A stretch of DNA of 64,000 bases from Pyropia yezoensis. Taxonomy: Eukaryota > Rhodophyta > Bangiophyceae > Bangiales > Bangiaceae. The notes beneath the pieces are model-generated. The model worked only from the letters and a program-made list of their open reading frames with translations, searched no databases and was not told the origin of the DNA. The stretch spans positions 28,670,063 through 28,734,062 of the forward strand of contig CM020619.1 of NCBI GenBank assembly GCA_009829735.1, read 5' to 3'. The position numbers were made by a program, and so were the translations under genes. Below, piece by piece: positions 1 through 64,000 of the stretch. Positions within the stretch are counted from its first letter, which is position 1, and every line of letters begins with the position of its first letter.

Positions 1-925
1 CGCCCGGGTCCTGCAGCGCAGCAATGAATGTGGCAAGCCCCTCGGGAAAGTTGTGAGCGGCCAACGCGATGCCCGCGAACATGCCCATCCGGATCAGGTC
101 CTTCTTGGCCTTCGCGCTTTCAAGCAACGACGGCTGCAGCAGACCGCCATGCCCAGTACTGTCGGCCATCGGCTGCATGGCCTCCTGGCGGGCCTTATCG
201 TCGTCGGCCAATCCCAGCACCAGCCCGACGGATGATGCGCCGGCGTGCTCGCCAGCAGCTGACGAGCGGGTGCCCTCCCCCTCATCTGTCCAGTTGCTGC
301 TGTCAGACGGATGGGAGCCCTGCGCGACGCGAGACCGCGCCGCCTCTGCGTCTACCTCCACGCCGTCAACGCCCGACATGGGCAGCTGGTGGTGAATGAC
401 CGGGGTGGCCACGACAACCCCGCCCGAAGCTGGCGCCACGTCCACCACATCTGCCTCGCCGGCGCCAGCAGCTACCACGACACTTTCCGCTGCTGCCGCT
501 GGCGCGGGCACCCCCTCCGCGTCGCCCTCGACGGCAGTCGCCGCCGCCCTCTTGGCGTGCAACCGCCGTTGGGCCCAGCGCTCAAAGAGGTGGAGAGCCC
601 TGTCAAACGCGATTGTCAGCAGCACCCCCCCAAAGAAGCAGAGGGTGGCGTAGAGGTACGCCACCTCGGAGCGGTCGATGCAGTTTTCGAACGCGGTCAC
701 CGACTTCGCCACAAAGATCTCCACGAACGATACGTACACCATCACACCAGCGGCGGCGCCCAGGGAGGCGGCCAGCCATGGGTTGGACGTCGCACCAGGC
801 TTGGGCAGCGGCATCCAAAACGCCGCCGCCGCACCCAGGGAGGTGGCCAAACCAGACGCGGTGACCAGACCAAACGCAACACCCACGTTGTTGCCAGACG
901 AGTCGGGGGAGCACAAGTCCGCCAT
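1..925 (-). CDS. ZupT-like ZIP family divalent metal transporter (3' end cut by window edge)
   Basis: Reading the minus strand from the ATG at 925-923 gives an open frame of 308 codons that runs off the left edge. Seen: hydrophobic segments at about residues 14-36, 50-72 and 90-107; the motif GLATSLGA in the first; AGVMVYVSFVEIF in the second; a long Ala/Gly/acidic loop (about 120-275) with a His pair; then GIALAAHNFPEGLATF around residue 291 in the next membrane segment. Known: HNFPEG is the hallmark metal-site helix of ZIP transporters, and the first two motifs match the ZupT/GufA branch, which moves zinc and other divalent metals into the cytosol. The remaining C-terminal helices lie outside the window. 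The 150-residue loop is long for bacterial ZupT but usual for eukaryotic ZIPs. This start is preferred because the first helix begins soon after it and no earlier in-frame start adds a membrane segment. Confidence 0.88.
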   Translation of the reverse strand, partial: MADLCSPDSSGNNVGVAFGLVTASGLATSLGAAAAFWMPLPKPGATSNPWLAASLGAAAGVMVYVSFVEIFVAKSVTAFENCIDRSEVAYLYATLCFFGGVLLTIAFDRALHLFERWAQRRLHAKRAAATAVEGDAEGVPAPAAAAESVVVAAGAGEADVVDVAPASGGVVVATPVIHHQLPMSGVDGVEVDAEAARSRVAQGSHPSDSSNWTDEGEGTRSSAAGEHAGASSVGLVLGLADDDKARQEAMQPMADSTGHGGLLQPSLLESAKAKKDLIRMGMFAGIALAAHNFPEGLATFIAALQDPG

Positions 926-3900
926 GGTGGCTGAAGGAAGTGAGCACAAGAGAGTGTTGAGAAGGGGGCAGGGGGTGGGGGGGGAAGAGGGGAGGCCGAG
1001 GGGAGGAGGTAAGAGAGAAGTACAAGGCGCGAGGGGGGAATGGGTCAAAAGGGAAAAGGGGTCGAGCGAGGGAAGATGGGAGAAGGGCACAACCCCAGCG
1101 CTAGAAGAAACAGCCACCTTCGCAGCCAAGGGTTGGCACGACCGGCGCGCAGGCGGGTACGCCCGGCGCCACGCACGAGGGACGGCACAGGCGGGGAGGC
1201 CGGCGCGGCGGGCAGCAACGTACACGCGCTGCAGGGCAACGACCTGGCGGCCACGGCCGTCCCCGGGGTCCCGCACAGGCTGGCCGCGGCGCCACGCCGA
1301 GGGCGGCAAGACACTCGTCGGCAATGCGCTCGTTTGCGACGAGACACTGGCGGGTGGGGCTTGGCCGGCGCGGGGGCGCGCACCAACCCAAGCGGATTTA
1401 CGTCTCGTCTCGTCGGGCGAAATTTCCGACACTCGCAGTCCAGTCGCCCAGCAAGCAAGAGAGAAGAAAAAAGAAGCAAAGAAAAAAGGTCGAGCAGCGA
1501 ACAAGAGCGGGAGCTTTATCGGTTTCACGGTACGTACTGTACGTACTGTACATACATACGTTTATACGCCGCGCAAGGACGCGCGAAAGCGCCGAGTCGG
1601 GGCAGTGTGCGATGCGTCGTTCTTCTCTTTCGTTTCTCTGCTGTCTGCTGCTTTTTTTTTTTTTTCGCCTGTTTGTCTTCTCTGCCTGCCTCCCACGCCC
1701 AAGCGGGATCCACCGCAAGCGGTTCAAGCCCCCGACAAAGAGGAGCGATCCTTCACCCGAGGCGACTGCTACCGGCACGGATGGTTGATGGGACGGCCCG
1801 AGGAACCTCGACCTCACCTGCAGGTCGGCTCCGCTCCCTGTCGAGTGCGATAAGATCGTTGGTCCGGCAGTCAATTGTATTTCACGGGTTGTCGGACGTG
1901 GCCACGTGCGGGGGTGCGTGCCCTACAGTACAGTCTTTCTCCATTGCTGTGACATCCTTTCTTGGGCACGGTGTCTAGTAACCAATGCAGGTCGACCGAC
2001 CTCTACGGTGCGATCAACGCATGTGTCAGCATTCGATCGTTGTCACCGACCAATCAGAGGGCGGAATCAAGTTACAATCCTTGGGCTTACGGTCGCCACA
2101 AAGGGTGCCCAACAAAGGAGAAAGACTGTATCTGCAACGCCCAGATCGAGACGCAACCCTCCAGATCAGGGCAGCCCCGGCCAGCCACGACGAAGGCGCG
2201 CACATCATTCCATCCCGGCTGGCGACCACCACCGGGGTGCCACCCCGTTCCCACCGCCGCCGTGGCTGAAGGAGGGAGGAAGGGGGAGCCGCCCGCCGCC
2301 AGTGGGGCCCGGTCGTGGCGCCCGTCGCGGCACTTCTCGCCACACTGGCTACCGTAGCACCCATGTGCGGTCACCCTGCGGTCCCCTGGGGAGCGGCGGT
2401 CGTGGTGGCAGCCACGGCGCTCTCTCCCACCCCCCTTCAAGAGTGCATGAGTGCGTAGTACCGTAAGTACATGGCAGGACACATCCGCTGCCCGTCGTGG
2501 CGAGAGAGCCGCCCGCGCTTCCTCCATAGGGAACGAGAGCGTTGGAGGTGGTGGCGCGCTCGCAGCAGGTACTTGCGGTCCAAGCTCTACCCCACGCGCC
2601 TCCCCGCACCCCCCCCCACCATGACCATGCACCCAACGCAGCGTCCAAACACTTTAGTATCAGTGTCTGATCTGATACCTCGGCGGGGGGGATTGCTGCT
2701 GGTGGCCACGCCCACCAACTCGCCCACTCCTTCACCCGCCCACCTCCACGCTGCAAGCCGGTGCTGCGGCGAGAAAAAGCAGCGTCGGGTGGAACCCCCC
2801 CCCCCAACCTCCTTTCACACCTTATGATGTCGTCTGCTTGCGACGCCGGGGGCCCGCTCCAGGCGCGCTTGGCCGGCCTTCAGGCGTGAAGGCGAGGACG
2901 GAAGGCGGGCAATACCCCCTTGGCCCAGTCGTTCTTCCCGGTCGACGGGGACCAGTGGGGGAGGGGGGACGACGGCAGTGGTGGTGCTGCCGTCGCTGCC
3001 ATCACCGCCGCCACCGCTGCCGCCGCAACGGTGCGTCGCGGCCATGGCAGTGGCACTACAGTTTAGGTCGCGCCGCCATGGTCGGCTGCACGATATGGGA
3101 AGAGACCTGGCCATCGCGGCCCGAGGTGGGCGCCTTTTGCGCGACTGATGAGAAAGGACTGATGCAAAGCGGTAGCAAAGGCCAGGACACCGGAGGTCAG
3201 GGGGGGGAAAGACGTCAAAGACGGCGCACAGGACGGGGAGGGACCGCCAGGCAGAGGCGCCAAGGCAGGCCGACCGTGTTCGTACCGGGGCGGCGACGCC
3301 CGTGTGGACGCACTGTAGTCTCGCGCTCGTCGGGGAACACTACTACTCAAAATGTATGTATATACATACATACAACTGCATGGTCGTGGTGAGCCACCCC
3401 CCGACACTTCGACGCCCGACGCTGTGTACAGGGTAAGCCCCTCTTGGGGCCTGGCGATGGGACCCTTGGCTGTCGGACGCTGCCCCGTGGCATAGATGTA
3501 GCACAGCCCTGCAGACACACCCCCACCCCCTACAGGCCACCATAGTCACTGCCGCGGATATCCCCCAGGACGGGAGCTGGTAGCGGGCCATTCGGACGCT
3601 CAAACGGTTTCGGCACCCTACGGCGGCGCCGCTTTCGCGTGTGCAGCCCTCTCTATGTGGCGCGGCTTTCGCGTATGCAGCGCGCTCCCGGTGCGGAGAG
3701 CACACAAAGGCTCCCTGGCGACAAAGATTCCCACTCAGTAGACTGCAGCCGCGCTTGTCAACCGCTGTGACTCCCGTCGGCCATCGCCCGTCCGCTTTCC
3801 CGTCATCCCACTCCCTCGATTGCAGCTGGTGAGTGGTCGCTACCCATACCCCCAGGTGGCCACCCCTACTGTACCGGTAGTGGCTGGGAGCCTCTGTCGG

Positions 3901-4883
3901 CGGCTGCCGCCACGGCTGCCACGGCGGTCGTGGCGGCAATGGCGGCTGAAGAGGCCTCTGCAGCGGCTGCGTGATCGTCGACGAAGCCACGCGATGCGAT
4001 CTCCAGCGTGCAACTGCGCAAGGCAAAGGCGAATTGAGGAGCCACGTAATGTACATGTAATTATATCCACATCTTGTCCAGCTCTAATCTCTGGGAACTT
4101 AAATACAACATTATATTCTTGCCGACACCGTGTACGTCCGTGCTTTGCTGACACTCCACGGTTGTGTGTGATGGCTTCGTCATTCGAGCCGTGGCGGGAT
4201 TCCCGCCGCCGTTGCTCCCTGCCCCCCTCTCAAGGCAGGGCCATCAACCCCACTGCTAGTTGACCCAGACCCCTTCAGGCAGACGATGACATGAGCTCCC
4301 CCCGCCGGCCCAGACAGCCGCATACCCCCTAAGGATGACCAGACGTACCTCCGCCTGCTGGCTCTGCGACGGCAGCACTTCACCACTGTCTCAACCAGCC
4401 CCTCCGCACCCCCCCTCGCCAGTCAGCGCACCTCCCCCCTACCTTCCAGCCAGGACCTTTGCCCGCTTTCCTCCATGCCCATTCCCCGCCAGCCGCCGAC
4501 GATCCGCCCCCCCCGCGAGCTGCTTGCCCGCGTTCGCCATGCACGCGGGTGGCACTGGCGGCAGCCGGGCCCGCGCCGCACCCGACGCGCCCCGCCGCGG
4601 CAGCGGGCAGTGTCGGGGGGTCCCCCCGGGGAGTCCTACGCACGCCTGTTCAACGCCAGGTACCTACATGGGCACCAAGGGCGGCCGCCGCCCGCCAGGC
4701 CAAGCTACCCCCCTCCGTCGCTACAACTGGCCCCGTGCTTGACCGCAACCAGAGGCGAAGCAGCCTCCCGCCTGCCCCAGGGGCCCTGCCTCTACCCTCC
4801 CCCTCTTTCTACTTTTCCCCGTTTCTCTCTTCTCCCCCCCCTTTCCCACTCGCAGACCTCTCCTGGAGCCATTGCGGAGAGAC
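926..4883. other. Intergenic region, no gene supported
   Basis: About 4 kb between the divergently transcribed ZIP and GT14 genes. GC-rich open frames occur on both strands but none shows a domain, signal peptide or membrane pattern. Visible structure: a TACGTACTG-type short repeat with ACAT steps (1529-1560), a T14 run (1652-1665), a TATA-like TTTATA at 1561, a TGTATG/CATACA microsatellite (about 3353-3374), and a somewhat AT-richer patch near 4040-4110. The last 150 bases before 4884 are strongly pyrimidine-rich, like the leaders of other genes here. Confidence 0.6.
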
Positions 4884-6296
4884 ATGGCTTGGCTACGGGC
4901 GCCTGGCCGGAGCTCCCCCCTCACAACTCCCTGTTCACTGACCCCCCCCCCCCACGACAAGAACTCCCCGACCAAGGGGCCCGGCAGCAGCTGCACCTTC
5001 GACCGGCTGCTGCAGGTGCTGCTGCTCTGCCTATTTGCCGCTGGGGTGGCCCTTGCGTGGCATGAGGGGCTCGGGGGTCTGGCGCGGCTCCAACCCCGCC
5101 TGGCAATGGCGACGACGGCCGGCTGGGCCGGCGGCCACCGGCGGCGGGGCGGGGGCGGGCCCGGGGAGGTAGACGTGGCCTACTTTGTTCAAGTGTCCGA
5201 GTCCAACCTGCCCCTACTTCCCCGCCTGCTCCGCTCCATCCATCACCCGGCCAACACCTACGCCGTGCACTTTGACAAGAAGATCCCGGCGGCCGCCTTC
5301 ACGCCCGTCCGTGACGCCATCCTGGCCGACCCGCGGATGGACAACGTCCTGTTCATGTCGCGGGAGGTGGTGACCTACCGGGGCATTTCCACCGTTCTTA
5401 ATGTCCTGTCGGCCATGGAGTATCTCCTCTCCGCCGACCGCCGGTGGACCTACTTTATCAACATCTCGGCCTCGGACTACCCGCTCGTGCCCCCCACTGC
5501 GCAGCGGCGACTGCTTGCCATGCCGGGCGTGGCCGACGCGGGCGCGAATTTTGCGTCGGTTTCATCACGCAAGGCGTATGTCGCCAGAGTCACCAACGAC
5601 CGGATTGGCAACCTGTTTGTGGACAGCAGCCTCGCGTTCCAGGGCAATGAGACGCTGGTGCTCCCTATGCGGCAGGCCAACCCCCTGTACGACACGGCGG
5701 CGTGGACAGCGCGCAAGTCAGAGGCCTGGATGGTCCTCCACCGTGACTTTGTGGTCTACACCGTCCGGTCAGCTGCGCCGCAGCGGCTGCTCCTGGCGTT
5801 TGCCCAGTCTATTTCGGCGTCGGAGCACTACTTTGTTACCTTGCTAACAAACGCCGCCCGCTGGCGGCGGACCCTCGTCCCCGTCCACCTGCGGTACATA
5901 GCGTGGGCACACCGTGGGGTCAAGGCGTTGCAGCACCCCTATTACGTGGACGGCCTGGAGCCCAACAGCACGGCGTACGCGTTTGCGAGCGAGCTGGACG
6001 CCAGCGCCGCCTTTTTTGCGCGCAAGTTCCGCGTCCCCGACTCGCCCCTCCTCGACACCCTGGACCGGTCGCACAGTGGCATCCAGCCGCCGGCAACCGC
6101 CGGGGAGGCAGCGGCGGTATCAGCGGCGGCGGAGCGGGTGCGGACCAGGCTGGCGGCGGCGTTGGCCACTGCCCGTCGCGACGTGGAGGCGTGGGAGGGG
6201 CGGCTGGCCGCAGCGGCCGCCGCGGGAGTAGCACCAGACAAGGAAGACCGCACACCGTTGGACCCAGAAGAGGGGGAGGGGGGGGGGGCTCGGTAG
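4884..6296 (+). CDS. Core-2/I-branching-type glycosyltransferase (GT14), type II membrane protein
   Basis: 470 residues in one exon. The start is the ATG at 4884, which follows a long pyrimidine tract; an upstream TTG at 4872 is not needed. Seen: a short cytosolic tail, one membrane anchor at about residues 42-59, a Gly/Arg-rich stem, then a catalytic domain from about 96 to 380 opening with VDVAYFVQVSESN. Blocks typical of the Branch family (PF02485) follow in order: YAVHFDKK, NISASDYPL, KSEAWMVLHRDFV and SEHYFVTLL. Known: the family includes beta-1,6-N-acetylglucosaminyl- and xylosyl-transferases of the Golgi lumen; plant members glucuronosylate arabinogalactan proteins. The donor and acceptor cannot be read from sequence. 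Inference: cell-wall or glycoprotein polysaccharide synthesis. The Ala-rich C-terminal 90 residues look like a disordered extension. Confidence 0.85.
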   Translation: MAWLRAPGRSSPLTTPCSLTPPPHDKNSPTKGPGSSCTFDRLLQVLLLCLFAAGVALAWHEGLGGLARLQPRLAMATTAGWAGGHRRRGGGGPGEVDVAYFVQVSESNLPLLPRLLRSIHHPANTYAVHFDKKIPAAAFTPVRDAILADPRMDNVLFMSREVVTYRGISTVLNVLSAMEYLLSADRRWTYFINISASDYPLVPPTAQRRLLAMPGVADAGANFASVSSRKAYVARVTNDRIGNLFVDSSLAFQGNETLVLPMRQANPLYDTAAWTARKSEAWMVLHRDFVVYTVRSAAPQRLLLAFAQSISASEHYFVTLLTNAARWRRTLVPVHLRYIAWAHRGVKALQHPYYVDGLEPNSTAYAFASELDASAAFFARKFRVPDSPLLDTLDRSHSGIQPPATAGEAAAVSAAAERVRTRLAAALATARRDVEAWEGRLAAAAAAGVAPDKEDRTPLDPEEGEGGGAR

Positions 6297-6795
6297 GGGC
6301 GGCGGGGGGGCGCGTGGTAGACGCGTGAGAGGCCACCTGGTATCAATGACATGCGCGCTCTACAGCCATCCTTTGCCCTTTTCTGAAAGGAGAGGAGGGC
6401 TCCTCCGCCCTGCAGCTGTTGCCTGACGTCATCCGTGAATCACAGAAGGTGCGTGACTCGCCATGCAGGGACGGTCACGCTGCGTCCCAGTCCTGCTCAA
6501 TCGCTGACCAAGGCGGTGATCTCGGTTGGGGAGGCGACTGAGATCACTTGCTCTCGGTCGCTGCTTACGAGCAGGTAGCCCTTGCAGGGGTGGCAAGGCT
6601 ATCAAGAGCCTCGCCAATGCTGTGTCATCCTTTGGCAACCACGCAGCGGACGCTGTGGAAATACATAAATAGCTCTAGCCGTTGAAGCATGCACCCGCTC
6701 CCCTGCCTCCTTGAAAAACACCAGCGCTCCCTTCTCTCTCCCCCTGCCCCCCACCCCCCTCGTCCTGTTGGAAGCCTCCAGACCTCTTGGCCGCC
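6297..6795. other. Short intergenic region
   Basis: 3' flank of the GT14 gene and leader of the GMC gene. The last 100 bases are C/T-rich. No gene is supported. Confidence 0.5.
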
Positions 6796-8686
6796 ATGCA
6801 TTGGGCCTCCCTGCTTTTGCTCGCTGCCGCCGCCACCGCCGGGGCGCCCGGCCTGGGGCGGCCAGCCTTGGCGGCAGCGCCCCCCCCCAAGGCGCCCCCC
6901 CCCCCCCCCCGCCTACCCGACCGCCGCCGACTATGTGATTGTGGGCGGCGGCACGGCCGGCTGTGCGCTCGCCGCCCGCCTCTGCGCCGCCCGCCCCGCC
7001 GCGTCGGTGGTGCTGATCGAGCGGGCCCCCCCCCGGACGGCCGCCCAGGAGGACCGCGTCCGCGTCATGGCCACCCTGCCCGCCGTGTGGGCCGACGCGG
7101 GCGTCGTGGAAGGGTGGTCGACCACCCCCAACGCCGCCCTCGGCGGCCGCCGCGTGCGGCTGCTGACGGGCGCGACGCTCGGCGGCTCGTCGGCGGTCAA
7201 CGCGGCGCAGTGGACGGTGCCCACCGGGGTGTACGCGGCGGACTGGGGGGTGGCGGGCCTGGACGATGCCGCTGCGGGCGCCGCCTACGCCGCCGCCGCG
7301 GCGGTGGTGCGGCCGGCGCCGCCGGCGCCGGGGGTGACGCCCGCCTACACCGCCGCCTACGTGGCCGCCGCCGCCGCCGCGGGGCGGCCGCTCGTGGCGG
7401 ACCCGACCAACCGGAGCGCGGCGGCCGCCGCCGACGGCGTTTGGCCCAACCTGCTCGCCGCCGACGCGGGCGGTCGCCGCCGCGACGCGTGTAGTGCGTA
7501 TCTGGAGCCGGTGCGGGCGGCGGGGGGGGCGTGCGCGGCCAACCTGGTGCTTCTCCAGGGGGTGACTGTCAGCCGGGTGGTGCTGGACACGGAAGCACCG
7601 TGTGCGCATCGCTGGCGGGGGCGCCGCAAGGGCGGGTGGAGGGGGGTGGGCCACTGGCTGCGGGGGAAGCGGGGGGGGGGCGAGCGGGGGGGGGAGCACG
7701 CCTGCCGTCGCAGCCTGCATACGCATGGCAAGGACACAGACGGGCGGCTTGTCGCTGCGGGGGTGGAGCTGGTGCCCAGCGCGTCGCTGGTCTCCCCCCC
7801 AGCTGGAACGGGGCTCAATGGGACTCGCACCCCCCCCGCCGCCCCCCACACCCTCTTGGCCAGGGCCGAGGTGATGCTGACGGCGGGGCCGTACGGGTCC
7901 CCCAAGCTGCTCCAGCTGTCTGGGGTGGGCCCCCCCGCGGTGCTGGCCGCCGCCCGCGTGCGGCCGGTGGTGGACCTCCCCGTCGGCCGCCACGTGCTCA
8001 TCCGCCCCGTGGGGGTCCTCGAGGCGGCCTACGCGGGCGTGCCGCTGGCGCCAACCTCCAACGCCACCGCCACCACCGACCCCGCTGCGGTGGCGGCGTG
8101 GCGGGCCGGCGCCGGGGGCGTCGTTGGCACGGCGGTGAGCTCGACCAACGGGCGGCTGGCCGCCGAGGCGGCCTACACGGCCACCGCGTGGGGGTCCTTT
8201 GTCACGCCCAATGCGCGCACCCTCCAGTCCTACTGCTTTGCCACGCCCACCACGTACGGCGCGCTGGCGCTGGACCCGGCCGACCCGGTGGGCGCGCCGC
8301 CCGTCATTGACGCGCGGCTGCTGGCCAGCGCCGCGCAGGTGGCGCAGCTGGTGCGGTGCCTGACGGCCAGCCGGGCGGTGGCGGCGGCCATGCCGCCGCC
8401 CTTTGTCATGACCGACGTGCGCCCCCCGCCGGGGGCGCCGCTCGACGAGGCGTTTGTGCGGGACTTTGCGGGCGCGGCGTACCACACCATTGGCGGCGCC
8501 GCGGTCGGCCGCGTCACCGACCCCCACCTGCGGGTGCGGGGGGTGCGGCGGCTGCGGGTGGTGGACGCGTCGGTCATCCCCTTTCTGCCACCCACCGCGG
8601 GGCCCGTATCCAGCGTCTACATGCTGGCAGAGCACGTTGCAGGCCAGCTGCTGGAGGGGAAGGGCGCGTGGGCCACGGGGGCGTAG
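6796..8686 (+). CDS. Secreted GMC-family FAD oxidoreductase, frame broken at a C16 run
   Basis: Two frames make up this gene. ATG 6796 begins a signal peptide (MHWASLLLLAAAATAG...) that runs into C9 (6880-6888) and C16 (6895-6910) tracts. Immediately after the tracts the flavin-binding core continues in another frame with ADYVIVGGGTAGC. Further GMC blocks: the signature LTGATLGGSSAVNA, and near the C-terminus YHTIGG with the catalytic His codon at 8483-8485, then LRVVDASVIP. Known: GMC enzymes oxidise alcohols, sugars or choline, or act as HOTHEAD or mandelonitrile-lyase-type enzymes; the substrate is unknown here. The position that is usually Asn or His in the final helix region appears to be Gly (PPTAGPVSS). 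A Gly/Arg-rich in-frame stretch at 7600-7713 has GT...CAG ends and a length divisible by three, so it may be a small unspliced intron. The frame break is probably a homopolymer consensus error. Confidence 0.82.
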
Positions 8687-9623
8687 ATGGGGGGGTGACA
8701 TCCTTCGTACTAACATTTACCCAGAGAACTGTACCCTCGTGGGGGACTCGTGCGCCGCTGCCCCTTTTCGGTGTCTCCACCAGGCGCCCCAGTGCCCATC
8801 GGCGGCGTTTACAGTTCGTACAGGGGCATTGTCAGTGGGCGGCTGGCCAGAACAGGGCAAGACACTGGTGCCAAGAGGGCATTGCCGACAGCACCGCACG
8901 CGGGGGGGGGAGGGGGTGCCGCGCCTCGTGGCCGTGACGGCTCCCTCCCTAGGGATCCCTGGGCCCTCCCCCCGCCTCGTGTTTTGCCGATTCTCAACTG
9001 GGGGACAGGTGGGGTGGGGCGGCAAGGAGGGGGGAGGTGTGCGTTGGCGCCGCGGTGCGGTGTGTCGCGGTGCGGTGTGGTGTGGGTCTGTGTGATACAT
9101 GTGCATTGTCGCTTCCTTGTTGTCTACTCTTCCCAGCGGGGGTATGCATGCACCGTACATGCGACAAACGTACCCGGAAGTTTTTCGGCGAGATCCAGCG
9201 CAGCGACTTGCACGGGGTGCTGCGCTGGATGTGACCTCGGGGGTCGTGGAGGGGCGCGGTAGGGTAGCGGCGGGCACCCGCGCTGCTGCTGCTGCTGCTG
9301 GCGTGAGATCAGTGCACACGACCCGTGTGGGTGGGGGGGGGGAGCGGATAGAGGGGCGGTCTGCGTCGCACCAGCTTGTGCCTCCTCTTGGAGCGCAGAC
9401 AGAGGGGAGGCTGTCCATCTGTAAATCCAGACGCGGGGAGTGCTCTGGGCGGCGTTGTGGCGGCGCTGTGGCGCTTGCTCACCCCCGCGCCGGTCCAGCT
9501 GCACGTCCCGTGCAAGATCCCCCTACCCTCGCTCGCTTCTGGGCAGAGAACACCCCCCCGTTTTTGCCGTTCCCCCCGTCACCGCCCCCCCCCCCCCCCC
9601 CCCCCCCCCATCGCCCTTGCGCG
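8687..9623. other. Intergenic region and pyrimidine-rich leader
   Basis: No gene supported. There is a short CTG run near 9283-9300, and a C-only tract of about 25 bases (9585-9609) that ends 14 bases before the protease ATG. Confidence 0.5.
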
Positions 9624-10796
9624 ATGGCGTCTGACGGAGCGGAGAGGGGCTCCACCAACCCCATCACGCGGCTGCTCCCCCTCAAGTACACCAGCCCCGC
9701 GCCCGGGGAGGGCCCCGTCGAGCGCAACGTCATCCGGTACACGCAGGCGGCGCGCAAGGACGATGTGGAGGCGGCGCCCATCTTTCGTGGCCTCGACGGC
9801 TCGGGCGTTCGGGTGGCCGTGCTGGACACGGGCATCGATGCGGGCCACCCTGCCCTCCAAAACCGGGTCGACATGGCGGCTGCGCGCAACTATTCTAACG
9901 TCGGGGGGCCCTCGGACGTGACTGACAGGCAGGGCCACGGCACCCACTGTGCGGGCATCATCGCGGCAGAGGACCTGGGCGCCATTATGAGTGGCATCGC
10001 ACCGCGGGCGACGGTGGTGCCGATCAAGGTGCTCAATGACAATGGGGAGGGGAGAACCGAGTGGAGCACCGCCGGCATCCGCCACGCCATCGCCCAGCGG
10101 GTGGACGTTATCAACATGTCGCTCGGCATTGACAGCGACGAAACAGCGTTTGAGGTCTTTCTTGCCTCAAACGCTGACGAGTACAAGGCTATTCAGGAGG
10201 CGCTGGCGGCGGGCATCGTGGTCGTGGTTGCCGCTGGCAACCAAGGACGCCGCTCGTCGCTCAACGAGATCAACCCGCCGGGGTCGTACGGCGGTGTCAT
10301 CACCGTCGCCTCCCACAACGACGCCGGTGAGCGGTCGGAGTTCAGCAGCATGGGCGGGGAACTGGACCTGATGGCCCCGGGCGAGACGTTTAGTACCTAC
10401 GCCCGTGGCCAGCCCTATGAAGTGTCCCGAGGTGTTTTCCGGCCGGGCCGCGATTATGAGCACCTGGGGGGCACGTCCATGGCCTGCCCGCTGGTGGCAG
10501 GCCTCGCAGCGCTGCTCGTCCAGGCAGGGCGGGCGGGGCGGGGCGGCCGCGAGGGCCTGTCCAACGACCTGCGTCACCGGATCCAGCGGTCCAACTTTGG
10601 CGCCCGCAACAACTATGAGGTGCGCGAGATGCTTCGCTACCTTGCCGACCGCCCCCACGAGCACCGCCGCGAAGATGGGTACGGGACGCTGGGGTCCGTC
10701 TACACCTTTGTCAAGATCACGGTGCGGGAGAGCCTGCTGACGGTGGAGGGTGGCGGCGAGGGCCAGTCGGCAGCAGGTGACAAGGCGTCGGCGTGA
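9624..10796 (+). CDS. Subtilisin-like serine protease (S8), apparently intracellular
   Basis: 390 residues in one exon; ATG 9624 is the first Met after a C-tract. All subtilase catalytic blocks are present: Asp68 in VAVLDTGIDAGHPAL, His105 in GHGTHCAGI, the oxyanion Asn206 in VVVAAGNQG, and Ser285 in GGTSMACPLVAGL. The catalytic domain starts within about 60 residues of the N-terminus. There is neither a signal peptide nor an I9 inhibitor prodomain, unlike secreted plant subtilases. Known: this compact layout resembles bacterial intracellular subtilisins. Inference: a cytosolic protease, possibly of bacterial ancestry. The tail after residue 320 holds a low-similarity region ending in a Gly/Ala-rich stretch. 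The active site looks intact. Confidence 0.92.
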   Translation: MASDGAERGSTNPITRLLPLKYTSPAPGEGPVERNVIRYTQAARKDDVEAAPIFRGLDGSGVRVAVLDTGIDAGHPALQNRVDMAAARNYSNVGGPSDVTDRQGHGTHCAGIIAAEDLGAIMSGIAPRATVVPIKVLNDNGEGRTEWSTAGIRHAIAQRVDVINMSLGIDSDETAFEVFLASNADEYKAIQEALAAGIVVVVAAGNQGRRSSLNEINPPGSYGGVITVASHNDAGERSEFSSMGGELDLMAPGETFSTYARGQPYEVSRGVFRPGRDYEHLGGTSMACPLVAGLAALLVQAGRAGRGGREGLSNDLRHRIQRSNFGARNNYEVREMLRYLADRPHEHRREDGYGTLGSVYTFVKITVRESLLTVEGGGEGQSAAGDKASA

Positions 10797-11038
10797 CGGA
10801 GTCTGTGGAGAGGGGGGAGGGGGTGCCGGCCGTGCGTTGCGGTGGTCATGCGTCTCTTGCTTTGGTCCAGGACGACGACAGAAGCAACCCAAAACCGGGT
10901 GAAAATGCAATGCGCGGGGCTATTAGCTCGTCTTGTTCCACTAGCAAGCCTGAAAATGAGGTACGGGTTTTCGCTTGTGCAGAAAAAACGGTGTTTTTTC
11001 ACATCTGTGACAAGATATCTAAATATTTATCTTTAGTG

Positions 11039-11802
11039 TCTATGTGTGGTGCTTTTCTAAAAAATGGCCACATCGGTGTGGAATGCAACCTTTGACGGGA
11101 CCTCGACACCGCCCCTGGATGGTCTTCCAGGCGTGTCACACGTCCGCCAGACTTTCGGGGAGCTCGATTGTGTTGGTAAGTAGTGCTGGTTGTGGGGGTC
11201 ACGTGCTCGGCGATGGCCAGTTTGCGGGCTTCCGGGGACCACTGCGCAAACCGTGTCACAGGTTGCCGTGGGTTGCTGTGGACCTGTGAAATGGGCGAGG
11301 TGGTTCCAGTCTGGTGTGCTAATGCGGGCCTCGGGTTGTTAACTATGTGGCCTCACGACCCCCTCAGGCCTTCATGGTTATTGGCCGTTTTAATCTCAGA
11401 GGCGGACCCAAGTCGTTCCGTGAAACCAGGCCGGGTCTTCCAGTCCGGGTTGCGGCCTGCGAGTGCTGGTTGCGGACGCTTCCGGCAACCTGCGAAAACG
11501 TGTCGAGCATGCGATTGGTCAATGTAATCACGAGGCTTGTCTTGCAACGTGTGCTGATTTGATTGCTCAGCATGCGTGGGCAGATGGCCCAAATGACGTG
11601 CCCAACCGTCACATTCTCTGGAGGTACATGCATCTCAGCCTGTGGCCGGTGCGATCTGCGCGCTCCGTGCCCTACTATTGGCTGCACGTAATGTGGACCA
11701 GTCCCGCGATCAAGTGGGCCAGATACTGTTGCTGTTTGCATCGAAGGTTGCGTTCCCACACCGAGGTGGCCATTTTTGGGAAAAGCACCATAGATACATA
11801 GA
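11039..11802. mobile_element. Non-autonomous terminal-inverted-repeat element (MITE-like), 764 bp
   Basis: The left end (11039-11095) and right end (11741-11802) are imperfect inverted copies. From TGGTGCTTTT inward they match over about 50 columns at close to nine in ten positions, including AAAAATGGCCAC and GCAACCTT. The interior has no transposase-like frame. A target-site duplication is not obvious, so exact boundaries are uncertain. This is the layout of a deletion derivative of a DNA transposon. Confidence 0.6.
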
Positions 11803-11868
11803 ATACACAGTGCCAGCAACGGTCTCTTGCCTTGGGCAGGAAGACAACACCCCTGTCCGTGCGCAGCC

Positions 11869-11931
11869 CAGCCTCTCTTGCTATTGTCCCTCCCGACATC
11901 ATGTCGGGAGGGACAATAGCAAGAGAGGCTG
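11869..11931. repeat. 63-bp perfect palindrome (31-bp arms, 1-base spacer)
   Basis: Arms 11869-11899 and 11901-11931 are exact reverse complements, separated by the single C at 11900. Symmetry stops at 11868/11932. It lies 66 bp outside the inverted-repeat element. Confidence 0.97.
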
Positions 11932-12869
11932 ATGCCGTGAGCAGGCGGTCCCGCCTTGTGCCTGCCCCTCCCCCTTCCCCACGGGGCTTTCCTTCCGCCG
12001 ACACCACTACAATCCCATCGCGCCCCGCTGGTCTCATCCCCGTCCCCTGCCCCGTTCTCCGCCGATGCAGTGGTGCCTTAAAGCCCTGCCGACGCTGCTC
12101 ACGGAACGGAGGCGGGAGCTGGTGGCCACAGGAAGCCGCAACACCATGGGGGGTTGGGCGGTCGGGAACGGAATGAGCAGACGAGCAGTCGCCCGCGTCG
12201 CTGACAAGAGCAACCCCCACCACTGACGTTGCGGGCCCGCCGCCCACAGCGGTGGCCGCCACCCGCGGGATGGTCGTGCCGGGGCGGCCAGATGCGAGGC
12301 GCCATCACCCCGCCTGTCCACCGCGTCGGCAGCCCAGCTGGGTCCTCTGGCGAGGCCGCCAGCCGTGCTACGAGTGCAGCCACGAAGCGGGTCTAGGCGC
12401 GGAGCGCCGGCGGGTCGAGGGGCGTAAAGCCCGTCGCGTCCAACGGGGTGCTGGTACAGCGCAGCCGCCCTGCGGGAGGCGGCCAACGACCGACGGGTTG
12501 GGGGGTGGCCGTCCGCGCCCATGAGTGGGACGCCGTTCTTGACTCACTGCTTAGTTGCCATGACCGCGACCACATCCCGACCCCCCCCCCCCTGCTCCCC
12601 CCCCCCCCTCAACCATCGTGAAGGCCGTCCACCCAATTCCCATCCCCGTTGCAACCACGGCGCCCAACCCCACGCCACTCCCCACTCACTCGCCCGCCGG
12701 TCCTGCCCCCCTCCCCCCCCACCCCACCACCCCTCCCCTTCCCCCCACCCCCCCCACCACCCCCACCACCCCCCGCACGGAGCAACCGCCAGCTGGGAAC
12801 CGCTCGCTCACGCCGCCGCCCCGACGGCGCCATCGGTGGCAGCCGCAACAGCCCCGTCGGCAGAGCCGC

Positions 12870-14798
12870 CTAGACGGCGCCGTCGGCGGCGGCGGCGGCG
12901 GCAGGCACCGCAGCCGCATCCACCGCCGCGGCCGCCGCCGCGTCCGCCACCGCCGCAGCCGCAGCCGCCTCTCCCGCCGCGTCGCCGCCGTCACTACCCG
13001 TCACGCTGGCAGCCGGCGGCGGCGGCGGCACCCGCGCGGCGGCCGTGTCGGTCGCGTCGGCGCCGCCGGCGGCTGCCGCGTCGGCCGCAGCCGCCGCATC
13101 CACCGCCGCAGCCGCGGCGGCGACGCGGGCGGCCGCCGCGTCGACCGCCGCGGCGGCCACGTCCCCGCCACCGCCCGGGGCGTCGTCCCACCCAGTGCCC
13201 CCACCGCCGCCACCGCCGCCGCCGCCGCCGCCGCTACCGTCGCCGCCCGCAGCGTCGACGGCGTCAGCGGCAACGACCGATGCGGCGGCCGCGGCGGCCG
13301 CCGCCAACGCTGCCCGTGACGCGTCGCCGGCCGCCCCCGCTGCCGCGTCGGCGGCAACGCCCGCCGCGGCGGCCGCCGCGTCCGCCACCCGCGCCGCGTC
13401 GGCCGACCGCGTCGCGTAGTCGGCCGACCGCGGGCCGCCGCTGGAGGCGGGTGCGTCGGCAGTGGCGGGCGCGTTGGCAGTGGCGTGTACGTTGGTAGCG
13501 GCGGGCGCGTCGGCAGTGGCGGGGGCGTCGGCAGCGGCCGCAGCGTCGGCGGCAGTGCCGGTGACCGCGTCTGCGGCGGCAGCTGCTGCCGCCGACGGCG
13601 CCCCCCCGCCAGCGTCAACCAATCCAACGGGAGCCGTTGTGTGCTCCCCCGCCGCCGCCGCCGCCGCCGCCGCCGGGGGTGCTGCACAGGTGCGCCCCCC
13701 CTGTCCCTCCTCGCCCATAGCGGCACCGCACACGGCCGTCGCCTCTGGCGGCGGCGGCGGCGGCAGCGGCCCGCCGGTCGGCAGGCGGGCGTCCCCCCCC
13801 CACGGGACTCTCCCCCCCTGCAGCACCCACCGCCCCCCCCGGATGCCCAGGCGCCCCCCCCCCGCCGCCAGCCGGGCCCCCCCCGCCGCCACCCGCAGCG
13901 GCGCCGTCGCGGCGCGCACCGCCGGGCGGACGAGGAGGGTGGCGGTCCAGCTGGCGGCCGCCCGCGCGGCGACCACGTACACGACGGTGGCACAAAAAAA
14001 GGTCACCGCGACGACCAGTGCCGCCACCCGCAGCCGCTGCTGCCGCTCCAGCCGCCCGAGCGTGGAGCCCGCAACGCCCAGCGCGCCGGCGCCGGCGCCG
14101 GCCACCTCGGTGGCCGCCGCGCCCAGGCGGCTGGTGCTGCCCGCCAGCACGCCCCGCGTCGCGGCCGACCGGTCCGCCTCGGCGGCTAGCGCGGCGGCCG
14201 TCCGCCTGAGGCCGGCGGTGATGTCGCGCGACAGCGCCGCGTTGACGCCGCCGGGCCCGCCGTCGGCCCGCGGCGGGGCCCGCCGCCGCCGCCTCCCCGG
14301 CGGGCCATCGCCGCCGCCGCCGTTGGCGGCCCCGCCGTCGTCGGTGCCGAGCAGCGCCGCCCGCGCGGCGGCCCCCCCCGCCGCGTCGACGCGCGCCGCG
14401 GCGGCGCGGACGGCAGCGTGGCCCGCGGCGGCGACAGCGGCGGCGTCCGCCGCGGCGGCGGCCGCGGCCGCGCGGGCGGCACTGCCGGGGGGCGCCTCCT
14501 CCGCCGCGTCCGCCGCGTCGTCGGCGGCGCGGCGGAGGCGGCGAAGGGCGGCGGTGGCGGCGGTGGTGGCGGCGGAGAGCGTCGGGGGGTGCCGACGCGT
14601 CGGCGCTGCCGCCGTCGCCGACGACCCGTTCGTGGCGGGCGGGAGGGTGGTGGAGGCGGGGGCGGGGGGGGGGGGGCCAGTTGGGGGCGCCACCGCCGCC
14701 GCCGCCGCCGCCGCAACGGCCGCCACCGCGGCGCGCGCGCGGGCGGTGGCGGCGGCAACGGCGACGGTGGCGGCGGCGGGGGTGTCGTCCTCGTCCAT
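12870..14798 (-). CDS. Sec20-type SNARE (Qb), tail-extended
   Basis: 642 residues, single exon, starting MDEDDTP at 14798 directly after a long C/T-rich leader. Residues 1-185 are Ala-rich with a likely helical region (80-150). Residues 188-255 match the Sec20 domain: ITAGLRRTAAALAAEADRS, then a Ser-rich heptad stretch ending LERQQRLR. One membrane span follows at about 258-278 (AALVVAVTFFCATVVYVVAAR). Known: Sec20/BNIP1 is the ER Qb-SNARE that receives Golgi-to-ER COPI vesicles with Ufe1/Syntaxin-18 and Use1. Odd: a lumenal tail of about 360 residues, almost all Ala/Asp/Gly/Pro and built from GCN repeats, far longer than the tails I know; no HDEL-like ending (it ends DGAV). The frame is open upstream to 15590, but that part is low-complexity Pro/Arg and reads as leader. 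Confidence 0.72.
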   Translation of the reverse strand: MDEDDTPAAATVAVAAATARARAAVAAVAAAAAAAVAPPTGPPPPAPASTTLPPATNGSSATAAAPTRRHPPTLSAATTAATAALRRLRRAADDAADAAEEAPPGSAARAAAAAAAADAAAVAAAGHAAVRAAAARVDAAGGAAARAALLGTDDGGAANGGGGDGPPGRRRRRAPPRADGGPGGVNAALSRDITAGLRRTAAALAAEADRSAATRGVLAGSTSRLGAAATEVAGAGAGALGVAGSTLGRLERQQRLRVAALVVAVTFFCATVVYVVAARAAASWTATLLVRPAVRAATAPLRVAAGGARLAAGGGRLGIRGGRWVLQGGRVPWGGDARLPTGGPLPPPPPPEATAVCGAAMGEEGQGGRTCAAPPAAAAAAAAGEHTTAPVGLVDAGGGAPSAAAAAAADAVTGTAADAAAAADAPATADAPAATNVHATANAPATADAPASSGGPRSADYATRSADAARVADAAAAAAGVAADAAAGAAGDASRAALAAAAAAAASVVAADAVDAAGGDGSGGGGGGGGGGGGTGWDDAPGGGGDVAAAAVDAAAARVAAAAAAVDAAAAADAAAAGGADATDTAAARVPPPPPAASVTGSDGGDAAGEAAAAAAVADAAAAAAVDAAAVPAAAAAADGAV

Positions 14799-16026
14799 GG
14801 TGGCAGAGGGGAAGGGGGGAGGGGGGGGAAGGGGCGGGGGAGAAGGGCGGAAAAGAAGCAAGGGGGGAGAGGGGAGGGGAGGAGAAAGGGGGGAGAGGAG
14901 AGGGGGGGAGAGATAGGGGAGCAGCCACGGACGGACAGGGCACGGGGGGGGGAATGGACAACCGGTGCAGGGGGAATGGGGAGGCGTGAGGAAGGAGGGG
15001 GATGGAAAGCGGGGGGGGGGGAAGACCCCGACGGTAAGTGGGTGAAGCGGGGGGAAAGGGCGGAGGAGAGACAGGCTCCACCGCCGGTGGGGGGGGGGGG
15101 GGGGGGGGAACGTTGCGCCGCCCAACGCCGCCGCGGCCGCTACAGCCGCCGCCGCCACCACCGCTGCCGCCACGCGGCTACCGCCGCCGCCGCGCCGCCG
15201 CAACGCACCGCGCCGCGCCGGCGGCGTGGCGGCATCCGCCCGCGGCCGCACGCACGCGGCCGGCGGCGGACGTGGCGGCGGCCGCCGCCGCGGGCGCTGC
15301 CGCGGCAACGACGCGGCGGGGGCTGACAGCGCCCAAGGTGAGCGGCGGCGGCGGTGCGGCAGGGGTGGCGGTCGGGGGGGGGGGGGTGGTGGGGGGAAGC
15401 GCGGACGTTGACGGGCAGACGTGGCTGCCGAGCGACGCGCGTACGCCACGCACGGAGTTGGGGGTGGTGGGTGGTGGGGGACCGCAGCACACGGGGCTGT
15501 AGAGGACACCCATACCGGTGATCCGTGGAGGAGAGGCAAGCGCACGGGGACTGAACTGTGCAATGACTGACACCCCATTGATGTTGACATTTGTATTTAA
15601 AAACAGCCGAGCCTTTGAGCTAGCATTCCACTGACTTTCCACTCGACTGAAGCCAGCGGGAGCTCCCCTGACCTGAGAGAACACTGTCTTCCATGGTCAT
15701 GGAGGGGACTGCTGTTGGTGGGGACGAGCCAGAGCACACGCATGGGTGGTGAGAGGGAGGGCTTGGCCATCGCGGCGGCGGCCGCAGCGGTGACCACCAC
15801 AGCAGCAGCGTCGCCCCGTCCGCCCTCACCAGCACCGCCGTCGCCATCATCCCCACTGGTCGAGTCCCCCCCCCCGCCCCGTCCACCGCCCCCACCGTTA
15901 GCGATGCGACAGGAGCGGGGCGTCTTTGGGTACAGTGCCCGCGCCGTCCCCGCGCGTCGAGCGGAACCCACCACGGCGGCACCCGGAAACGCAACAAACA
16001 GCCATGGTCCCTCACGAGCACCCACG
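14799..16026. other. Leader of the SNARE gene and 3' flank of the next gene
   Basis: 14799-15110 is a strong purine tract on plus (pyrimidine on minus) typical of the leaders here. 15111-15420 is GCC-rich low complexity. 15500-16026 is ordinary sequence downstream of the membrane-protein gene. No further gene is supported. Confidence 0.45.
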
Positions 16027-18300
16027 CTAGGCACGGCTGGAGCCGCTGGAGCTCCGCAGGGCAAAGGGCAAGACAGCCAACGCGTCATCCTCGACAAGGG
16101 CACCGGCGGCCGAGGCAGGGGTGCGCCGCCGCGTCCGCGCCAGCCAGACGCCCCGCCCCAGGACGGCCGCCACGGTGGCCAGCGCCGCCCCCCCCACCGT
16201 GGCCGCGACGGCCACCGCCAGCTGTGGGCGGTAGCCCGTGCGGGCCGTCACCACCAGCGTCTCCCACTCCTGTACCAGCGTGCCCGTCAGGTTGAGGAGC
16301 CCCGCCGCGTCGTCGCGCCCGCCGGCAACCACCACAGACGGGGACGTGGGCGTGACCGTGACCAGGGCGGTGCGGGTGGAGGCGGCGCGCCACGCCGCGC
16401 CGGCTACCTCGGTGACGGCCACAACAACGACGCCGGCGGTGGAGAGGAGCGTCGCGACGGCCAGGCCAGCGACCGCCGCCATGCGGCGGCGCGACCACGG
16501 GGAGGAGCGGGCGCCGAGGGCGCCGAGGCCCACCAGTTCCGGAAGCACAACGGTGGCGGCCAGCACCAGGGCGGCAGTGGAGACGGGCTCCTCGGGGGGC
16601 GTCACTCGAAACACGTCGGCCCGGTACAGGTTGGCCATGGACGCGAGGTCCGCCTCGAGGTCACCCGTCTGGAACCAGCCTCGCCACAGGAGGGGCGCCC
16701 GCAGCTCGACGCCGTCGACGGTCACCGCCGGCCGGACGGGAACGTACAGCTGCCGCTGCCGCAACGCGGCTGCCAATGCCGCCTCGTCGGCCGACTGGGG
16801 GTTGAGCTCCCGCAGCCCCCGGTGGGCCACCGCCCCCGCTACGGGTCCCGCCCAGGCGGGCGGCGCCGCCGCCTGGTGGGGCGCCCACGGCGGGCGCTCG
16901 TGGGGCAACACCACCGACCGGTTCATTACGGGGGCGGGACCCGCCACGCGCCAGGACGCGGAGAGTGTGGGCTGCGGTCCCAGCGCAGACGGCGCGCCGA
17001 GGTCGTCCCGCCGTGGAACGCCATCACAGATGCGCGGATCGACTACGAAGGCGGTGACAGTGCCCGAGCAGAAGACCGTGGCGATGCGCGACAGCCATGG
17101 GGTGGCCGTGGACGGCCCTCCGACCGCATCGGCAGCCGTGGACCCCAGGAGCGGAGCCGACTGGCCGCGCGTTCCCCGCCGTACAGGCGTGCCGTTAAGG
17201 CCCCAGTCGTGGCGGACGAGGTCTGCGCCGACCATCGACACGGTCGCAGACAGATCAAACGCCAGCGCGGCAGTCCCAAGCCACCCGGCGTCTGCAAGTA
17301 GACCCCGCCCCAGGGAGAGGAGACCGCGCTGAGCGGTGGAGACAGGGCGCTCTACCCCGTCGGTGCCCACGTAAGTTAGCAGCGGCACGTTGTACGCGTG
17401 GACGGCGGGCGCACCACCCCCACCCCCCCCACCGCCGCCGCCGCCGCCACCGCCGGTCGGGTCGGGGGAGTCGGCCACCACCGCCAGCCGGCTGACGCGG
17501 GTGTTGTCCAGCGCCACGGGGTGGTGGCATTCTGCGTCCACACAAATGCCCAGCGTCACGCCTGTGACGCCCAGCACATCCCACCGGTTGGCCACCCGGT
17601 CGACCGACCCATAGATGCTATTGCGCTGCAGCGTCAGGGCGCGCACCAGGTCCGCCTCGTACGCCAGCCGTCGGCCGCCGCCGCCATCCAGGCCGCCGCC
17701 CAGGAGACTCACCCACCGTGGCGTGGCGCTGACCGCACGTGGCCCGGGCGACGGGGAAGCCGCCGTCGCCGCCCGCCGCGGCAGCGCCCCCCCCACCGCC
17801 GTCCCCCGCGCGCCCGCCGCCGCGCACGGCACCGCCGCCGCCGCCGGCAGCGGCACGTACCACACGCCCGTCCCAACCGACGCAACGCCCCCGCGCCCTC
17901 CCGTTGCGCGGGATAGGCGGCCGACGCGGGCGGCGATGACCGCGTCGACGGCCGACGGGGTGGCCCACTCGGCGCGCCCCGACCCGTCGGCCGCGTCACG
18001 GGTCCACCCCGCCGTGTCGAGGTGGTCGGCACACAGCGTCGGGCTGAGGGGCACGGGCGTGCCAAAGGCGGAGATGGTGGGCCGAGCGCCGCCAAGCAGG
18101 GGGCACTGCAGGGAGCACAGAGAGGGGAACGCTCCGGCCGGCGGGGCGCCTGCAGGCGGACGGGGGAAGGAAAGCGTCTGCAGTGGAACCCCGGCGGCGG
18201 CCGCGCCAGGCACTGCCCCGACCGCCGCCGCCGCCACCGCAGCGGCCACTACCATCGGTGTCGCCGCGGCAGTGACCACCACCCGCACCGCCGCCACCAC

Positions 18301-18373
<73 letters not shown>

Positions 18374-18480
18374 CCTGCCACAGACGTCATGGCACAAGGA
18401 TGGCCACCGCCCGCGGCCGTGCCCTGACTTCGACACACCCGGAGGGCAGTGGCGGTCGCCGCGGTCGTGGCGGCCGCCAT
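16027..18480 (-). CDS. Large membrane protein of unknown function
   Basis: 817 residues from ATG 18480; a second Met at about residue 31 is an alternative. I do not recognise a family. Seen: an N-terminal poly-Ala stretch encoded by a GCC microsatellite, followed by a hydrophobic Val/Ala segment that could be a signal peptide or anchor. Then come about 500 residues with scattered Cys (for example SLCSLQCPLL, GICVDAECHHP, VDPRICDG) and N-glycosylation sites (NRSV, NLTG), suggesting an extracytosolic domain. The C-terminal third has three likely membrane spans (TAALVLAATVVLPELVGLGAL; MAAVAGLAVATLLSTAGVVVV; LAVAVAATVGGAALATVAAVL) and a basic tail. The uninterrupted frame and non-repetitive middle argue for a real gene. 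Inference: a plasma-membrane or wall-associated lineage-specific protein. Confidence 0.6.
18303..18373. repeat. (CCG)n microsatellite, about 23 units
   Basis: Trinucleotide run inside the N-terminal coding region of the large membrane protein; on the minus strand it encodes poly-Ala. A length change in steps of three would not break the frame. Confidence 0.9.
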
Positions 18481-20112
18481 CGCGGGATAAGGTCACTGGC
18501 AAGAAGATAGAAAAAAAGAAAAGAAATAGGGCAACGAATGCCAACAGCGGACGTTGACGTTCATCGCCGAGGGAGGAGACCGCCCCATGGCCATGAGCGG
18601 ATGATCTTCAAAGGGGTGCCAGGCGCAGGGGGAACTGGCCTCGCGGAGGCTGGCCGTCGGCCCAGCATGGACGGCGCGCGCCCACACTGCGTACGCGGGT
18701 CACCGCTGCTCCGTTGCCGCAGGCCCTCCCAACCCGAGAGCCCCACCGAGCGCGCCGGGCACTTCTCCCGTCTTTAAGGGGGCCCCCCAGGGGGGCCTAT
18801 TCGTGCGGCACGGGCGCCTATCGTTGAGGCCGGGCCCGCTGACGGCGCCTGACACCGTCAACTTGGCGCCCTATGGGCGACAGCCGACGCGCCGCTGATC
18901 GTCTTCGCGCAAAAGGTTTGCGGGGGGGGGTGGCGGGGGTGGGGGATCCCCCACGTGGGGTGGCCCCCGTGTGGGGGTCATCTGCCTAGTGTGGAAATTC
19001 GGGCGGCACCCAGTCCGTAGTAGCAACCCCCGTCTGTGGGTTCACCACACATAAGGACGCAGGCGCACAACGGGGATGTCTACGTCGGCGCATGTCGACC
19101 GGCGAGCCGGGGCTGCGACAGGAACGGAAGGGGGCGGGCGGAGGAAGGGACGCGCGCCACGTCGGGGACGCCCGTTGGTGACCAACGATGCAGCCGGTGG
19201 TCGGGCCACTCATGGGGTTGCGTGTGTGCCCGCCAGCTCCTTCCTTACTCATCCTTGTTTCTTTTTTCATCTGCAGTGGAGGCCGTGACAGGACACGGGC
19301 CGCATTGACCCACCGCGGGGGCAGGCGTCGACCCGTATCCGCGTCCATGTGGGGCTGGCGAAGGGCGGCGGGTTGGCTGCCCATGCCGCGCACGCGCACG
19401 ACGGCGGCAGGGACGGTGTCGGGACCACTCGTCTGTGATGGCAAACGCGAGGGCGGCTGGACTGCCGCCACAGGGGGACCGTGGATCGGTCAGAGGGGGG
19501 CCGCGGCGGGCCTGCGTAGCGGCGCGTATCCCCTTTGAAGTGCGCCCCGTCGTCGGCCTGGCCGCCGCCCACGGCGCGCCTGCAACAGAGACGCCGCCGG
19601 CGGCACGGCGCACCCATGGTGGCGGTGGCCGCGGCGGCGGCGGCGGCGGCGGACGCGCGGCGGCGGCGGCGGCCGACGGGGGAGTTTCGGACGGTGTGGC
19701 AGCGGCCACGGCGGCGGCGGCAGGGGGGGTAGTGCGGTGGTCGGCGACCGTCAGCGCGCACGGGCGGCGGTCGCGGTGGTGACGACGGCGTGCAGGGGGA
19801 GGGGGGAATAGTGCGGGCGGGGGGGTAAGGCTGCGCAGGCCGTGCGGCACTGCAGTCCGCGGGCCAAAGGCAGAAGGCCCCCGCGGCTGCCCGACGACTC
19901 TCTGGTGTGGCGGTGACAATGAGAACCGGGCCAACGTTGCCCACGCTCCCACGGAAGCGCTACAGAGCATGCCGACAAGAAAGGGGGGACAGCGCGAAAA
20001 TGAAGCGATAAAGGGGGGCAACAAGCCCAACAGACGAGAAAGAAAAAAACAGAGAAAGAAGAAGAAGCGAAGATAAGCCAGAAAAAGAAAACGAAAACGA
20101 AAAAAAACGCAC
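18481..20112. other. Intergenic region, no gene supported
   Basis: Between two minus-strand genes. It contains a GGCCCCCC/GGGGGGCC hairpin near 18780-18797, a GCGG-rich low-complexity patch (19610-19720) and a purine-rich A/G tract (20030-20105) just downstream of the exostosin stop. No convincing gene on either strand. Confidence 0.5.
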
Positions 20113-22429
20113 CTAGTGCCGTTCACTGTCCGCCTGCCCCCCTCCTCCTCGGACGGCGGGCGTCGAGTAGACCCGCCGGTATTTTACGCGCGACTTGCGC
20201 GCGGCCAGCTCGGCAAGCACCCCCTGCGGCGCAAGCCCCTCGGGCCCATACCACAACGCCCGCCACACGCGGCGCATAGCCGCCTGGCGGTCGGCCACCT
20301 CGTCGTCGGAAAATCCTCTAAGCACCGCGTCAATGCCCGCAATGTCAGCCGGCCGGATCCACACGGTGAACGCGTCCCAGTCGACCAGGTTGTCGAGCGG
20401 TAGCTGCTGACGGTCCGACACCACCACCGGGATGCAGCCGGTGAGGACGGCGTAGACGGGGCGCGGGCTCCACGGGTGCCACCCCTCGGGGCAGAGACAA
20501 AACGTCGACGATGCCAGGTCGGCCAGGTACGTCCCGGACCGGGTACCCGTGATGCGGTAGCCGGGTTTGTCCACCAGGTGCTCCTGTACGTACTGCCGAA
20601 CACCACCCGAGTAGTTGCTCCCGCGGCTGTCCGACACGTTGGCCGAGACGACCTGGCCCCCAAACTGGAGGAGCCACTTCTTGGGCGCCCGCCGCCGCGC
20701 CAGTTGCCGACGCGCGCGAGTCACCGCCGCCGCCGCCGCCGCCACAACGGGCGGCTCGTCGCCGCTGCCGCCAGCGACCACGCCCCGGCGGGAGGAGGTG
20801 GCGACGGCGGCGGCGCCCCCGCCGGCCGACGCGTCTGATTCGGCGTCGTCAAACGCAGCATCTGCTTCTTCCTCCCCGAGCCCCCCACCCCGGGCGGGCT
20901 CCATGTACCGCGGGAGGAGGTAGTGGGTCAGGTCAGGGGGGATGACGACGTCCTTGTGAGGGGTAAACTCGTCCGCAGTCCACTCCCCATTGTGGACGAG
21001 GAAGAGGCCGTTGCGGAAGCGCCGCCAGTTGCCAGAGTGGCGGGCGCCAAAGCCCTGGGTAAAGGTGTAGACGTGGTCACGCCCGCCGGACCGGTTGTAA
21101 TAGGGGAGCTGCGGGTACGGAGGGTGGTGAAGCGAGCGGGGCGGTCGAAGTCAGGTCGCAAGAGAGGTGCGGGATATTGACAAGGGGCACAGAGTACAAC
21201 AATCGCCACAGCCATGCAAAACAAAAAGGAGGACCAAGAGCTCAACGAAGCACAAAGACAAGGGCCGTCAGTGAGATGAGCCACTATTACGAAGCTCCAT
21301 CAGCAGGTATTTTAACTCAACTCCCCAGCCCACACGCACCATCGGCCTGTGGGCGGACACCTCACCGGCGGCTCAGCGCCGCCCCAGCATGCGCCTCTCA
21401 TCGCCTTCTCCACCCCACCCCCCCCCCCCCGCAACGCACCTCATTAATCACATGGTGCATGCCCGTTGCAAAGTGCCGCCCCGTCGTCTCAAGGTTGTTG
21501 GGCTGGTGCGTCATCAGGAAGCAGGTGGTATAAATGGGAACGTAAAAAAAGTCCGCCTCCTCTGGGTCCCGCGTCCGCACCGCCGACGACAGCAGAAAGC
21601 GGTGGAGGGACACCTCGGCGGAATAAAACGATGCGTCACACAGCGGGTCCCGGATGGGGGGCGGCCGCTCGTGGCTCTCCCGCACCAGCGCCGCGTTGTA
21701 GCTGCCCGGCAGGTCGTACACGTACACCCGCAAGCGGGAGCGCGCGTACGCGTCGTCGGTCCACCGCTCAAGCGCCGCGACGGGGTCCACCCCCACCGCC
21801 GCGCCGGCAGCATCGTCGACGGCGCCCAGGGCGGCGGCGTCGGCGGCAGCCATGCCGACCCCCCCCCGACCCCCCCCGGCAATGCCAACGCCGGCGGCGG
21901 CGGCTGTGGAGGCAAGCGCCCGGGCCGCGGCGGCCACCGCCGCCGCTCGCTGGGCCGGGGAGAGCGCTGCCAGCGGGTCCCCGCCGCCACCACCCCCCCC
22001 ACCGCCGCCACTGCGGCGGCCAAACAGCAGCAGCGTGACGGCGAGCGCCAGCCCAAACGTCAACGCCCACACCCCTCCCCGGGGTGACGGTCTCCGCCAG
22101 CCCGCGTCCACAGAGCCGCGCTTGCCGCCGCCCGACGACGACCATGTGATGCCGCCGCCCGCGACGCCACCGCCCCCGCCGCCGCCCCCACCGCCGCCGT
22201 CCCCACCACCGCCGCCAACACTTCTGCCAACGGTGCCGCGGACCTGGTCAGACCAGCCGGCTAGGAGGGAGCGGGAGCGGCGGCGGGAGCCGTCGGCGGC
22301 CGCCCCCCCGCCGCCGCCGGGGGTGGCCACCAGCGGCAGGCCCGCGTCGGCCATACCCCCGCCGCCGCCGCCGCCGCCGCCAGCACCCCCACCGTTGACG
22401 ACCGACACGGTAAGGCCACCGCTGCCCAT
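20113..22429 (-). CDS. Exostosin-family glycosyltransferase (GT47), two exons
   Basis: Exon 1 is 22429-21440 (330 codons), the intron is 21439-21109 (331 bp, GTGCGT...CCGCAG), and exon 2 is 21108-20113; the junction is in phase 0 and gives 661 residues. Seen: a Gly-rich cytosolic tail, one membrane anchor at about 119-137, then the exostosin domain. It opens with RLRVYVYDLP, continues with the Asp/Glu pair of EEADFFYVPIYTTCF, then PYYNRSGGRDHVY just after the splice, and the C-terminal block SSTFCLCPEGWHPWSPRPVYA followed by CIPVVVSD. A poly-Ala/Asp insertion (near 20730-20900) lies in the middle. Known: GT47 enzymes are Golgi type II proteins that build xyloglucan, arabinan, heparan or other wall polymers; the sugar specificity is not readable. 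The splice sites are inferred from consensus and domain continuity. Confidence 0.85.
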
Positions 22430-25400
22430 TCGGGACGCGCGCAGGGGGGAGGGCGGGAAGGGGTGGACGGTGGGAGGGAGCGTGGGTTCGAGGCGGAAGG
22501 TGCGGTGGTGGTGGTGCGTGGGAGGAAGTTGAGGGACGGGGGGGAAGGGATGATGGCGGGTGGGGGGGATGACAGCGGGGGGGAGGGACACAGGGAGACG
22601 ATGCCGGGGGGGGTCAGCGACGGGCGGCGGTCAAGGCCCGCCGTGCCCAGGTATGGAGAACGGGCGGGGACGAAAGCCGCCGCCGGGTGAGCGGGGGTGG
22701 ATCCGAGGGTGAAGGGGAGGGTGGGACAGAGGAGCACACCCGCCAACGATGACGGCTGGCCGCCAGTGGCAGCCGGCGCCGGCGGGGGGCGTGCCGCCCG
22801 CAAAAAGGCACGGGCACTCCCTCGCGCTAGTGGGGGTGGCGGACGCGCTACGCCACCACCCCCCCACCGACGCCCCTCACCCGGCCCTCTCCTGCCTGCT
22901 GCGCCTCTCGCCAGGGACGAGTGCGGAGAGCTGCAACGCGGGGGGAGGGAGCGGACGCAGGCCCCCGCGGGGAGGTGGGTGGGTGGTGGGTACTATACTC
23001 TGGTCACGCGGCCACCGCCCAGGGTGGCCAGGGGCCGGGATGGGGCGCCCCGCAATGCGACGCAGGCGTATGGCCACACCGCCAGCAGCACGACCACCAC
23101 AACGGAGGACCGGCGCCGCCGCGACGGCGGCCGGCCGCCGCAGCAGAGTCGAGCCAGGTGCGGGACCAAGGGGGCCGCACGGGGCCCAGGGCGTGTGCGT
23201 GCGTGGGGGGTGGGAGGCCGCGTTGCTTAACCAAAACGAGAAAAAAAAAACACGAAAAAGAAGGCAGCCGCCCCCCCGAGCTGTGCGGGCGGACGCCGCG
23301 GTCACCCCTCGGTCGCTGCAGCGGGGAGGGACCAAAGCAGCCGACGTCACCCCCTGGGCACAAGACCGGCGTGGGCGTGCTGCTGGCCCAGCAGGGGAAC
23401 CCCCACACGCCAAACTGGCCCCCCTCCCCCCCTCTCCACGACACACCCCATTTGGGATGGGGTGGTGTGCCGAAAATCGCGCCAGACGCCTACGTCTGGG
23501 GTTCGTCCGCTCCCTTCCCCATCGTCGGACCAAGGATGGGCGCGCGACAGCGTGTTCCAAACGCGGGACAGGGCCGACGGCCAAGCTGGAGCGCCTGTCA
23601 CCTGTCGGTTGGAGGGATGGGGGAAGGGCGCGCTCCGTTGCCGCCACCTGGGCGCCCGTCCAACCGGGCAGTGGCGCATGCGGGCCTGCCCGCAAACGGG
23701 CACGCCTTGACAGTCCGCTGATCAGACTCGGCGCAAGCGCGCCTATGGCACACCAGCCATCCAACAGGGTGGGCCACAGTATGTATGTTCACAGGAGCAG
23801 CGTCACTGGCCTCGCTGCGGGCGATCAAAGCTGAGTTGGCAACAGATTGGGTTGGAGGGTACACTTGTAGCTATTCATGTCTGCTGGAGTTGTTTTACAA
23901 TTGCTTCAATATGACATACTTACTTAGCGTATGTCTAAAATGCGATATTCCGAGCGGAATACAAACTTCAACGTTGCACATCTTCAAAGCAATGAAAAAT
24001 AAGCGAGGCATGTGGACGCGGCCTCAATTAACAGGCGACCTCACGCTGTGAGCGCCTCGATGCGGACGGACGCCCGAAAGCCACAAAGCTCAGCACCTCC
24101 ACCGCAACGGCTCTGCGACTACCTGTTCCGCCGTTCCCCCCCAGATTCTATCGTCGCATCGTCCTAAAGACACGGGGGCAGGTGTGGCGGGACCCCCTCG
24201 TTCGCGGCCGCACCTCGTCGCTCTCCTATTGCAGTTCTCATCGTCATAATCGTGGCGCACCCTTGGCGCATTTTCGTCGGAGCCCTTCTCGCGCTGCTAT
24301 CAGTACGGAATGGTTGGATAACTGAATTAGGACGGTGGTGGAGGCGAAGCCTGTGGCCGCTGCAAGCGACGTGGATGCCACCCCATGCGGCACACGTCTT
24401 TGCTAGCAGTTAGGGAGGGCTGTGCCGGCGAAAGGCATGGCCGATCCCATTCCCCTCTTGGTTGCTACTGTTTCGTCGCCGCTGCGGGTAGACATGCGGG
24501 TGGTGAGTGTCATGTCATCGTAAATGATGCAGGTTTCTCACCGCCGCAGCTGCCATCACCCCCGTCTCAATAGCCTTCTGTGCTTTCGAAGCCGTCGCCA
24601 CCCCGCGTCTGCTGCTTTCGAAGAGAGCCGGCTCGCGTTCAGCGACGAGGTGGCCCATCAGATTCTGTGCCCTTCCGCAGTGCATTTCAAACTCAATGTT
24701 GCACAGTGTTTCTTCAGGTTCGAGCGCATTCACAAAACGTCGACCGCTTCACAAATTGTAACATGTAATCTGTGACAAGTACCCTTCTTCTATTTTCGTC
24801 AGGAGTCGCGATTCAGCTGTAACAAGGCTGTCGGCGACCCGCCCAGGCACCAAAGCAACCCTCTGCAAGTCAAGACATAGCCTACACTGTAACGTCCGGA
24901 GGGGCGTGGGGGGGTGCTCAACCCCTGCCTGCCACCTCCACCAGGCAGTTCCCGCATTGGGGTTGGGAGCCTCCCTCCCCCCGTGATCACTGGCTGGTCG
25001 GCCCGCCCTTCGCAGTCCCGTGCGACATCTGGTGGCACCTTGTGCACGGCTGCGCGTTGGTCGTCTGCCCATGAGCTCATGCTACGCGCGCTCATGAGCG
25101 CGCGTAGGGGAGCAGGGGAATTACCGCTGTCAGGGCTACCTGCTCGCTCCGCCACCCTTACGGTCACTGCCACACACCCGCCGCTCGTCGGCGCCACGAC
25201 GCCGCCGGCACTGCGCCCCGAAAGGGCCACGCCCCCGTAGCACCCGCCTTCCTGTCCGCCCCTCCATGCGCTCTCTTACCCCCTCCGCTTGAGCAATAAC
25301 CATCGCGTGGTCTCTGTTCCCTCCTTCAGGTCGACTATTGGTCACCGGCCTCGTCCCCTCCTTTTTGCTTGCTGCACACCCCACCCCCACGTCTTCTGCT

Positions 25401-25433
25401 CTGTCGGCTGTGATCGGTCCCGTCGCCGCCATC
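22430..25433. other. Intergenic region with an AT-richer island
   Basis: Divergent gap between the exostosin and anchor-A genes. The first 300 bases are the purine/pyrimidine-biased leader of the exostosin gene. 23780-24770 is clearly AT-richer than its surroundings and has short frames such as 23785-24051 (88 codons) without recognisable similarity. No gene is supported. Confidence 0.5.
25082..25107. repeat. 26-bp perfect palindrome
   Basis: CTACGCGCGCTCA followed directly by its reverse complement, with no spacer, 330 bp upstream of the anchor-A gene. It could be a protein-binding site or a cruciform-forming sequence. Confidence 0.9.
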
Positions 25434-26345
25434 ATGCGTGCCGCTATTCTGGTGGCGCCGTCGCTGGCCGTCGCCACCGCCACGGCGTTGCTCCCCGCCG
25501 TTTTTGCGGCTGACACGGCGGCCGCGCACGCCTCCCTCCCCGCTTTGTTTGAGGAGTGGGGCACCATTGTTTATGGAAACCTCGACCTCTCCTCCTCCAC
25601 GCTCGAGGGCCCCGCCCTGGTGCTGGGCACGGCCGACCTGGTCGACTTTGATGTGGGCGGCGGGCGTCCCTGTCACCCCACCGCGCCCGCCTTGGCCGTC
25701 GGTGGCGCCGCGTACGGGCGGCACGGGGTGCTGAAGGGGCGCGCCGCGCTCGGCCGCCGGTCGGTGCTCGACGACTCTGTCGGCCTGCCGTGTGCGGACC
25801 CGGCTGACGCGTCGCGAGGGGTGGAGGTAGACGGCGCCGCCGGGGTGGGCACCGACACATGGGCCCTCCGGCTGCGCCACGTCACTGACAGCCGGGCGGT
25901 GTGCGGGGTGCCGCCGACGGGGCGGGTGGTGGTGGAGGACAGCGTGCTCAAGCTCTACCCTGCGCCGCCCTCCGCGGGTGACGCCTGCGTCGACGTCTTT
26001 GTCGTCCGCGACCCGCCGTCGTCATTGACGTCGGTGCAGTACTTTGGGCGGCGGCGGATGGTCATCAACTATTTTTTTCGGTCCGCGTCGTGGGCGGGGT
26101 TGGACATGGCCACCCTCGTCGCCGCCACCACCCTCCATTCGTACTGTGGGGGTGGCTCCTTGCGACTGCGGGACACAGAGGTGAGCGGCTCGGTGCTGGC
26201 GCCGGGCCTCCGCGTCGACTCGCGCGCCTCGGAAATTCGTGGCCGCCTTGCGGTGGAGAGCATCACTGGTCAGGCGGTGGTGCGCTACGAGGCGTACACG
26301 GGGGTGGCACCGGCGCGCCTGGCCGCGGAGGCGTGCGCCGCCTGA
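25434..26345 (+). CDS. Secreted protein with a choice-of-anchor-A-like adhesin domain
   Basis: 303 residues from ATG 25434. Residues 1-25 form a clear signal peptide (MRAAILVAPSLAV... ending AVFAA). The mature part has the two signatures of the domain called choice-of-anchor A in bacterial surface proteins: near the N-terminus WGTIVYGNLDLSSSTLEG (a no-to-low-charge strand followed by EG), and near the C-terminus SGSVLAPGLRVD followed by IRGRLAVESITGQ and a Tyr-containing end. Known: such domains occur in bacterial and some eukaryotic cell-surface proteins and are thought to mediate adhesion. No C-terminal anchor or sorting signal is visible. The protein stops right after the domain. Inference: an extracellular matrix or wall protein, possibly of bacterial ancestry. 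Single exon. Confidence 0.7.
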   Translation: MRAAILVAPSLAVATATALLPAVFAADTAAAHASLPALFEEWGTIVYGNLDLSSSTLEGPALVLGTADLVDFDVGGGRPCHPTAPALAVGGAAYGRHGVLKGRAALGRRSVLDDSVGLPCADPADASRGVEVDGAAGVGTDTWALRLRHVTDSRAVCGVPPTGRVVVEDSVLKLYPAPPSAGDACVDVFVVRDPPSSLTSVQYFGRRRMVINYFFRSASWAGLDMATLVAATTLHSYCGGGSLRLRDTEVSGSVLAPGLRVDSRASEIRGRLAVESITGQAVVRYEAYTGVAPARLAAEACAA

Positions 26346-26929
26346 CGCATCTCTGTTTCGACACACGATTGGGCTGCGGTTCCGCAGAAGCACTGGGAGG
26401 GGGGGGAAGCGTAACACAACATGTTGTACGGAAAGAAAGTCGCTTGTTGCGGTTTTCGTGCGATGGTGTCCGCGTTGGCCGCACCGCCTGTGAGAGCGCA
26501 TGCCGCCCTCGTCGACTGCAGCCATTCGCTTGGGGTGTACATTAATAGTGTACAGCAGGCACTCATGTGCCTGCACGGGGCCCTGCTTGACGTATTATGG
26601 CTCCCCTTCTCGATATAATTTTTGCTCCCCTGCTCGAGACAAGGCACACGAGCGCATCGCAGGAGTGGCTGGCACGACGATGTAGCCACGTGGCGAAAGT
26701 GACGACTTCAGGGGGGAAAACCACCGTATCGAGTCAGGCGACAGCCGCGCCGCGCGCGCCTCTCTCCGCTTAGACCGGAGCAGCGACAGGGCTGTGGGCA
26801 AGCGCGTCAACCACTCGAAGGGGCGCCGATGAGGCGGCCCACCGGGCAGCGGGCCCTGGTGGACTGGGCCCGCCTGCGCTCAGCTGCACTCAGCGGCTGG
26901 GGACGGCGACGCGCTGCCAGCAGGGCGGC

Positions 26930-26936
26930 CTATAAA
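26930..26936 (+). promoter_or_regulatory. TATA box candidate of the exonuclease gene
   Basis: CTATAAA at 26930-26936 in otherwise GC-rich DNA. It lies about 155 bp before the preferred ATG at 27089 and overlaps the ATG at 26936, which therefore is unlikely to be the translation start. Confidence 0.45.
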
Positions 26937-27088
26937 TGGAAGGGGCGGCGGGCAGACACGCCGTCGAGGGACCAGCTGCCCGCGGTGCCCCCCTTGAGAC
27001 CCTACTCCCGACCACCGACGTCGAGCCCCTCGGAGCGGGACGCGTCGCCACCATCGTCCACCACCTCTTTGCCCACCCACAGAGGGCG

Positions 27089-28372
27089 ATGGCCATGGTC
27101 GTCTTGCGGGGGGGCGGCCGCATCTTGCGTGGCCGCTGTGCCGCCGCCGCGGGCGCGGCGGGGTGGGGTGGCCCGGCCATCGCCATCGTGACCGCGTCTG
27201 TGTCGCTCCGCTGGACCGAGCACCCCCCTCGGCGGGGTCTCGCACGGGCGGCGACCGGGGTGGGCTGTGTGCCCCCGCCGCAGGCTCTGCGGGGTGGCCC
27301 TCTGGCCGCCGCCCCTCGCTTCCGCGCGGGTCCTTCGGCGGTGGGTGCCCCTCTCCCCGTCCCCTATCGTGGCGGGGTGCCATCCACAGCCACGCCGCCG
27401 GCGCCCGTGGTGGTCTTTGTGTGGGACGTGGAGCCGATCGGCCGGGGCCGCGACAGCCGGATGGGGGAGATTGCCATACACGAGTCGATCCTGTCGTGCC
27501 CGCCGCTACCTGGGCGGGAGCGAGCTGGAGCGGCGCTGTCCACGCTAGTCTGCCCGGAGCAGTCCATCCCCGGCCGCGCCACCGCCACCCGTGGCATCCG
27601 CCTGGACGTGGCGGGGGGGCCCCCGTTTGCAAAAGTGTGGCAGCAGGCGCGGGCGTTTGTGGCATCCTCGCTAAACGCTCGGGGCGACGGGGCGGTGGCG
27701 TTGTTTGTGGCCCACGGCGCGCAATTTGACTGCCGCATGCTGGGGTATGAGCTGGGGCGGCTGGCCCCTGATGCGATGATGGCGGCGGCGGCGGCGGCGG
27801 CGGCAGGCATCAAACGCACAAAGAACATGAAGGTCACGGAGGAGCTCGAATCGGCGGGCCTCATCCCGGCTGAGTGGCGGTTTGTGTGCAGCATGCCACT
27901 GTTCAAGGAGTCCTTCCCAAACGAGTCGCGCTACGCTCTCCAGGACATTGCCAGCCGCCGGGGCACTGCCTCTGGCCCCGCCCACCGTGCGTTGAGTGAC
28001 GTGACTACCCTGGATGATACACTCCAATTGGCGGACAAGCAGCTGCGCGGGGGGCTCCGTACCTTTTACGCAAGCCAGCTGTACCCCGCGGGCGGGGGCG
28101 GCAACTTGGCCAGCCCGCCCGACGTCGCTGGGCCGGGCGCCTGCCCCTTGCGGAGGTTGATAGTCAAGGCGATGGCCGAACAGAGCCGACCGCGCGCGAC
28201 CGAGTTGGCGCCCCCACCGGCGCCTCTGGCAGCACTCCCGTCGCCGGCGGGCACACCCACCCCTGCCGTGCCGCTGAGCTGGTGGCAGCGGCTGTGGGGG
28301 GCGTGGAAGGAGTGGACGCAGGCCGCGGCAAGCCACGGAGATGGGCGGCAGCCGGTGGGGCCGCCCCAGTAG
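27089..28372 (+). CDS. DEDDh 3'-5' exonuclease, organelle-targeted candidate
   Basis: 427 residues from ATG 27089; the frame is open to an ATG at 26936, which overlaps a TATA-like box. The first 100 residues are basic, Ala/Gly/Pro-rich and poor in acid residues, as in a plastid or mitochondrial transit peptide. Exo I: Asp113 and Glu115 in FVWDVEPIG. Exo II: Asp214 in FVAHGAQFDCRML. Exo III: His299 and Asp304 in HRALSDVTTL. All five DEDDh ligands are therefore present. Known: DnaQ/TREX-like enzymes trim single-stranded DNA or RNA 3' ends, including as proofreading or repair activities. There is a poly-Ala insertion after Exo II. The C-terminal 120 residues are Pro/Ala-rich with one Trp-rich stretch (SWWQRLWGAWKEW). 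The substrate is unknown. Confidence 0.82.
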   Translation: MAMVVLRGGGRILRGRCAAAAGAAGWGGPAIAIVTASVSLRWTEHPPRRGLARAATGVGCVPPPQALRGGPLAAAPRFRAGPSAVGAPLPVPYRGGVPSTATPPAPVVVFVWDVEPIGRGRDSRMGEIAIHESILSCPPLPGRERAGAALSTLVCPEQSIPGRATATRGIRLDVAGGPPFAKVWQQARAFVASSLNARGDGAVALFVAHGAQFDCRMLGYELGRLAPDAMMAAAAAAAAGIKRTKNMKVTEELESAGLIPAEWRFVCSMPLFKESFPNESRYALQDIASRRGTASGPAHRALSDVTTLDDTLQLADKQLRGGLRTFYASQLYPAGGGGNLASPPDVAGPGACPLRRLIVKAMAEQSRPRATELAPPPAPLAALPSPAGTPTPAVPLSWWQRLWGAWKEWTQAAASHGDGRQPVGPPQ

Positions 28373-29171
28373 ACGCCCAGTGGGCACCCGTCCGGCCCGC
28401 CCGTCTTGCGCGGACGGCCCTCTGACGCCTACGTACAGACGTGGACTGGACTGGGGGCACGGGCCTGATGGGAGCCCTGTGGTGCACCCACCACAGAGGC
28501 GCTAACCGGGCCGGGAGAGGGGGAAGGGGGGAGGGGGCCCCACAGCGAAGGCGCTGGGCGTGGCCTGCTTGCGAGGCGTACAGCCGGCGGCCCGCGCTTG
28601 ACGCCAAGGGAGGTGTACAGCACTCTACTGGGTCCACCGCTGCATCTGGTCGTGGGGATGGGCTGCGTGCCAAGAGTCGGCGCGCCTTGTAGGTTTACAA
28701 TCACTTCAAGTGCAGACACGAGAGTGATCTAAAAAGTCTATCTACCTATCTCCGTGCTACAACGCGGTGCAAGGATCCCATTTTCCGAAAACAGCCATAA
28801 TCAATTTGCTGTTTGGGTGGAGCTCTGGGATGCGGCCGAAATCCCTACGCGGACCCGCTCAGGGTCCCCCTGCAGTATGTATCATAAAACGAGAAAGAGT
28901 TTGTGTAATTCGGTCTCTGAGCCAATCCACATTCTCAGACCGGATCGAGCACAATGGGCAGCGCCGCCGTAGCGTGTCTGCGCCGCCGCGGCGTGTCTGG
29001 CCCCCCGACGACGCGGGCCGGCCTGGACCGCCTCTCCCCTCCCCCCCCCTGCCGCCCCCCCGCCCTCCGCTGCCCGCCACTGCCGTCCTACACCTTCTCC
29101 CCCTTCCCCCCCCCCCCCTCGCAAACTCCCCTTCCCCCCCCACCTCGACGCCCTCGGCGCAACGGCGCACC
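28373..29171. other. Intergenic region and leader
   Basis: 3' flank of the exonuclease and 5' flank of the WDR55-like gene. A patch near 28700-28930 is AT-richer; the final 130 bases are C/T-rich. No gene is supported. Confidence 0.5.
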
Positions 29172-30537
29172 ATGCGGGCGCCACCACCACTCGCGCTGGA
29201 CGTAGTCGTCCAGTGCGCGGCGTTTCTGCCGCCGTCGCCGGCGGGCGGCACCACCCTCCTCACCGGCGCCATTGACGGCACCCTCCGGGTACACGCCCAC
29301 CGCGGGGCCGACGGCGGCGGCGGCGGCGGTGAGGGCGGTGGTGGGGCTGGTGGCTGGGACGGCGGCTCTGCCGGAACGCCCTGCCTGACGACCGCCCCTG
29401 CGGCTGGGGGCGGCGGCAGCGGCGGCGGCGGCGGTGGGGGGGGGCGGGCGAGCGGGGGGGAGAGGGAGGGGGAGGGGGACCCCCTGAGGGCGTTGCTGCT
29501 CCCGTCGTGGGGCGGGGGCGACGGCGGCGGCGGGGGGGCGGGGGGGGCGGCGGGGGTGGTGGTCGCCGCTGCCGCGTCGGGCGCCCTCTATCGCGCCGAC
29601 CTGGGGAGTACCCACGGGCCCGCCGGCGGCCGCGGCCGGCCGTCGTCGGCGCTGCTGACGCTGCCCGCGGGGGCGACCGCTCTGGCGGCGGTGGCCGCCG
29701 CGGTGGTGGCGGCGGGGGACGATGACGGGGGGGTGCACCTGGTGGACCTCCGCGCCCGTGGGGCGTGTGGGGGCGCCGGCGGGGGCGCGGCGCTCGTCGG
29801 CACCGCCTCGGAGCACGGGGACTATGTTTCGTGCCTGCTGCTCGCTGCCGACGGCGTGACGCTGCTGTCGGGGAGTGGCGACGGCACGGTGGGCGCGTGG
29901 GACGTGCGCGGCGGCACGGGTGGGGGCACCGGCGGCGGGGGGGGGGGCGGCAGCGGCGGCGGCGGCCGGCGGCCGCGCCTCCGCGCCATCACCCCCTCGA
30001 CGGGGGACGACGTGCTGGGGGTGGCGCGGCTCGGCCGCGGCGGCCGCCTCGCGGCGGGCACCCTCCGCGGCGCCGTCCACGTGTACGAGGCGGCCGCGAT
30101 GGCGGCGGCGGCCACCGCCGAGCCGCCGCCGCCGCCGACGCGCCACTGGGGCCACCCGGGCAGTGTGGACGCGGTGGTCGCGTGGGAGGGGGACGACGGC
30201 GACGGCGGCGGGGGGGGGGGGGACGAGGACCTCCTGCTGACGGGCTCTGCCGACGGGCTGGTGCGGGTGGTGGCGCTGCCGCGGTGGCGGGGGGCGGGGG
30301 GGATGCGCTTTGTTGGCGTCCTCCCCATGACGGGGGAGGGGGGGGGGGGGGGGGGACCCGGTGGCGGACGCCGCGGCGGCGGCAGCGGCGGCGGCGGCGG
30401 CGGCAGGTGGCGGTGGCGGCAAGGGGGGTGGGCGAAGAAGGGGGGGGGAGGGTGCCCGCACGGTGGACCCCAACGACCCTGACAGCGCGCCCCGTGTCAG
30501 AGATACGGACGACGACGATGACGACGACGACGACACG

Positions 30538-30569
<32 letters not shown>

Positions 30570-30941
30570 GAGCTATGATGGCGACGCCGTGGACGGCCAA
30601 GCCGACGCGGTGGCGGCGGCGCGGGCGGCGGCGGGTGCCGCCGTCGACGCTCTCCCCATTGAGCGCCTGGTGCTGTCCCCCGACCGGACGACGCTGGCGG
30701 TGGTTGGCCACGAGCCGCTGGTGCGCTTTTGTGACACGGCCGTCCTGGCTGACGGGGACGACGACGACGACGACGACGACGACGGCGCTGGGGGGGACCC
30801 CGACGCCCGGGTGCGTGACGGGGGGGACGACGCCGTCGGCCGCGGAGGGGGAGAGGTGGGGGACCTTGTCCCGCCCGCCGAGGTGGACGCCGACGGCCCC
30901 GCCGCCGCCGCCGCCGCGCCTGCCACCGCCGCCGACCGGGA

Positions 30942-31002
<61 letters not shown>

Positions 31003-31161
31003 GGGAGCGGCAGCGGCGGCGGCAACGGGGCTGGCGGCGGCCGGCGGCCGCGGCGGCCATCGGGCCTCGTGGCCGACCCGGCGCCGGCGCCGCGCAAGCG
31101 CGCGCGGCGGGGCGGCCGCGGCGCGGGGGGGGGCGCGAATGAGTTTTTTGATGGCCTCTGA
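29172..31161 (+). CDS. WDR55/JIP5-like WD40 ribosome-biogenesis factor, frame broken at a G18 run
   Basis: Frame one starts at ATG 29172 and carries WD repeats: TLLTGAIDGTLRVH, AGDDDGGVHLVDLR, a full repeat with YVSCLLLAADGVTLLSGSGD, LAAGTLRGAVHVYE, and LLLTGSADGLVRVVALP. It then reaches a G18 run (30338-30355), after which the protein continues in another frame with acidic stretches, the last repeat (LPIERLVLSPDRTTLAVVGH), a Ser-Asp repeat, a basic patch and the ending NEFFDGL. Known: WDR55/Jip5 proteins have this order (repeats, IERLxxSP block, acidic and Lys/Arg-rich tail, FFxxL end) and act in nucleolar pre-rRNA processing for the 60S subunit. The Gly-rich insertions between blades are unusual but fit this genome. 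The frame break is likely a homopolymer error rather than a real lesion, because the distal part keeps family features. Confidence 0.75.
30940..31002. repeat. (GACAGC)n hexanucleotide repeat, about 10.5 units
   Basis: Encodes an alternating Asp-Ser tract in the C-terminal tail of the WDR55-like protein; a possible casein-kinase-2 target in a nucleolar protein. Confidence 0.92.
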
Positions 31162-31494
31162 GGAAAGCCAGCCGAACGTGTGTACCTACAATCGGGAGGG
31201 GAGGGGTGGGGGGCGCTTGTTGGGTGCGAAGAAGACTGAACTGCCTGGCGGTGGGCGCCCAAGGCCGGTGCCGGGATGGGGGGGGGGGGACACGGCGCCA
31301 CGGCCGGCAGCTTTTCGATCAGCATCGCCGCCAGCCCGGCAAACACCACTCCGTGGCTCGGAACACCCACCCCCCTGCCTGCCTGGACCGCTCTTCCCGC
31401 TCTCTGCGTGCCGCCGAGGCACCTCCACCCTGCACGCCCCCCCCCCCGCATCCCCTCTCACGCCAGACGCCCCCCCCCCCCCCCCCCCCATCCA

Positions 31495-34040
31495 TCAGCG
31501 GCCGCCCTTGCGCTTGGGCTTGACCACCCCCCGCGGCTTGGCCGGCCCGCCGGCCCAGCCGCCGGCCTTGCCGCCGCCGCCGCCGCCGCCGCCCTGGGCG
31601 CCTCGGCCCATGCCGCCGGCCTTGCCGCCCCGGCCGCCGCGGTCGCCACGGCCACCGGGGCCACCGGGGCCACCGGGCCCCCCCCCGTCCCCCCCCCCGG
31701 GCGTCCACGCGCGTCGCCGCGGGGGCGGCGGCGCCCCCCCCCCCCCGTCGGGAGCGTCGGTGCCCCCCCCGTCCCCCCCCCCCCCGCCGCCGTCGGCGCC
31801 CCCCCCCCCCCCCCCCCCCCCCCGATTTGCCCCGCTTCTTCCCCCGCGCCGCCTTTTTCGCCGCCCGCTTGGCCCGGTCGGCGGCGGTGAGGAGGCGGAT
31901 GCCGAGCGCCCGCTTGGCGGGCACCCCCCCGCGCCCCGCCGAAGCGACCGCCGCCGCCACTCCGCGGCCCGGCGGCCGCCGCTGGGGGCCCCCCGCCCCA
32001 CCGCGCGGCGCCGCCGCCGCCGCCGCGGCGCCGCCACCCGCCGCAGCCACCGCCGCCGCCGCAGAGGCCGTGGCCGTGCCGGGGGGGGCGGCCGCGCCCC
32101 GCCGCGGGTGGACGCGCAGCGGCGCCGTGTCGCCCGCCGGCACGGCGGCGGCGGCGAGGCCCGTCACCCGGGGGGCGCCCAGCAGGAGCGTCCGCAGCAG
32201 CGGGGCGGTCAGGTCCGACGCGTCCCACACGCACAGCCCGCCGTCGCTGTCGGCAGAGAGGAGGGTGGCGGCGGCGGTCCAGCGGGGGGCGCCGCCGTGA
32301 CCCTCACCGTCACCGTCGCCGCCATTGCCGTTGCCGTTGCCGTCGCCGTCGCCGTCGCCATCGTCGTTGGTGACGGGGGGGGGGGGGGGAACGCCAGCGC
32401 CGAGCCGGGCACCACCGCCAGCCCGCGAATGCGGTTGGTGTGGGGTGCAGAGGTGGCGGCGACGGTGGCGTCCCGCGAGTCCCACAGCTGAAGGGGGCCG
32501 GTCAATGTCATCGGCGGAGGAGGGGGGGGGGGGGGGGAAGACAGACCACAGACGCAAGCCGGCAAGCAACGGCACACCCAGCACATGGAGCGGGCGTCAG
32601 TAGCAGTCCTAATCGGGCGGCCTGGCGGCGCCAACACCCCATCAACCCTTCGCCAGTGCCAGCGGCTACTTGTCAACCTTCCCCCCCCACACACCCCTCG
32701 TACGTCGTTGCCCTGTCCTCGCGCACTGGTCCTTCCGCCCATGTGCCCTCGCCCAGCAAACCCCCCCCAACCCCCACGCCCCCCCCCACCAATTTCCCCT
32801 CGCCTTCTCAAGCACACCCCCCCCACCCACCCATCCCCCAACGTACCTTGATGACCCGCTCCTCCCCCGCGGTGGCCACCCCCACGGGGGACGTAAACAC
32901 CGCGGCGAGGACGCGCTTGGGATGCTCCAGCGACGCCGCCAGCTCCCCCGTTGCGAGGTACACGCTCACCACCTTGTCGGTGACGAGGAGGTAGCGGCCA
33001 CCGTCGGGGGCCCACGCGACGGCGGTTGCCGGCGCCGACCGCACTTTCTGTGGACACGAGAGAAACAAAAAACAAGAACAAAAATTGGAGCAAAAGACAA
33101 GAGCGGTAGAGGGAAGAGAAGCAAACAAGACAGGGGGGGGGGGGGGGGCAGCCACAGCAGCACCGGGGACAGCCAGGAAAACAAGCAAGACGCGGAGGGT
33201 GAGCGACGGTCCCACACAAGCCCCACAAGAGCGGAACACCGGGGGGGCAGGGCGCACCACCAAAGCGGCCACAGTCGACGCAGCACGCCGCGGCGCCCCC
33301 ACGCGAGCCGCGGCCACCATGGCTCGCGGGCGCACTGGCTGACATGCCCACCCGTCGGCCAGCGGCCACGACGGCCACACGGCGGGGACCTCATCGCCTC
33401 GCAGGGAGTCAAACCCCACCGCCGCCACCACCACCGTCACCGCCGTCAGCCACCCCCCCCCCCTTGATGAACCCCTCCCCATCCCCCCCCCCCCGACCAC
33501 GCTTCGTCCCCCCGGGCCACGTACCGTCCAAAAGACGCGCTCGCCCTTGACCAGGTCCCACAGGATCAGCCGCCGGTCCGCCGCGACGCTCAGCGCCACC
33601 GCCGCCGTCGGGTGCACGGCAATGGCCGCCACCGCGCCCGTATGGCCCGTCAGCACCCGCTCACACACCCAGCCGCCCACCCGCCACACGGCAATGCCGC
33701 CGGCCTCTGAGCCGGCAAGCAGGTGCGTCGGGTGACCGCTGCGGCTGGCCGCCGCCGCCGCGTCCGAGGCGGCGGCGGCGCCACCCGCCCACGCCAGCGC
33801 ACGGACGGGCCCGGTCTCGCAGGGGAGCTCCCCGAGCGACACCCCCCCGACCGTGTCGTAGAGCGCCAGCCGCCCATCGTCGCCGGCCGACGCGGCGTAG
33901 CGGCCCAACGACGCGACCGCCCGCACCACCGAGCCGGCGCCGCCGTCAAAGTGGGCCCGCAGGGCGTGACGGGTGGTGAGGGTGACGACCGGGGGGACAT
34001 CCCCGTCGTCGTCCGTATCCCTCAGCTCGTCGTCGTCGCT

Positions 34041-34101
<61 letters not shown>

Positions 34102-34409
34102 GTGGTCGGGACGGAGGCGACACCGGCGTCGTCACTGCCGCCACTGTCGTCACTGTCATCGTCATTGTCGTCTTCGTCGCTGCTGCCGCCGGCGGAGCCA
34201 GTGCTGCTGCCGCCCACACCCCCGCCGCCGTCCGTTGCAGGCGACGCGCCAAGGGAGGGGCGCCGCCGCCGCCGCCGCCGCCCGCGCGCGGCGGCGTCAG
34301 TGCTGGCGGGGGTGAGCGCCAGCCCCAGGACGGCCCCATCATACGCCCCCACCGTGATGTGCACGCCGCCAGAAGGAGGCGGCCGGGGGGAGTCGCCGGG
34401 CGTGGCCAT
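31495..34409 (-). CDS. PAK1IP1/MAK11-like WD40 ribosome-biogenesis factor, three exons
   Basis: Exon 1 is 34409-33525, intron 1 33524-33048 (GTACGT...CCACAG), exon 2 33047-32847, intron 2 32846-32488 (GTACGT...TTCAG), and exon 3 32487 to about 31495; the splices are phase 0. Seen: a poly-Asp insertion after the first strand, then family blocks: GHTGAVAAIAVHPTAAVALSV, LILWDLVKGERVFWT, the splice into KVRSAPATAVAWAPDGGRYLL, LEHPKRVLAAVF, GVATAGEERVIKV, LWDSRD and PHTNRIRGLAVV. Known: MAK11/PAK1IP1 is a 60S-assembly factor in the nucleolus. In exon 3 the frame shifts at G15 (32375-32389) and again within the C25/C13 tracts (31799-31823, 31773-31785); the distal frames keep a WD block (SADSDGGLCVWDASD) and a basic Gly/Arg-rich end finishing KPKRKGGR. 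The shifts are probably consensus errors. The end of exon 3 is the least certain part. Confidence 0.75.
34040..34101. repeat. (GTC)n microsatellite, about 20 units
   Basis: Trinucleotide run within exon 1 of the MAK11-like gene; on the minus strand it encodes poly-Asp. Confidence 0.92.
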
Positions 34410-35073
34410 GGCCGCCGCCGGGCGTGAAAAATACAAGAGCCGGGGATGGCGACCGTAGAGAAAGGCGGTGGGTGGACCAAGAGGATGGAGTTGGCGTGGG
34501 GGAGGCCAGAGGGGGGGGGGGTTGGACGGAGGAGACACAGAATCGAGGGTGGGGAGAGGGGGGAGTCGTCGTTGCCGAGTCAAGAGGAGTGACCGCCTTG
34601 AGCTGTGGTACCAAAAGAAGAGGAAGCGGCGCGGCCTGGCTGGACCTGGACGACAGGGCCAGCTGGGAAGGCGCCCGAGGGCGATTGGCACCGTCGGCGA
34701 CAGAATTGGGCCGGATCAACGGCGCCACGTATACCAATTGAAGACAATCAACCTTTGACGGAAGCTCCTCTCTTTTCGTCATCTTCGTCTTTTTTCGCTA
34801 CCGAAATCTCTCTCCCAGTCCCAGGGAGGTCACGCCGCCCGTGTCTCGAAGCCCAGGGGCGACGGACCCGCACCGCCCGCCACCCTCCAACCGTCACGCC
34901 CTGCCGACAGACGGGCGCTGCCGCTGCCGTCGGTCCTGGACGGTGCCGCCAGAGCGTCTTCCGTCAACGCCGCCGCGTCTGCAAGCCGCGGCCACGGCGG
35001 CAGCGCGCGCGCCAACCCCCCCCTTTCCCGTCAGCCCGTCTTGTCCCTTGTCCCCGCTCCCCCTCCCCCAACC
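34410..35073. other. Divergent promoter region between the MAK11-like and SET genes
   Basis: 664 bp serving both genes. The half near 34410-34760 is purine-rich on plus (leader of the minus gene) and the half near 34960-35073 is pyrimidine-rich on plus (leader of the plus gene). No clear TATA box. Confidence 0.5.
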
Positions 35074-36681
35074 ATGCCCCCCCTTCCCGACCGCCCCGCC
35101 GCGGGCGCTCCCCCCTTGGCCGCCTTCCTCCCCACCCCCCCCGCGGCGCTGCCACGGCGCGCCGCGGCCGCGGCCGCTGCTGCGATGCGGGCGACTGGCC
35201 TGCCGCGGCGGCGGCTGCCGAGCCGGTGCGGGGCCGGTCGTGCGCCTCCCCTTCCCCCCCTCCCATGTCGGGGCGCCCCCGTGCCCGTGGTCACGGCGTC
35301 TGCCGGTGGCGGCGGCGGTGACGGGCCGCGGCGGTCGGTCTTTACCGAGCCCCCGTCCGCGGCGGCGGCGGGGGCGAGCGCCGCCGGCGAAGCGGCGGCG
35401 GCCAGCCGCGCCCTCGAGGCGTGGCTGGTGGACAATGGAGTGTACCTGTCGGACAAGAGCTCCTGGGGCCGCGCCCCCCACCCGCTGGCGATTGCAAACG
35501 AGACGACGGACGACGGGGAGCCGTCGGGCCGCGGCCTGATCGCCGTCAAGGGGGTGGTGCAGGGGGAGCCCCTCTTCAAGCTCCCCCTGACGGTGTTGCT
35601 GACCAAGGAGGTGGCGCTCAAGACCTTTGGCGCGGCCATGCCGCCCGACACGGACGACTTTATCGCCATTGCCACGCTGCTTATCCGGGAGCGCTCCCTC
35701 GGCGACGCCTCCTTTTACGCCCCCTACCTGGGGGTGCTCCCGGCCGACGAGGAGCTGACGCCCCTCTTCAGGTGGTCGGACGAGGAGATGGCCTGGCTGG
35801 CGGGCAGCCCGACGGTGGCGGCGGCCGCCAGCCTCCGCCGCAAGGTGGCGTCTGAGTACGCCGACGCCAACGGGCCCGACGGCCTCTTTGGCCGCACCCG
35901 CTCTGTGTTTGACCCCGCCGTCTTTACCGAGGCCGCCTGGGAGTGGGCGTTTGCGGTCCTCTTTTCGCGGCTGGTCCTCCTGCGTGGCAGCGGCACGCTC
36001 GCGCTGGTGCCCTACGCGGACCTTCTCAACCACAACCCCTACTGCGGGGCCTACATTGACACCTTCCAGGAGAACTTTACGGGCGAAGGCTACGTGTGCG
36101 TGTTTACGGACCGTCCGTATGGCAAGATGGAGCAGGTGTACACCACGTATGGGCAAAAGACCAACGCCGAACTGCTGTTGCTGTATGGCTTTGTGGTGGA
36201 CCGCAACCCGTACGACGCGGTGGACGTGTCGGTGGCGGTGGACGAGGCGGACCCGATGTATGCGCGCAAGGTCAAGTTCCTCGAGGGCGCCGGCCAAGAG
36301 GAGGGCTCGTCCGTGGCCTTCCCCCTCTATGCTGACCGCTACCCCATGGAGCTCATCGAGTACCTGCGCTTTTGTGTGGCCACAGAGGAGGAAATGGACT
36401 CGGGCGCCGACTGGGGGGATTTTGTATGTGAGCGCAACGAGGTGGCGGTCGCGCAGGCGCTGCTCGGCGCGTGCACCGCCGCCCTATCAGGCTATATGCG
36501 GACGCTGGACGAGGACGATGCCCTGGTGCGCGACCGGGGGACGTACTCGATGCTGTCGCTCAAGCAGCGGGCGGCGCTGCGGCAGGTGCGGGGGGAGAAG
36601 CGCATCCTGAAGCGCACCATCGCCAATACCCAAAAGGAGATGCAGACGCCCCGCATGCTGTTCACGTCGTTGAACAGTTGA
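35074..36681 (+). CDS. Plastid SET-domain protein methyltransferase (Rubisco/aldolase LSMT type)
   Basis: 535 residues from ATG 35074, the first Met after a pyrimidine leader. Residues 1-80 are Ala/Pro/Arg-rich without acid residues, as in a plastid transit peptide. The SET region (about 110-350) shows GRGLIAVKGVVQGEPLFKLP, then around residue 311 LVPYADLLNHNP, followed by MEQVYTTYGQKTNAELLLLYGF, which supplies the AdoMet-binding NH pair and the active-site Tyr. A C-terminal substrate-binding half follows (MELIEYLRFCVATEEEM...). Known: this family methylates lysine on the Rubisco large subunit or on plastid aldolases. Rubisco itself is often not the target outside some plants, so the substrate here is open. 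Single exon, no breaks. Confidence 0.88.
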   Translation: MPPLPDRPAAGAPPLAAFLPTPPAALPRRAAAAAAAAMRATGLPRRRLPSRCGAGRAPPLPPLPCRGAPVPVVTASAGGGGGDGPRRSVFTEPPSAAAAGASAAGEAAAASRALEAWLVDNGVYLSDKSSWGRAPHPLAIANETTDDGEPSGRGLIAVKGVVQGEPLFKLPLTVLLTKEVALKTFGAAMPPDTDDFIAIATLLIRERSLGDASFYAPYLGVLPADEELTPLFRWSDEEMAWLAGSPTVAAAASLRRKVASEYADANGPDGLFGRTRSVFDPAVFTEAAWEWAFAVLFSRLVLLRGSGTLALVPYADLLNHNPYCGAYIDTFQENFTGEGYVCVFTDRPYGKMEQVYTTYGQKTNAELLLLYGFVVDRNPYDAVDVSVAVDEADPMYARKVKFLEGAGQEEGSSVAFPLYADRYPMELIEYLRFCVATEEEMDSGADWGDFVCERNEVAVAQALLGACTAALSGYMRTLDEDDALVRDRGTYSMLSLKQRAALRQVRGEKRILKRTIANTQKEMQTPRMLFTSLNS

Positions 36682-36848
36682 GATGGGGTGGGGAGAGGGG
36701 GGGGTGGGGAGGCAGTGGGTTGGTATGGTCGCGGGGCGGAACCATGGGGTTTTCGTCGGTTCACACTTGGCGCTCTTTTGTCGGGCCGGGAGTGTGTACC
36801 TACGTACTCAGTGTTTATTGCACATGTATTGCGCGGCGCCCACTCCGC

Positions 36849-37057
36849 ACGCCCGCTTACCCCTCACGCCCGCTTACCCCTCACGCTCGCCTGCCCCGCA
36901 CGCCCGCCTGCCCCGCACGCCCGCTTACCCCTCACGCCTGCCTGCCCCGCACGCCCGCCTGCCCCGCACGCCCGCCTACCCCGCACGCCCGCCTACCCCG
37001 CACGCCCACCTACCGGCACGCCCGCCTACCTCGCACGCCCGCCTGCCCCGCACGCCC
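36849..37057. repeat. 17-bp minisatellite, 12 units plus a partial
   Basis: Head-to-tail units of ACGCCCGCCTGCCCCGC and close variants (one unit is 16 bp), 170 bp downstream of the SET gene stop. C-rich on this strand. Confidence 0.95.
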
Positions 37058-38621
37058 CCCCCTGCATGCACATGTCGCGTTTTGATGAAGTTGTCTCGCT
37101 AGGTGAACGGCAGGGCTGCACAGCTGCGCCGGGTTGGCTGGATCTCAGCTCCTGCGCCTTCCTTTGTCTGAGACACCGCAAACGTACGCTCAGGGGGAGG
37201 TCAAAGCATTGCTCTTTCCATCCCCCGGTAGCAGATGAAAGAGGAGCATGCCCGCCGGCATGCGCGGAGCGACTGTCGTCGGGGTGACCGCCGTACCCCC
37301 TCTTGAGGGCAACACCACCAGACCAGCCTCTGCATCGGAATGTGTCGCTCGTCTGGTCGGCCCGCTTTCTAAAGCTTTAGGCCGGTGAGCGGCCGCCCCT
37401 GTGGCATTGAATTGGCTCGCGGCGTTCCCACGCGCGCTCGGGCGGGCGAGGGGGGCGCCGCTCGCGCCCGTGCGGGACCTCATCGCCTTCTCACGTCGAC
37501 CACCTTTGCCCCACTTAAAAGGTAGTACGAGGAAACACATGGGGTGGCTTGGGGGGGGGGGGGCGCGGGGAAAGGGGGCAACGGCGCTGGCGCGCGGTAA
37601 CTTTAAGAAAAGGAGCGGGGAACGACTCTTGACCGGCCCCTGCCATGACGAAGGCACCGTCCCACAGCACATTTTCAGCGCGTCTCTACGGCACCGCGGT
37701 TCCCACTTTCCTCGCACACACCGCGGGCAACTCCGCGACGGCCGCAGCACTGGTGAGGTCTCGCCAGCAGCCTTCAGGGCCAACACCACCCATGCCCTCG
37801 CCGCGGCGTCGGTGGCGGCCAGCCATCATGGGGCCGGCGTAGGGCCGCCCACCCCAAACGCTGACGTCACGGAAAGCGGCCCCGGCAGCGGTGCTCTCTT
37901 CCCCCCTGTCGCCACACAGGGTGGGAAGGAGGCCCGCGTTGGGCGCCATTCCCGAAAGAAGGGGAGTCCAGCTACGGCCACCTGCCGCCCCTCTCTTGGA
38001 TGCATAGCCGCCGAGCCACCGCAACGCCGTCATTGACACTAAGCAGGACGCAGGGAAAGTCGGCGAGGGACAGCACAGCCGCCCGTACAGCGAGACACCG
38101 GGCGACACTCAGCACCGTCGTTAACAACCGTGACCACCGCGTCTGTGAGGACAGGCACCGACCGTTGGCCACCGTCTCACTGAGCCTCCATCAGCGACGG
38201 TGACGCCGGCGGGTGGGTGGTGCCGGTCGGCATTGGCGACCGGGCAATAGAAAAGGAGAGAACAAAAAAGGATTGGGCAGGGGGCAACCCCGGCGGCGTC
38301 GTCAAGGACCGCCGCCCCGGCGGACGTGCGCGCCGCCCGCTCCACCTGGGTGGGCTGCGTCGCCCCACATACCGACACTAGAGCTGAGGATGACGCAAGG
38401 CAGTGGACGGGGGTCCCCAGGGGGTGAGGGCGTGCGCGACACCCACCGGAAGGCCAGGTGAGACGAGGAGGTAGTGGGAGGCCCCTCACAAATGTGTGCG
38501 GCCGAGAGTGCTGCAAGAAGTCGACCTGGCCACAACCCAGGAAAGCAGGGTCGGAAGTGTGCGGGCAGCAGGAGTGCGAGCATGCAACAGAAAGGTGGGT
38601 CGCGTGCAGCGGGGGGTTAGC
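37058..38621. other. Intergenic region, no gene supported
   Basis: Mixed GC-rich sequence with a G-run (37550-37562). Short frames occur on both strands, none with a recognisable domain. Confidence 0.5.
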
Positions 38622-39420
38622 CTAGAGCAACAGGCGCGCCCCGTGCAAGTGACCGCTGGTGGTACCGAGCACCATGCGGTGCTCACCGACGAAGATAACG
38701 CAGGTTGTGCCAGGAACGGACACCAATGGCCGCCCATCGCCGACAGAAGCATCCACCAGCACCATCCCTTCATAACGACACGCCACTAATAGAAGCGAAG
38801 GATGACCTGCGACAGGGACCAGCTCAGAAAAACGTCCAGGAACAGCAACAGAGTATTGCTGCACGAAAGACTCCTCCGAAGCGACATCCCACACAAGCGT
38901 GCGGTCATCCGAACCCGACACCACCCGCTGCACCGTCCCCCCCGACCCACCACCCCCACCACCAGCGCCCACCTCCACCACGCACACGCAGGTGACCCTG
39001 GCTGTGTGACCCTCCAGCACTCTCTGGTCGCACAATCCCGGCACGACACGCAACCCGCCGTCGCGCCCACAGCCGCCCAGTGCTGCCAAGCACATCACCG
39101 CGCCGGCGAGGCCGCTCAGCATTGACACGCACCGGCCACTGATCAAGTCCCGCACCCGCGTGCTGCGGTCGCGCGATCCCGTCACGACGCGCGACGAGCC
39201 GTCGTCGGCGCCGCCGTCCAGCACTGCCAAGCACTCTAGCTACCTCGCCCGTGTGGCCGCTCAGTAGAGGCTACGGCCAGGCACTGGCCGCTGTCCACGT
39301 CCCATTCCCGAACAATGTGGTCGCGGGATCCAGTCACGATCCGCGCCTTGCCACGGCATCCGCCGCCGTAGAGCACAGCCAAACAAATCAATGAGGTGCG
39401 GCCGCTCAGGTATGACTAGC
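38622..39420 (-). pseudogene. Decayed WD40-repeat gene fragment
   Basis: On the minus strand two near-tandem WD40 blades can be read: KARIVTGSRDHIVREWDVDSG and SSRVVTGSRDRSTRVRDLISG, plus a later blade VSGSDDRTLVWDVASEE. The first is separated from the second by an in-frame stop and frame changes near 39230-39260, where a GH-type linker (LLSGHTGEV) can still be seen in another frame. The last part (202 codons, 39230-38622) is open and ends cleanly. Known: the repeated TGSRD...WD pattern belongs to large WD40 families of regulatory proteins. No 5' end or other domain is visible upstream of 39420. Inference: a remnant of a multi-blade gene, not functional as it stands, though a short transcript of the open part cannot be excluded. 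Confidence 0.6.
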
Positions 39421-39583
39421 GGAACAGGGAGGGCGCGCGGGGTGGGGTGGGGGCGGGTCGCTGGTGGGGCGCTTCGAGGAGGCGCGTTGTCGGGGCGTAT
39501 TGACGGCACCGGGGTTTTGACGCGACTGGGACTTTGACAGCACCGGGGTTGTGACGCTACATGGTGAGGTGGAAACCACAGCG

Positions 39584-39643
39584 TTCGATGTACTGCAGCA
39601 GTACATCGAAGCCTTCGATGTACTGCTCCAGTACATCGAAGGC
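39584..39643. repeat. Two adjacent palindromes sharing one core
   Basis: 39584-39610 has 13-bp arms with a 1-base spacer. 39611-39643 has 15-bp arms with a 3-base spacer. Both contain TTCGATGTACTG and its complement, so four copies of one 12-mer lie in alternating orientation within 60 bp. Confidence 0.93.
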
Positions 39644-39663
39644 AGATTGGCCAATGAGGGATC

Positions 39664-39725
39664 AGCTTTGGGGTGGTTGTTCCCCCAGCTTTGGGGTGGT
39701 TGTTCCCCCAGCTTTGGGGTGGTTG
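39664..39725. repeat. 23-bp tandem repeat, 2.7 units
   Basis: Units starting AGCTTTGGGGTGG at 39664, 39687 and 39710, directly after the palindrome pair. Confidence 0.93.
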
Positions 39726-40160
39726 ACCAGTACAGCTGGGACTTGGCCGTGGGCGATCGCCGTGAGGCGGCAGAGTGCGCTGCGGTGCGCCTGGGACTTT
39801 GCGGTGAGGGATCGCCAGCGCTCCTCGCCGCGCACACGAGTCGCGCGGCGGCGCGCCTGTTGTGCTGCGCTCCATCTCATAGTTTGCGCACAGCGCGACG
39901 GGGCAAGCGCGCAGCTGGCGCGCTGTGTGCTGCTCGGTGGTGCACGACGAGACCGCGTGTCGGGCGCGACGCGCTCGCAGACCCCTCGTGTACGTGGCTT
40001 ATACCAGCGGATGGCTGCACCGCCGCCGCTTTAGCTCCGCGGCGGCTACGCCGCGCTACTATTCCATCTGTCGGGGGAGGGCGGGGGGGGGGAGGAGGTC
40101 GGTGTTGCCACGGTCTGTGCGTCTCTGCGTTTGTGCGCTGTACGTCTCCGCTTCTCGTAG

Positions 40161-40529
40161 GTGACAACTGGTACGGGCTGTGTGGCAAAAACCACTTGCA
40201 CGCACGGCACCCAAGTTGGGGCGGTGTGCAAGGGCTGCCTCCCGTGTCGGGGGAACCGGAAGAAGTGCAAGTCGCACACACTCTGTCCCTGTTGTGGGGC
40301 AAACCCCCCACGGACAAACAAGAGGATGGTGTGTGGTCCAACAGTTTCTTGGTCGGGACGGGGACGCAGGGCCAAGCCCCGCTGTCCCTCCCCTTATCCC
40401 CCCAGGGTCCACTCAGAATCTCGCCACTCAGAATCTCCCACCCCAGCACCTGCCCACCGGGCCACACGAAAATTCAAGACGATAAATGCAGAAAACCCTC
40501 AAATCCAAGTTGGATTACTACTAAGCTAA
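40161..40529 (+). CDS. Cysteine-rich, possibly zinc-binding, small frame or exon
   Basis: A 123-codon frame opening at GTG 40161, directly after a pyrimidine-rich stretch ending in TAG, so it may be an exon beginning at a splice acceptor rather than a full gene. The first 50 residues have regularly spaced Cys: CVAKTTC, VCKGCLPC, KKCKSHTLCPCCG, with Lys/Arg between, as in small zinc-binding modules. The rest is Pro/Arg-rich. No named family is recognised. The sequence lies 350-700 bp before the retrotransposon insertion point, so a host gene may have been interrupted, but no upstream exon can be supported. Confidence 0.3.
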   Translation: MTTGTGCVAKTTCTHGTQVGAVCKGCLPCRGNRKKCKSHTLCPCCGANPPRTNKRMVCGPTVSWSGRGRRAKPRCPSPYPPRVHSESRHSESPTPAPAHRATRKFKTINAENPQIQVGLLLS

Positions 40530-40882
40530 CTATCCCAAACTTAGGGAATATGGACCCAAATGCAGGGGGAGGAACGGATCAGGCTAGTGGCCTGCCGCCC
40601 CTTGCATGGCACGTGTTGCCCCCCTACCTGGGGGTCAATACTGCCACACTCCCCTCTCCTCAGTTCCGACCGACCCGGTCGGCCCTGTGAGGGGGTGCGT
40701 AAACGCACGTCTCGGCGTTGGGGGCGCGACTTGCTGTCCCCCAGCGAGTACGTAACGCGGATGTGGAGGCGGTCACGTTGACCGCCCCTCTCCTCAAGCT
40801 TGCCCACTTGGCAGCTTGCTCTCTTCAGTTCACACTTCACCATCACCACCACCTCCCCTCACCTTCCACTGGGCCGCCCCAC
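40530..40882. other. Flank of the retrotransposon array
   Basis: No gene supported. It ends with CCCAC (40878-40882), the left target-site duplication of copy 1. Confidence 0.6.
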
Positions 40883-41245
40883 TGTAGCAATATGGTTGGC
40901 CGTATTGTGACCCTATTATTAGGGGGGCTACTTCTAATCCTTGGCTTTCAAGTTGATAGTCCGTACTGGTCACGGTATCTATAAGTTACGTATGACCAGA
41001 GGGACTTGCATCTTGGGGTGGAGGGTAGTTAGTAGTGTCTCCGAGGGTTTATAACGTGGGGGCCGGCGGCGAATCCACCGCCGGCCAAGGTAGAACAACA
41101 AACCCCTCCCACTTGGGCTCCCATCTTGGTCCCGTGGCTTGCGCTCCAAGGACAGCAACCTTGGCCTCCCGGTGACGTTGGTGCCGATCCCCCTTGGTGA
41201 GTGTTCCCTGAGAGTGGACGTGCGACGGATCCCTATTGAGCTACA
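40883..41245 (+). repeat. LTR 1 (5' LTR of copy 1)
   Basis: Starts TGTAGCA; the matching end in the other LTRs is TGCTACA, an exact inverted pair, while here the end has one change (GAGCTACA). A GC hairpin (CCGGCGG...CCGCCGG) follows the TATA-like box. Confidence 0.95.
41048..41054 (+). promoter_or_regulatory. TATA-like box in the LTR
   Basis: TTTATAA about 165 bp into the LTR; the same heptamer is present in LTRs 2, 3 and 4. It is the likely core promoter for the gag-pol transcript, with the start expected near 41075-41085. Confidence 0.4.
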
Positions 41246-41246
41246 T

Positions 41247-41263
41247 TGGTGGAGCAGCAGGGG
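41247..41263 (+). other. Primer-binding site candidate, copy 1
   Basis: TGGTGGAGCAGCAGGGG one base after the 5' LTR. It begins with TGG, complementary to the universal tRNA CCA end; the tRNA cannot be named. The same sequence follows LTR 3. Confidence 0.7.
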
Positions 41264-41470
41264 ACGGGTTTCCGTCACCCTTGTGGTGACGCCGTCTTCG
41301 GCCCTGGCACACGGATAGGGATCCGGTCCTTTTCTTGTACTCGTGGTGTTGCGACCTGATCGATTGTGTTGAGCTCTTACCTGTGACTGTGATCTACTGT
41401 TACTCTCCCCAATCTACCCCCTCGCTCTCTTATTCGTGGTGATTGTTACGTCGGTTGACTGATTGTGACC

Positions 41471-43654
41471 ATGTCTACCCAAGAGACGGGGAACGTTCAA
41501 GATGACGGATCGGCGTCGACGCCGACTCCGGAGGTGACTACGGGAACCGAGATCGGGAACCCGATCGACAACATTGAGACGCCAATGCTCTCAGGTGCCG
41601 GATCGACGTTTGGCACGGCTCGGACGGCAGGAGGCGGGGGCCCGCCTCAACTGTCGTCGACCGACCTCACTCCGCCGCCTCCTTCACCAGGGGATTCCCT
41701 GATGGCATCATTGGCCCGCATCGAGGCCCGGTTTTCCGGACTCGACGCTCGCCAGGAGCGGACGGAGGACGCGATGGCAGTGTTGATGTCAACACGCCAC
41801 ACGACGGGACCCCGTCGTGTTCCTCCCACACCGGTACGGTTCGAACCGGCCGGACTACTTTCGGAGTCCACCAGGGTCAACCCCGGTGTTGCTACTCCTG
41901 GACAACCCCCGGACACAATGGGATATGGGTCCGACTCGTCGGCAGAGTTGGAACGGAGTCACACGGAGCGATACGCTCGGAGCACCCGAAGCGGACTCCG
42001 CGGACCCGACCCGGCGGATACTTACGCCGGTGGAGAGTCGGTTATTGGGGGAGGGGGTACCCTCTCACAGTATCCCCTCGACGACGAAAGCCAGGCAACT
42101 CGGGTTCCCGAGGTGCCGACGCCTGGAGTACCATCTTCAGTGGTGGAAGCTATGACCGCGCAGGTAACTGCGAGCCTACTGAAGCGGATGGAGTCGGATG
42201 AGTTTGCTCATCAACTGGCGAAGCGACTGGATATCCAGGACGCTGACACGGAGATCGTCAACGAGGTCTTCCGCTCGGTACTGACTCCCGAACGTTATCG
42301 TTTGGAGGACCGCTCTACCACCGTATCGGAATCGATGCGTAATACGTCGCATAGGGCGATCCGCTCTATGCAGACCCTTATGAAGGGAGTCCCTATGTTC
42401 GGAGGCCCCAACGGACGCCCGTTGGCAGTTATCGGCTTCTTGACTAGTTTCAAGGCAGCCGCGGACAAGGCCCTCGTTAACGAGGGGCTGGCGCTGGAGA
42501 TCCTCCCGTTCTTTGTTGATGAACGGGTGCGAGGCATTCTTCGCCAGGCATCCCCGATGCCGAGAATGAGGGTCGCGGCCACTCCCATGGATTACCGTGG
42601 GATCCTCAAGGAGCTGCTGAGCAGTTACCTCAGCGAGGACAAGTGCGAGGACCACTACCGGGCCCTTCGCACTGCCACCGCCCAGTCCTGGGAGGATGAG
42701 GACATGTTTGGACGCCGGATCCAAAAGCTCGACTACGAGCTGGGGAAGCTCCTCGGAGAAGGGGAGCTACGGGCCATCCTGTTCGCAGGAGTACCCAACT
42801 ACGTGCGGATATCCGCACGGGGCGCCAACACGGCACGGACGAACTTCAGTCGACTGATGCATATGTGCAAGTCCCTAGGGGACGCCTACCGGGTTCTACA
42901 CCCGGAGTGTGCCTTGGCCCCGAAGCCCAAGGGTGAGGGAGGCAAGCCCAGTCTTACCCCGGTACCGAGGCAAGAGAAGGTGGAACGTAAGGCCGCACCA
43001 GTACTGGTGGCGACCGAACATACCCCTACGGGCGAGGATGAACCTCTAGTTGACCAACAGGGCCACCTGTTGCTACCGGCGACGCCGGTGATTGATGAGC
43101 ACGGTACGGTAGCGTACATCGCCCCGGCTGGGACCCAGTTCCAGGTCAACGAGGTAGCGGGACGGCGCGTCCCGTATGTGCGGACGACGGGGTATGCCCC
43201 GGTTACGGGTAACCCCCACCAGCCCCTGCCTACATGGGCAGTACGTACGGAGGCACCTCCGCAGATTGCGGGCCGACCCAACCGGTTGGGGGAGTCCATG
43301 TTCCGGTTGACCGAAGGACCCAAGGCCTACCAGGGAGCAGGCACTCGGGCGCCCGAGGGAGGCAACCGCAGCTACGGGGCTACCCCGATGCGAACTCAAG
43401 GGGGAACCGGCACGTCCGGATGTATGTTGTGTGGGGATCCCCAGCACTGGGTGTCTTCCTGCCCACTCATCCCCGAGGAGTCTCGGCGGACAGCGGCGCA
43501 AGGCAAGGCATCCACCGGGGGGTATCCCGCCAGAGCACCCGGACCCGCACCGGGTAGGCAGCCAGCTCCAGGTGGAGTACTGGCCGTCGAGGAGGCACCT
43601 CCGCAGCCGGATGTCCCGGCGGACAGCACCCTACCAAGGGCGGGAAACGAGTAA
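41471..43654 (+). CDS. gag: gag, copy 1
   Basis: 727 residues from ATG 41471. Seen: a Thr/Pro/Gly-rich N-terminal 200 residues, a helical central region (about 220-470), and a CCHC zinc knuckle CMLCGDPQHWVSSC (Cys-X2-Cys-X4-His-X4-Cys) near the C-terminus, followed by a Pro/Ala/Gly-rich end. Known: Gag forms the particle and the knuckle binds element RNA. No stop or shift is seen in this copy. The stop is 8 bases before the pol ATG, which is in a different frame, so pol is not a simple fusion; reinitiation or frameshifting would be needed. Confidence 0.88.
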   Translation: MSTQETGNVQDDGSASTPTPEVTTGTEIGNPIDNIETPMLSGAGSTFGTARTAGGGGPPQLSSTDLTPPPPSPGDSLMASLARIEARFSGLDARQERTEDAMAVLMSTRHTTGPRRVPPTPVRFEPAGLLSESTRVNPGVATPGQPPDTMGYGSDSSAELERSHTERYARSTRSGLRGPDPADTYAGGESVIGGGGTLSQYPLDDESQATRVPEVPTPGVPSSVVEAMTAQVTASLLKRMESDEFAHQLAKRLDIQDADTEIVNEVFRSVLTPERYRLEDRSTTVSESMRNTSHRAIRSMQTLMKGVPMFGGPNGRPLAVIGFLTSFKAAADKALVNEGLALEILPFFVDERVRGILRQASPMPRMRVAATPMDYRGILKELLSSYLSEDKCEDHYRALRTATAQSWEDEDMFGRRIQKLDYELGKLLGEGELRAILFAGVPNYVRISARGANTARTNFSRLMHMCKSLGDAYRVLHPECALAPKPKGEGGKPSLTPVPRQEKVERKAAPVLVATEHTPTGEDEPLVDQQGHLLLPATPVIDEHGTVAYIAPAGTQFQVNEVAGRRVPYVRTTGYAPVTGNPHQPLPTWAVRTEAPPQIAGRPNRLGESMFRLTEGPKAYQGAGTRAPEGGNRSYGATPMRTQGGTGTSGCMLCGDPQHWVSSCPLIPEESRRTAAQGKASTGGYPARAPGPAPGRQPAPGGVLAVEEAPPQPDVPADSTLPRAGNE

Positions 43655-43662
43655 GAGGAAGG

Positions 43663-46600
43663 ATGACCGGGGGGCGCTGGGGTTACCCAAGCAAGCCACC
43701 CCGGAGTACCGCGGGGAAAGCCCCACGGAGAGCGCGGTTGAGCCGACGCCGCATCAACCCCCGGGTACACCTTCCGGCCCCGACGACACGGCGTCAGGGG
43801 ATTGATGACCAACCACCAAGGTTGGGAGGAGAGGACGGGAAGCCCCGTCACATGGAACCAGACAAGGGCCCTGTTCAGGATGCCCGAGCTACACCGGATA
43901 TCGGTGTAGGCCACGTGCTGTTTACCTTGGAGAACTTCAAGGTATCAGGCACACTGGGGGTTAACCCCCAGTCGACACGATCGTACTACCCTGTACTGGA
44001 TACAGGGGCTGGACCCAACCTTATCCGGAAGGATACCCTCCCGGACAAGTGGCTTCCGCGAGTCAGAGTGACTCGGGGACCCACCATCAAGGACGCGAAT
44101 GGTCGACTCATTCGTACGACCGCAGCGATGTCGCTGCGGGTTACCATCGGGGAACTCACCACGGAAGTCGACTTCCTGGTGTGTGAGACCCTATCGGTGC
44201 CCTGCATACTGGGGTGCACCTTCATCAACGTTCACGTTGATGCAATCCGGCCAGGCCGGAGGACCGTCGAGCTTCAAGAAGCCGACGGGACGAAGCGAGG
44301 ACATACAGCTATCGTCAGGGACCTGACGCTACAAGGGAGCCACGTTAACGTGGCTGAGGTGTACGCAAGCGTCGAGCCGAAGACACTTCGGGTGGCCAAG
44401 CGAACTCGCTTTGAGCCGTTGTCAGAGACAGTCCTCCCGGTTAACTGCGACCTCGCAGGCATCTGCAGAGTCCAGTCCAACTTGCGGACGTACAAGCGCC
44501 ATGGGTTGACCATGGCCAACGGTCTCATAGACCTCCCAGCAGGAGGGTCGTCCCTCCTAGTGATGGCGAATTATCGCCGTAAGGCAGTCACCCTCCCGAA
44601 GGGAACTATCCTCGGGATTGCCGAACTCTACGAAGGAGATATCCTTACCCCTGACAAGGAAGGTCAAGTGGAACCACTTGAGGTGCTGGCGGTCGCCGAG
44701 ACCACCGAGCGACAGCAACCCGATGACGGGAAGCCTAACCCATCGGCGGCTCCGGCGGACCTGCCGCCAAAGGACCAAGAGGCCTTGAAGGCACTGGCCG
44801 AGGCTGACCTCGACCACCTTCCCCCTTCGGTAGCCGAAGGGGTACGACGGATGCTAAGAAAGCATGACGTCATGTGGACAGGCGGGGCCTTGGGTACCAT
44901 TGGGGCAACCCAACATCGTATTGAACTGGTACCAGGCGCACGCCCCGCCCGGTCACAACCGCACCGAGCGGGACCTATGCAACGAGAGATCGTTGATGGA
45001 GAAGGGAAGAGGATGAGTGAAGCGAAGGTGATACGACCTTCGATGTCGGAGTGGGGTGCCCCAGTCGTTATCGTACCGAAGAAGGATCAAACCCCTCGGT
45101 TTTGCATCGATTATCGACGCCTCAACTTGGTTACCAAGAAGGACTCCTACCCTTTACCAAGGATGGATGAATGCATCGACTCCCTGGGGGAAGCTACGGT
45201 GTTTACCACCATCGACTGCAATGCCGGATACTGGCAGATCCCGGTGGCGGACGAGGATATCCCCAAGACGGCATTCGTCTGTCACAGTGGAGTGTACGAG
45301 TTCCTAAGGATGCCCTTCGGATTGTCCAATGCCCCCGCTACATTCCAGCGGGCTATCGACATTATACTGTCGGGGGTGAAGTGGCGTAACTGCCTAGTGT
45401 ACCTCGATGACGTCATCGTCTTCTCGCGTAACATGGATGACCATGTGCAACATATTGACGAGGTACTCAGCCTCTTGCGGAACGCCGGGGTAACCCTGCG
45501 TCTGAAGAAGTGCGCCTTCTTCCAACAGACGGTCGAGTATCTGGGCCACCAGATAACCCCTGGTAAACTAGGGGTACTCGAAGCCAATACCCGGGCACTC
45601 CGGGATGCCCGGTTCCCTAACACCCAGACACAGCTCAAGAGCTTCCTGGGAATGTGCAATGTATACCGACGGTTCGTCAAGGACTTCGCTCGGATAGCTA
45701 AACCGTTAACGGTTCTTACGAGCAGTACCCTGCCCAAGGTACTCCAACCCCCTTCGCCTAGCGAAGAGGAGGCATTCGAGTCGCTGAAGCGAGCCCTACT
45801 ATCCCCACCCGTCCTTGCGTTACCGCATAGACGGGGTACCTTCGTCATCGATGTCGATGCGTGCGACACCCAAGTGGGATGCACCCTGCTACAGGGGGAG
45901 ACGTTGATCGGTACCGATAACGTTATCCCGGACCTACGTCCGGTAGGATACTTCAGCCGGACACTCAACCCGGCTGAGCGTAACTATAGTGCCACCGAGC
46001 GTGAATGCCTCGGAGTTATATGGGCAGTGCAACTGCTCCGTCCATACCTGGAGGGTTCCAGGTTCATCGTGAGGTCCGACCACGAACCCCTACGATGGCT
46101 CCTCAACCTTGGTGACAAGGATTCCGATAGCCATGGGAGGCTAGCCCGATGGAGGCTAAAAATGGCCGAGCACGACTACCGTACCGTGTATAAGGCTGGG
46201 TCAACCCACCATCTCGGAGACGCATTGTCTCGACTCGACACCCCGAGCGGGGATACCCGCCCGGTGGACGAGGACATCCCGGTGGTACCGGTCTGCATGG
46301 TGGGTAACGCTACCCAGGGTATGGTTGACCATACCATGGCACACCTTGCGTGCCCATTGACCCTCGCGGACTTCCGCGAGGCACAGGCCAATGACGACGA
46401 CTGTAGACGTCATCGTGCTAACCTCCTGGCCGGTACGGCCGGCATCTTCTCCGAGAACGAAGACGGACTCATATACCGGCGGGCACCCGCCGATGGACGA
46501 CATCAAGTCGTGGTTCCCGTGTCCTTACGGCAAGCCGTCATGGAACGAGAACACGAGAACCCTACAGCCGGACACCCGGGGGGTTCACGTATGTTCGCAG

Positions 46601-47829
46601 CAATGCGAAAGTTCTTCTACTGGCCAGCAATGGCCGTCGACGTGGTCGACCACGTAAGGGGATGCCACCCCTGTGCGCATAACCGCATGAGTCTGCATAG
46701 GCAGGCGTCTGCCATGAAGCTATTCCCACCTGATGGGCCCAACGAGCAGGTCGCTATCGACATACTCGGGCCACTTCCGGTAACGGAAGAAGGGAACAGG
46801 TACATCCTGGTCATGTCTGACCGGTTCACTAAGCTGTCACGAGCGGCAGCCATCCCGAATGATACGGCATACACCATCATGAACGCAGTGGTTGACCACT
46901 GGATCAGTGCATACGGAGTCATGAAGCAACTCCTCTCCGACAACGGAGCAAACCTTACGTCGGCATTCTGCACTAAGGTCCTGGGCATGTTCGGTATCGA
47001 ACCACGTCGGGCATCCGACTACCACCCGCAAACCAACGGACAGGTGGAGCGGTTCAACCGCACCATCGTAAAGATGCTACAGTGCTACGTGGCCGAGCAC
47101 ACGAACACTTGGGACAGGCTTCTGTCCGTACTCACCCTGGCATACAATGCCAGGCCACATCGGAGCACAAACATCGCTCCGCTGGAGTGGGTCATGCCAT
47201 TAGGCGTCGGTAACCTGGCGCTGCCACCAGGCAGATGCACCCGGTATGATATACCGAAGGGCCGACCGGCCGAACGGATCCACTTAGCTTGGTAGGCCAA
47301 GCTATCGTGGATGATGCCCAAGCTCAAGGGTGCCCTTGACCGTACACAACTTCGATACAAGAAGAACTTCGACGCCCGGTTACGGGTGCGCAACGCAACC
47401 CTGGTAACAGGTGACTGGGTCTACATCAGACACCAGAAGATCCGAGGGAACAAGCTTATGCAACCGGTCAAGGGACCGCACCAGATCTTACACAGAGATG
47501 ATCACTCTGTAATCCTGCACTCCGACACGGAGATACAACGCATCAACCTCAATGATGTGACACCTGCTCCGAAGCCGGAACAGCCTCAGCCGGTACCAGC
47601 TGGGTTGCTACATGAAGCTCTTACAACCCACCGGTCAGAGGACCCGGTGGGACCGGATGGGATTCCATACCAAGTAGAGAGCGTGGTCGGACACACCGAC
47701 CCGGACCTACCAGGACCCTGGTACGTCAAGGTTATGTGGGTCGGATACGACTCACCCACCTGGGAACAGGCGGCAAATATACCCCGCCAACTCCTCATGC
47801 CTTACATGAGGCGACGACGCCTACTGTAA
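43663..47829 (+). pseudogene. pol: pol, copy 1 (nonsense codon between integrase and chromodomain)
   Basis: The frame from ATG 43663 holds, in order: an aspartic protease ([11 protein letters not shown]), reverse transcriptase ([34 protein letters not shown]), RNase H (FVIDVDACDTQVG, ATERECLGVIWA, VRSDHEPL), and integrase with the HHCC zinc site (H...GHPGG, GCHPCAHNR) and the D,D,E residues (VAIDILGPLP, LLSDNGANL, NGQVERFNR). A TAG at 47293-47295 ends it after 1210 codons. The same frame then continues to 47829 and contains the usual post-integrase region and a chromodomain-like C-terminus (YVKVMWVGYDSPTWEQ). Copy 2 has a sense codon at this spot. Order and residues are those of Ty3/gypsy chromoviruses. 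The enzymatic part is intact but the targeting module is cut off. Confidence 0.95.
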
Positions 47830-48284
47830 CAACCCAACCGACACCGACTTCGGCTGTTGGGGGGTCAGGCTTATACCTAATAAGTAGGGTGTGACATGGT
47901 TACGGCAGACTTAGGTTTCTAAGTCAAATCAGACTTAGGTTTCTAAGTCGAACCAAGCTTAGGCAACTAAGTAAAACCTGAACCTTAATAAGTTAACTTA
48001 AAGGTAAAGGCTAACTTCGATAATATCGAAGTAACTAGGGGGCTTACACGGGAGGATGACCTCCCAAAGCCAAGACACAAAGTGAGGGAGGATAACCTCC
48101 CCAAGCATGAACCAACCGGAAGAAGTTGGACGGGAGGCAAGGCACCACTGAGCCAGAAGGGGTACTCCCCAGGGCAGCAAACAGAGGCAAGCAATGCCCC
48201 CAGCGGGGGATGAGTTTACACTCACTACTACCCGGCCACCATAAGGGCCACCGGGTCCCTCTCCCGTACAGACAATAACACTCC
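47830..48284. other. Hairpin-rich region between convergent pol and antisense frames, copy 1
   Basis: Three short inverted repeats, each a stem around a 4-base loop: 47908-47925 and 47932-47949 (GACTTAG-GTTT-CTAAGTC) and 47958-47971 (CTTAG-GCAA-CTAAG). Further GGAGG...CCTCC hairpins lie near 48050-48095. The region sits exactly between the end of pol on plus and the end of the antisense frame on minus. Confidence 0.85.
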
Positions 48285-50654
48285 TCAGTGGGTAGACCCA
48301 CTGCCCGAGGGAGGCCACTCACGCGTAAGCGCGTATACCTCCGTGCTCCACCTGTCGGCAATGTCACGACGGTCGATCACCCGAGTTACCTCGGTGCATA
48401 GCTGGACGAGGGTGCTGCGGCCAGCCTCCACGTCCTCCAGAGCTTTCTGGAGGCGGTCAAGCACGCCACCGAAGCAACGCGCTGACCCAACTAGCGCGGC
48501 ACCTGGGGGGATATCCCCCCAGCTAACAGAGAGACCCTCCCGCATTGCGCGGGTAACAAGGGCGTCAACGCCCTCATACCAGAGACGGGGACCCCCGTCT
48601 TGTATGACAGGGGCGGGAGCGGACACTGGCGCAGCCAGAGGAGCCAGAGGAGCCGACACGGCTACCACAGGAGCCGGTGGCACCTGATACGAGGCTCGGT
48701 AGGACCCTACCGAAGGGGCTCCACCGTAACCCCGGCGGGGCTCCGCCCGACGACGGGACACCTCACGCTCCCCACCCGCAGAGCCCCACTCTCGGGGACG
48801 ACGGCCAACCGCCGCCGGTATCGGGTTACCGAACCACGGGGCAAGGACCTGAAGAGGGTCATGGATAACCATGGGAATACCCAGGTCAGCAACAGCCTCG
48901 GTGGATGCCCACCCATGGCAACTGGACTCACCCGGCTGAGTACGCCGGATACGCAACGAGTGACGAGGCAAGGGGGTAGCCCCAGCCTGCGGGTCCCGGT
49001 ACGGGGGAAGGGCCAACACCCCAAATCAGTTCACGGCATCGTGAACAGCCAGCAGGGCGTCGAACTCCCGGGCCAACCCGGTCTTGGCAGCTATCAGGTC
49101 CACGCCCAACTACGCGATGTGCCGACGGACACCCGTCGGAAGATGAAACAGGCGCCCCTGCCGTCGGACGGACAGCAAGAAGGAGGACGCCTGCCCGAGG
49201 GTAACCTCAAGGGTGAAGGTACCTTGCAACGGGTGGACCGGCCGGGAGGCCAACACACTCCCGAAGTATCGGAGACAAGGGCCGGTGTCAAACCGGAAAG
49301 CAGGGGCGGGTTCCCACCCCTACTGCCACAGAGGCGGGCGCACGGGAGTGTATACAGGCGCACGACCGTTGCCGGTCTGCAACGCACACGTTATATCGGT
49401 GCGGAACGCATCCGCCATGACACCATGGTTACGTCGCCAGCTCGACGCCGACTTCAAACCCGCCATAGGCGGGTAGGGAGCAGCCAACGACAGATACGGG
49501 GGTACCCCCGGGTAGTAGTCAAAGTCGGGATACCGACCGGTATCGCCCACCGTCTCCCCGAACGCAACCGGCGCCGCCGCCGCCGCAATCCCCCGAGCAC
49601 TAGCCGGGTAGTCAACCTCCCGCGGCAACGCGGGAGCAATCAGGTCGCATACCCCGAAGGCGGGGTCGAGGTAGACCTCACCTCGTCCCACCCGAGTACG
49701 CCAGAGCTGCGCATGCCGGTCGTCCGGCTGACTCAGGATCCAATGGTGTTCCACCCGGACCGCGTTCGGCTGGTTGACCAGCCGCACCAGCTCCCGCTCC
49801 CAACTCGGGTCCACCTTGACGCGCCGGGAGGACTCTCCACGGGGATGGGGCAGGTGGAAGTCCACCCGCATCCGCCCATCGGACTCCATTGACTATTGCA
49901 CAGTCAGGCCTCGAACCCGAGCCACCAAGTCGAACATCGACATGGCGGGTTGACCCGCCGCCACGGCGACGCCGCCACCCAACGGGGCAACCCGGGCAGG
50001 ACCAGGAAGAATAGGGGGCGCCAGGGGATGCCCCACCGGAAGAGGGGCCGGCGCCGGAGTCGCACGCGGCCGAGCAGGAAGAAGAAGGGCGGGCGCCCGC
50101 CCGGAGTAACTACCGGAGTCCACTGCCATCGGTGTAGACCCACCTTGACCGCCAGACGCCCGCGGCACCGCGGGCAGAGCAACGCCGCCACCCGAGCCCG
50201 ACGGGGGCACCTCGGGGGCAGCAGGGGTAGACCCGCCACCCGCCGCCGCGGATGAACCACCCGGGCGGGCACCCGCGCCGTCTTGACCCGCCGTCCCGGT
50301 CGGGGTGCCACCATAACCGCCCGACACGCCGGCGACGCCGTCTTGAGGTTGAGCCGCGCCGGCACCGGCGACAGAAGCCATCCGGGCCGCCGGAGGAGTA
50401 GGGGTAGACGCAGCAGCTACCCGCGGTTGCCCGCCACCCGACGGAGCCGTCGTGCCGCTGCACACGGACGACAAACCGCCCGGAGCACCGTCCGGGGCCA
50501 CACGAACGGTCACCCGGTCGTCCTCGTCCTCCGACGAGCTCGCTAGGAAGCACTCGGCGGCGGTGGCGGAGACGGGAACGTCGTCCACCATCACCTCTTC
50601 CCCCTCTTCAGGCAGGAGGTCGTCCTCGCCCCTGGGTACCTGGGGGTCGGACAT
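48285..50654 (-). pseudogene. Antisense reading frame (aORF), copy 1, unknown function
   Basis: From ATG 50654 to the stop at 48287-48285 one minus-strand frame of 790 codons runs without any indel but with three nonsense codons: TAG at 49895-49893, TAG at 49322-49320 and TGA at 49028-49026; copy 2 has GAG, GAG and TGG there. The predicted protein has an acidic N-terminus (GEDDLLPEEGEEVMVDD, then SSSEDEDD), a Pro/Gly/Ala-rich middle of about 200 residues, and a conserved, non-repetitive C-terminal 500 residues with Trp/Tyr/Arg-rich stretches (for example VEHHWILSQPDDRHAQLW). No family is recognised. It lies between pol and the 3' LTR and would need its own antisense promoter, expected between 50655 and 51240. 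Third-position-biased differences from copy 2 argue that it was a functional gene. Confidence 0.7.
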
Positions 50655-51240
50655 GGTGCAACCGGGGTGGCAGGGGCGCCCCTTGCAGAAAAGCCGAGGC
50701 CGGCTCGACCCGGTACAGAGAACGCTCGCACGGACGAGCCATGGAAGCGCGGGCACCCGCGCTTATGACCACACAGCTGGGCACGAGCGATACGGCAGCG
50801 CGGGACGACCCGCGCCAGCCGAGCTACGGGGGCGCTCCACCCAGGCACCTGGACCGGAGCCACGCCCCCCCACACGGGGTAAGCAAGGGGGGTCACCCCC
50901 AACCGCCCCCGCGCAACGCGGGCAGTTCCCGCCCCCACTCAATCGTCCACACGAGAGGGGCCCCCCTACCACCAGGCACCTGGTGGCGGATCTGCTTGCA
51001 CCACCCCTCGGAAAGGGGGGTCGTGAACAGAACCCGCATCGGGAATTTAACGGTCCGGAAAACGGATCGTGTGTGTACCACACAAAGGGGGGCACCCCCC
51101 TCAGACAACCTCGAAAAGGGGTGTCTGTCGCGACGGGGCGCAAAGCCCCACCCGACGGGTAAACAGTCACGCGACCCACTTACATTCGGTAACCCGAATG
51201 CAACTCGACCCGAGGACGGGCCGAATCTAAGGGGGGGATA
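50655..51240. other. Leader/promoter side of the aORF and 3' untranslated part of copy 1
   Basis: No sense gene. It contains several C-rich/G-rich hairpins and the inverted pair CATTCGG...CCGAATG (51184-51200) shortly before the polypurine tract. It is the only place where an aORF promoter could lie outside the LTR. Confidence 0.5.
51229..51240 (+). other. Polypurine tract, copy 1
   Basis: AAGGGGGGGATA directly before the 3' LTR; it primes plus-strand DNA synthesis in LTR elements. Copy 2 has the same tract one G shorter. Confidence 0.8.
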
Positions 51241-51603
51241 TGTAGCAATATGGTTGTCCGTATTGTGACCCTAATATTAGGGGGGCTACTTCTAATCCTT
51301 GGCTTTCAAGTTGATAGTCCGTACTGGTCACGGTATCTATAAGTTACGTATGACCAGAGGGACTTGCATCTTGGGGTGGAGGGTAGTTAGTAGTGTCTCC
51401 GAGGGTTTATAACGTGGGGGCCGGCGGCGAATCCACCGCCGGCCAAGGTAGAACAACAAACCCCTCCCATTTGGGCTCCCATCTTGGTCCCGTGGCTTGC
51501 GCTCCAAGGACAGCAACCTTGGCCTCCCGGTGACGTTGGTGCCGATCCCCCTTGGTGAGTGTTCCCTGAGAGTGGACGTGCGACGGATCCCTATTGTGCT
51601 ACA
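51241..51603 (+). repeat. LTR 2 (3' LTR of copy 1)
   Basis: TGTAGCA...TGCTACA, 363 bp. It shares with LTR 1 the block CCTTGGCTTTCAAGTTGATAG that is different in LTRs 3-5. Confidence 0.96.
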
Positions 51604-51663
51604 CCCACGCTGGGGAGGCCACCCGTATACCCACGATCCGAGTCCCCCTCAACTCGAGGCGGG
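51604..51663. repeat. 60-bp inter-element spacer, first copy
   Basis: Begins CCCAC (target-site repeat of copy 1) and ends GCGGG. The same sequence, one C shorter, recurs at 62474-62532 between copies 2 and 3. Confidence 0.95.
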
Positions 51664-52025
51664 TGTAGCAATATGGTTGTCCGTATTGTGACCCTAATAT
51701 CAGGGGGGCTACTTCTAATCCTTAACTTCAATTTGAGAGTCCGAGCTGGTCACGGTATCTATAAGTTACGTATGACCAGAGGGACTTGCATCTTGGGGTG
51801 GAGGGTAGTTAGTAGTGTCTCCGAGGGTTTATAACGAGGGGGCCGGTGGCGAATCCACCGCCGGCCAAGGTAGAACAACAAACCCCTCCCATTTGGGCTC
51901 CCATCTTGGTCCCGTGGCTTGCGCTCCAAGGACAGCAACCTTGGCCTCCCGGTGACGTTGGTGCCGATCCCCCTTGGTGAGTGTTCCCTGAGAGTGGACG
52001 TGCGACGGATTCCTATTGTGCTACA
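51664..52025 (+). repeat. LTR 3 (5' LTR of copy 2)
   Basis: 362 bp, TGTAGCA...TGCTACA. It carries the variant block CCTTAACTTCAATTTGAGAG and AATATCAG, shared with LTR 5. Confidence 0.96.
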
Positions 52026-52026
52026 T

Positions 52027-52043
52027 TGGTGGAGCAGCAGGGG
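52027..52043 (+). other. Primer-binding site candidate, copy 2
   Basis: Same 17 bases as in copy 1, one base after LTR 3. Confidence 0.7.
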
Positions 52044-52250
52044 ACGGGTTTCCGTCACCCTTGTGGTGACGCCGTCTTCGGCCCTGGCACACGGATAGGG
52101 ATCCGGTCCTTTTCTTGTACTCGTGGTGTTGCGACCTGATCGATTGTGTTGAGCTCTTACCTGTGACTGTGATCTACTGTTACTCTCCCCAATCTACCCC
52201 CTCGCTCTCTTATTCGTGGTGATCGTTGCGTCGGTGGACTGATTGTGACT

Positions 52251-54434
52251 ATGTCTACCCAAGAGACGGGGAACGTTCAAGATGACGGATCGGCGTCGAC
52301 GCCGACTCCGGAGGTGACTACGGGAACCGGGATCGGTAACCCGATCGATAACATTGAGACGCCAATGCTTTCCGGTGCCGGATCGACGTTTGGCACGGCT
52401 CGGACGGCAGGAGGCGGGGGCCCGCCTCAACTGTCGTCGACCGACCTCACTCCGCCGCCTCCTTCACCAGGGGATTCCCTGATGGCATCATTGGCCCGCA
52501 TCGAGGCCCGGTTTTCCGGGCTCGACGCCCGTCAAGATCGGACGGAGGACGCAATGGCAGTGTTGATGTCAACACGGCACACGACGGGACCCCGTCGTGT
52601 TCCTCCCACACCGGTACGGTTCGAACCGGCCGGACTACTTTCGGAGTCCACCAGGGTCAACCCCGGTGTTGCTACTCCTGGACAACCCCCGGACACAATG
52701 GGATATGGGTCCGACTCGTCGGCAGAGTTGGAACGGAGTCACACGGAGCGATACGCTCGGAGCACCCGAAGCGGACTCCGCGGACACGACCCGGCGGATA
52801 CGTACGCCGGGGGAGAGTCGGTTATTGGGGGAGGGGGTACCCTCTCGCAGTACCCCCACGACGAAGGAGCCCTGGCAACTCGGGTTCCCGAGGTGCCGAC
52901 GCCTGAAGTACCATCTTCAGTGGTGGAAGCTATGACCGCGCAGGTAACTGCGAGCCTACTGAAGCGGATGGAGTCCGATGAGTTCGCTCATCAACTGGCT
53001 AAGCGACTGGATATCCAGGACGCTGACACGGAGATCGTCAACGAGGTCTTCCGGTCGGTCCTTACTCCGGAACGTTATCGTTTGGAGGACCGCTCTACCA
53101 CCGTATCGGAATCGATGCGTAATACGTCGCATCGGGCGATCCGCTCTATGCAGACCCTTATGAAGGGAGTCCCTATGTTCGGGGGGCCGAACGGACGCCC
53201 GTTGGCAGTCATCGGCTTCTTGACTAGCTTCAAGGCAGCCGCAGACAAGGCGCTCGTTAACGAGGGGCTGGCCCTGGAGATCCTCCCGTTCTTTGTTGAT
53301 GAACGGGTGCGAGGCATTCTTCGCCAGGCATCCCCGATGCCGGGAATGAGGGTCGCGGCCACCCCCATGGATTACCGTGGGATATTGAAGGAGCTGCTGA
53401 GCAGCTACCTCAGTGAGAACAAGTGCGAGGACCACTATCGGGCCCTTCGCACTGCCACCGCCCAGTCCTGGGAGGATGAGGACATGTTTGGACGCCGGAT
53501 CCAAAAGCTCGACTACGAGCTGGGGAAGCTCCTCGGAGAAGGGGAGCTACGGGCCATCCTGTTCGCAGGAGTACCCAACTACGTGCGGATATCCGCACGG
53601 GGCGCCAACACGGCACGGACGAACTTCAGTCGACTGATGCATATGTGCAAGTCCCTAGGGGACGCCTACCGGGTTCTACACCCGGAGTGTGCCTTGGCCC
53701 CGAAGCCCAAGGGTGAGGGAGGCAAGCCCAGTCTTACCCCGGTACCGAGGCAAGAGAAGGTGGAACGTAAAGCCGCACCAGTACTGGTGGCGACCGAACA
53801 TACCCCTATTGGTGAGGATGACCCTCTAGTCGACCAACAGGGCCACCTGTTGCTACCGGCGACGCCGGTGATTGATGAGCACGGTACGGTAGCGTACATC
53901 GCCCCGGCTGGGACCCAGTTCCAGGTCAACGAGGTAGCGGGACGGCGCGTCCCGTATGTGCGGACGACGGGGTATGCCCCGGTTACGGGTAACCCCCACC
54001 AGCCCCTGCCTACATGGGCAGTACGTACGGAGGCACCTCCGCAGATTGCGGGCCGACCCAACCGGTTGGGGGAGTCCATGTTCCGGTTGACCCAAGGACC
54101 CAAGGCCTACCAGGGAGCAGGCACTCGGGCGCCCGAGGGAGGCAACCGCAGCTACGGGGCTACCCCGATGCGAACTCAAGGAGGGACCGGCACGTCCGGA
54201 TGTATGTTGTGTGGGAATCCCCAGCACTGGATGTCTTCCTGCCCACTCATCCCCGAGGAGTCTCGGCGGGCAGCGGCGCAACGCAAGGCATCCACCGGGG
54301 GGTATCCCGCCCGAGCACCCGGACCCGCACCGGGTAGGCAGCCAGCTCCAGGTGGAGTACTGGCCGTCGAGGGGGCACCTCCTCAGCCGGATGTCCCGGC
54401 GGACAGCACCCTACCAAGGGCGGGAAACGAGTAA
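52251..54434 (+). CDS. gag: gag, copy 2
   Basis: 727 residues from ATG 52251, the same length as in copy 1 and differing by a small number of substitutions, most of them between residues 200 and 220. The zinc knuckle is [14 protein letters not shown]. Intact frame. Two same-length intact gag genes beside two broken pol genes suggest either stronger retention of gag or chance. Confidence 0.88.
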
Positions 54435-54442
54435 GAGGAAGG

Positions 54443-57400
54443 ATGACCGGGGGGCGCTGGGGTTACCCAAGCAAGCCACCCCGGAGTACCGCGGGGAAAG
54501 CCCCACGGAGAGCGCGGTTGAGCCGACGCCGCATCAACCCCCGGGTACACCTTCCGGCCCCGACGACACGGCGTCAGGGGATTGATGACCAACCTCCAAG
54601 GTTGGGAGGAGAGGACGGGAAGCCCCGTCACGTTGAACCAGACAAGGGCCCTGTTCAGGATGCCCGAGCTACACCGGATATCGGTGTAGGACATGTGTTG
54701 TTTACCTTGGAGAACTTCAAGGTATCAGCCACACTGGGGGTTGACCCCCAGTCGACACGATCGTACTACCCTGTACTGGATACAGGGGCTGGACCCAACC
54801 TTATCCGGAAGGATACCCTCCCGGACAAGTGGCTTCCACGAGTCAGAGTGACTCGGGGACCCACCATCAAGGACGCGAATGGTCGACTCATTCGTACGAC
54901 CGCAGCGATGTCGCTGCAGGTTACCATCGGGGATCTCACCACGGAAGTTGACTTCCTGGTATGTGAAACGCTATCGGTGCCCTGCATACTGGGGTGCACC
55001 TTCATCAACGCTCACGTTGATGCAATCCGGCCAGGCCGGAGGACCGTCGAGCTTCAAGAAGCCGACGGGACGAAGCGAGGACACACGGCTATCGTCAGGG
55101 ACCTGACGCTACAAGGAAGCCACGTTAACGTGGCTGAGGTGTACGCAAGCGTCGAGCCGAAGACACTTCGGGTGGCCAAGCGAACTCGCTTTGAGCCGTT
55201 GTCAGGGACAGTCCTCCCGGTTAACTGCGACCTCGCAGGCATCTGCAGAGTCCAGTCCAACTTGCGGACGTACAAGCGCCATGGGTTGACCATGGCCAAC
55301 GGTCTCATAGACCTCCCAGCAGGAGGGTCGTCCCTCCTAGTGATGGCGAACTACCGCCGTAAGGCAGTCACCCTCCCGAAGGGAACTATCCTCGGGATTG
55401 CCGAACTCTACGAAGGAGATATCCTTACCCCTGATAAGGAAGGTCAAGTGGAACCACTTGAAGTACTGGCGGTCGCCGAGACCACCGAGCGACAGCAACC
55501 CGATGACGGGAAGCCTAACCCATCGGCGGCTCCGGCGGACCTGCCGCCAAAGGACCAAGAGGCCTTGAAGGCACTGGCCGAGGCTGACCTCGACCACCTT
55601 CCCCCTTCGGTAGCCGAAGGGGTACGACGGATGCTAAGAAAGCATGACGTTATGTGGACAGGCGGGGCCTTGGGGACCATTGGGGCAACCCAACATCGTA
55701 TAGACCTGGTACCAGGCGCACGACCCGCCCGCTCACAACCGCACCGAGCGGGACCTAGGCAACGAGAGATCGTTGATGGAGAAGTGAAGAGGATGAGTGA
55801 AGCTAAGGTGATCCGACCTTCGATGTCGGAATGGGGTGCCCCAGTCGTTATTGTGCCGAAGAAGGATCAAACCCCTCGGTTTTGCATCGATTATCGACGC
55901 CTCAACTTGGTTACCAAGAAGGACTCATACCCTTTACCAAGGATGGATGAATGCATCGACTTCTGGGGGAGGCTACGGTGTTTACCACCATCGACTGCAA
56001 TGCCGGATACTGGCAGATCCCGGTGGCGGACGAGGATATCCCCAAGACGGCATTCGTCTGTCACAGTGGAGTGTACGAGTTCCTAAGGATGCCCTTCGGA
56101 TTGTCCAACGCCCCCGCTACATTCCAGCGGGCTATCGACATCATACTGTCGGGGGTGAAGTGGCGTAACTGCCTAGTGTACCTCGATGACGTCATCGTCT
56201 TCTCGCGTAACATGGATGACCATGTACAACATGTTGACGAGGTACTCACCCTCTTGAGGAACGCCGGGGTAACCCTGCGTCTGAAGAAGTGCGCCTTCTT
56301 CCAACAGACGGTCGAGTATCTGGGCCACCAGATAACCCCTGGTAAACTAGGGGTACTCGAAGCCAATACCCGGGCACTCCGGGATGCCCGGTTCCCTAAC
56401 ACCCAGACGCAGCTCAAGAGCTTCCTGGGAATGTGCAATGTATACCGACGGTTCGTCAAGGACTTCGCTCGGATAGCTAAACCGTTAACGGTTCTTACGA
56501 GCAGTACCTTACCCAAGGTACTCCAACCCCCTTCGCCTAGCGAAGAGGAGGCATTCGAGTCGCTGAAGCGAGCCCTACTAGCCCCCCCCGTCCTTGCGTT
56601 ACCGCATAGACGGGGTACCTTCGTCATCGATGTCGATGCGTGTGATACACAAGTGGGATGCACCCTGTTACAGGGAGAGACGTTGATAGGTACCGACAAC
56701 GTTACCCCGGACCTACGTCCGGTAGGGTACTTCAGCCGGACACTCAACCCGGCTGAGCGGAACTATAGTGCCACCGAGCGTGAATGCCTCGGAGTTATAT
56801 GGGCAGTACAACTGCTCCGTCCATACCTGGAGGGCTCCAGGTTCATCGTGAGGTCCGACCACGAACCCCTACGATGGCTCCTCAACCTTGGTGACAAGGA
56901 TTCCGATAGCCATGGGAGGCTAGCCCGATGGAGGCTGAAGATGGCCGAGCACGACTACCGCACGGTGTATAAGGCTGGGTCAACCCACCACCTCGGAGAC
57001 GCATTGTCTCGACTCGACACCCCGAGCGGAAATACCCGCCCGGTGGACGAGGACATCCCGGTAGTACCGGTGTGCATGGTGGGTAATGCTACCCAGGGTA
57101 TGGCTGACCATACCATGGCACACCTTGCGTGCCCATTGACCCTCGCGGACTTCCGCGAGGCACAGGCCAACGACGATGACTGTAGTAGTCATCGTGCTAA
57201 CCTCCTGGCTGGTACGGCCGGCATCTTCTCCGAGAACGAAGACGGACTCATATACCGGCGGGCACCCGCCGATGGACGACATCAAGTCGTGGTTCCCGTG
57301 TCCTTACGGCAAGCCGTCATGAAACGAGAACATGCGAACCCTACAGCCGGACACCCGGGGGGTTCACGTATGTTCGCAGCAATGCGAAGGTTCTTCTACT

Positions 57401-58608
57401 GGCCAGCAATGGCCGTCGACGTGGTCGACCACGTAAGGGGATGCCACCCCTGTGCACGTAACCGCATGAGTCTACATAGGCGGGCGTCTGCCATGAAGCT
57501 ATTCCCACCTGATGGGCCCAACGAGCAGGTCGCTATCGACATACTCGGGCCACTTCCGATAACGGAAGAAGGGAACAGGTACATCCTGGTCATGTCTGAC
57601 CGCTTCACTAAGCTGTCAAGAGCGGCAGCCATCCCGAATGATACGGCATACAAGATCATGAACGCAGTGGTTGACCACTGGATCAGTGCATACGGAGTCA
57701 TGAAGCAACTCCTCTCCGATAACGGAACAAACCTTACGTCGGCATTCTGCACTAAGGTCCTGGGCATGTTCGGTATCGAACCACGTCGGGCATCCGACTA
57801 CCATCCGCAGTCCAACGGACAGGTGGAGCGGTTCAACCGCACCATCGTAAAGATGCTACAGTGCTACGTGGCCGAGCACACGAACACTTGGGACAGGCTT
57901 CTGTCCGTACTCACCCTGGCATACAATGCCAGGCCACATCGGAGCACAAACATTGCTCCGCTGGAGTGGGTCATGCCACTAGGCGTCGGTAACTTGACGC
58001 TGCCACCCGGCAGGTGCACTCGGTATGATACACCGAAGGGCCGACCCGCCGAACGCATCCACCTAGCTTGGTTGGCCAAGCTATCGTGGATGATTCCTAA
58101 GCTCAAGGGTGCCCTTGACAGAACACAACTTCGGTATAAGAAGAACTTCGACGCCCGACTACGGGTGCGCAACGCAACCCTGGTAACAGGTGACTGGGTC
58201 TATATCAGACACCAGAAGCTCCGAGGGAACAAGCTTATGCAACCGGTCAAGGGACCGTACCAGATCCTCCACAGAGATGACCACTCTGTTATCTTGCACT
58301 CCGATACGGAGATTCAACGCATCAACCTCAATGATGTGACACCTGCTCCGATGCCGGAACAGCCTCAGCCGGTACCGGCTGGGTTGCTACATGAAGCTTT
58401 TACAACCCACCGGTCAGATGACCCGGTGGGACCGGATGGGATTCCATACCAAGTAGAGAGCGTGGTCGGACACACCGACCCGGACCTACCAGGACCCTGG
58501 TACGTCAAGGTTATGTGGGTCGGATACGACTCACCCACCTGGGAACAGGCGGCAAATATACCCCGCCAACTCCTCATGCCGTACATGAGGCGACGACGCC
58601 TACTGTAA
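54443..58608 (+). pseudogene. pol: pol, copy 2 (frameshift at the start of reverse transcriptase)
   Basis: The first frame (54443-56086) covers the protease and the beginning of RT, up to MDECID. There, at about 55961-55966, one base fewer than in copy 1 plus nearby substitutions shift the frame. The remaining RT (YLDD box), RNase H, integrase (H...H, C..C, D, D, E residues) and chromodomain-like tail (YVKVMWVGYDSPTWEQ) run uninterrupted in the second frame to 58608. The codon that is TAG in copy 1 is a sense codon here. The change is not within a long homopolymer, so it is less likely to be a sequencing artefact than the shifts further right. Confidence 0.93.
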
Positions 58609-59087
58609 CAACCCAACCGACACCGACTTCGGCTGTTGGGGGGTGAGGCTTATACCTACTAAGTAGGGTGTGACGTGGTTACGGCAGACTTAGGTTTCTA
58701 AGTCAAATCAGACTTAGGTTTCTAAGTCGAACCAAGCTTAGGTAACTAAGTAGAGCTAAGCTTAGGTAACTAAGTAAAACCTGAACCTTAATAAGTTAAC
58801 TTTAAGGTAAAGGCTAACTCCGATAATATCGAAGTAACTAGGGAGCTTACACGGGAGGATGACCTCCCCAAGCCAAGACACCAAGTGAGGGAGGATTACC
58901 TCCCCAAGCATGAACCTACCGGAAGAAGTTGGACGGGAGGCAAGGCACCACTGAGCCAGAAGGGGTACTCCCCAGGGCAGCAAACAGAGGCAAGCAATGC
59001 CCCCAAAAGGGGATGAGTTTATACTCACTACTACCCGGCTACCATAAGGGTTGCCGGGGCCCTCTCCCGCACAAACAATAGCACTCC
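58609..59087. other. Hairpin-rich region, copy 2
   Basis: Same position as in copy 1 but with four hairpins instead of three: 58687-58704, 58711-58728, 58737-58750 and 58761-58774. The fourth arises from a local duplication of about 30 bases. All have a CTTAG/CTAAG core. Confidence 0.85.
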
Positions 59088-61532
59088 TCAGTGGGTAGAC
59101 CCACTGCCCGAGGGAGGCCACTCACGCGTAAGCGCGTAGACCTCCGTGCTCCACCTGTCGGCAACGTCACGACGGTCGACCACCCGAGTTACCTCGGTGC
59201 ATAGCTGGACGAGGGTGCTGCGGCCAGCCTCCACGTCCTCCAGAGCTTTCTGGAGGCGGTCCAGCACGCCACCGAAGCAACGCGCTGACCCAACCAGCGC
59301 AGCACCTGGGGGGATATCCCCCCAGCTAACAGAGAGACCCCCACGCATTGCGCGGGTAACAAGGGCGTCAACGCCATCATACCAGAGACGGGGACCCCCG
59401 TCTTGTATGACAGGGGCGGGAGCTGACACTGGCGCAGCCAGAGGAGCCACAGGAGCCGACACGGCTACCACCGGAGCCGGTGGCACCTGATACGAGGCCC
59501 GGTAGGACCCTACCGAAGGGGCTCCACCGTAACCACGGCGGTACTCCGCCCGACGACGGGACACCTCACGCTCCCCACCCACAGAGCCCCACTCTCGGGG
59601 ACGACGGCCAACCGCCGCCGGCATCGGATTACCGAACCACGGAGCAAGGACCTGAAGAGGGTCATGGATAACCATGGGAATACCCAGGTCAGCAACAGCC
59701 TCGGTGGATGCCCACCCATGGCAACTGGGCTCACCCGGCTGAGTACGCCGGACACGCAACGAGTGACGAGGCAAGGGGGAAGCCCCAGCCTGCGGGTCCC
59801 GGTACGGGGGAAGGGCCAACACCCCAGTCCAGTTCACGGCATCGTGAACAGCCAGCAGGGCTTCGAACTCCCGGGCCAACCCGGTCTTGGCGGCTATCAG
59901 ATCCACGCCCAACTGCGCGATGTGCCGACGGACACCCGTCGGAAGATGAAACAGACGACCCTGCCGGCGGACGGACAGCAAGAAGGATGAAGCCTGCCCG
60001 AGGGTAACCTCAAGGGTGAAGGTACCCTGCAACGGGTGGACCGGTCGCGAGGCCAACACACTCCCGAAGTAGCGAAGACAGGAGCCGGTGTCAAACCGGA
60101 AAGCAGGGGCGGGTTCCCACCCCTCCTGCCATAGCGGCGGGCGCACGGGAGTGTGTACCGGAGCACGACCGTTGCCGGTCTGCAACGCACACGTTATATC
60201 CGTGCGGAACGCATCCGCCATGACACCATGGTTACGTCGCCAACTCGACGCCGACTTCAACCCGCCATGGGCGGGTAGGGAGCCGTCAACGACAGATACG
60301 GGGGTACCCCCGGGTAGTAGTCAAAGTCGGGATACCGACCGGTACTGCCCACCGTCTCCCCAAACGCAACCGGCTCCGCCGCCGCCGCAATCCCCCGAGC
60401 ACTAGCCGGGTAGTCAATCTCCCGCGGCAACGCGGGGGCAATCAGGTCGCAGACCCCGAAGTTGGGGTCGAGGTAGACCTCACCCCGTCCCACCCGTGTG
60501 CGCCAGAGCTGCGCATGCCGGTCGTCCGGCTGACTCAGGATCCAATGATGTTCCACCCGGACCGCGTTCGGCTGGTTGACCAGCCGCACCAACTCCCGCT
60601 CCCAGCTCGGGTCACCTTAACGCGGCGGGAGGACGCTCCACGGGGATGCACCAGGTGGAAGTCCACCCGCATACGCCCATCGGACTCCATCGACTCTTGC
60701 ACCGTGAGGCCTCGAACCCGAGCCACCAAGTCGGACACCGCCATGGCGGGTTGACCCGCCGCCACGGCGACGCCGCCACCCAACGGGGCAACCCGGGCAG
60801 GACCAGGAAGAATCGGGGGCGCCGGGGGACGCACCACCGGCAGAGGGGCCGACGTCGGAGATGGACGAGGCCGAGGAGGAAGAAGAAGGGCGGGCGCCCG
60901 CCGGAGTAACTCCCGGTGTCAACCGCCATGGGAGAAGGAGCGTCTTGACCGCTCGACACCCGCGGCACCGCAGGTCTGGTACCGGCGCCGGCACCACCCG
61001 TCGGCGTAGCCCCCGCTCGGAAGGGGAAGGCACTTGGACAGCCTCCGGAGCCGGAGCCCCGGCCGTGCGGACACCCGCACCGTCTTGACCCGCCGCACCG
61101 GGTGTCGCACCGCCACCACCACCCGCGTCAACGTCGGGACCGCCTCGAGGAGTCACCGCCCGGACACCCGGACCACCTTGACCAGCCGGAGTCGGCTGCG
61201 GGTCGCCACCTCCGCCGCAGGGCGGACCATCTTGGGGTAGCTGCGGTGAGCCGGCACCGGCACCAGGCTCCATCCGGGCAGCCGTCAGAGGGGGGGTAGA
61301 AGCCGCCACGCGCGGTTGACCGCCGGGTTGACCTCCGGCCGACGGCACCGTCGTGCCGCTGCACCACGGACGACAGTCCTCCGGCCGACAGACGGACGGA
61401 CACAGCAGGCGCGTCGTCGTCAGACGAGCTCACCCCGTAACGCGCGGCGTCGGGACCGACAGGCGCGTCGTCCTCCATCTCCTCCCCGATCAGGAGGTCT
61501 TCCTCCTCTTCAAGCACCTGGGGATAGGACAT
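59088..61532 (-). pseudogene. Antisense reading frame (aORF), copy 2, with frameshifts
   Basis: Counterpart of the copy 1 frame, from ATG 61532 (MSYPQVLEEEEDLL) to the stop at 59090-59088. Its last 390 codons (60260-59088) are open and align with copy 1 without gaps. Further upstream at least four single-base differences change the frame (near 61360, between about 60970 and 60840, near 60623 and near 60262). The acidic N-terminus and the Pro/Gly/Ala-rich middle differ strongly from copy 1 while the C-terminal part is conserved. The nonsense codons of copy 1 are absent. Several shifts are one-base losses in short runs and could be consensus errors. Confidence 0.65.
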
Positions 61533-62112
61533 GATAACGGGTGCGGAGTCCCCCGCGCCCACAAGCCGTCGACGGCTACGACCCGGTACGGTGGGTTAAC
61601 CGGGACGAGCCAGGGAAGCGCGGGCACCCGCGCTTATGACCACAAACGGCCACGAGAAGCGCCGCAGGCACGCGGGTCGACCCGCGCCCCACGGGGCTAC
61701 GACCGCGCTCCACCCAGGCACCTGGGCGGGACGGGGCCACACCCACACACAGGGTAAGCAAGGGGGTCACCCCCAACCCGCCCCACGCAACGCGGGCAGC
61801 CCCCGCCCCCCACTCAATCGTCCACACGAGAGGGACCCCCCTACCACCAGGCACCTGGTGGCGGATCCGCTTGCACCACCCCTCGGAAAGGGGGTCGTGA
61901 ACAAAAACCCGCATCGGGAAATTAACGGTCCGGAAAACGGATCGTGTGTGTACCACACAAAGGGGGGCACCCCCCTCGGACAACCTCGTAAAGGGGTGTC
62001 TGTCGCGACGGGGCGCAAAGCCCCACCGACGGGTAAACAGTCACGCGACCCACTTACATTCGGTAACCCGAATGCAACTCGACCGAGGACGGGCCGAATC
62101 TAAGGGGGGATA
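61533..62112. other. aORF leader side and 3' untranslated part of copy 2
   Basis: Matches 50655-51240 of copy 1 with several one-base losses in C and G runs. No sense gene. It ends in the polypurine tract AAGGGGGGATA (62102-62112). Confidence 0.6.
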
Positions 62113-62473
62113 TGTAGCAATATGGTTGTCCGTATTGTGACCCTAATATTAGGGGGGCTACTTCTAATCCTTAACTTCAATTTGAGAGTCCGAGCTGGTC
62201 ACGGTATCTATAAGTTACGTATGACCAGAGGGACTTGCATCTTGGGGTGGAGGGTAGTTAGTAGTGTCTCCGAGGGTTTATAACGTGGGGGCCGGCGGCG
62301 AATCCACCGCCGGCCAAGGTAGAACAACAAACCCCTCCCATTTGGGCTCCATCTTGGTCCCGTGGCTTGCGCTCCAAGGACAGCAACCTTGGCCTCCCGG
62401 TGACGTTGGTGCCGATCCCCCTTGGTGAGTGTTCCCTGAGAGTGGACGTGCGACGGATCCCTATTGTGCTACA
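62113..62473 (+). repeat. LTR 4 (3' LTR of copy 2), mosaic
   Basis: 361 bp. It carries the LTR 3/5-type block CCTTAACTTCAATTTGAGAG but LTR 2-type bases on both sides of it (AATATTAG before; ACGTGGGGGCCGGCGG and GGATCCC after). Confidence 0.95.
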
Positions 62474-62532
62474 CCCACGCTGGGGAGGCCACCCGTATAC
62501 CCACGATCCGAGTCCCCTCAACTCGAGGCGGG
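62474..62532. repeat. Inter-element spacer, second copy (59 bp)
   Basis: Same as 51604-51663 except for one C less in a C-run. It begins CCCAC and ends GCGGG. Confidence 0.95.
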
Positions 62533-62628
62533 TGTAGCAATATGGTTGTCCGTATTGTGACCCTAATATCAGGGGGCTACTTCTAATCCTTAACTTCAAT
62601 TTGAGAGTCCGAGCTGGTCACGGTATCT
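62533..62628 (+). repeat. LTR 5 (5' LTR of copy 3), first 96 bp
   Basis: LTR 3-type sequence, cut by the assembly gap. Confidence 0.93.
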
Positions 62629-63128
62629 NNNNNNNNNNNNNNNNNNNNNNNNNNNNNNNNNNNNNNNNNNNNNNNNNNNNNNNNNNNNNNNNNNNNNNNN
62701 NNNNNNNNNNNNNNNNNNNNNNNNNNNNNNNNNNNNNNNNNNNNNNNNNNNNNNNNNNNNNNNNNNNNNNNNNNNNNNNNNNNNNNNNNNNNNNNNNNNN
62801 NNNNNNNNNNNNNNNNNNNNNNNNNNNNNNNNNNNNNNNNNNNNNNNNNNNNNNNNNNNNNNNNNNNNNNNNNNNNNNNNNNNNNNNNNNNNNNNNNNNN
62901 NNNNNNNNNNNNNNNNNNNNNNNNNNNNNNNNNNNNNNNNNNNNNNNNNNNNNNNNNNNNNNNNNNNNNNNNNNNNNNNNNNNNNNNNNNNNNNNNNNNN
63001 NNNNNNNNNNNNNNNNNNNNNNNNNNNNNNNNNNNNNNNNNNNNNNNNNNNNNNNNNNNNNNNNNNNNNNNNNNNNNNNNNNNNNNNNNNNNNNNNNNNN
63101 NNNNNNNNNNNNNNNNNNNNNNNNNNNN
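62629..63128. other. Assembly gap of exactly 500 Ns
   Basis: A round-number placeholder. The left side is position 96 of an LTR; the right side matches copy 1 from 48377. If copy 3 has the same layout, about 7.4 kb (rest of LTR, gag, pol, hairpins) is missing here. Confidence 0.97.
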
Positions 63129-64000
63129 TCACCCGAGTTACCTCGGTGCATAGCTGGACGAGGGTGCTGCGGCCAGCCTCCACGTCCTCCAGAGCTTTCT
63201 GGAGGCGGTCAAGCACGCCACCGAAGCAACGCGCTGACCCAACTAGCGCGGCACCTGGGGGGATATCCCCCAGCTAACAGAGAGACCCTCCCGCATTGCG
63301 CGGGTAACAAGGGCGTCAACGCCCTCATACCAGAGACGGGGACCCCCGTCTTGTATGACAGGGGCGGGAGCGGACACTGGCGCAGCCAGAGGAGCCAGAG
63401 GAGCCGACACGGCTACCACAGGAGCCGGTGGCACCTGATACGAGGCTCGGTAGGACCCTACCGAAGGGCTCCACCGTAACCCCGGCGGGGCTCCGCCCGA
63501 CGACGGGACACCTCACGCTCCCCCCCGCAGAGCCCCACTCTCGGGGACGACGGCCAACCGCCGCCGGTATCGGGTTACCGAACCACGGGGCAAGGACCTG
63601 AAGAGGGTCATGGATAACCATGGGAATACCCAGGTCAGCAACAGCCTCGGTGGACGCCCACCCATGGCAACTAGGCTCACCCGGCTGAGTACGCCGGATA
63701 CGCAACGAGTGACGAGGCAAGGGGGTAGCCCCAGCCTGCGGGTCCCGGTACGGGGGAAGGGCCAACACCCCAGCCCAGTTCACGGCATCGTGAACAGCCA
63801 GCAGGGCCTCGAACTCCCGGGCCAACCCGGTCTTGGCAGCTATCAGGTCCACGCCCAACTGCGCGATGTGCCGACGGACACCCGTCGGAAGATGAAACAG
63901 ACGACCCTGCCGGCGGACGGACAGCAAGAAGGAGGACGCCTGCCCGAGGGTAACCTCAAGGGTGAAGGTACCTTGCAACGGGTGGACCGGCCGGGAGGCC
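63129..64000 (-). pseudogene. Antisense reading frame (aORF), copy 3, partial
   Basis: Aligns with copy 1 from 48377 and copy 2 from about 59180. It extends past the right edge, and its stop is in the gap. The part 63978-63520 is open and includes codons for VNWAGVLALPPYRDP, without the copy 1 TGA. Three one-base losses in C or G runs (near 63265, 63465 and 63521) shift the frame relative to the other copies and look like consensus errors. Sequence variants alternate between copy 1-like (63129-63300) and copy 2-like (63890-63930), so this copy is a mosaic. Confidence 0.7.

What the first reader, a model, noticed from the sequence alone, without database searches (positions are those of the whole stretch)
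48285..50654. A long antisense gene inside an algal Ty3/gypsy element, with codon-position evidence of selection
A minus-strand frame of 790 codons sits between pol and the 3' LTR. By eye, over 48285-48850 versus 59088-59653 there are about 20 substitutions and no indels; 13 fall at third positions of the antisense frame, 4 at first and 3 at second, and several of the first/second changes are conservative (Ile/Val, Leu/Val). That is the footprint of purifying selection on the antisense protein. Some plant Ty3/gypsy elements are known to carry extra, sometimes antisense, frames downstream of pol, but I recognise no relative of this one. With an acidic N-terminus, disordered Pro/Gly middle and conserved C-terminus it could be a regulator of the element or of the host.
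Basis: partly seen in the sequence, partly recalled or inferred. Interest (0 to 1): 0.88.

Follow-up and report, generated by a model that had tools for sequence, protein, structure and literature searches.

The report
Antisense gene in nori retrotransposons
A jumping-gene family abundant in a red seaweed genome carries a third gene written backwards behind its enzyme gene, and selection has kept its protein intact as the element multiplied, although the protein resembles nothing known and its job is unknown.

Summary
The antisense frame is a real, selected protein gene, although the window's own copy is broken (four in-frame stops). Of 40 placed copies, 27 are open end to end. In 36 gap-free copies, private variants look neutral (101/106/106; ratio 0.93) and shared ones purified (51/52/110; ratio 0.49; 0 of 1000 shuffles reach the synonymous count). 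Diverged families give dN/dS 0.25-0.37. Relatives at 45-53% identity are annotated as hypothetical proteins in Pyropia vietnamensis. In 29 of 29 testable pairs the gene lies tail-to-tail with pol. No informative domain or structure match was found; the AlphaFold model is useless (pLDDT 28.5). Antisense genes at this place are known in plant Retand/Grande elements and fungal Boty; this is an unrelated-looking protein family in red algae. The two window copies carry different leader and N-terminal modules (A and B types), evidence of exchange between families. Most likely a nuclear regulator of the element; expression and function are untested.

The parts
40883..41245 (+). 5' LTR, 363 bp, TG...CA ends
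   Evidence: Direct repeat with 51241-51603, 98.9% identical
41471..43654 (+). gag-position frame, 727 aa
   Evidence: Open frame; only a weak zinc-knuckle match, E 0.073, below cut-off
43663..47829 (+). pol: RT, RNase H and integrase; protease-like and chromodomain-like parts weak; one stop codon at 47293-47295 in this copy
   Evidence: Pfam RVT_1 3.7e-36, RT_RNaseH 2.1e-29, Integrase_H2C2 2.4e-16, rve 1.2e-08 above cut-off; gag-asp_proteas below cut-off; Chromo E 0.031 below cut-off and not listed for the open pol of L041
47830..48284 (.). 455-bp spacer between the two convergent genes, with an AT-rich structured stretch at 47895-48040
   Evidence: 91-95% identical between families A, B and D; folding z -5.8 (+) and -5.0 (-)
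48285..50654 (-). antisense accessory gene, 789 aa in open copies; broken by four stops here
50655..51240 (-). leader between antisense start codon and 3' LTR; putative promoter or cis-target region (inferred). Its proximal part differs between families A and B
   Evidence: Position; identity profile
51241..51603 (+). 3' LTR; holds TATAAA on the minus strand, first base 51411, as a possible antisense promoter motif
59088..61453 (-). second window copy of the antisense gene, frameshifted, B type; the upper end is approximate
   Evidence: 97.4% identical to B-type L041 over 60600-62109 against 79-82% to A-type copies; frames -3, -1, -2 in tblastn

Best explanation
The frame is a protein-coding accessory gene of a Ty3/gypsy-type LTR retrotransposon in a bangiophyte red alga, placed antisense between pol and the 3' LTR. 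Shown: it is open in most copies scored; purifying selection acts on variants shared between copies but not detectably on private ones; it recurs tail-to-tail with pol in several diverged families; related proteins exist in Pyropia vietnamensis. Inferred: it is transcribed from a promoter in the 3' LTR or the leader. The 789-aa protein (acidic N-terminus, Pro/Gly/Ala-rich middle, conserved core, Arg-rich stretch, C-terminal part) then acts in the nucleus to regulate expression, silencing or integration of the element. It would work in the style of the antisense proteins of plant Grande/Retand elements or HBZ of HTLV-1, without sequence relation to them.
For: Private variants 313 sites, 101/106/106, ratio 0.93; shared variants 213 sites, 51/52/110, ratio 0.49, 0 of 1000 shuffles reaching the synonymous count. 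dN/dS 0.25-0.37 between families A-D, dS up to about 0.85; core 0.18-0.26 in A/B, A/C and A/D. 29 of 29 gene/pol pairs on opposite strands, 405-540 bp apart. Relatives at 45-53% in P. vietnamensis. 1-60 hold 17 acidic and 2 basic residues; Arg-rich RRPR and RRRAEPRR at 618 and 634. [quoted passage not shown]
Against: No transcript or protein evidence was available. No domain or fold supports a regulator. The middle, codons 61-240, is nearly neutral within family A (0.81) and the tail weak (0.68; close pairs 0.53-1.07). Selection is weaker than on pol (shared ratio 0.14 in 13 copies). Nuclear role and promoter are analogy.
Confidence: 0.5

Rival explanations
1. The protein is a silencing suppressor: it binds the element's own leader or LTR and counteracts host silencing, as VANC proteins do for VANDAL transposons (recalled). 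Protein and target co-diversify, which would explain exchange of leader and N-terminal part together.
For: Leader and N-terminal part differ together between A and B on an otherwise 91-98% identical background; the two window copies carry the two types. The element is very abundant.
Against: Binding, methylation and small RNAs were not testable. Few exchange events were seen, which ordinary recombination explains as well; D's leader was not read.
Confidence: 0.2
2. The protein is a structural or transport part of the particle or pre-integration complex (second capsid-like or nucleic-acid-binding protein), expressed from the opposite strand.
For: Large conserved core and Arg-rich stretch; the gag frame has only a weak zinc knuckle.
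Against: No similarity to the element's gag (E 0.75 at best); no fold information. A structural protein would be expected on the genomic sense RNA (reasoning).
Confidence: 0.15
3. The open frame is a by-product; the function lies in the antisense RNA or in a sense-strand frame.
For: Convergent genes could give overlapping RNAs; antisense non-coding RNAs are reported for other elements (PMC7264820). The structured spacer and its conservation are non-coding.
Against: Selection follows the antisense codons and only in shared variants. The wobble-sharing sense frame has a ratio of 0.52 but 19-22 stops. Relatives keep the protein at 45-53% identity.
Confidence: 0.03
4. It is an env-like gene in the env position, turned round.
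For: It lies between pol and the 3' LTR.
Against: Antisense; no convincing membrane segment: the best 19-residue hydropathy window is 1.65 and holds four prolines.
Confidence: 0.03
5. It is a host gene captured by the element.
For: Capture by LTR elements is documented (PMC7264820, PMC11963269, parts read).
Against: No cellular relative was found, but the homologue searches scored only the 8000 candidates sharing most words, so an ancient capture stays possible. The gene is present in several families, always antisense where pol is known.
Confidence: 0.07

Closest known systems
Antisense ORFs between pol and 3' LTR of plant Retand-lineage elements (Grande gene23, RIRE2, Retand; Transposase_28/TRP28, PF04195)
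   Same: Position and orientation; long pol-3'LTR region; present in most copies; function unknown (PMC11963269 parts 1-3 of 5; PMC7264820 parts 1-2 of 3).
   Different: No PF04195 match at E up to 1; red alga instead of flowering plant; pol end looks chromodomain-like, whereas Retand is non-chromovirus. RT phylogeny not done.
brtn, antisense gene of Boty-like elements of Botrytis cinerea
   Same: Additional antisense gene of a gypsy-type element outside plants; listed among antisense ORFs between pol and 3' LTR (PMC7264820; title of Zhao et al. 2011 seen only as a reference).
   Different: Sequence not compared here; fungal host.
HBZ of HTLV-1 and related antisense retroviral genes
   Same: Antisense gene in the 3' part of a retroelement (PMC11963269); acidic N-terminal part in HBZ (recalled).
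   Different: HBZ has a bZIP domain (recalled); no curated Pfam match for this protein. Resemblance of arrangement only.
VANC anti-silencing proteins of VANDAL DNA transposons (recalled)
   Same: Possible co-variation of protein and cis region (inferred).
   Different: Different transposon class; no sequence or functional test.

Membership tests
Antisense additional ORF between pol and 3' LTR (aORF-3R, a positional class) | Coding frame antisense to gag-pol, between pol and 3' LTR | tested here: met
   Window anatomy; L041; 29 of 29 pairs opposite to pol
Antisense additional ORF between pol and 3' LTR (aORF-3R, a positional class) | Kept in most copies with conservation of the protein | tested here: met
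   27 of 40 placed copies open, from a best-scoring list; selection
Antisense additional ORF between pol and 3' LTR (aORF-3R, a positional class) | Antisense transcript | not testable with these tools
   No RNA data at hand
Retand lineage | TRP28 (PF04195) in the antisense ORF (97% of clusters in PMC11963269) | tested here: not met
   No Pfam family at E up to 1 in L003, L041, P0005, P0011 frames; the genome-wide PF04195 scan was silent in its controls too and proves nothing
Retand lineage | RT clusters with Retand | not tested
Chromovirus | Chromodomain at the integrase C-terminus | tested here: inconclusive
   Pfam Chromo E 0.031, 14.7 bits against cut-off 25.1, in the 172-aa pol end; not listed at E up to 1 in the full pol of L041; likeness by eye
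Chromovirus | RT clusters with chromoviruses | not tested
   No tree made
HBZ-like retroviral antisense protein | bZIP domain (recalled) | tested here: not met
   No Pfam family at E up to 1 in the frame
HBZ-like retroviral antisense protein | Promoter in the 3' LTR | not testable with these tools
   Only a TATAAA motif at 51411 on the minus strand
Env-like protein | Transmembrane segment | tested here: not met
   Hydropathy only, best window 1.65, proline-rich

The most novel reading that the evidence does not exclude
The antisense gene is an exchangeable regulatory cassette. Families swap the proximal leader plus N-terminal part as one module, and families with a 91-95% identical spacer carry antisense cores only 66-84% identical. 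Protein and cis-target would co-evolve in an arms race with host silencing, making this a red-algal, retrotransposon-borne counterpart of transposon anti-silencing systems.
Probability: 0.18. Interest if true: 0.82.

Novelty: new variant of a known kind. Interest (0 to 1): 0.6.

Why it matters
The two papers read in part describe antisense accessory genes of LTR retrotransposons mainly from flowering plants, with one fungal example, and call their function unknown. A red-algal family of unrelated-looking sequence, with selection measured on many copies, suggests that the arrangement persists because it serves the element. The contrast of private with shared variants is a simple test that can be applied to other such frames. 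It also matters for annotation: members are listed as hypothetical proteins in Pyropia vietnamensis.

Tried and rejected
Sense-strand explanation of the third-position bias: rejected. A broken but amplified family D: one search lists 3 TGA in many copies, but in L044, the one such copy read, the TGAs lie beyond the gene's own stop, leaving one TAG inside. A deleted third element in the window: not claimed, because a run of N lies there. Relation to gag: none. Phages, viral contigs, PHROGs, NCBIfam, PDB: nothing; plasmids, E. coli genomes, prokaryote contigs and PADLOC were not searched. One of eight relatives matched DUF6214 at E 0.014, taken as chance. Structure: mean pLDDT 28.5, so no fold search was run; a second job (alignment A3) was never accepted. 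PF04195 genome scan: controls silent, not used.

Literature: ten searches were answered. No listed title described an antisense gene in a red-algal LTR element; most subscription journals are not held, so this does not show absence from print. Seen: PMC11963269 parts 1-3 of 5; PMC7264820 parts 1-2 of 3; passages of PMC7423979, PMC12477816, PMC8282616 and PMC8365987; all others as listings.

Full report
What is there. Window 40883-51603 is one LTR retrotransposon: LTRs of 363 bp, 98.9% identical; a gag-position frame 41471-43654; pol 43663-47829 with RT, RNase H and integrase domains above Pfam cut-offs; then 3.4 kb to the 3' LTR. The antisense frame 48285-50654 fills most of that stretch. In this copy it carries four in-frame stops, and pol carries one at 47293-47295.

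Genome. The window lies in a 107.5-Mb assembly of 11 contigs, three of 43.6, 34.3 and 29.4 Mb. Named protein relatives come from Pyropia vietnamensis: five at 45-53% identity and a sixth at 39% over a third of the query. Two unnamed clusters are 90-94% identical, and another is 47%. I take the host to be Neopyropia (Pyropia) yezoensis. That it has three chromosomes is recalled, and no tool named the host. The published P. yezoensis genome is 48.0% repeats, LTR retrotransposons predominant (PMC7423979, passage).

The frame in other copies. A DNA search scored 40 of 1,123 candidates, the window's own copy included; the other 39 are 96-98% identical by rounded values. Of the 40, 27 are open end to end, 11 have internal stops and 2 are frameshifted. 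A protein search scored 57 of 33,955 candidates, 43 without stops. Scored candidates are the best ones, so these are not family-wide fractions.

The larger test used 36 of the 40 copies (four dropped because their aligned length differed), L003 as reference and biallelic sites only; about 68 of 594 variable sites, mostly with three bases, were left out. Private sites, 313, fall 101/106/106 on codon positions, with 95 synonymous against 91.0 expected from context-matched relocation. Shared sites, 213, fall 51/52/110, with 108 synonymous against 71.0 expected; 0 of 1000 shuffles reach that. The reading is that private variants arose mostly after insertion, whereas shared ones passed through transposition and were filtered. 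Shared-variant ratios by region are 0.34 (codons 1-60, 19 sites), 0.81 (61-240), 0.38 (241-640) and 0.68 (641-790). Other frames give 1.3-1.7, except the sense frame with the same wobble positions (0.52), which has 19-22 stops in each of 12 copies checked. In one search (per-column majority) pol gives 0.14 for shared and 0.58 for private variants in 13 copies, so private variants there are not neutral. The spacer (three sense frames) gives 0.70-1.47 and 50762-51230 (three antisense frames) 0.84-1.23 for shared variants.

Selection between families. Natural copies of four families (A L003 and L031, B L041 and L045, C L043, D L044 first open piece) give NG86 dN/dS between 0.25 and 0.37: for example 0.36 (A/B), 0.33 (A/C; dS 0.84; 64% amino-acid identity), 0.26 (A/D), 0.32 (B/C). 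Core values (codons 241-640) are 0.21, 0.26 and 0.18 for A/B, A/C and A/D. Codons 641-789 are weak in close pairs (0.53-1.07) but 0.32 in A/C.

Anatomy is general. No place is common, so the genome holds several families. Whether the gene is antisense to pol in P. vietnamensis could not be seen.

Protein. Residues 1-60 hold 17 acidic and 2 basic residues; 61-250 are 71% Pro/Gly/Ala/Ser/Thr; basic stretches RRPR and RRRAEPRR lie at 618 and 634. No match in Pfam, NCBIfam, PHROGs or PDB for L003's protein, nor in Pfam for L041's, P0005 and P0011; one of eight relatives gave DUF6214 at E 0.014. The three homologue searches scored only the 8000 candidates sharing most words, so distant relatives may be missed. 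The AlphaFold model of the P. vietnamensis relative, nine sequences deep, has mean pLDDT 28.5: no fold can be inferred.

Mosaic structure. In 150-nt windows A (L003) and B (L041) are 91-98% identical in the distal leader, codons 201 to the end, spacer and pol end, but 59-82% from about -300 to codon 200. B and D are 89-95% identical over codons 51-200 and 66-84% from codon 201 to the stop. D is again 90-95% identical to A and B beyond the gene. Pol dS between A and B is 0.07-0.12 in three comparisons, while the N-terminal parts have dS 0.45-0.98. So proximal leader and N-terminal part were exchanged together at least once; D's leader was not read, so its source is only suggested. The window shows both types: copy 1 is A, copy 2 is 97.4% identical to L041 over 60600-62109 against 79-82% to A copies. 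D's pol C-end (79 codons) has dS 0.40 against A, about half that of its antisense core (0.82). The 91-95% identical spacer is therefore under constraint or a recombination patch.

Mechanism. Shown: a coding gene under selection. Inferred: antisense transcription and a regulatory, probably nuclear, role, by analogy with Grande gene23 (PMC7264820) and from composition. A silencing suppressor and a particle component remain open.

Known or new. Antisense genes at this place are established for the plant Retand lineage (PMC11963269) and cited for Boty of Botrytis. The red-algal protein fails the TRP28 test, the chromodomain test is inconclusive and RT placement was not done. I file it as a new variant of a known kind: an unrelated-looking protein family in a new host group.

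Noticed in passing
51604-51663 and about 62475-62533; L046 2513-2569: Neighbouring elements form an array: LTR pairs are separated by the same spacer of about 60 bp. The antisense genes alternate in type: copy 1 A, copy 2 B, copy 3 nearly identical to copy 1 (99.3%).
   Followed up: partly
G000 C2:9880067-9892399: Four antisense-gene matches at an exact 3,489-bp spacing, suggesting a short tandem array without a full gag-pol between the genes; the sequence could not be fetched.
   Followed up: no
47895-48040: AT-rich (37% GC) stretch between the convergent genes with two perfect GACTTAG-GTTT-CTAAGTC hairpins; folds better than 200 of 200 shuffles on either strand. The hairpin pattern is present in 42 of 48 sequences scanned; L043 and L046 do not reach it. 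Possibly a two-way terminator (guess).
   Followed up: partly
48600-49892: A 430-codon sense-strand open frame mirrors the antisense gene; its shared-variant ratio is above 1, so it looks like a by-product.
   Followed up: yes
Pyropia vietnamensis MMPV_009242, 008948, 008454, 001347, 008444, 009450: Proteins of this transposon gene stand in a public annotation as hypothetical proteins; the shorter ones lack inner stretches, which looks like artificial exon prediction.
   Followed up: no
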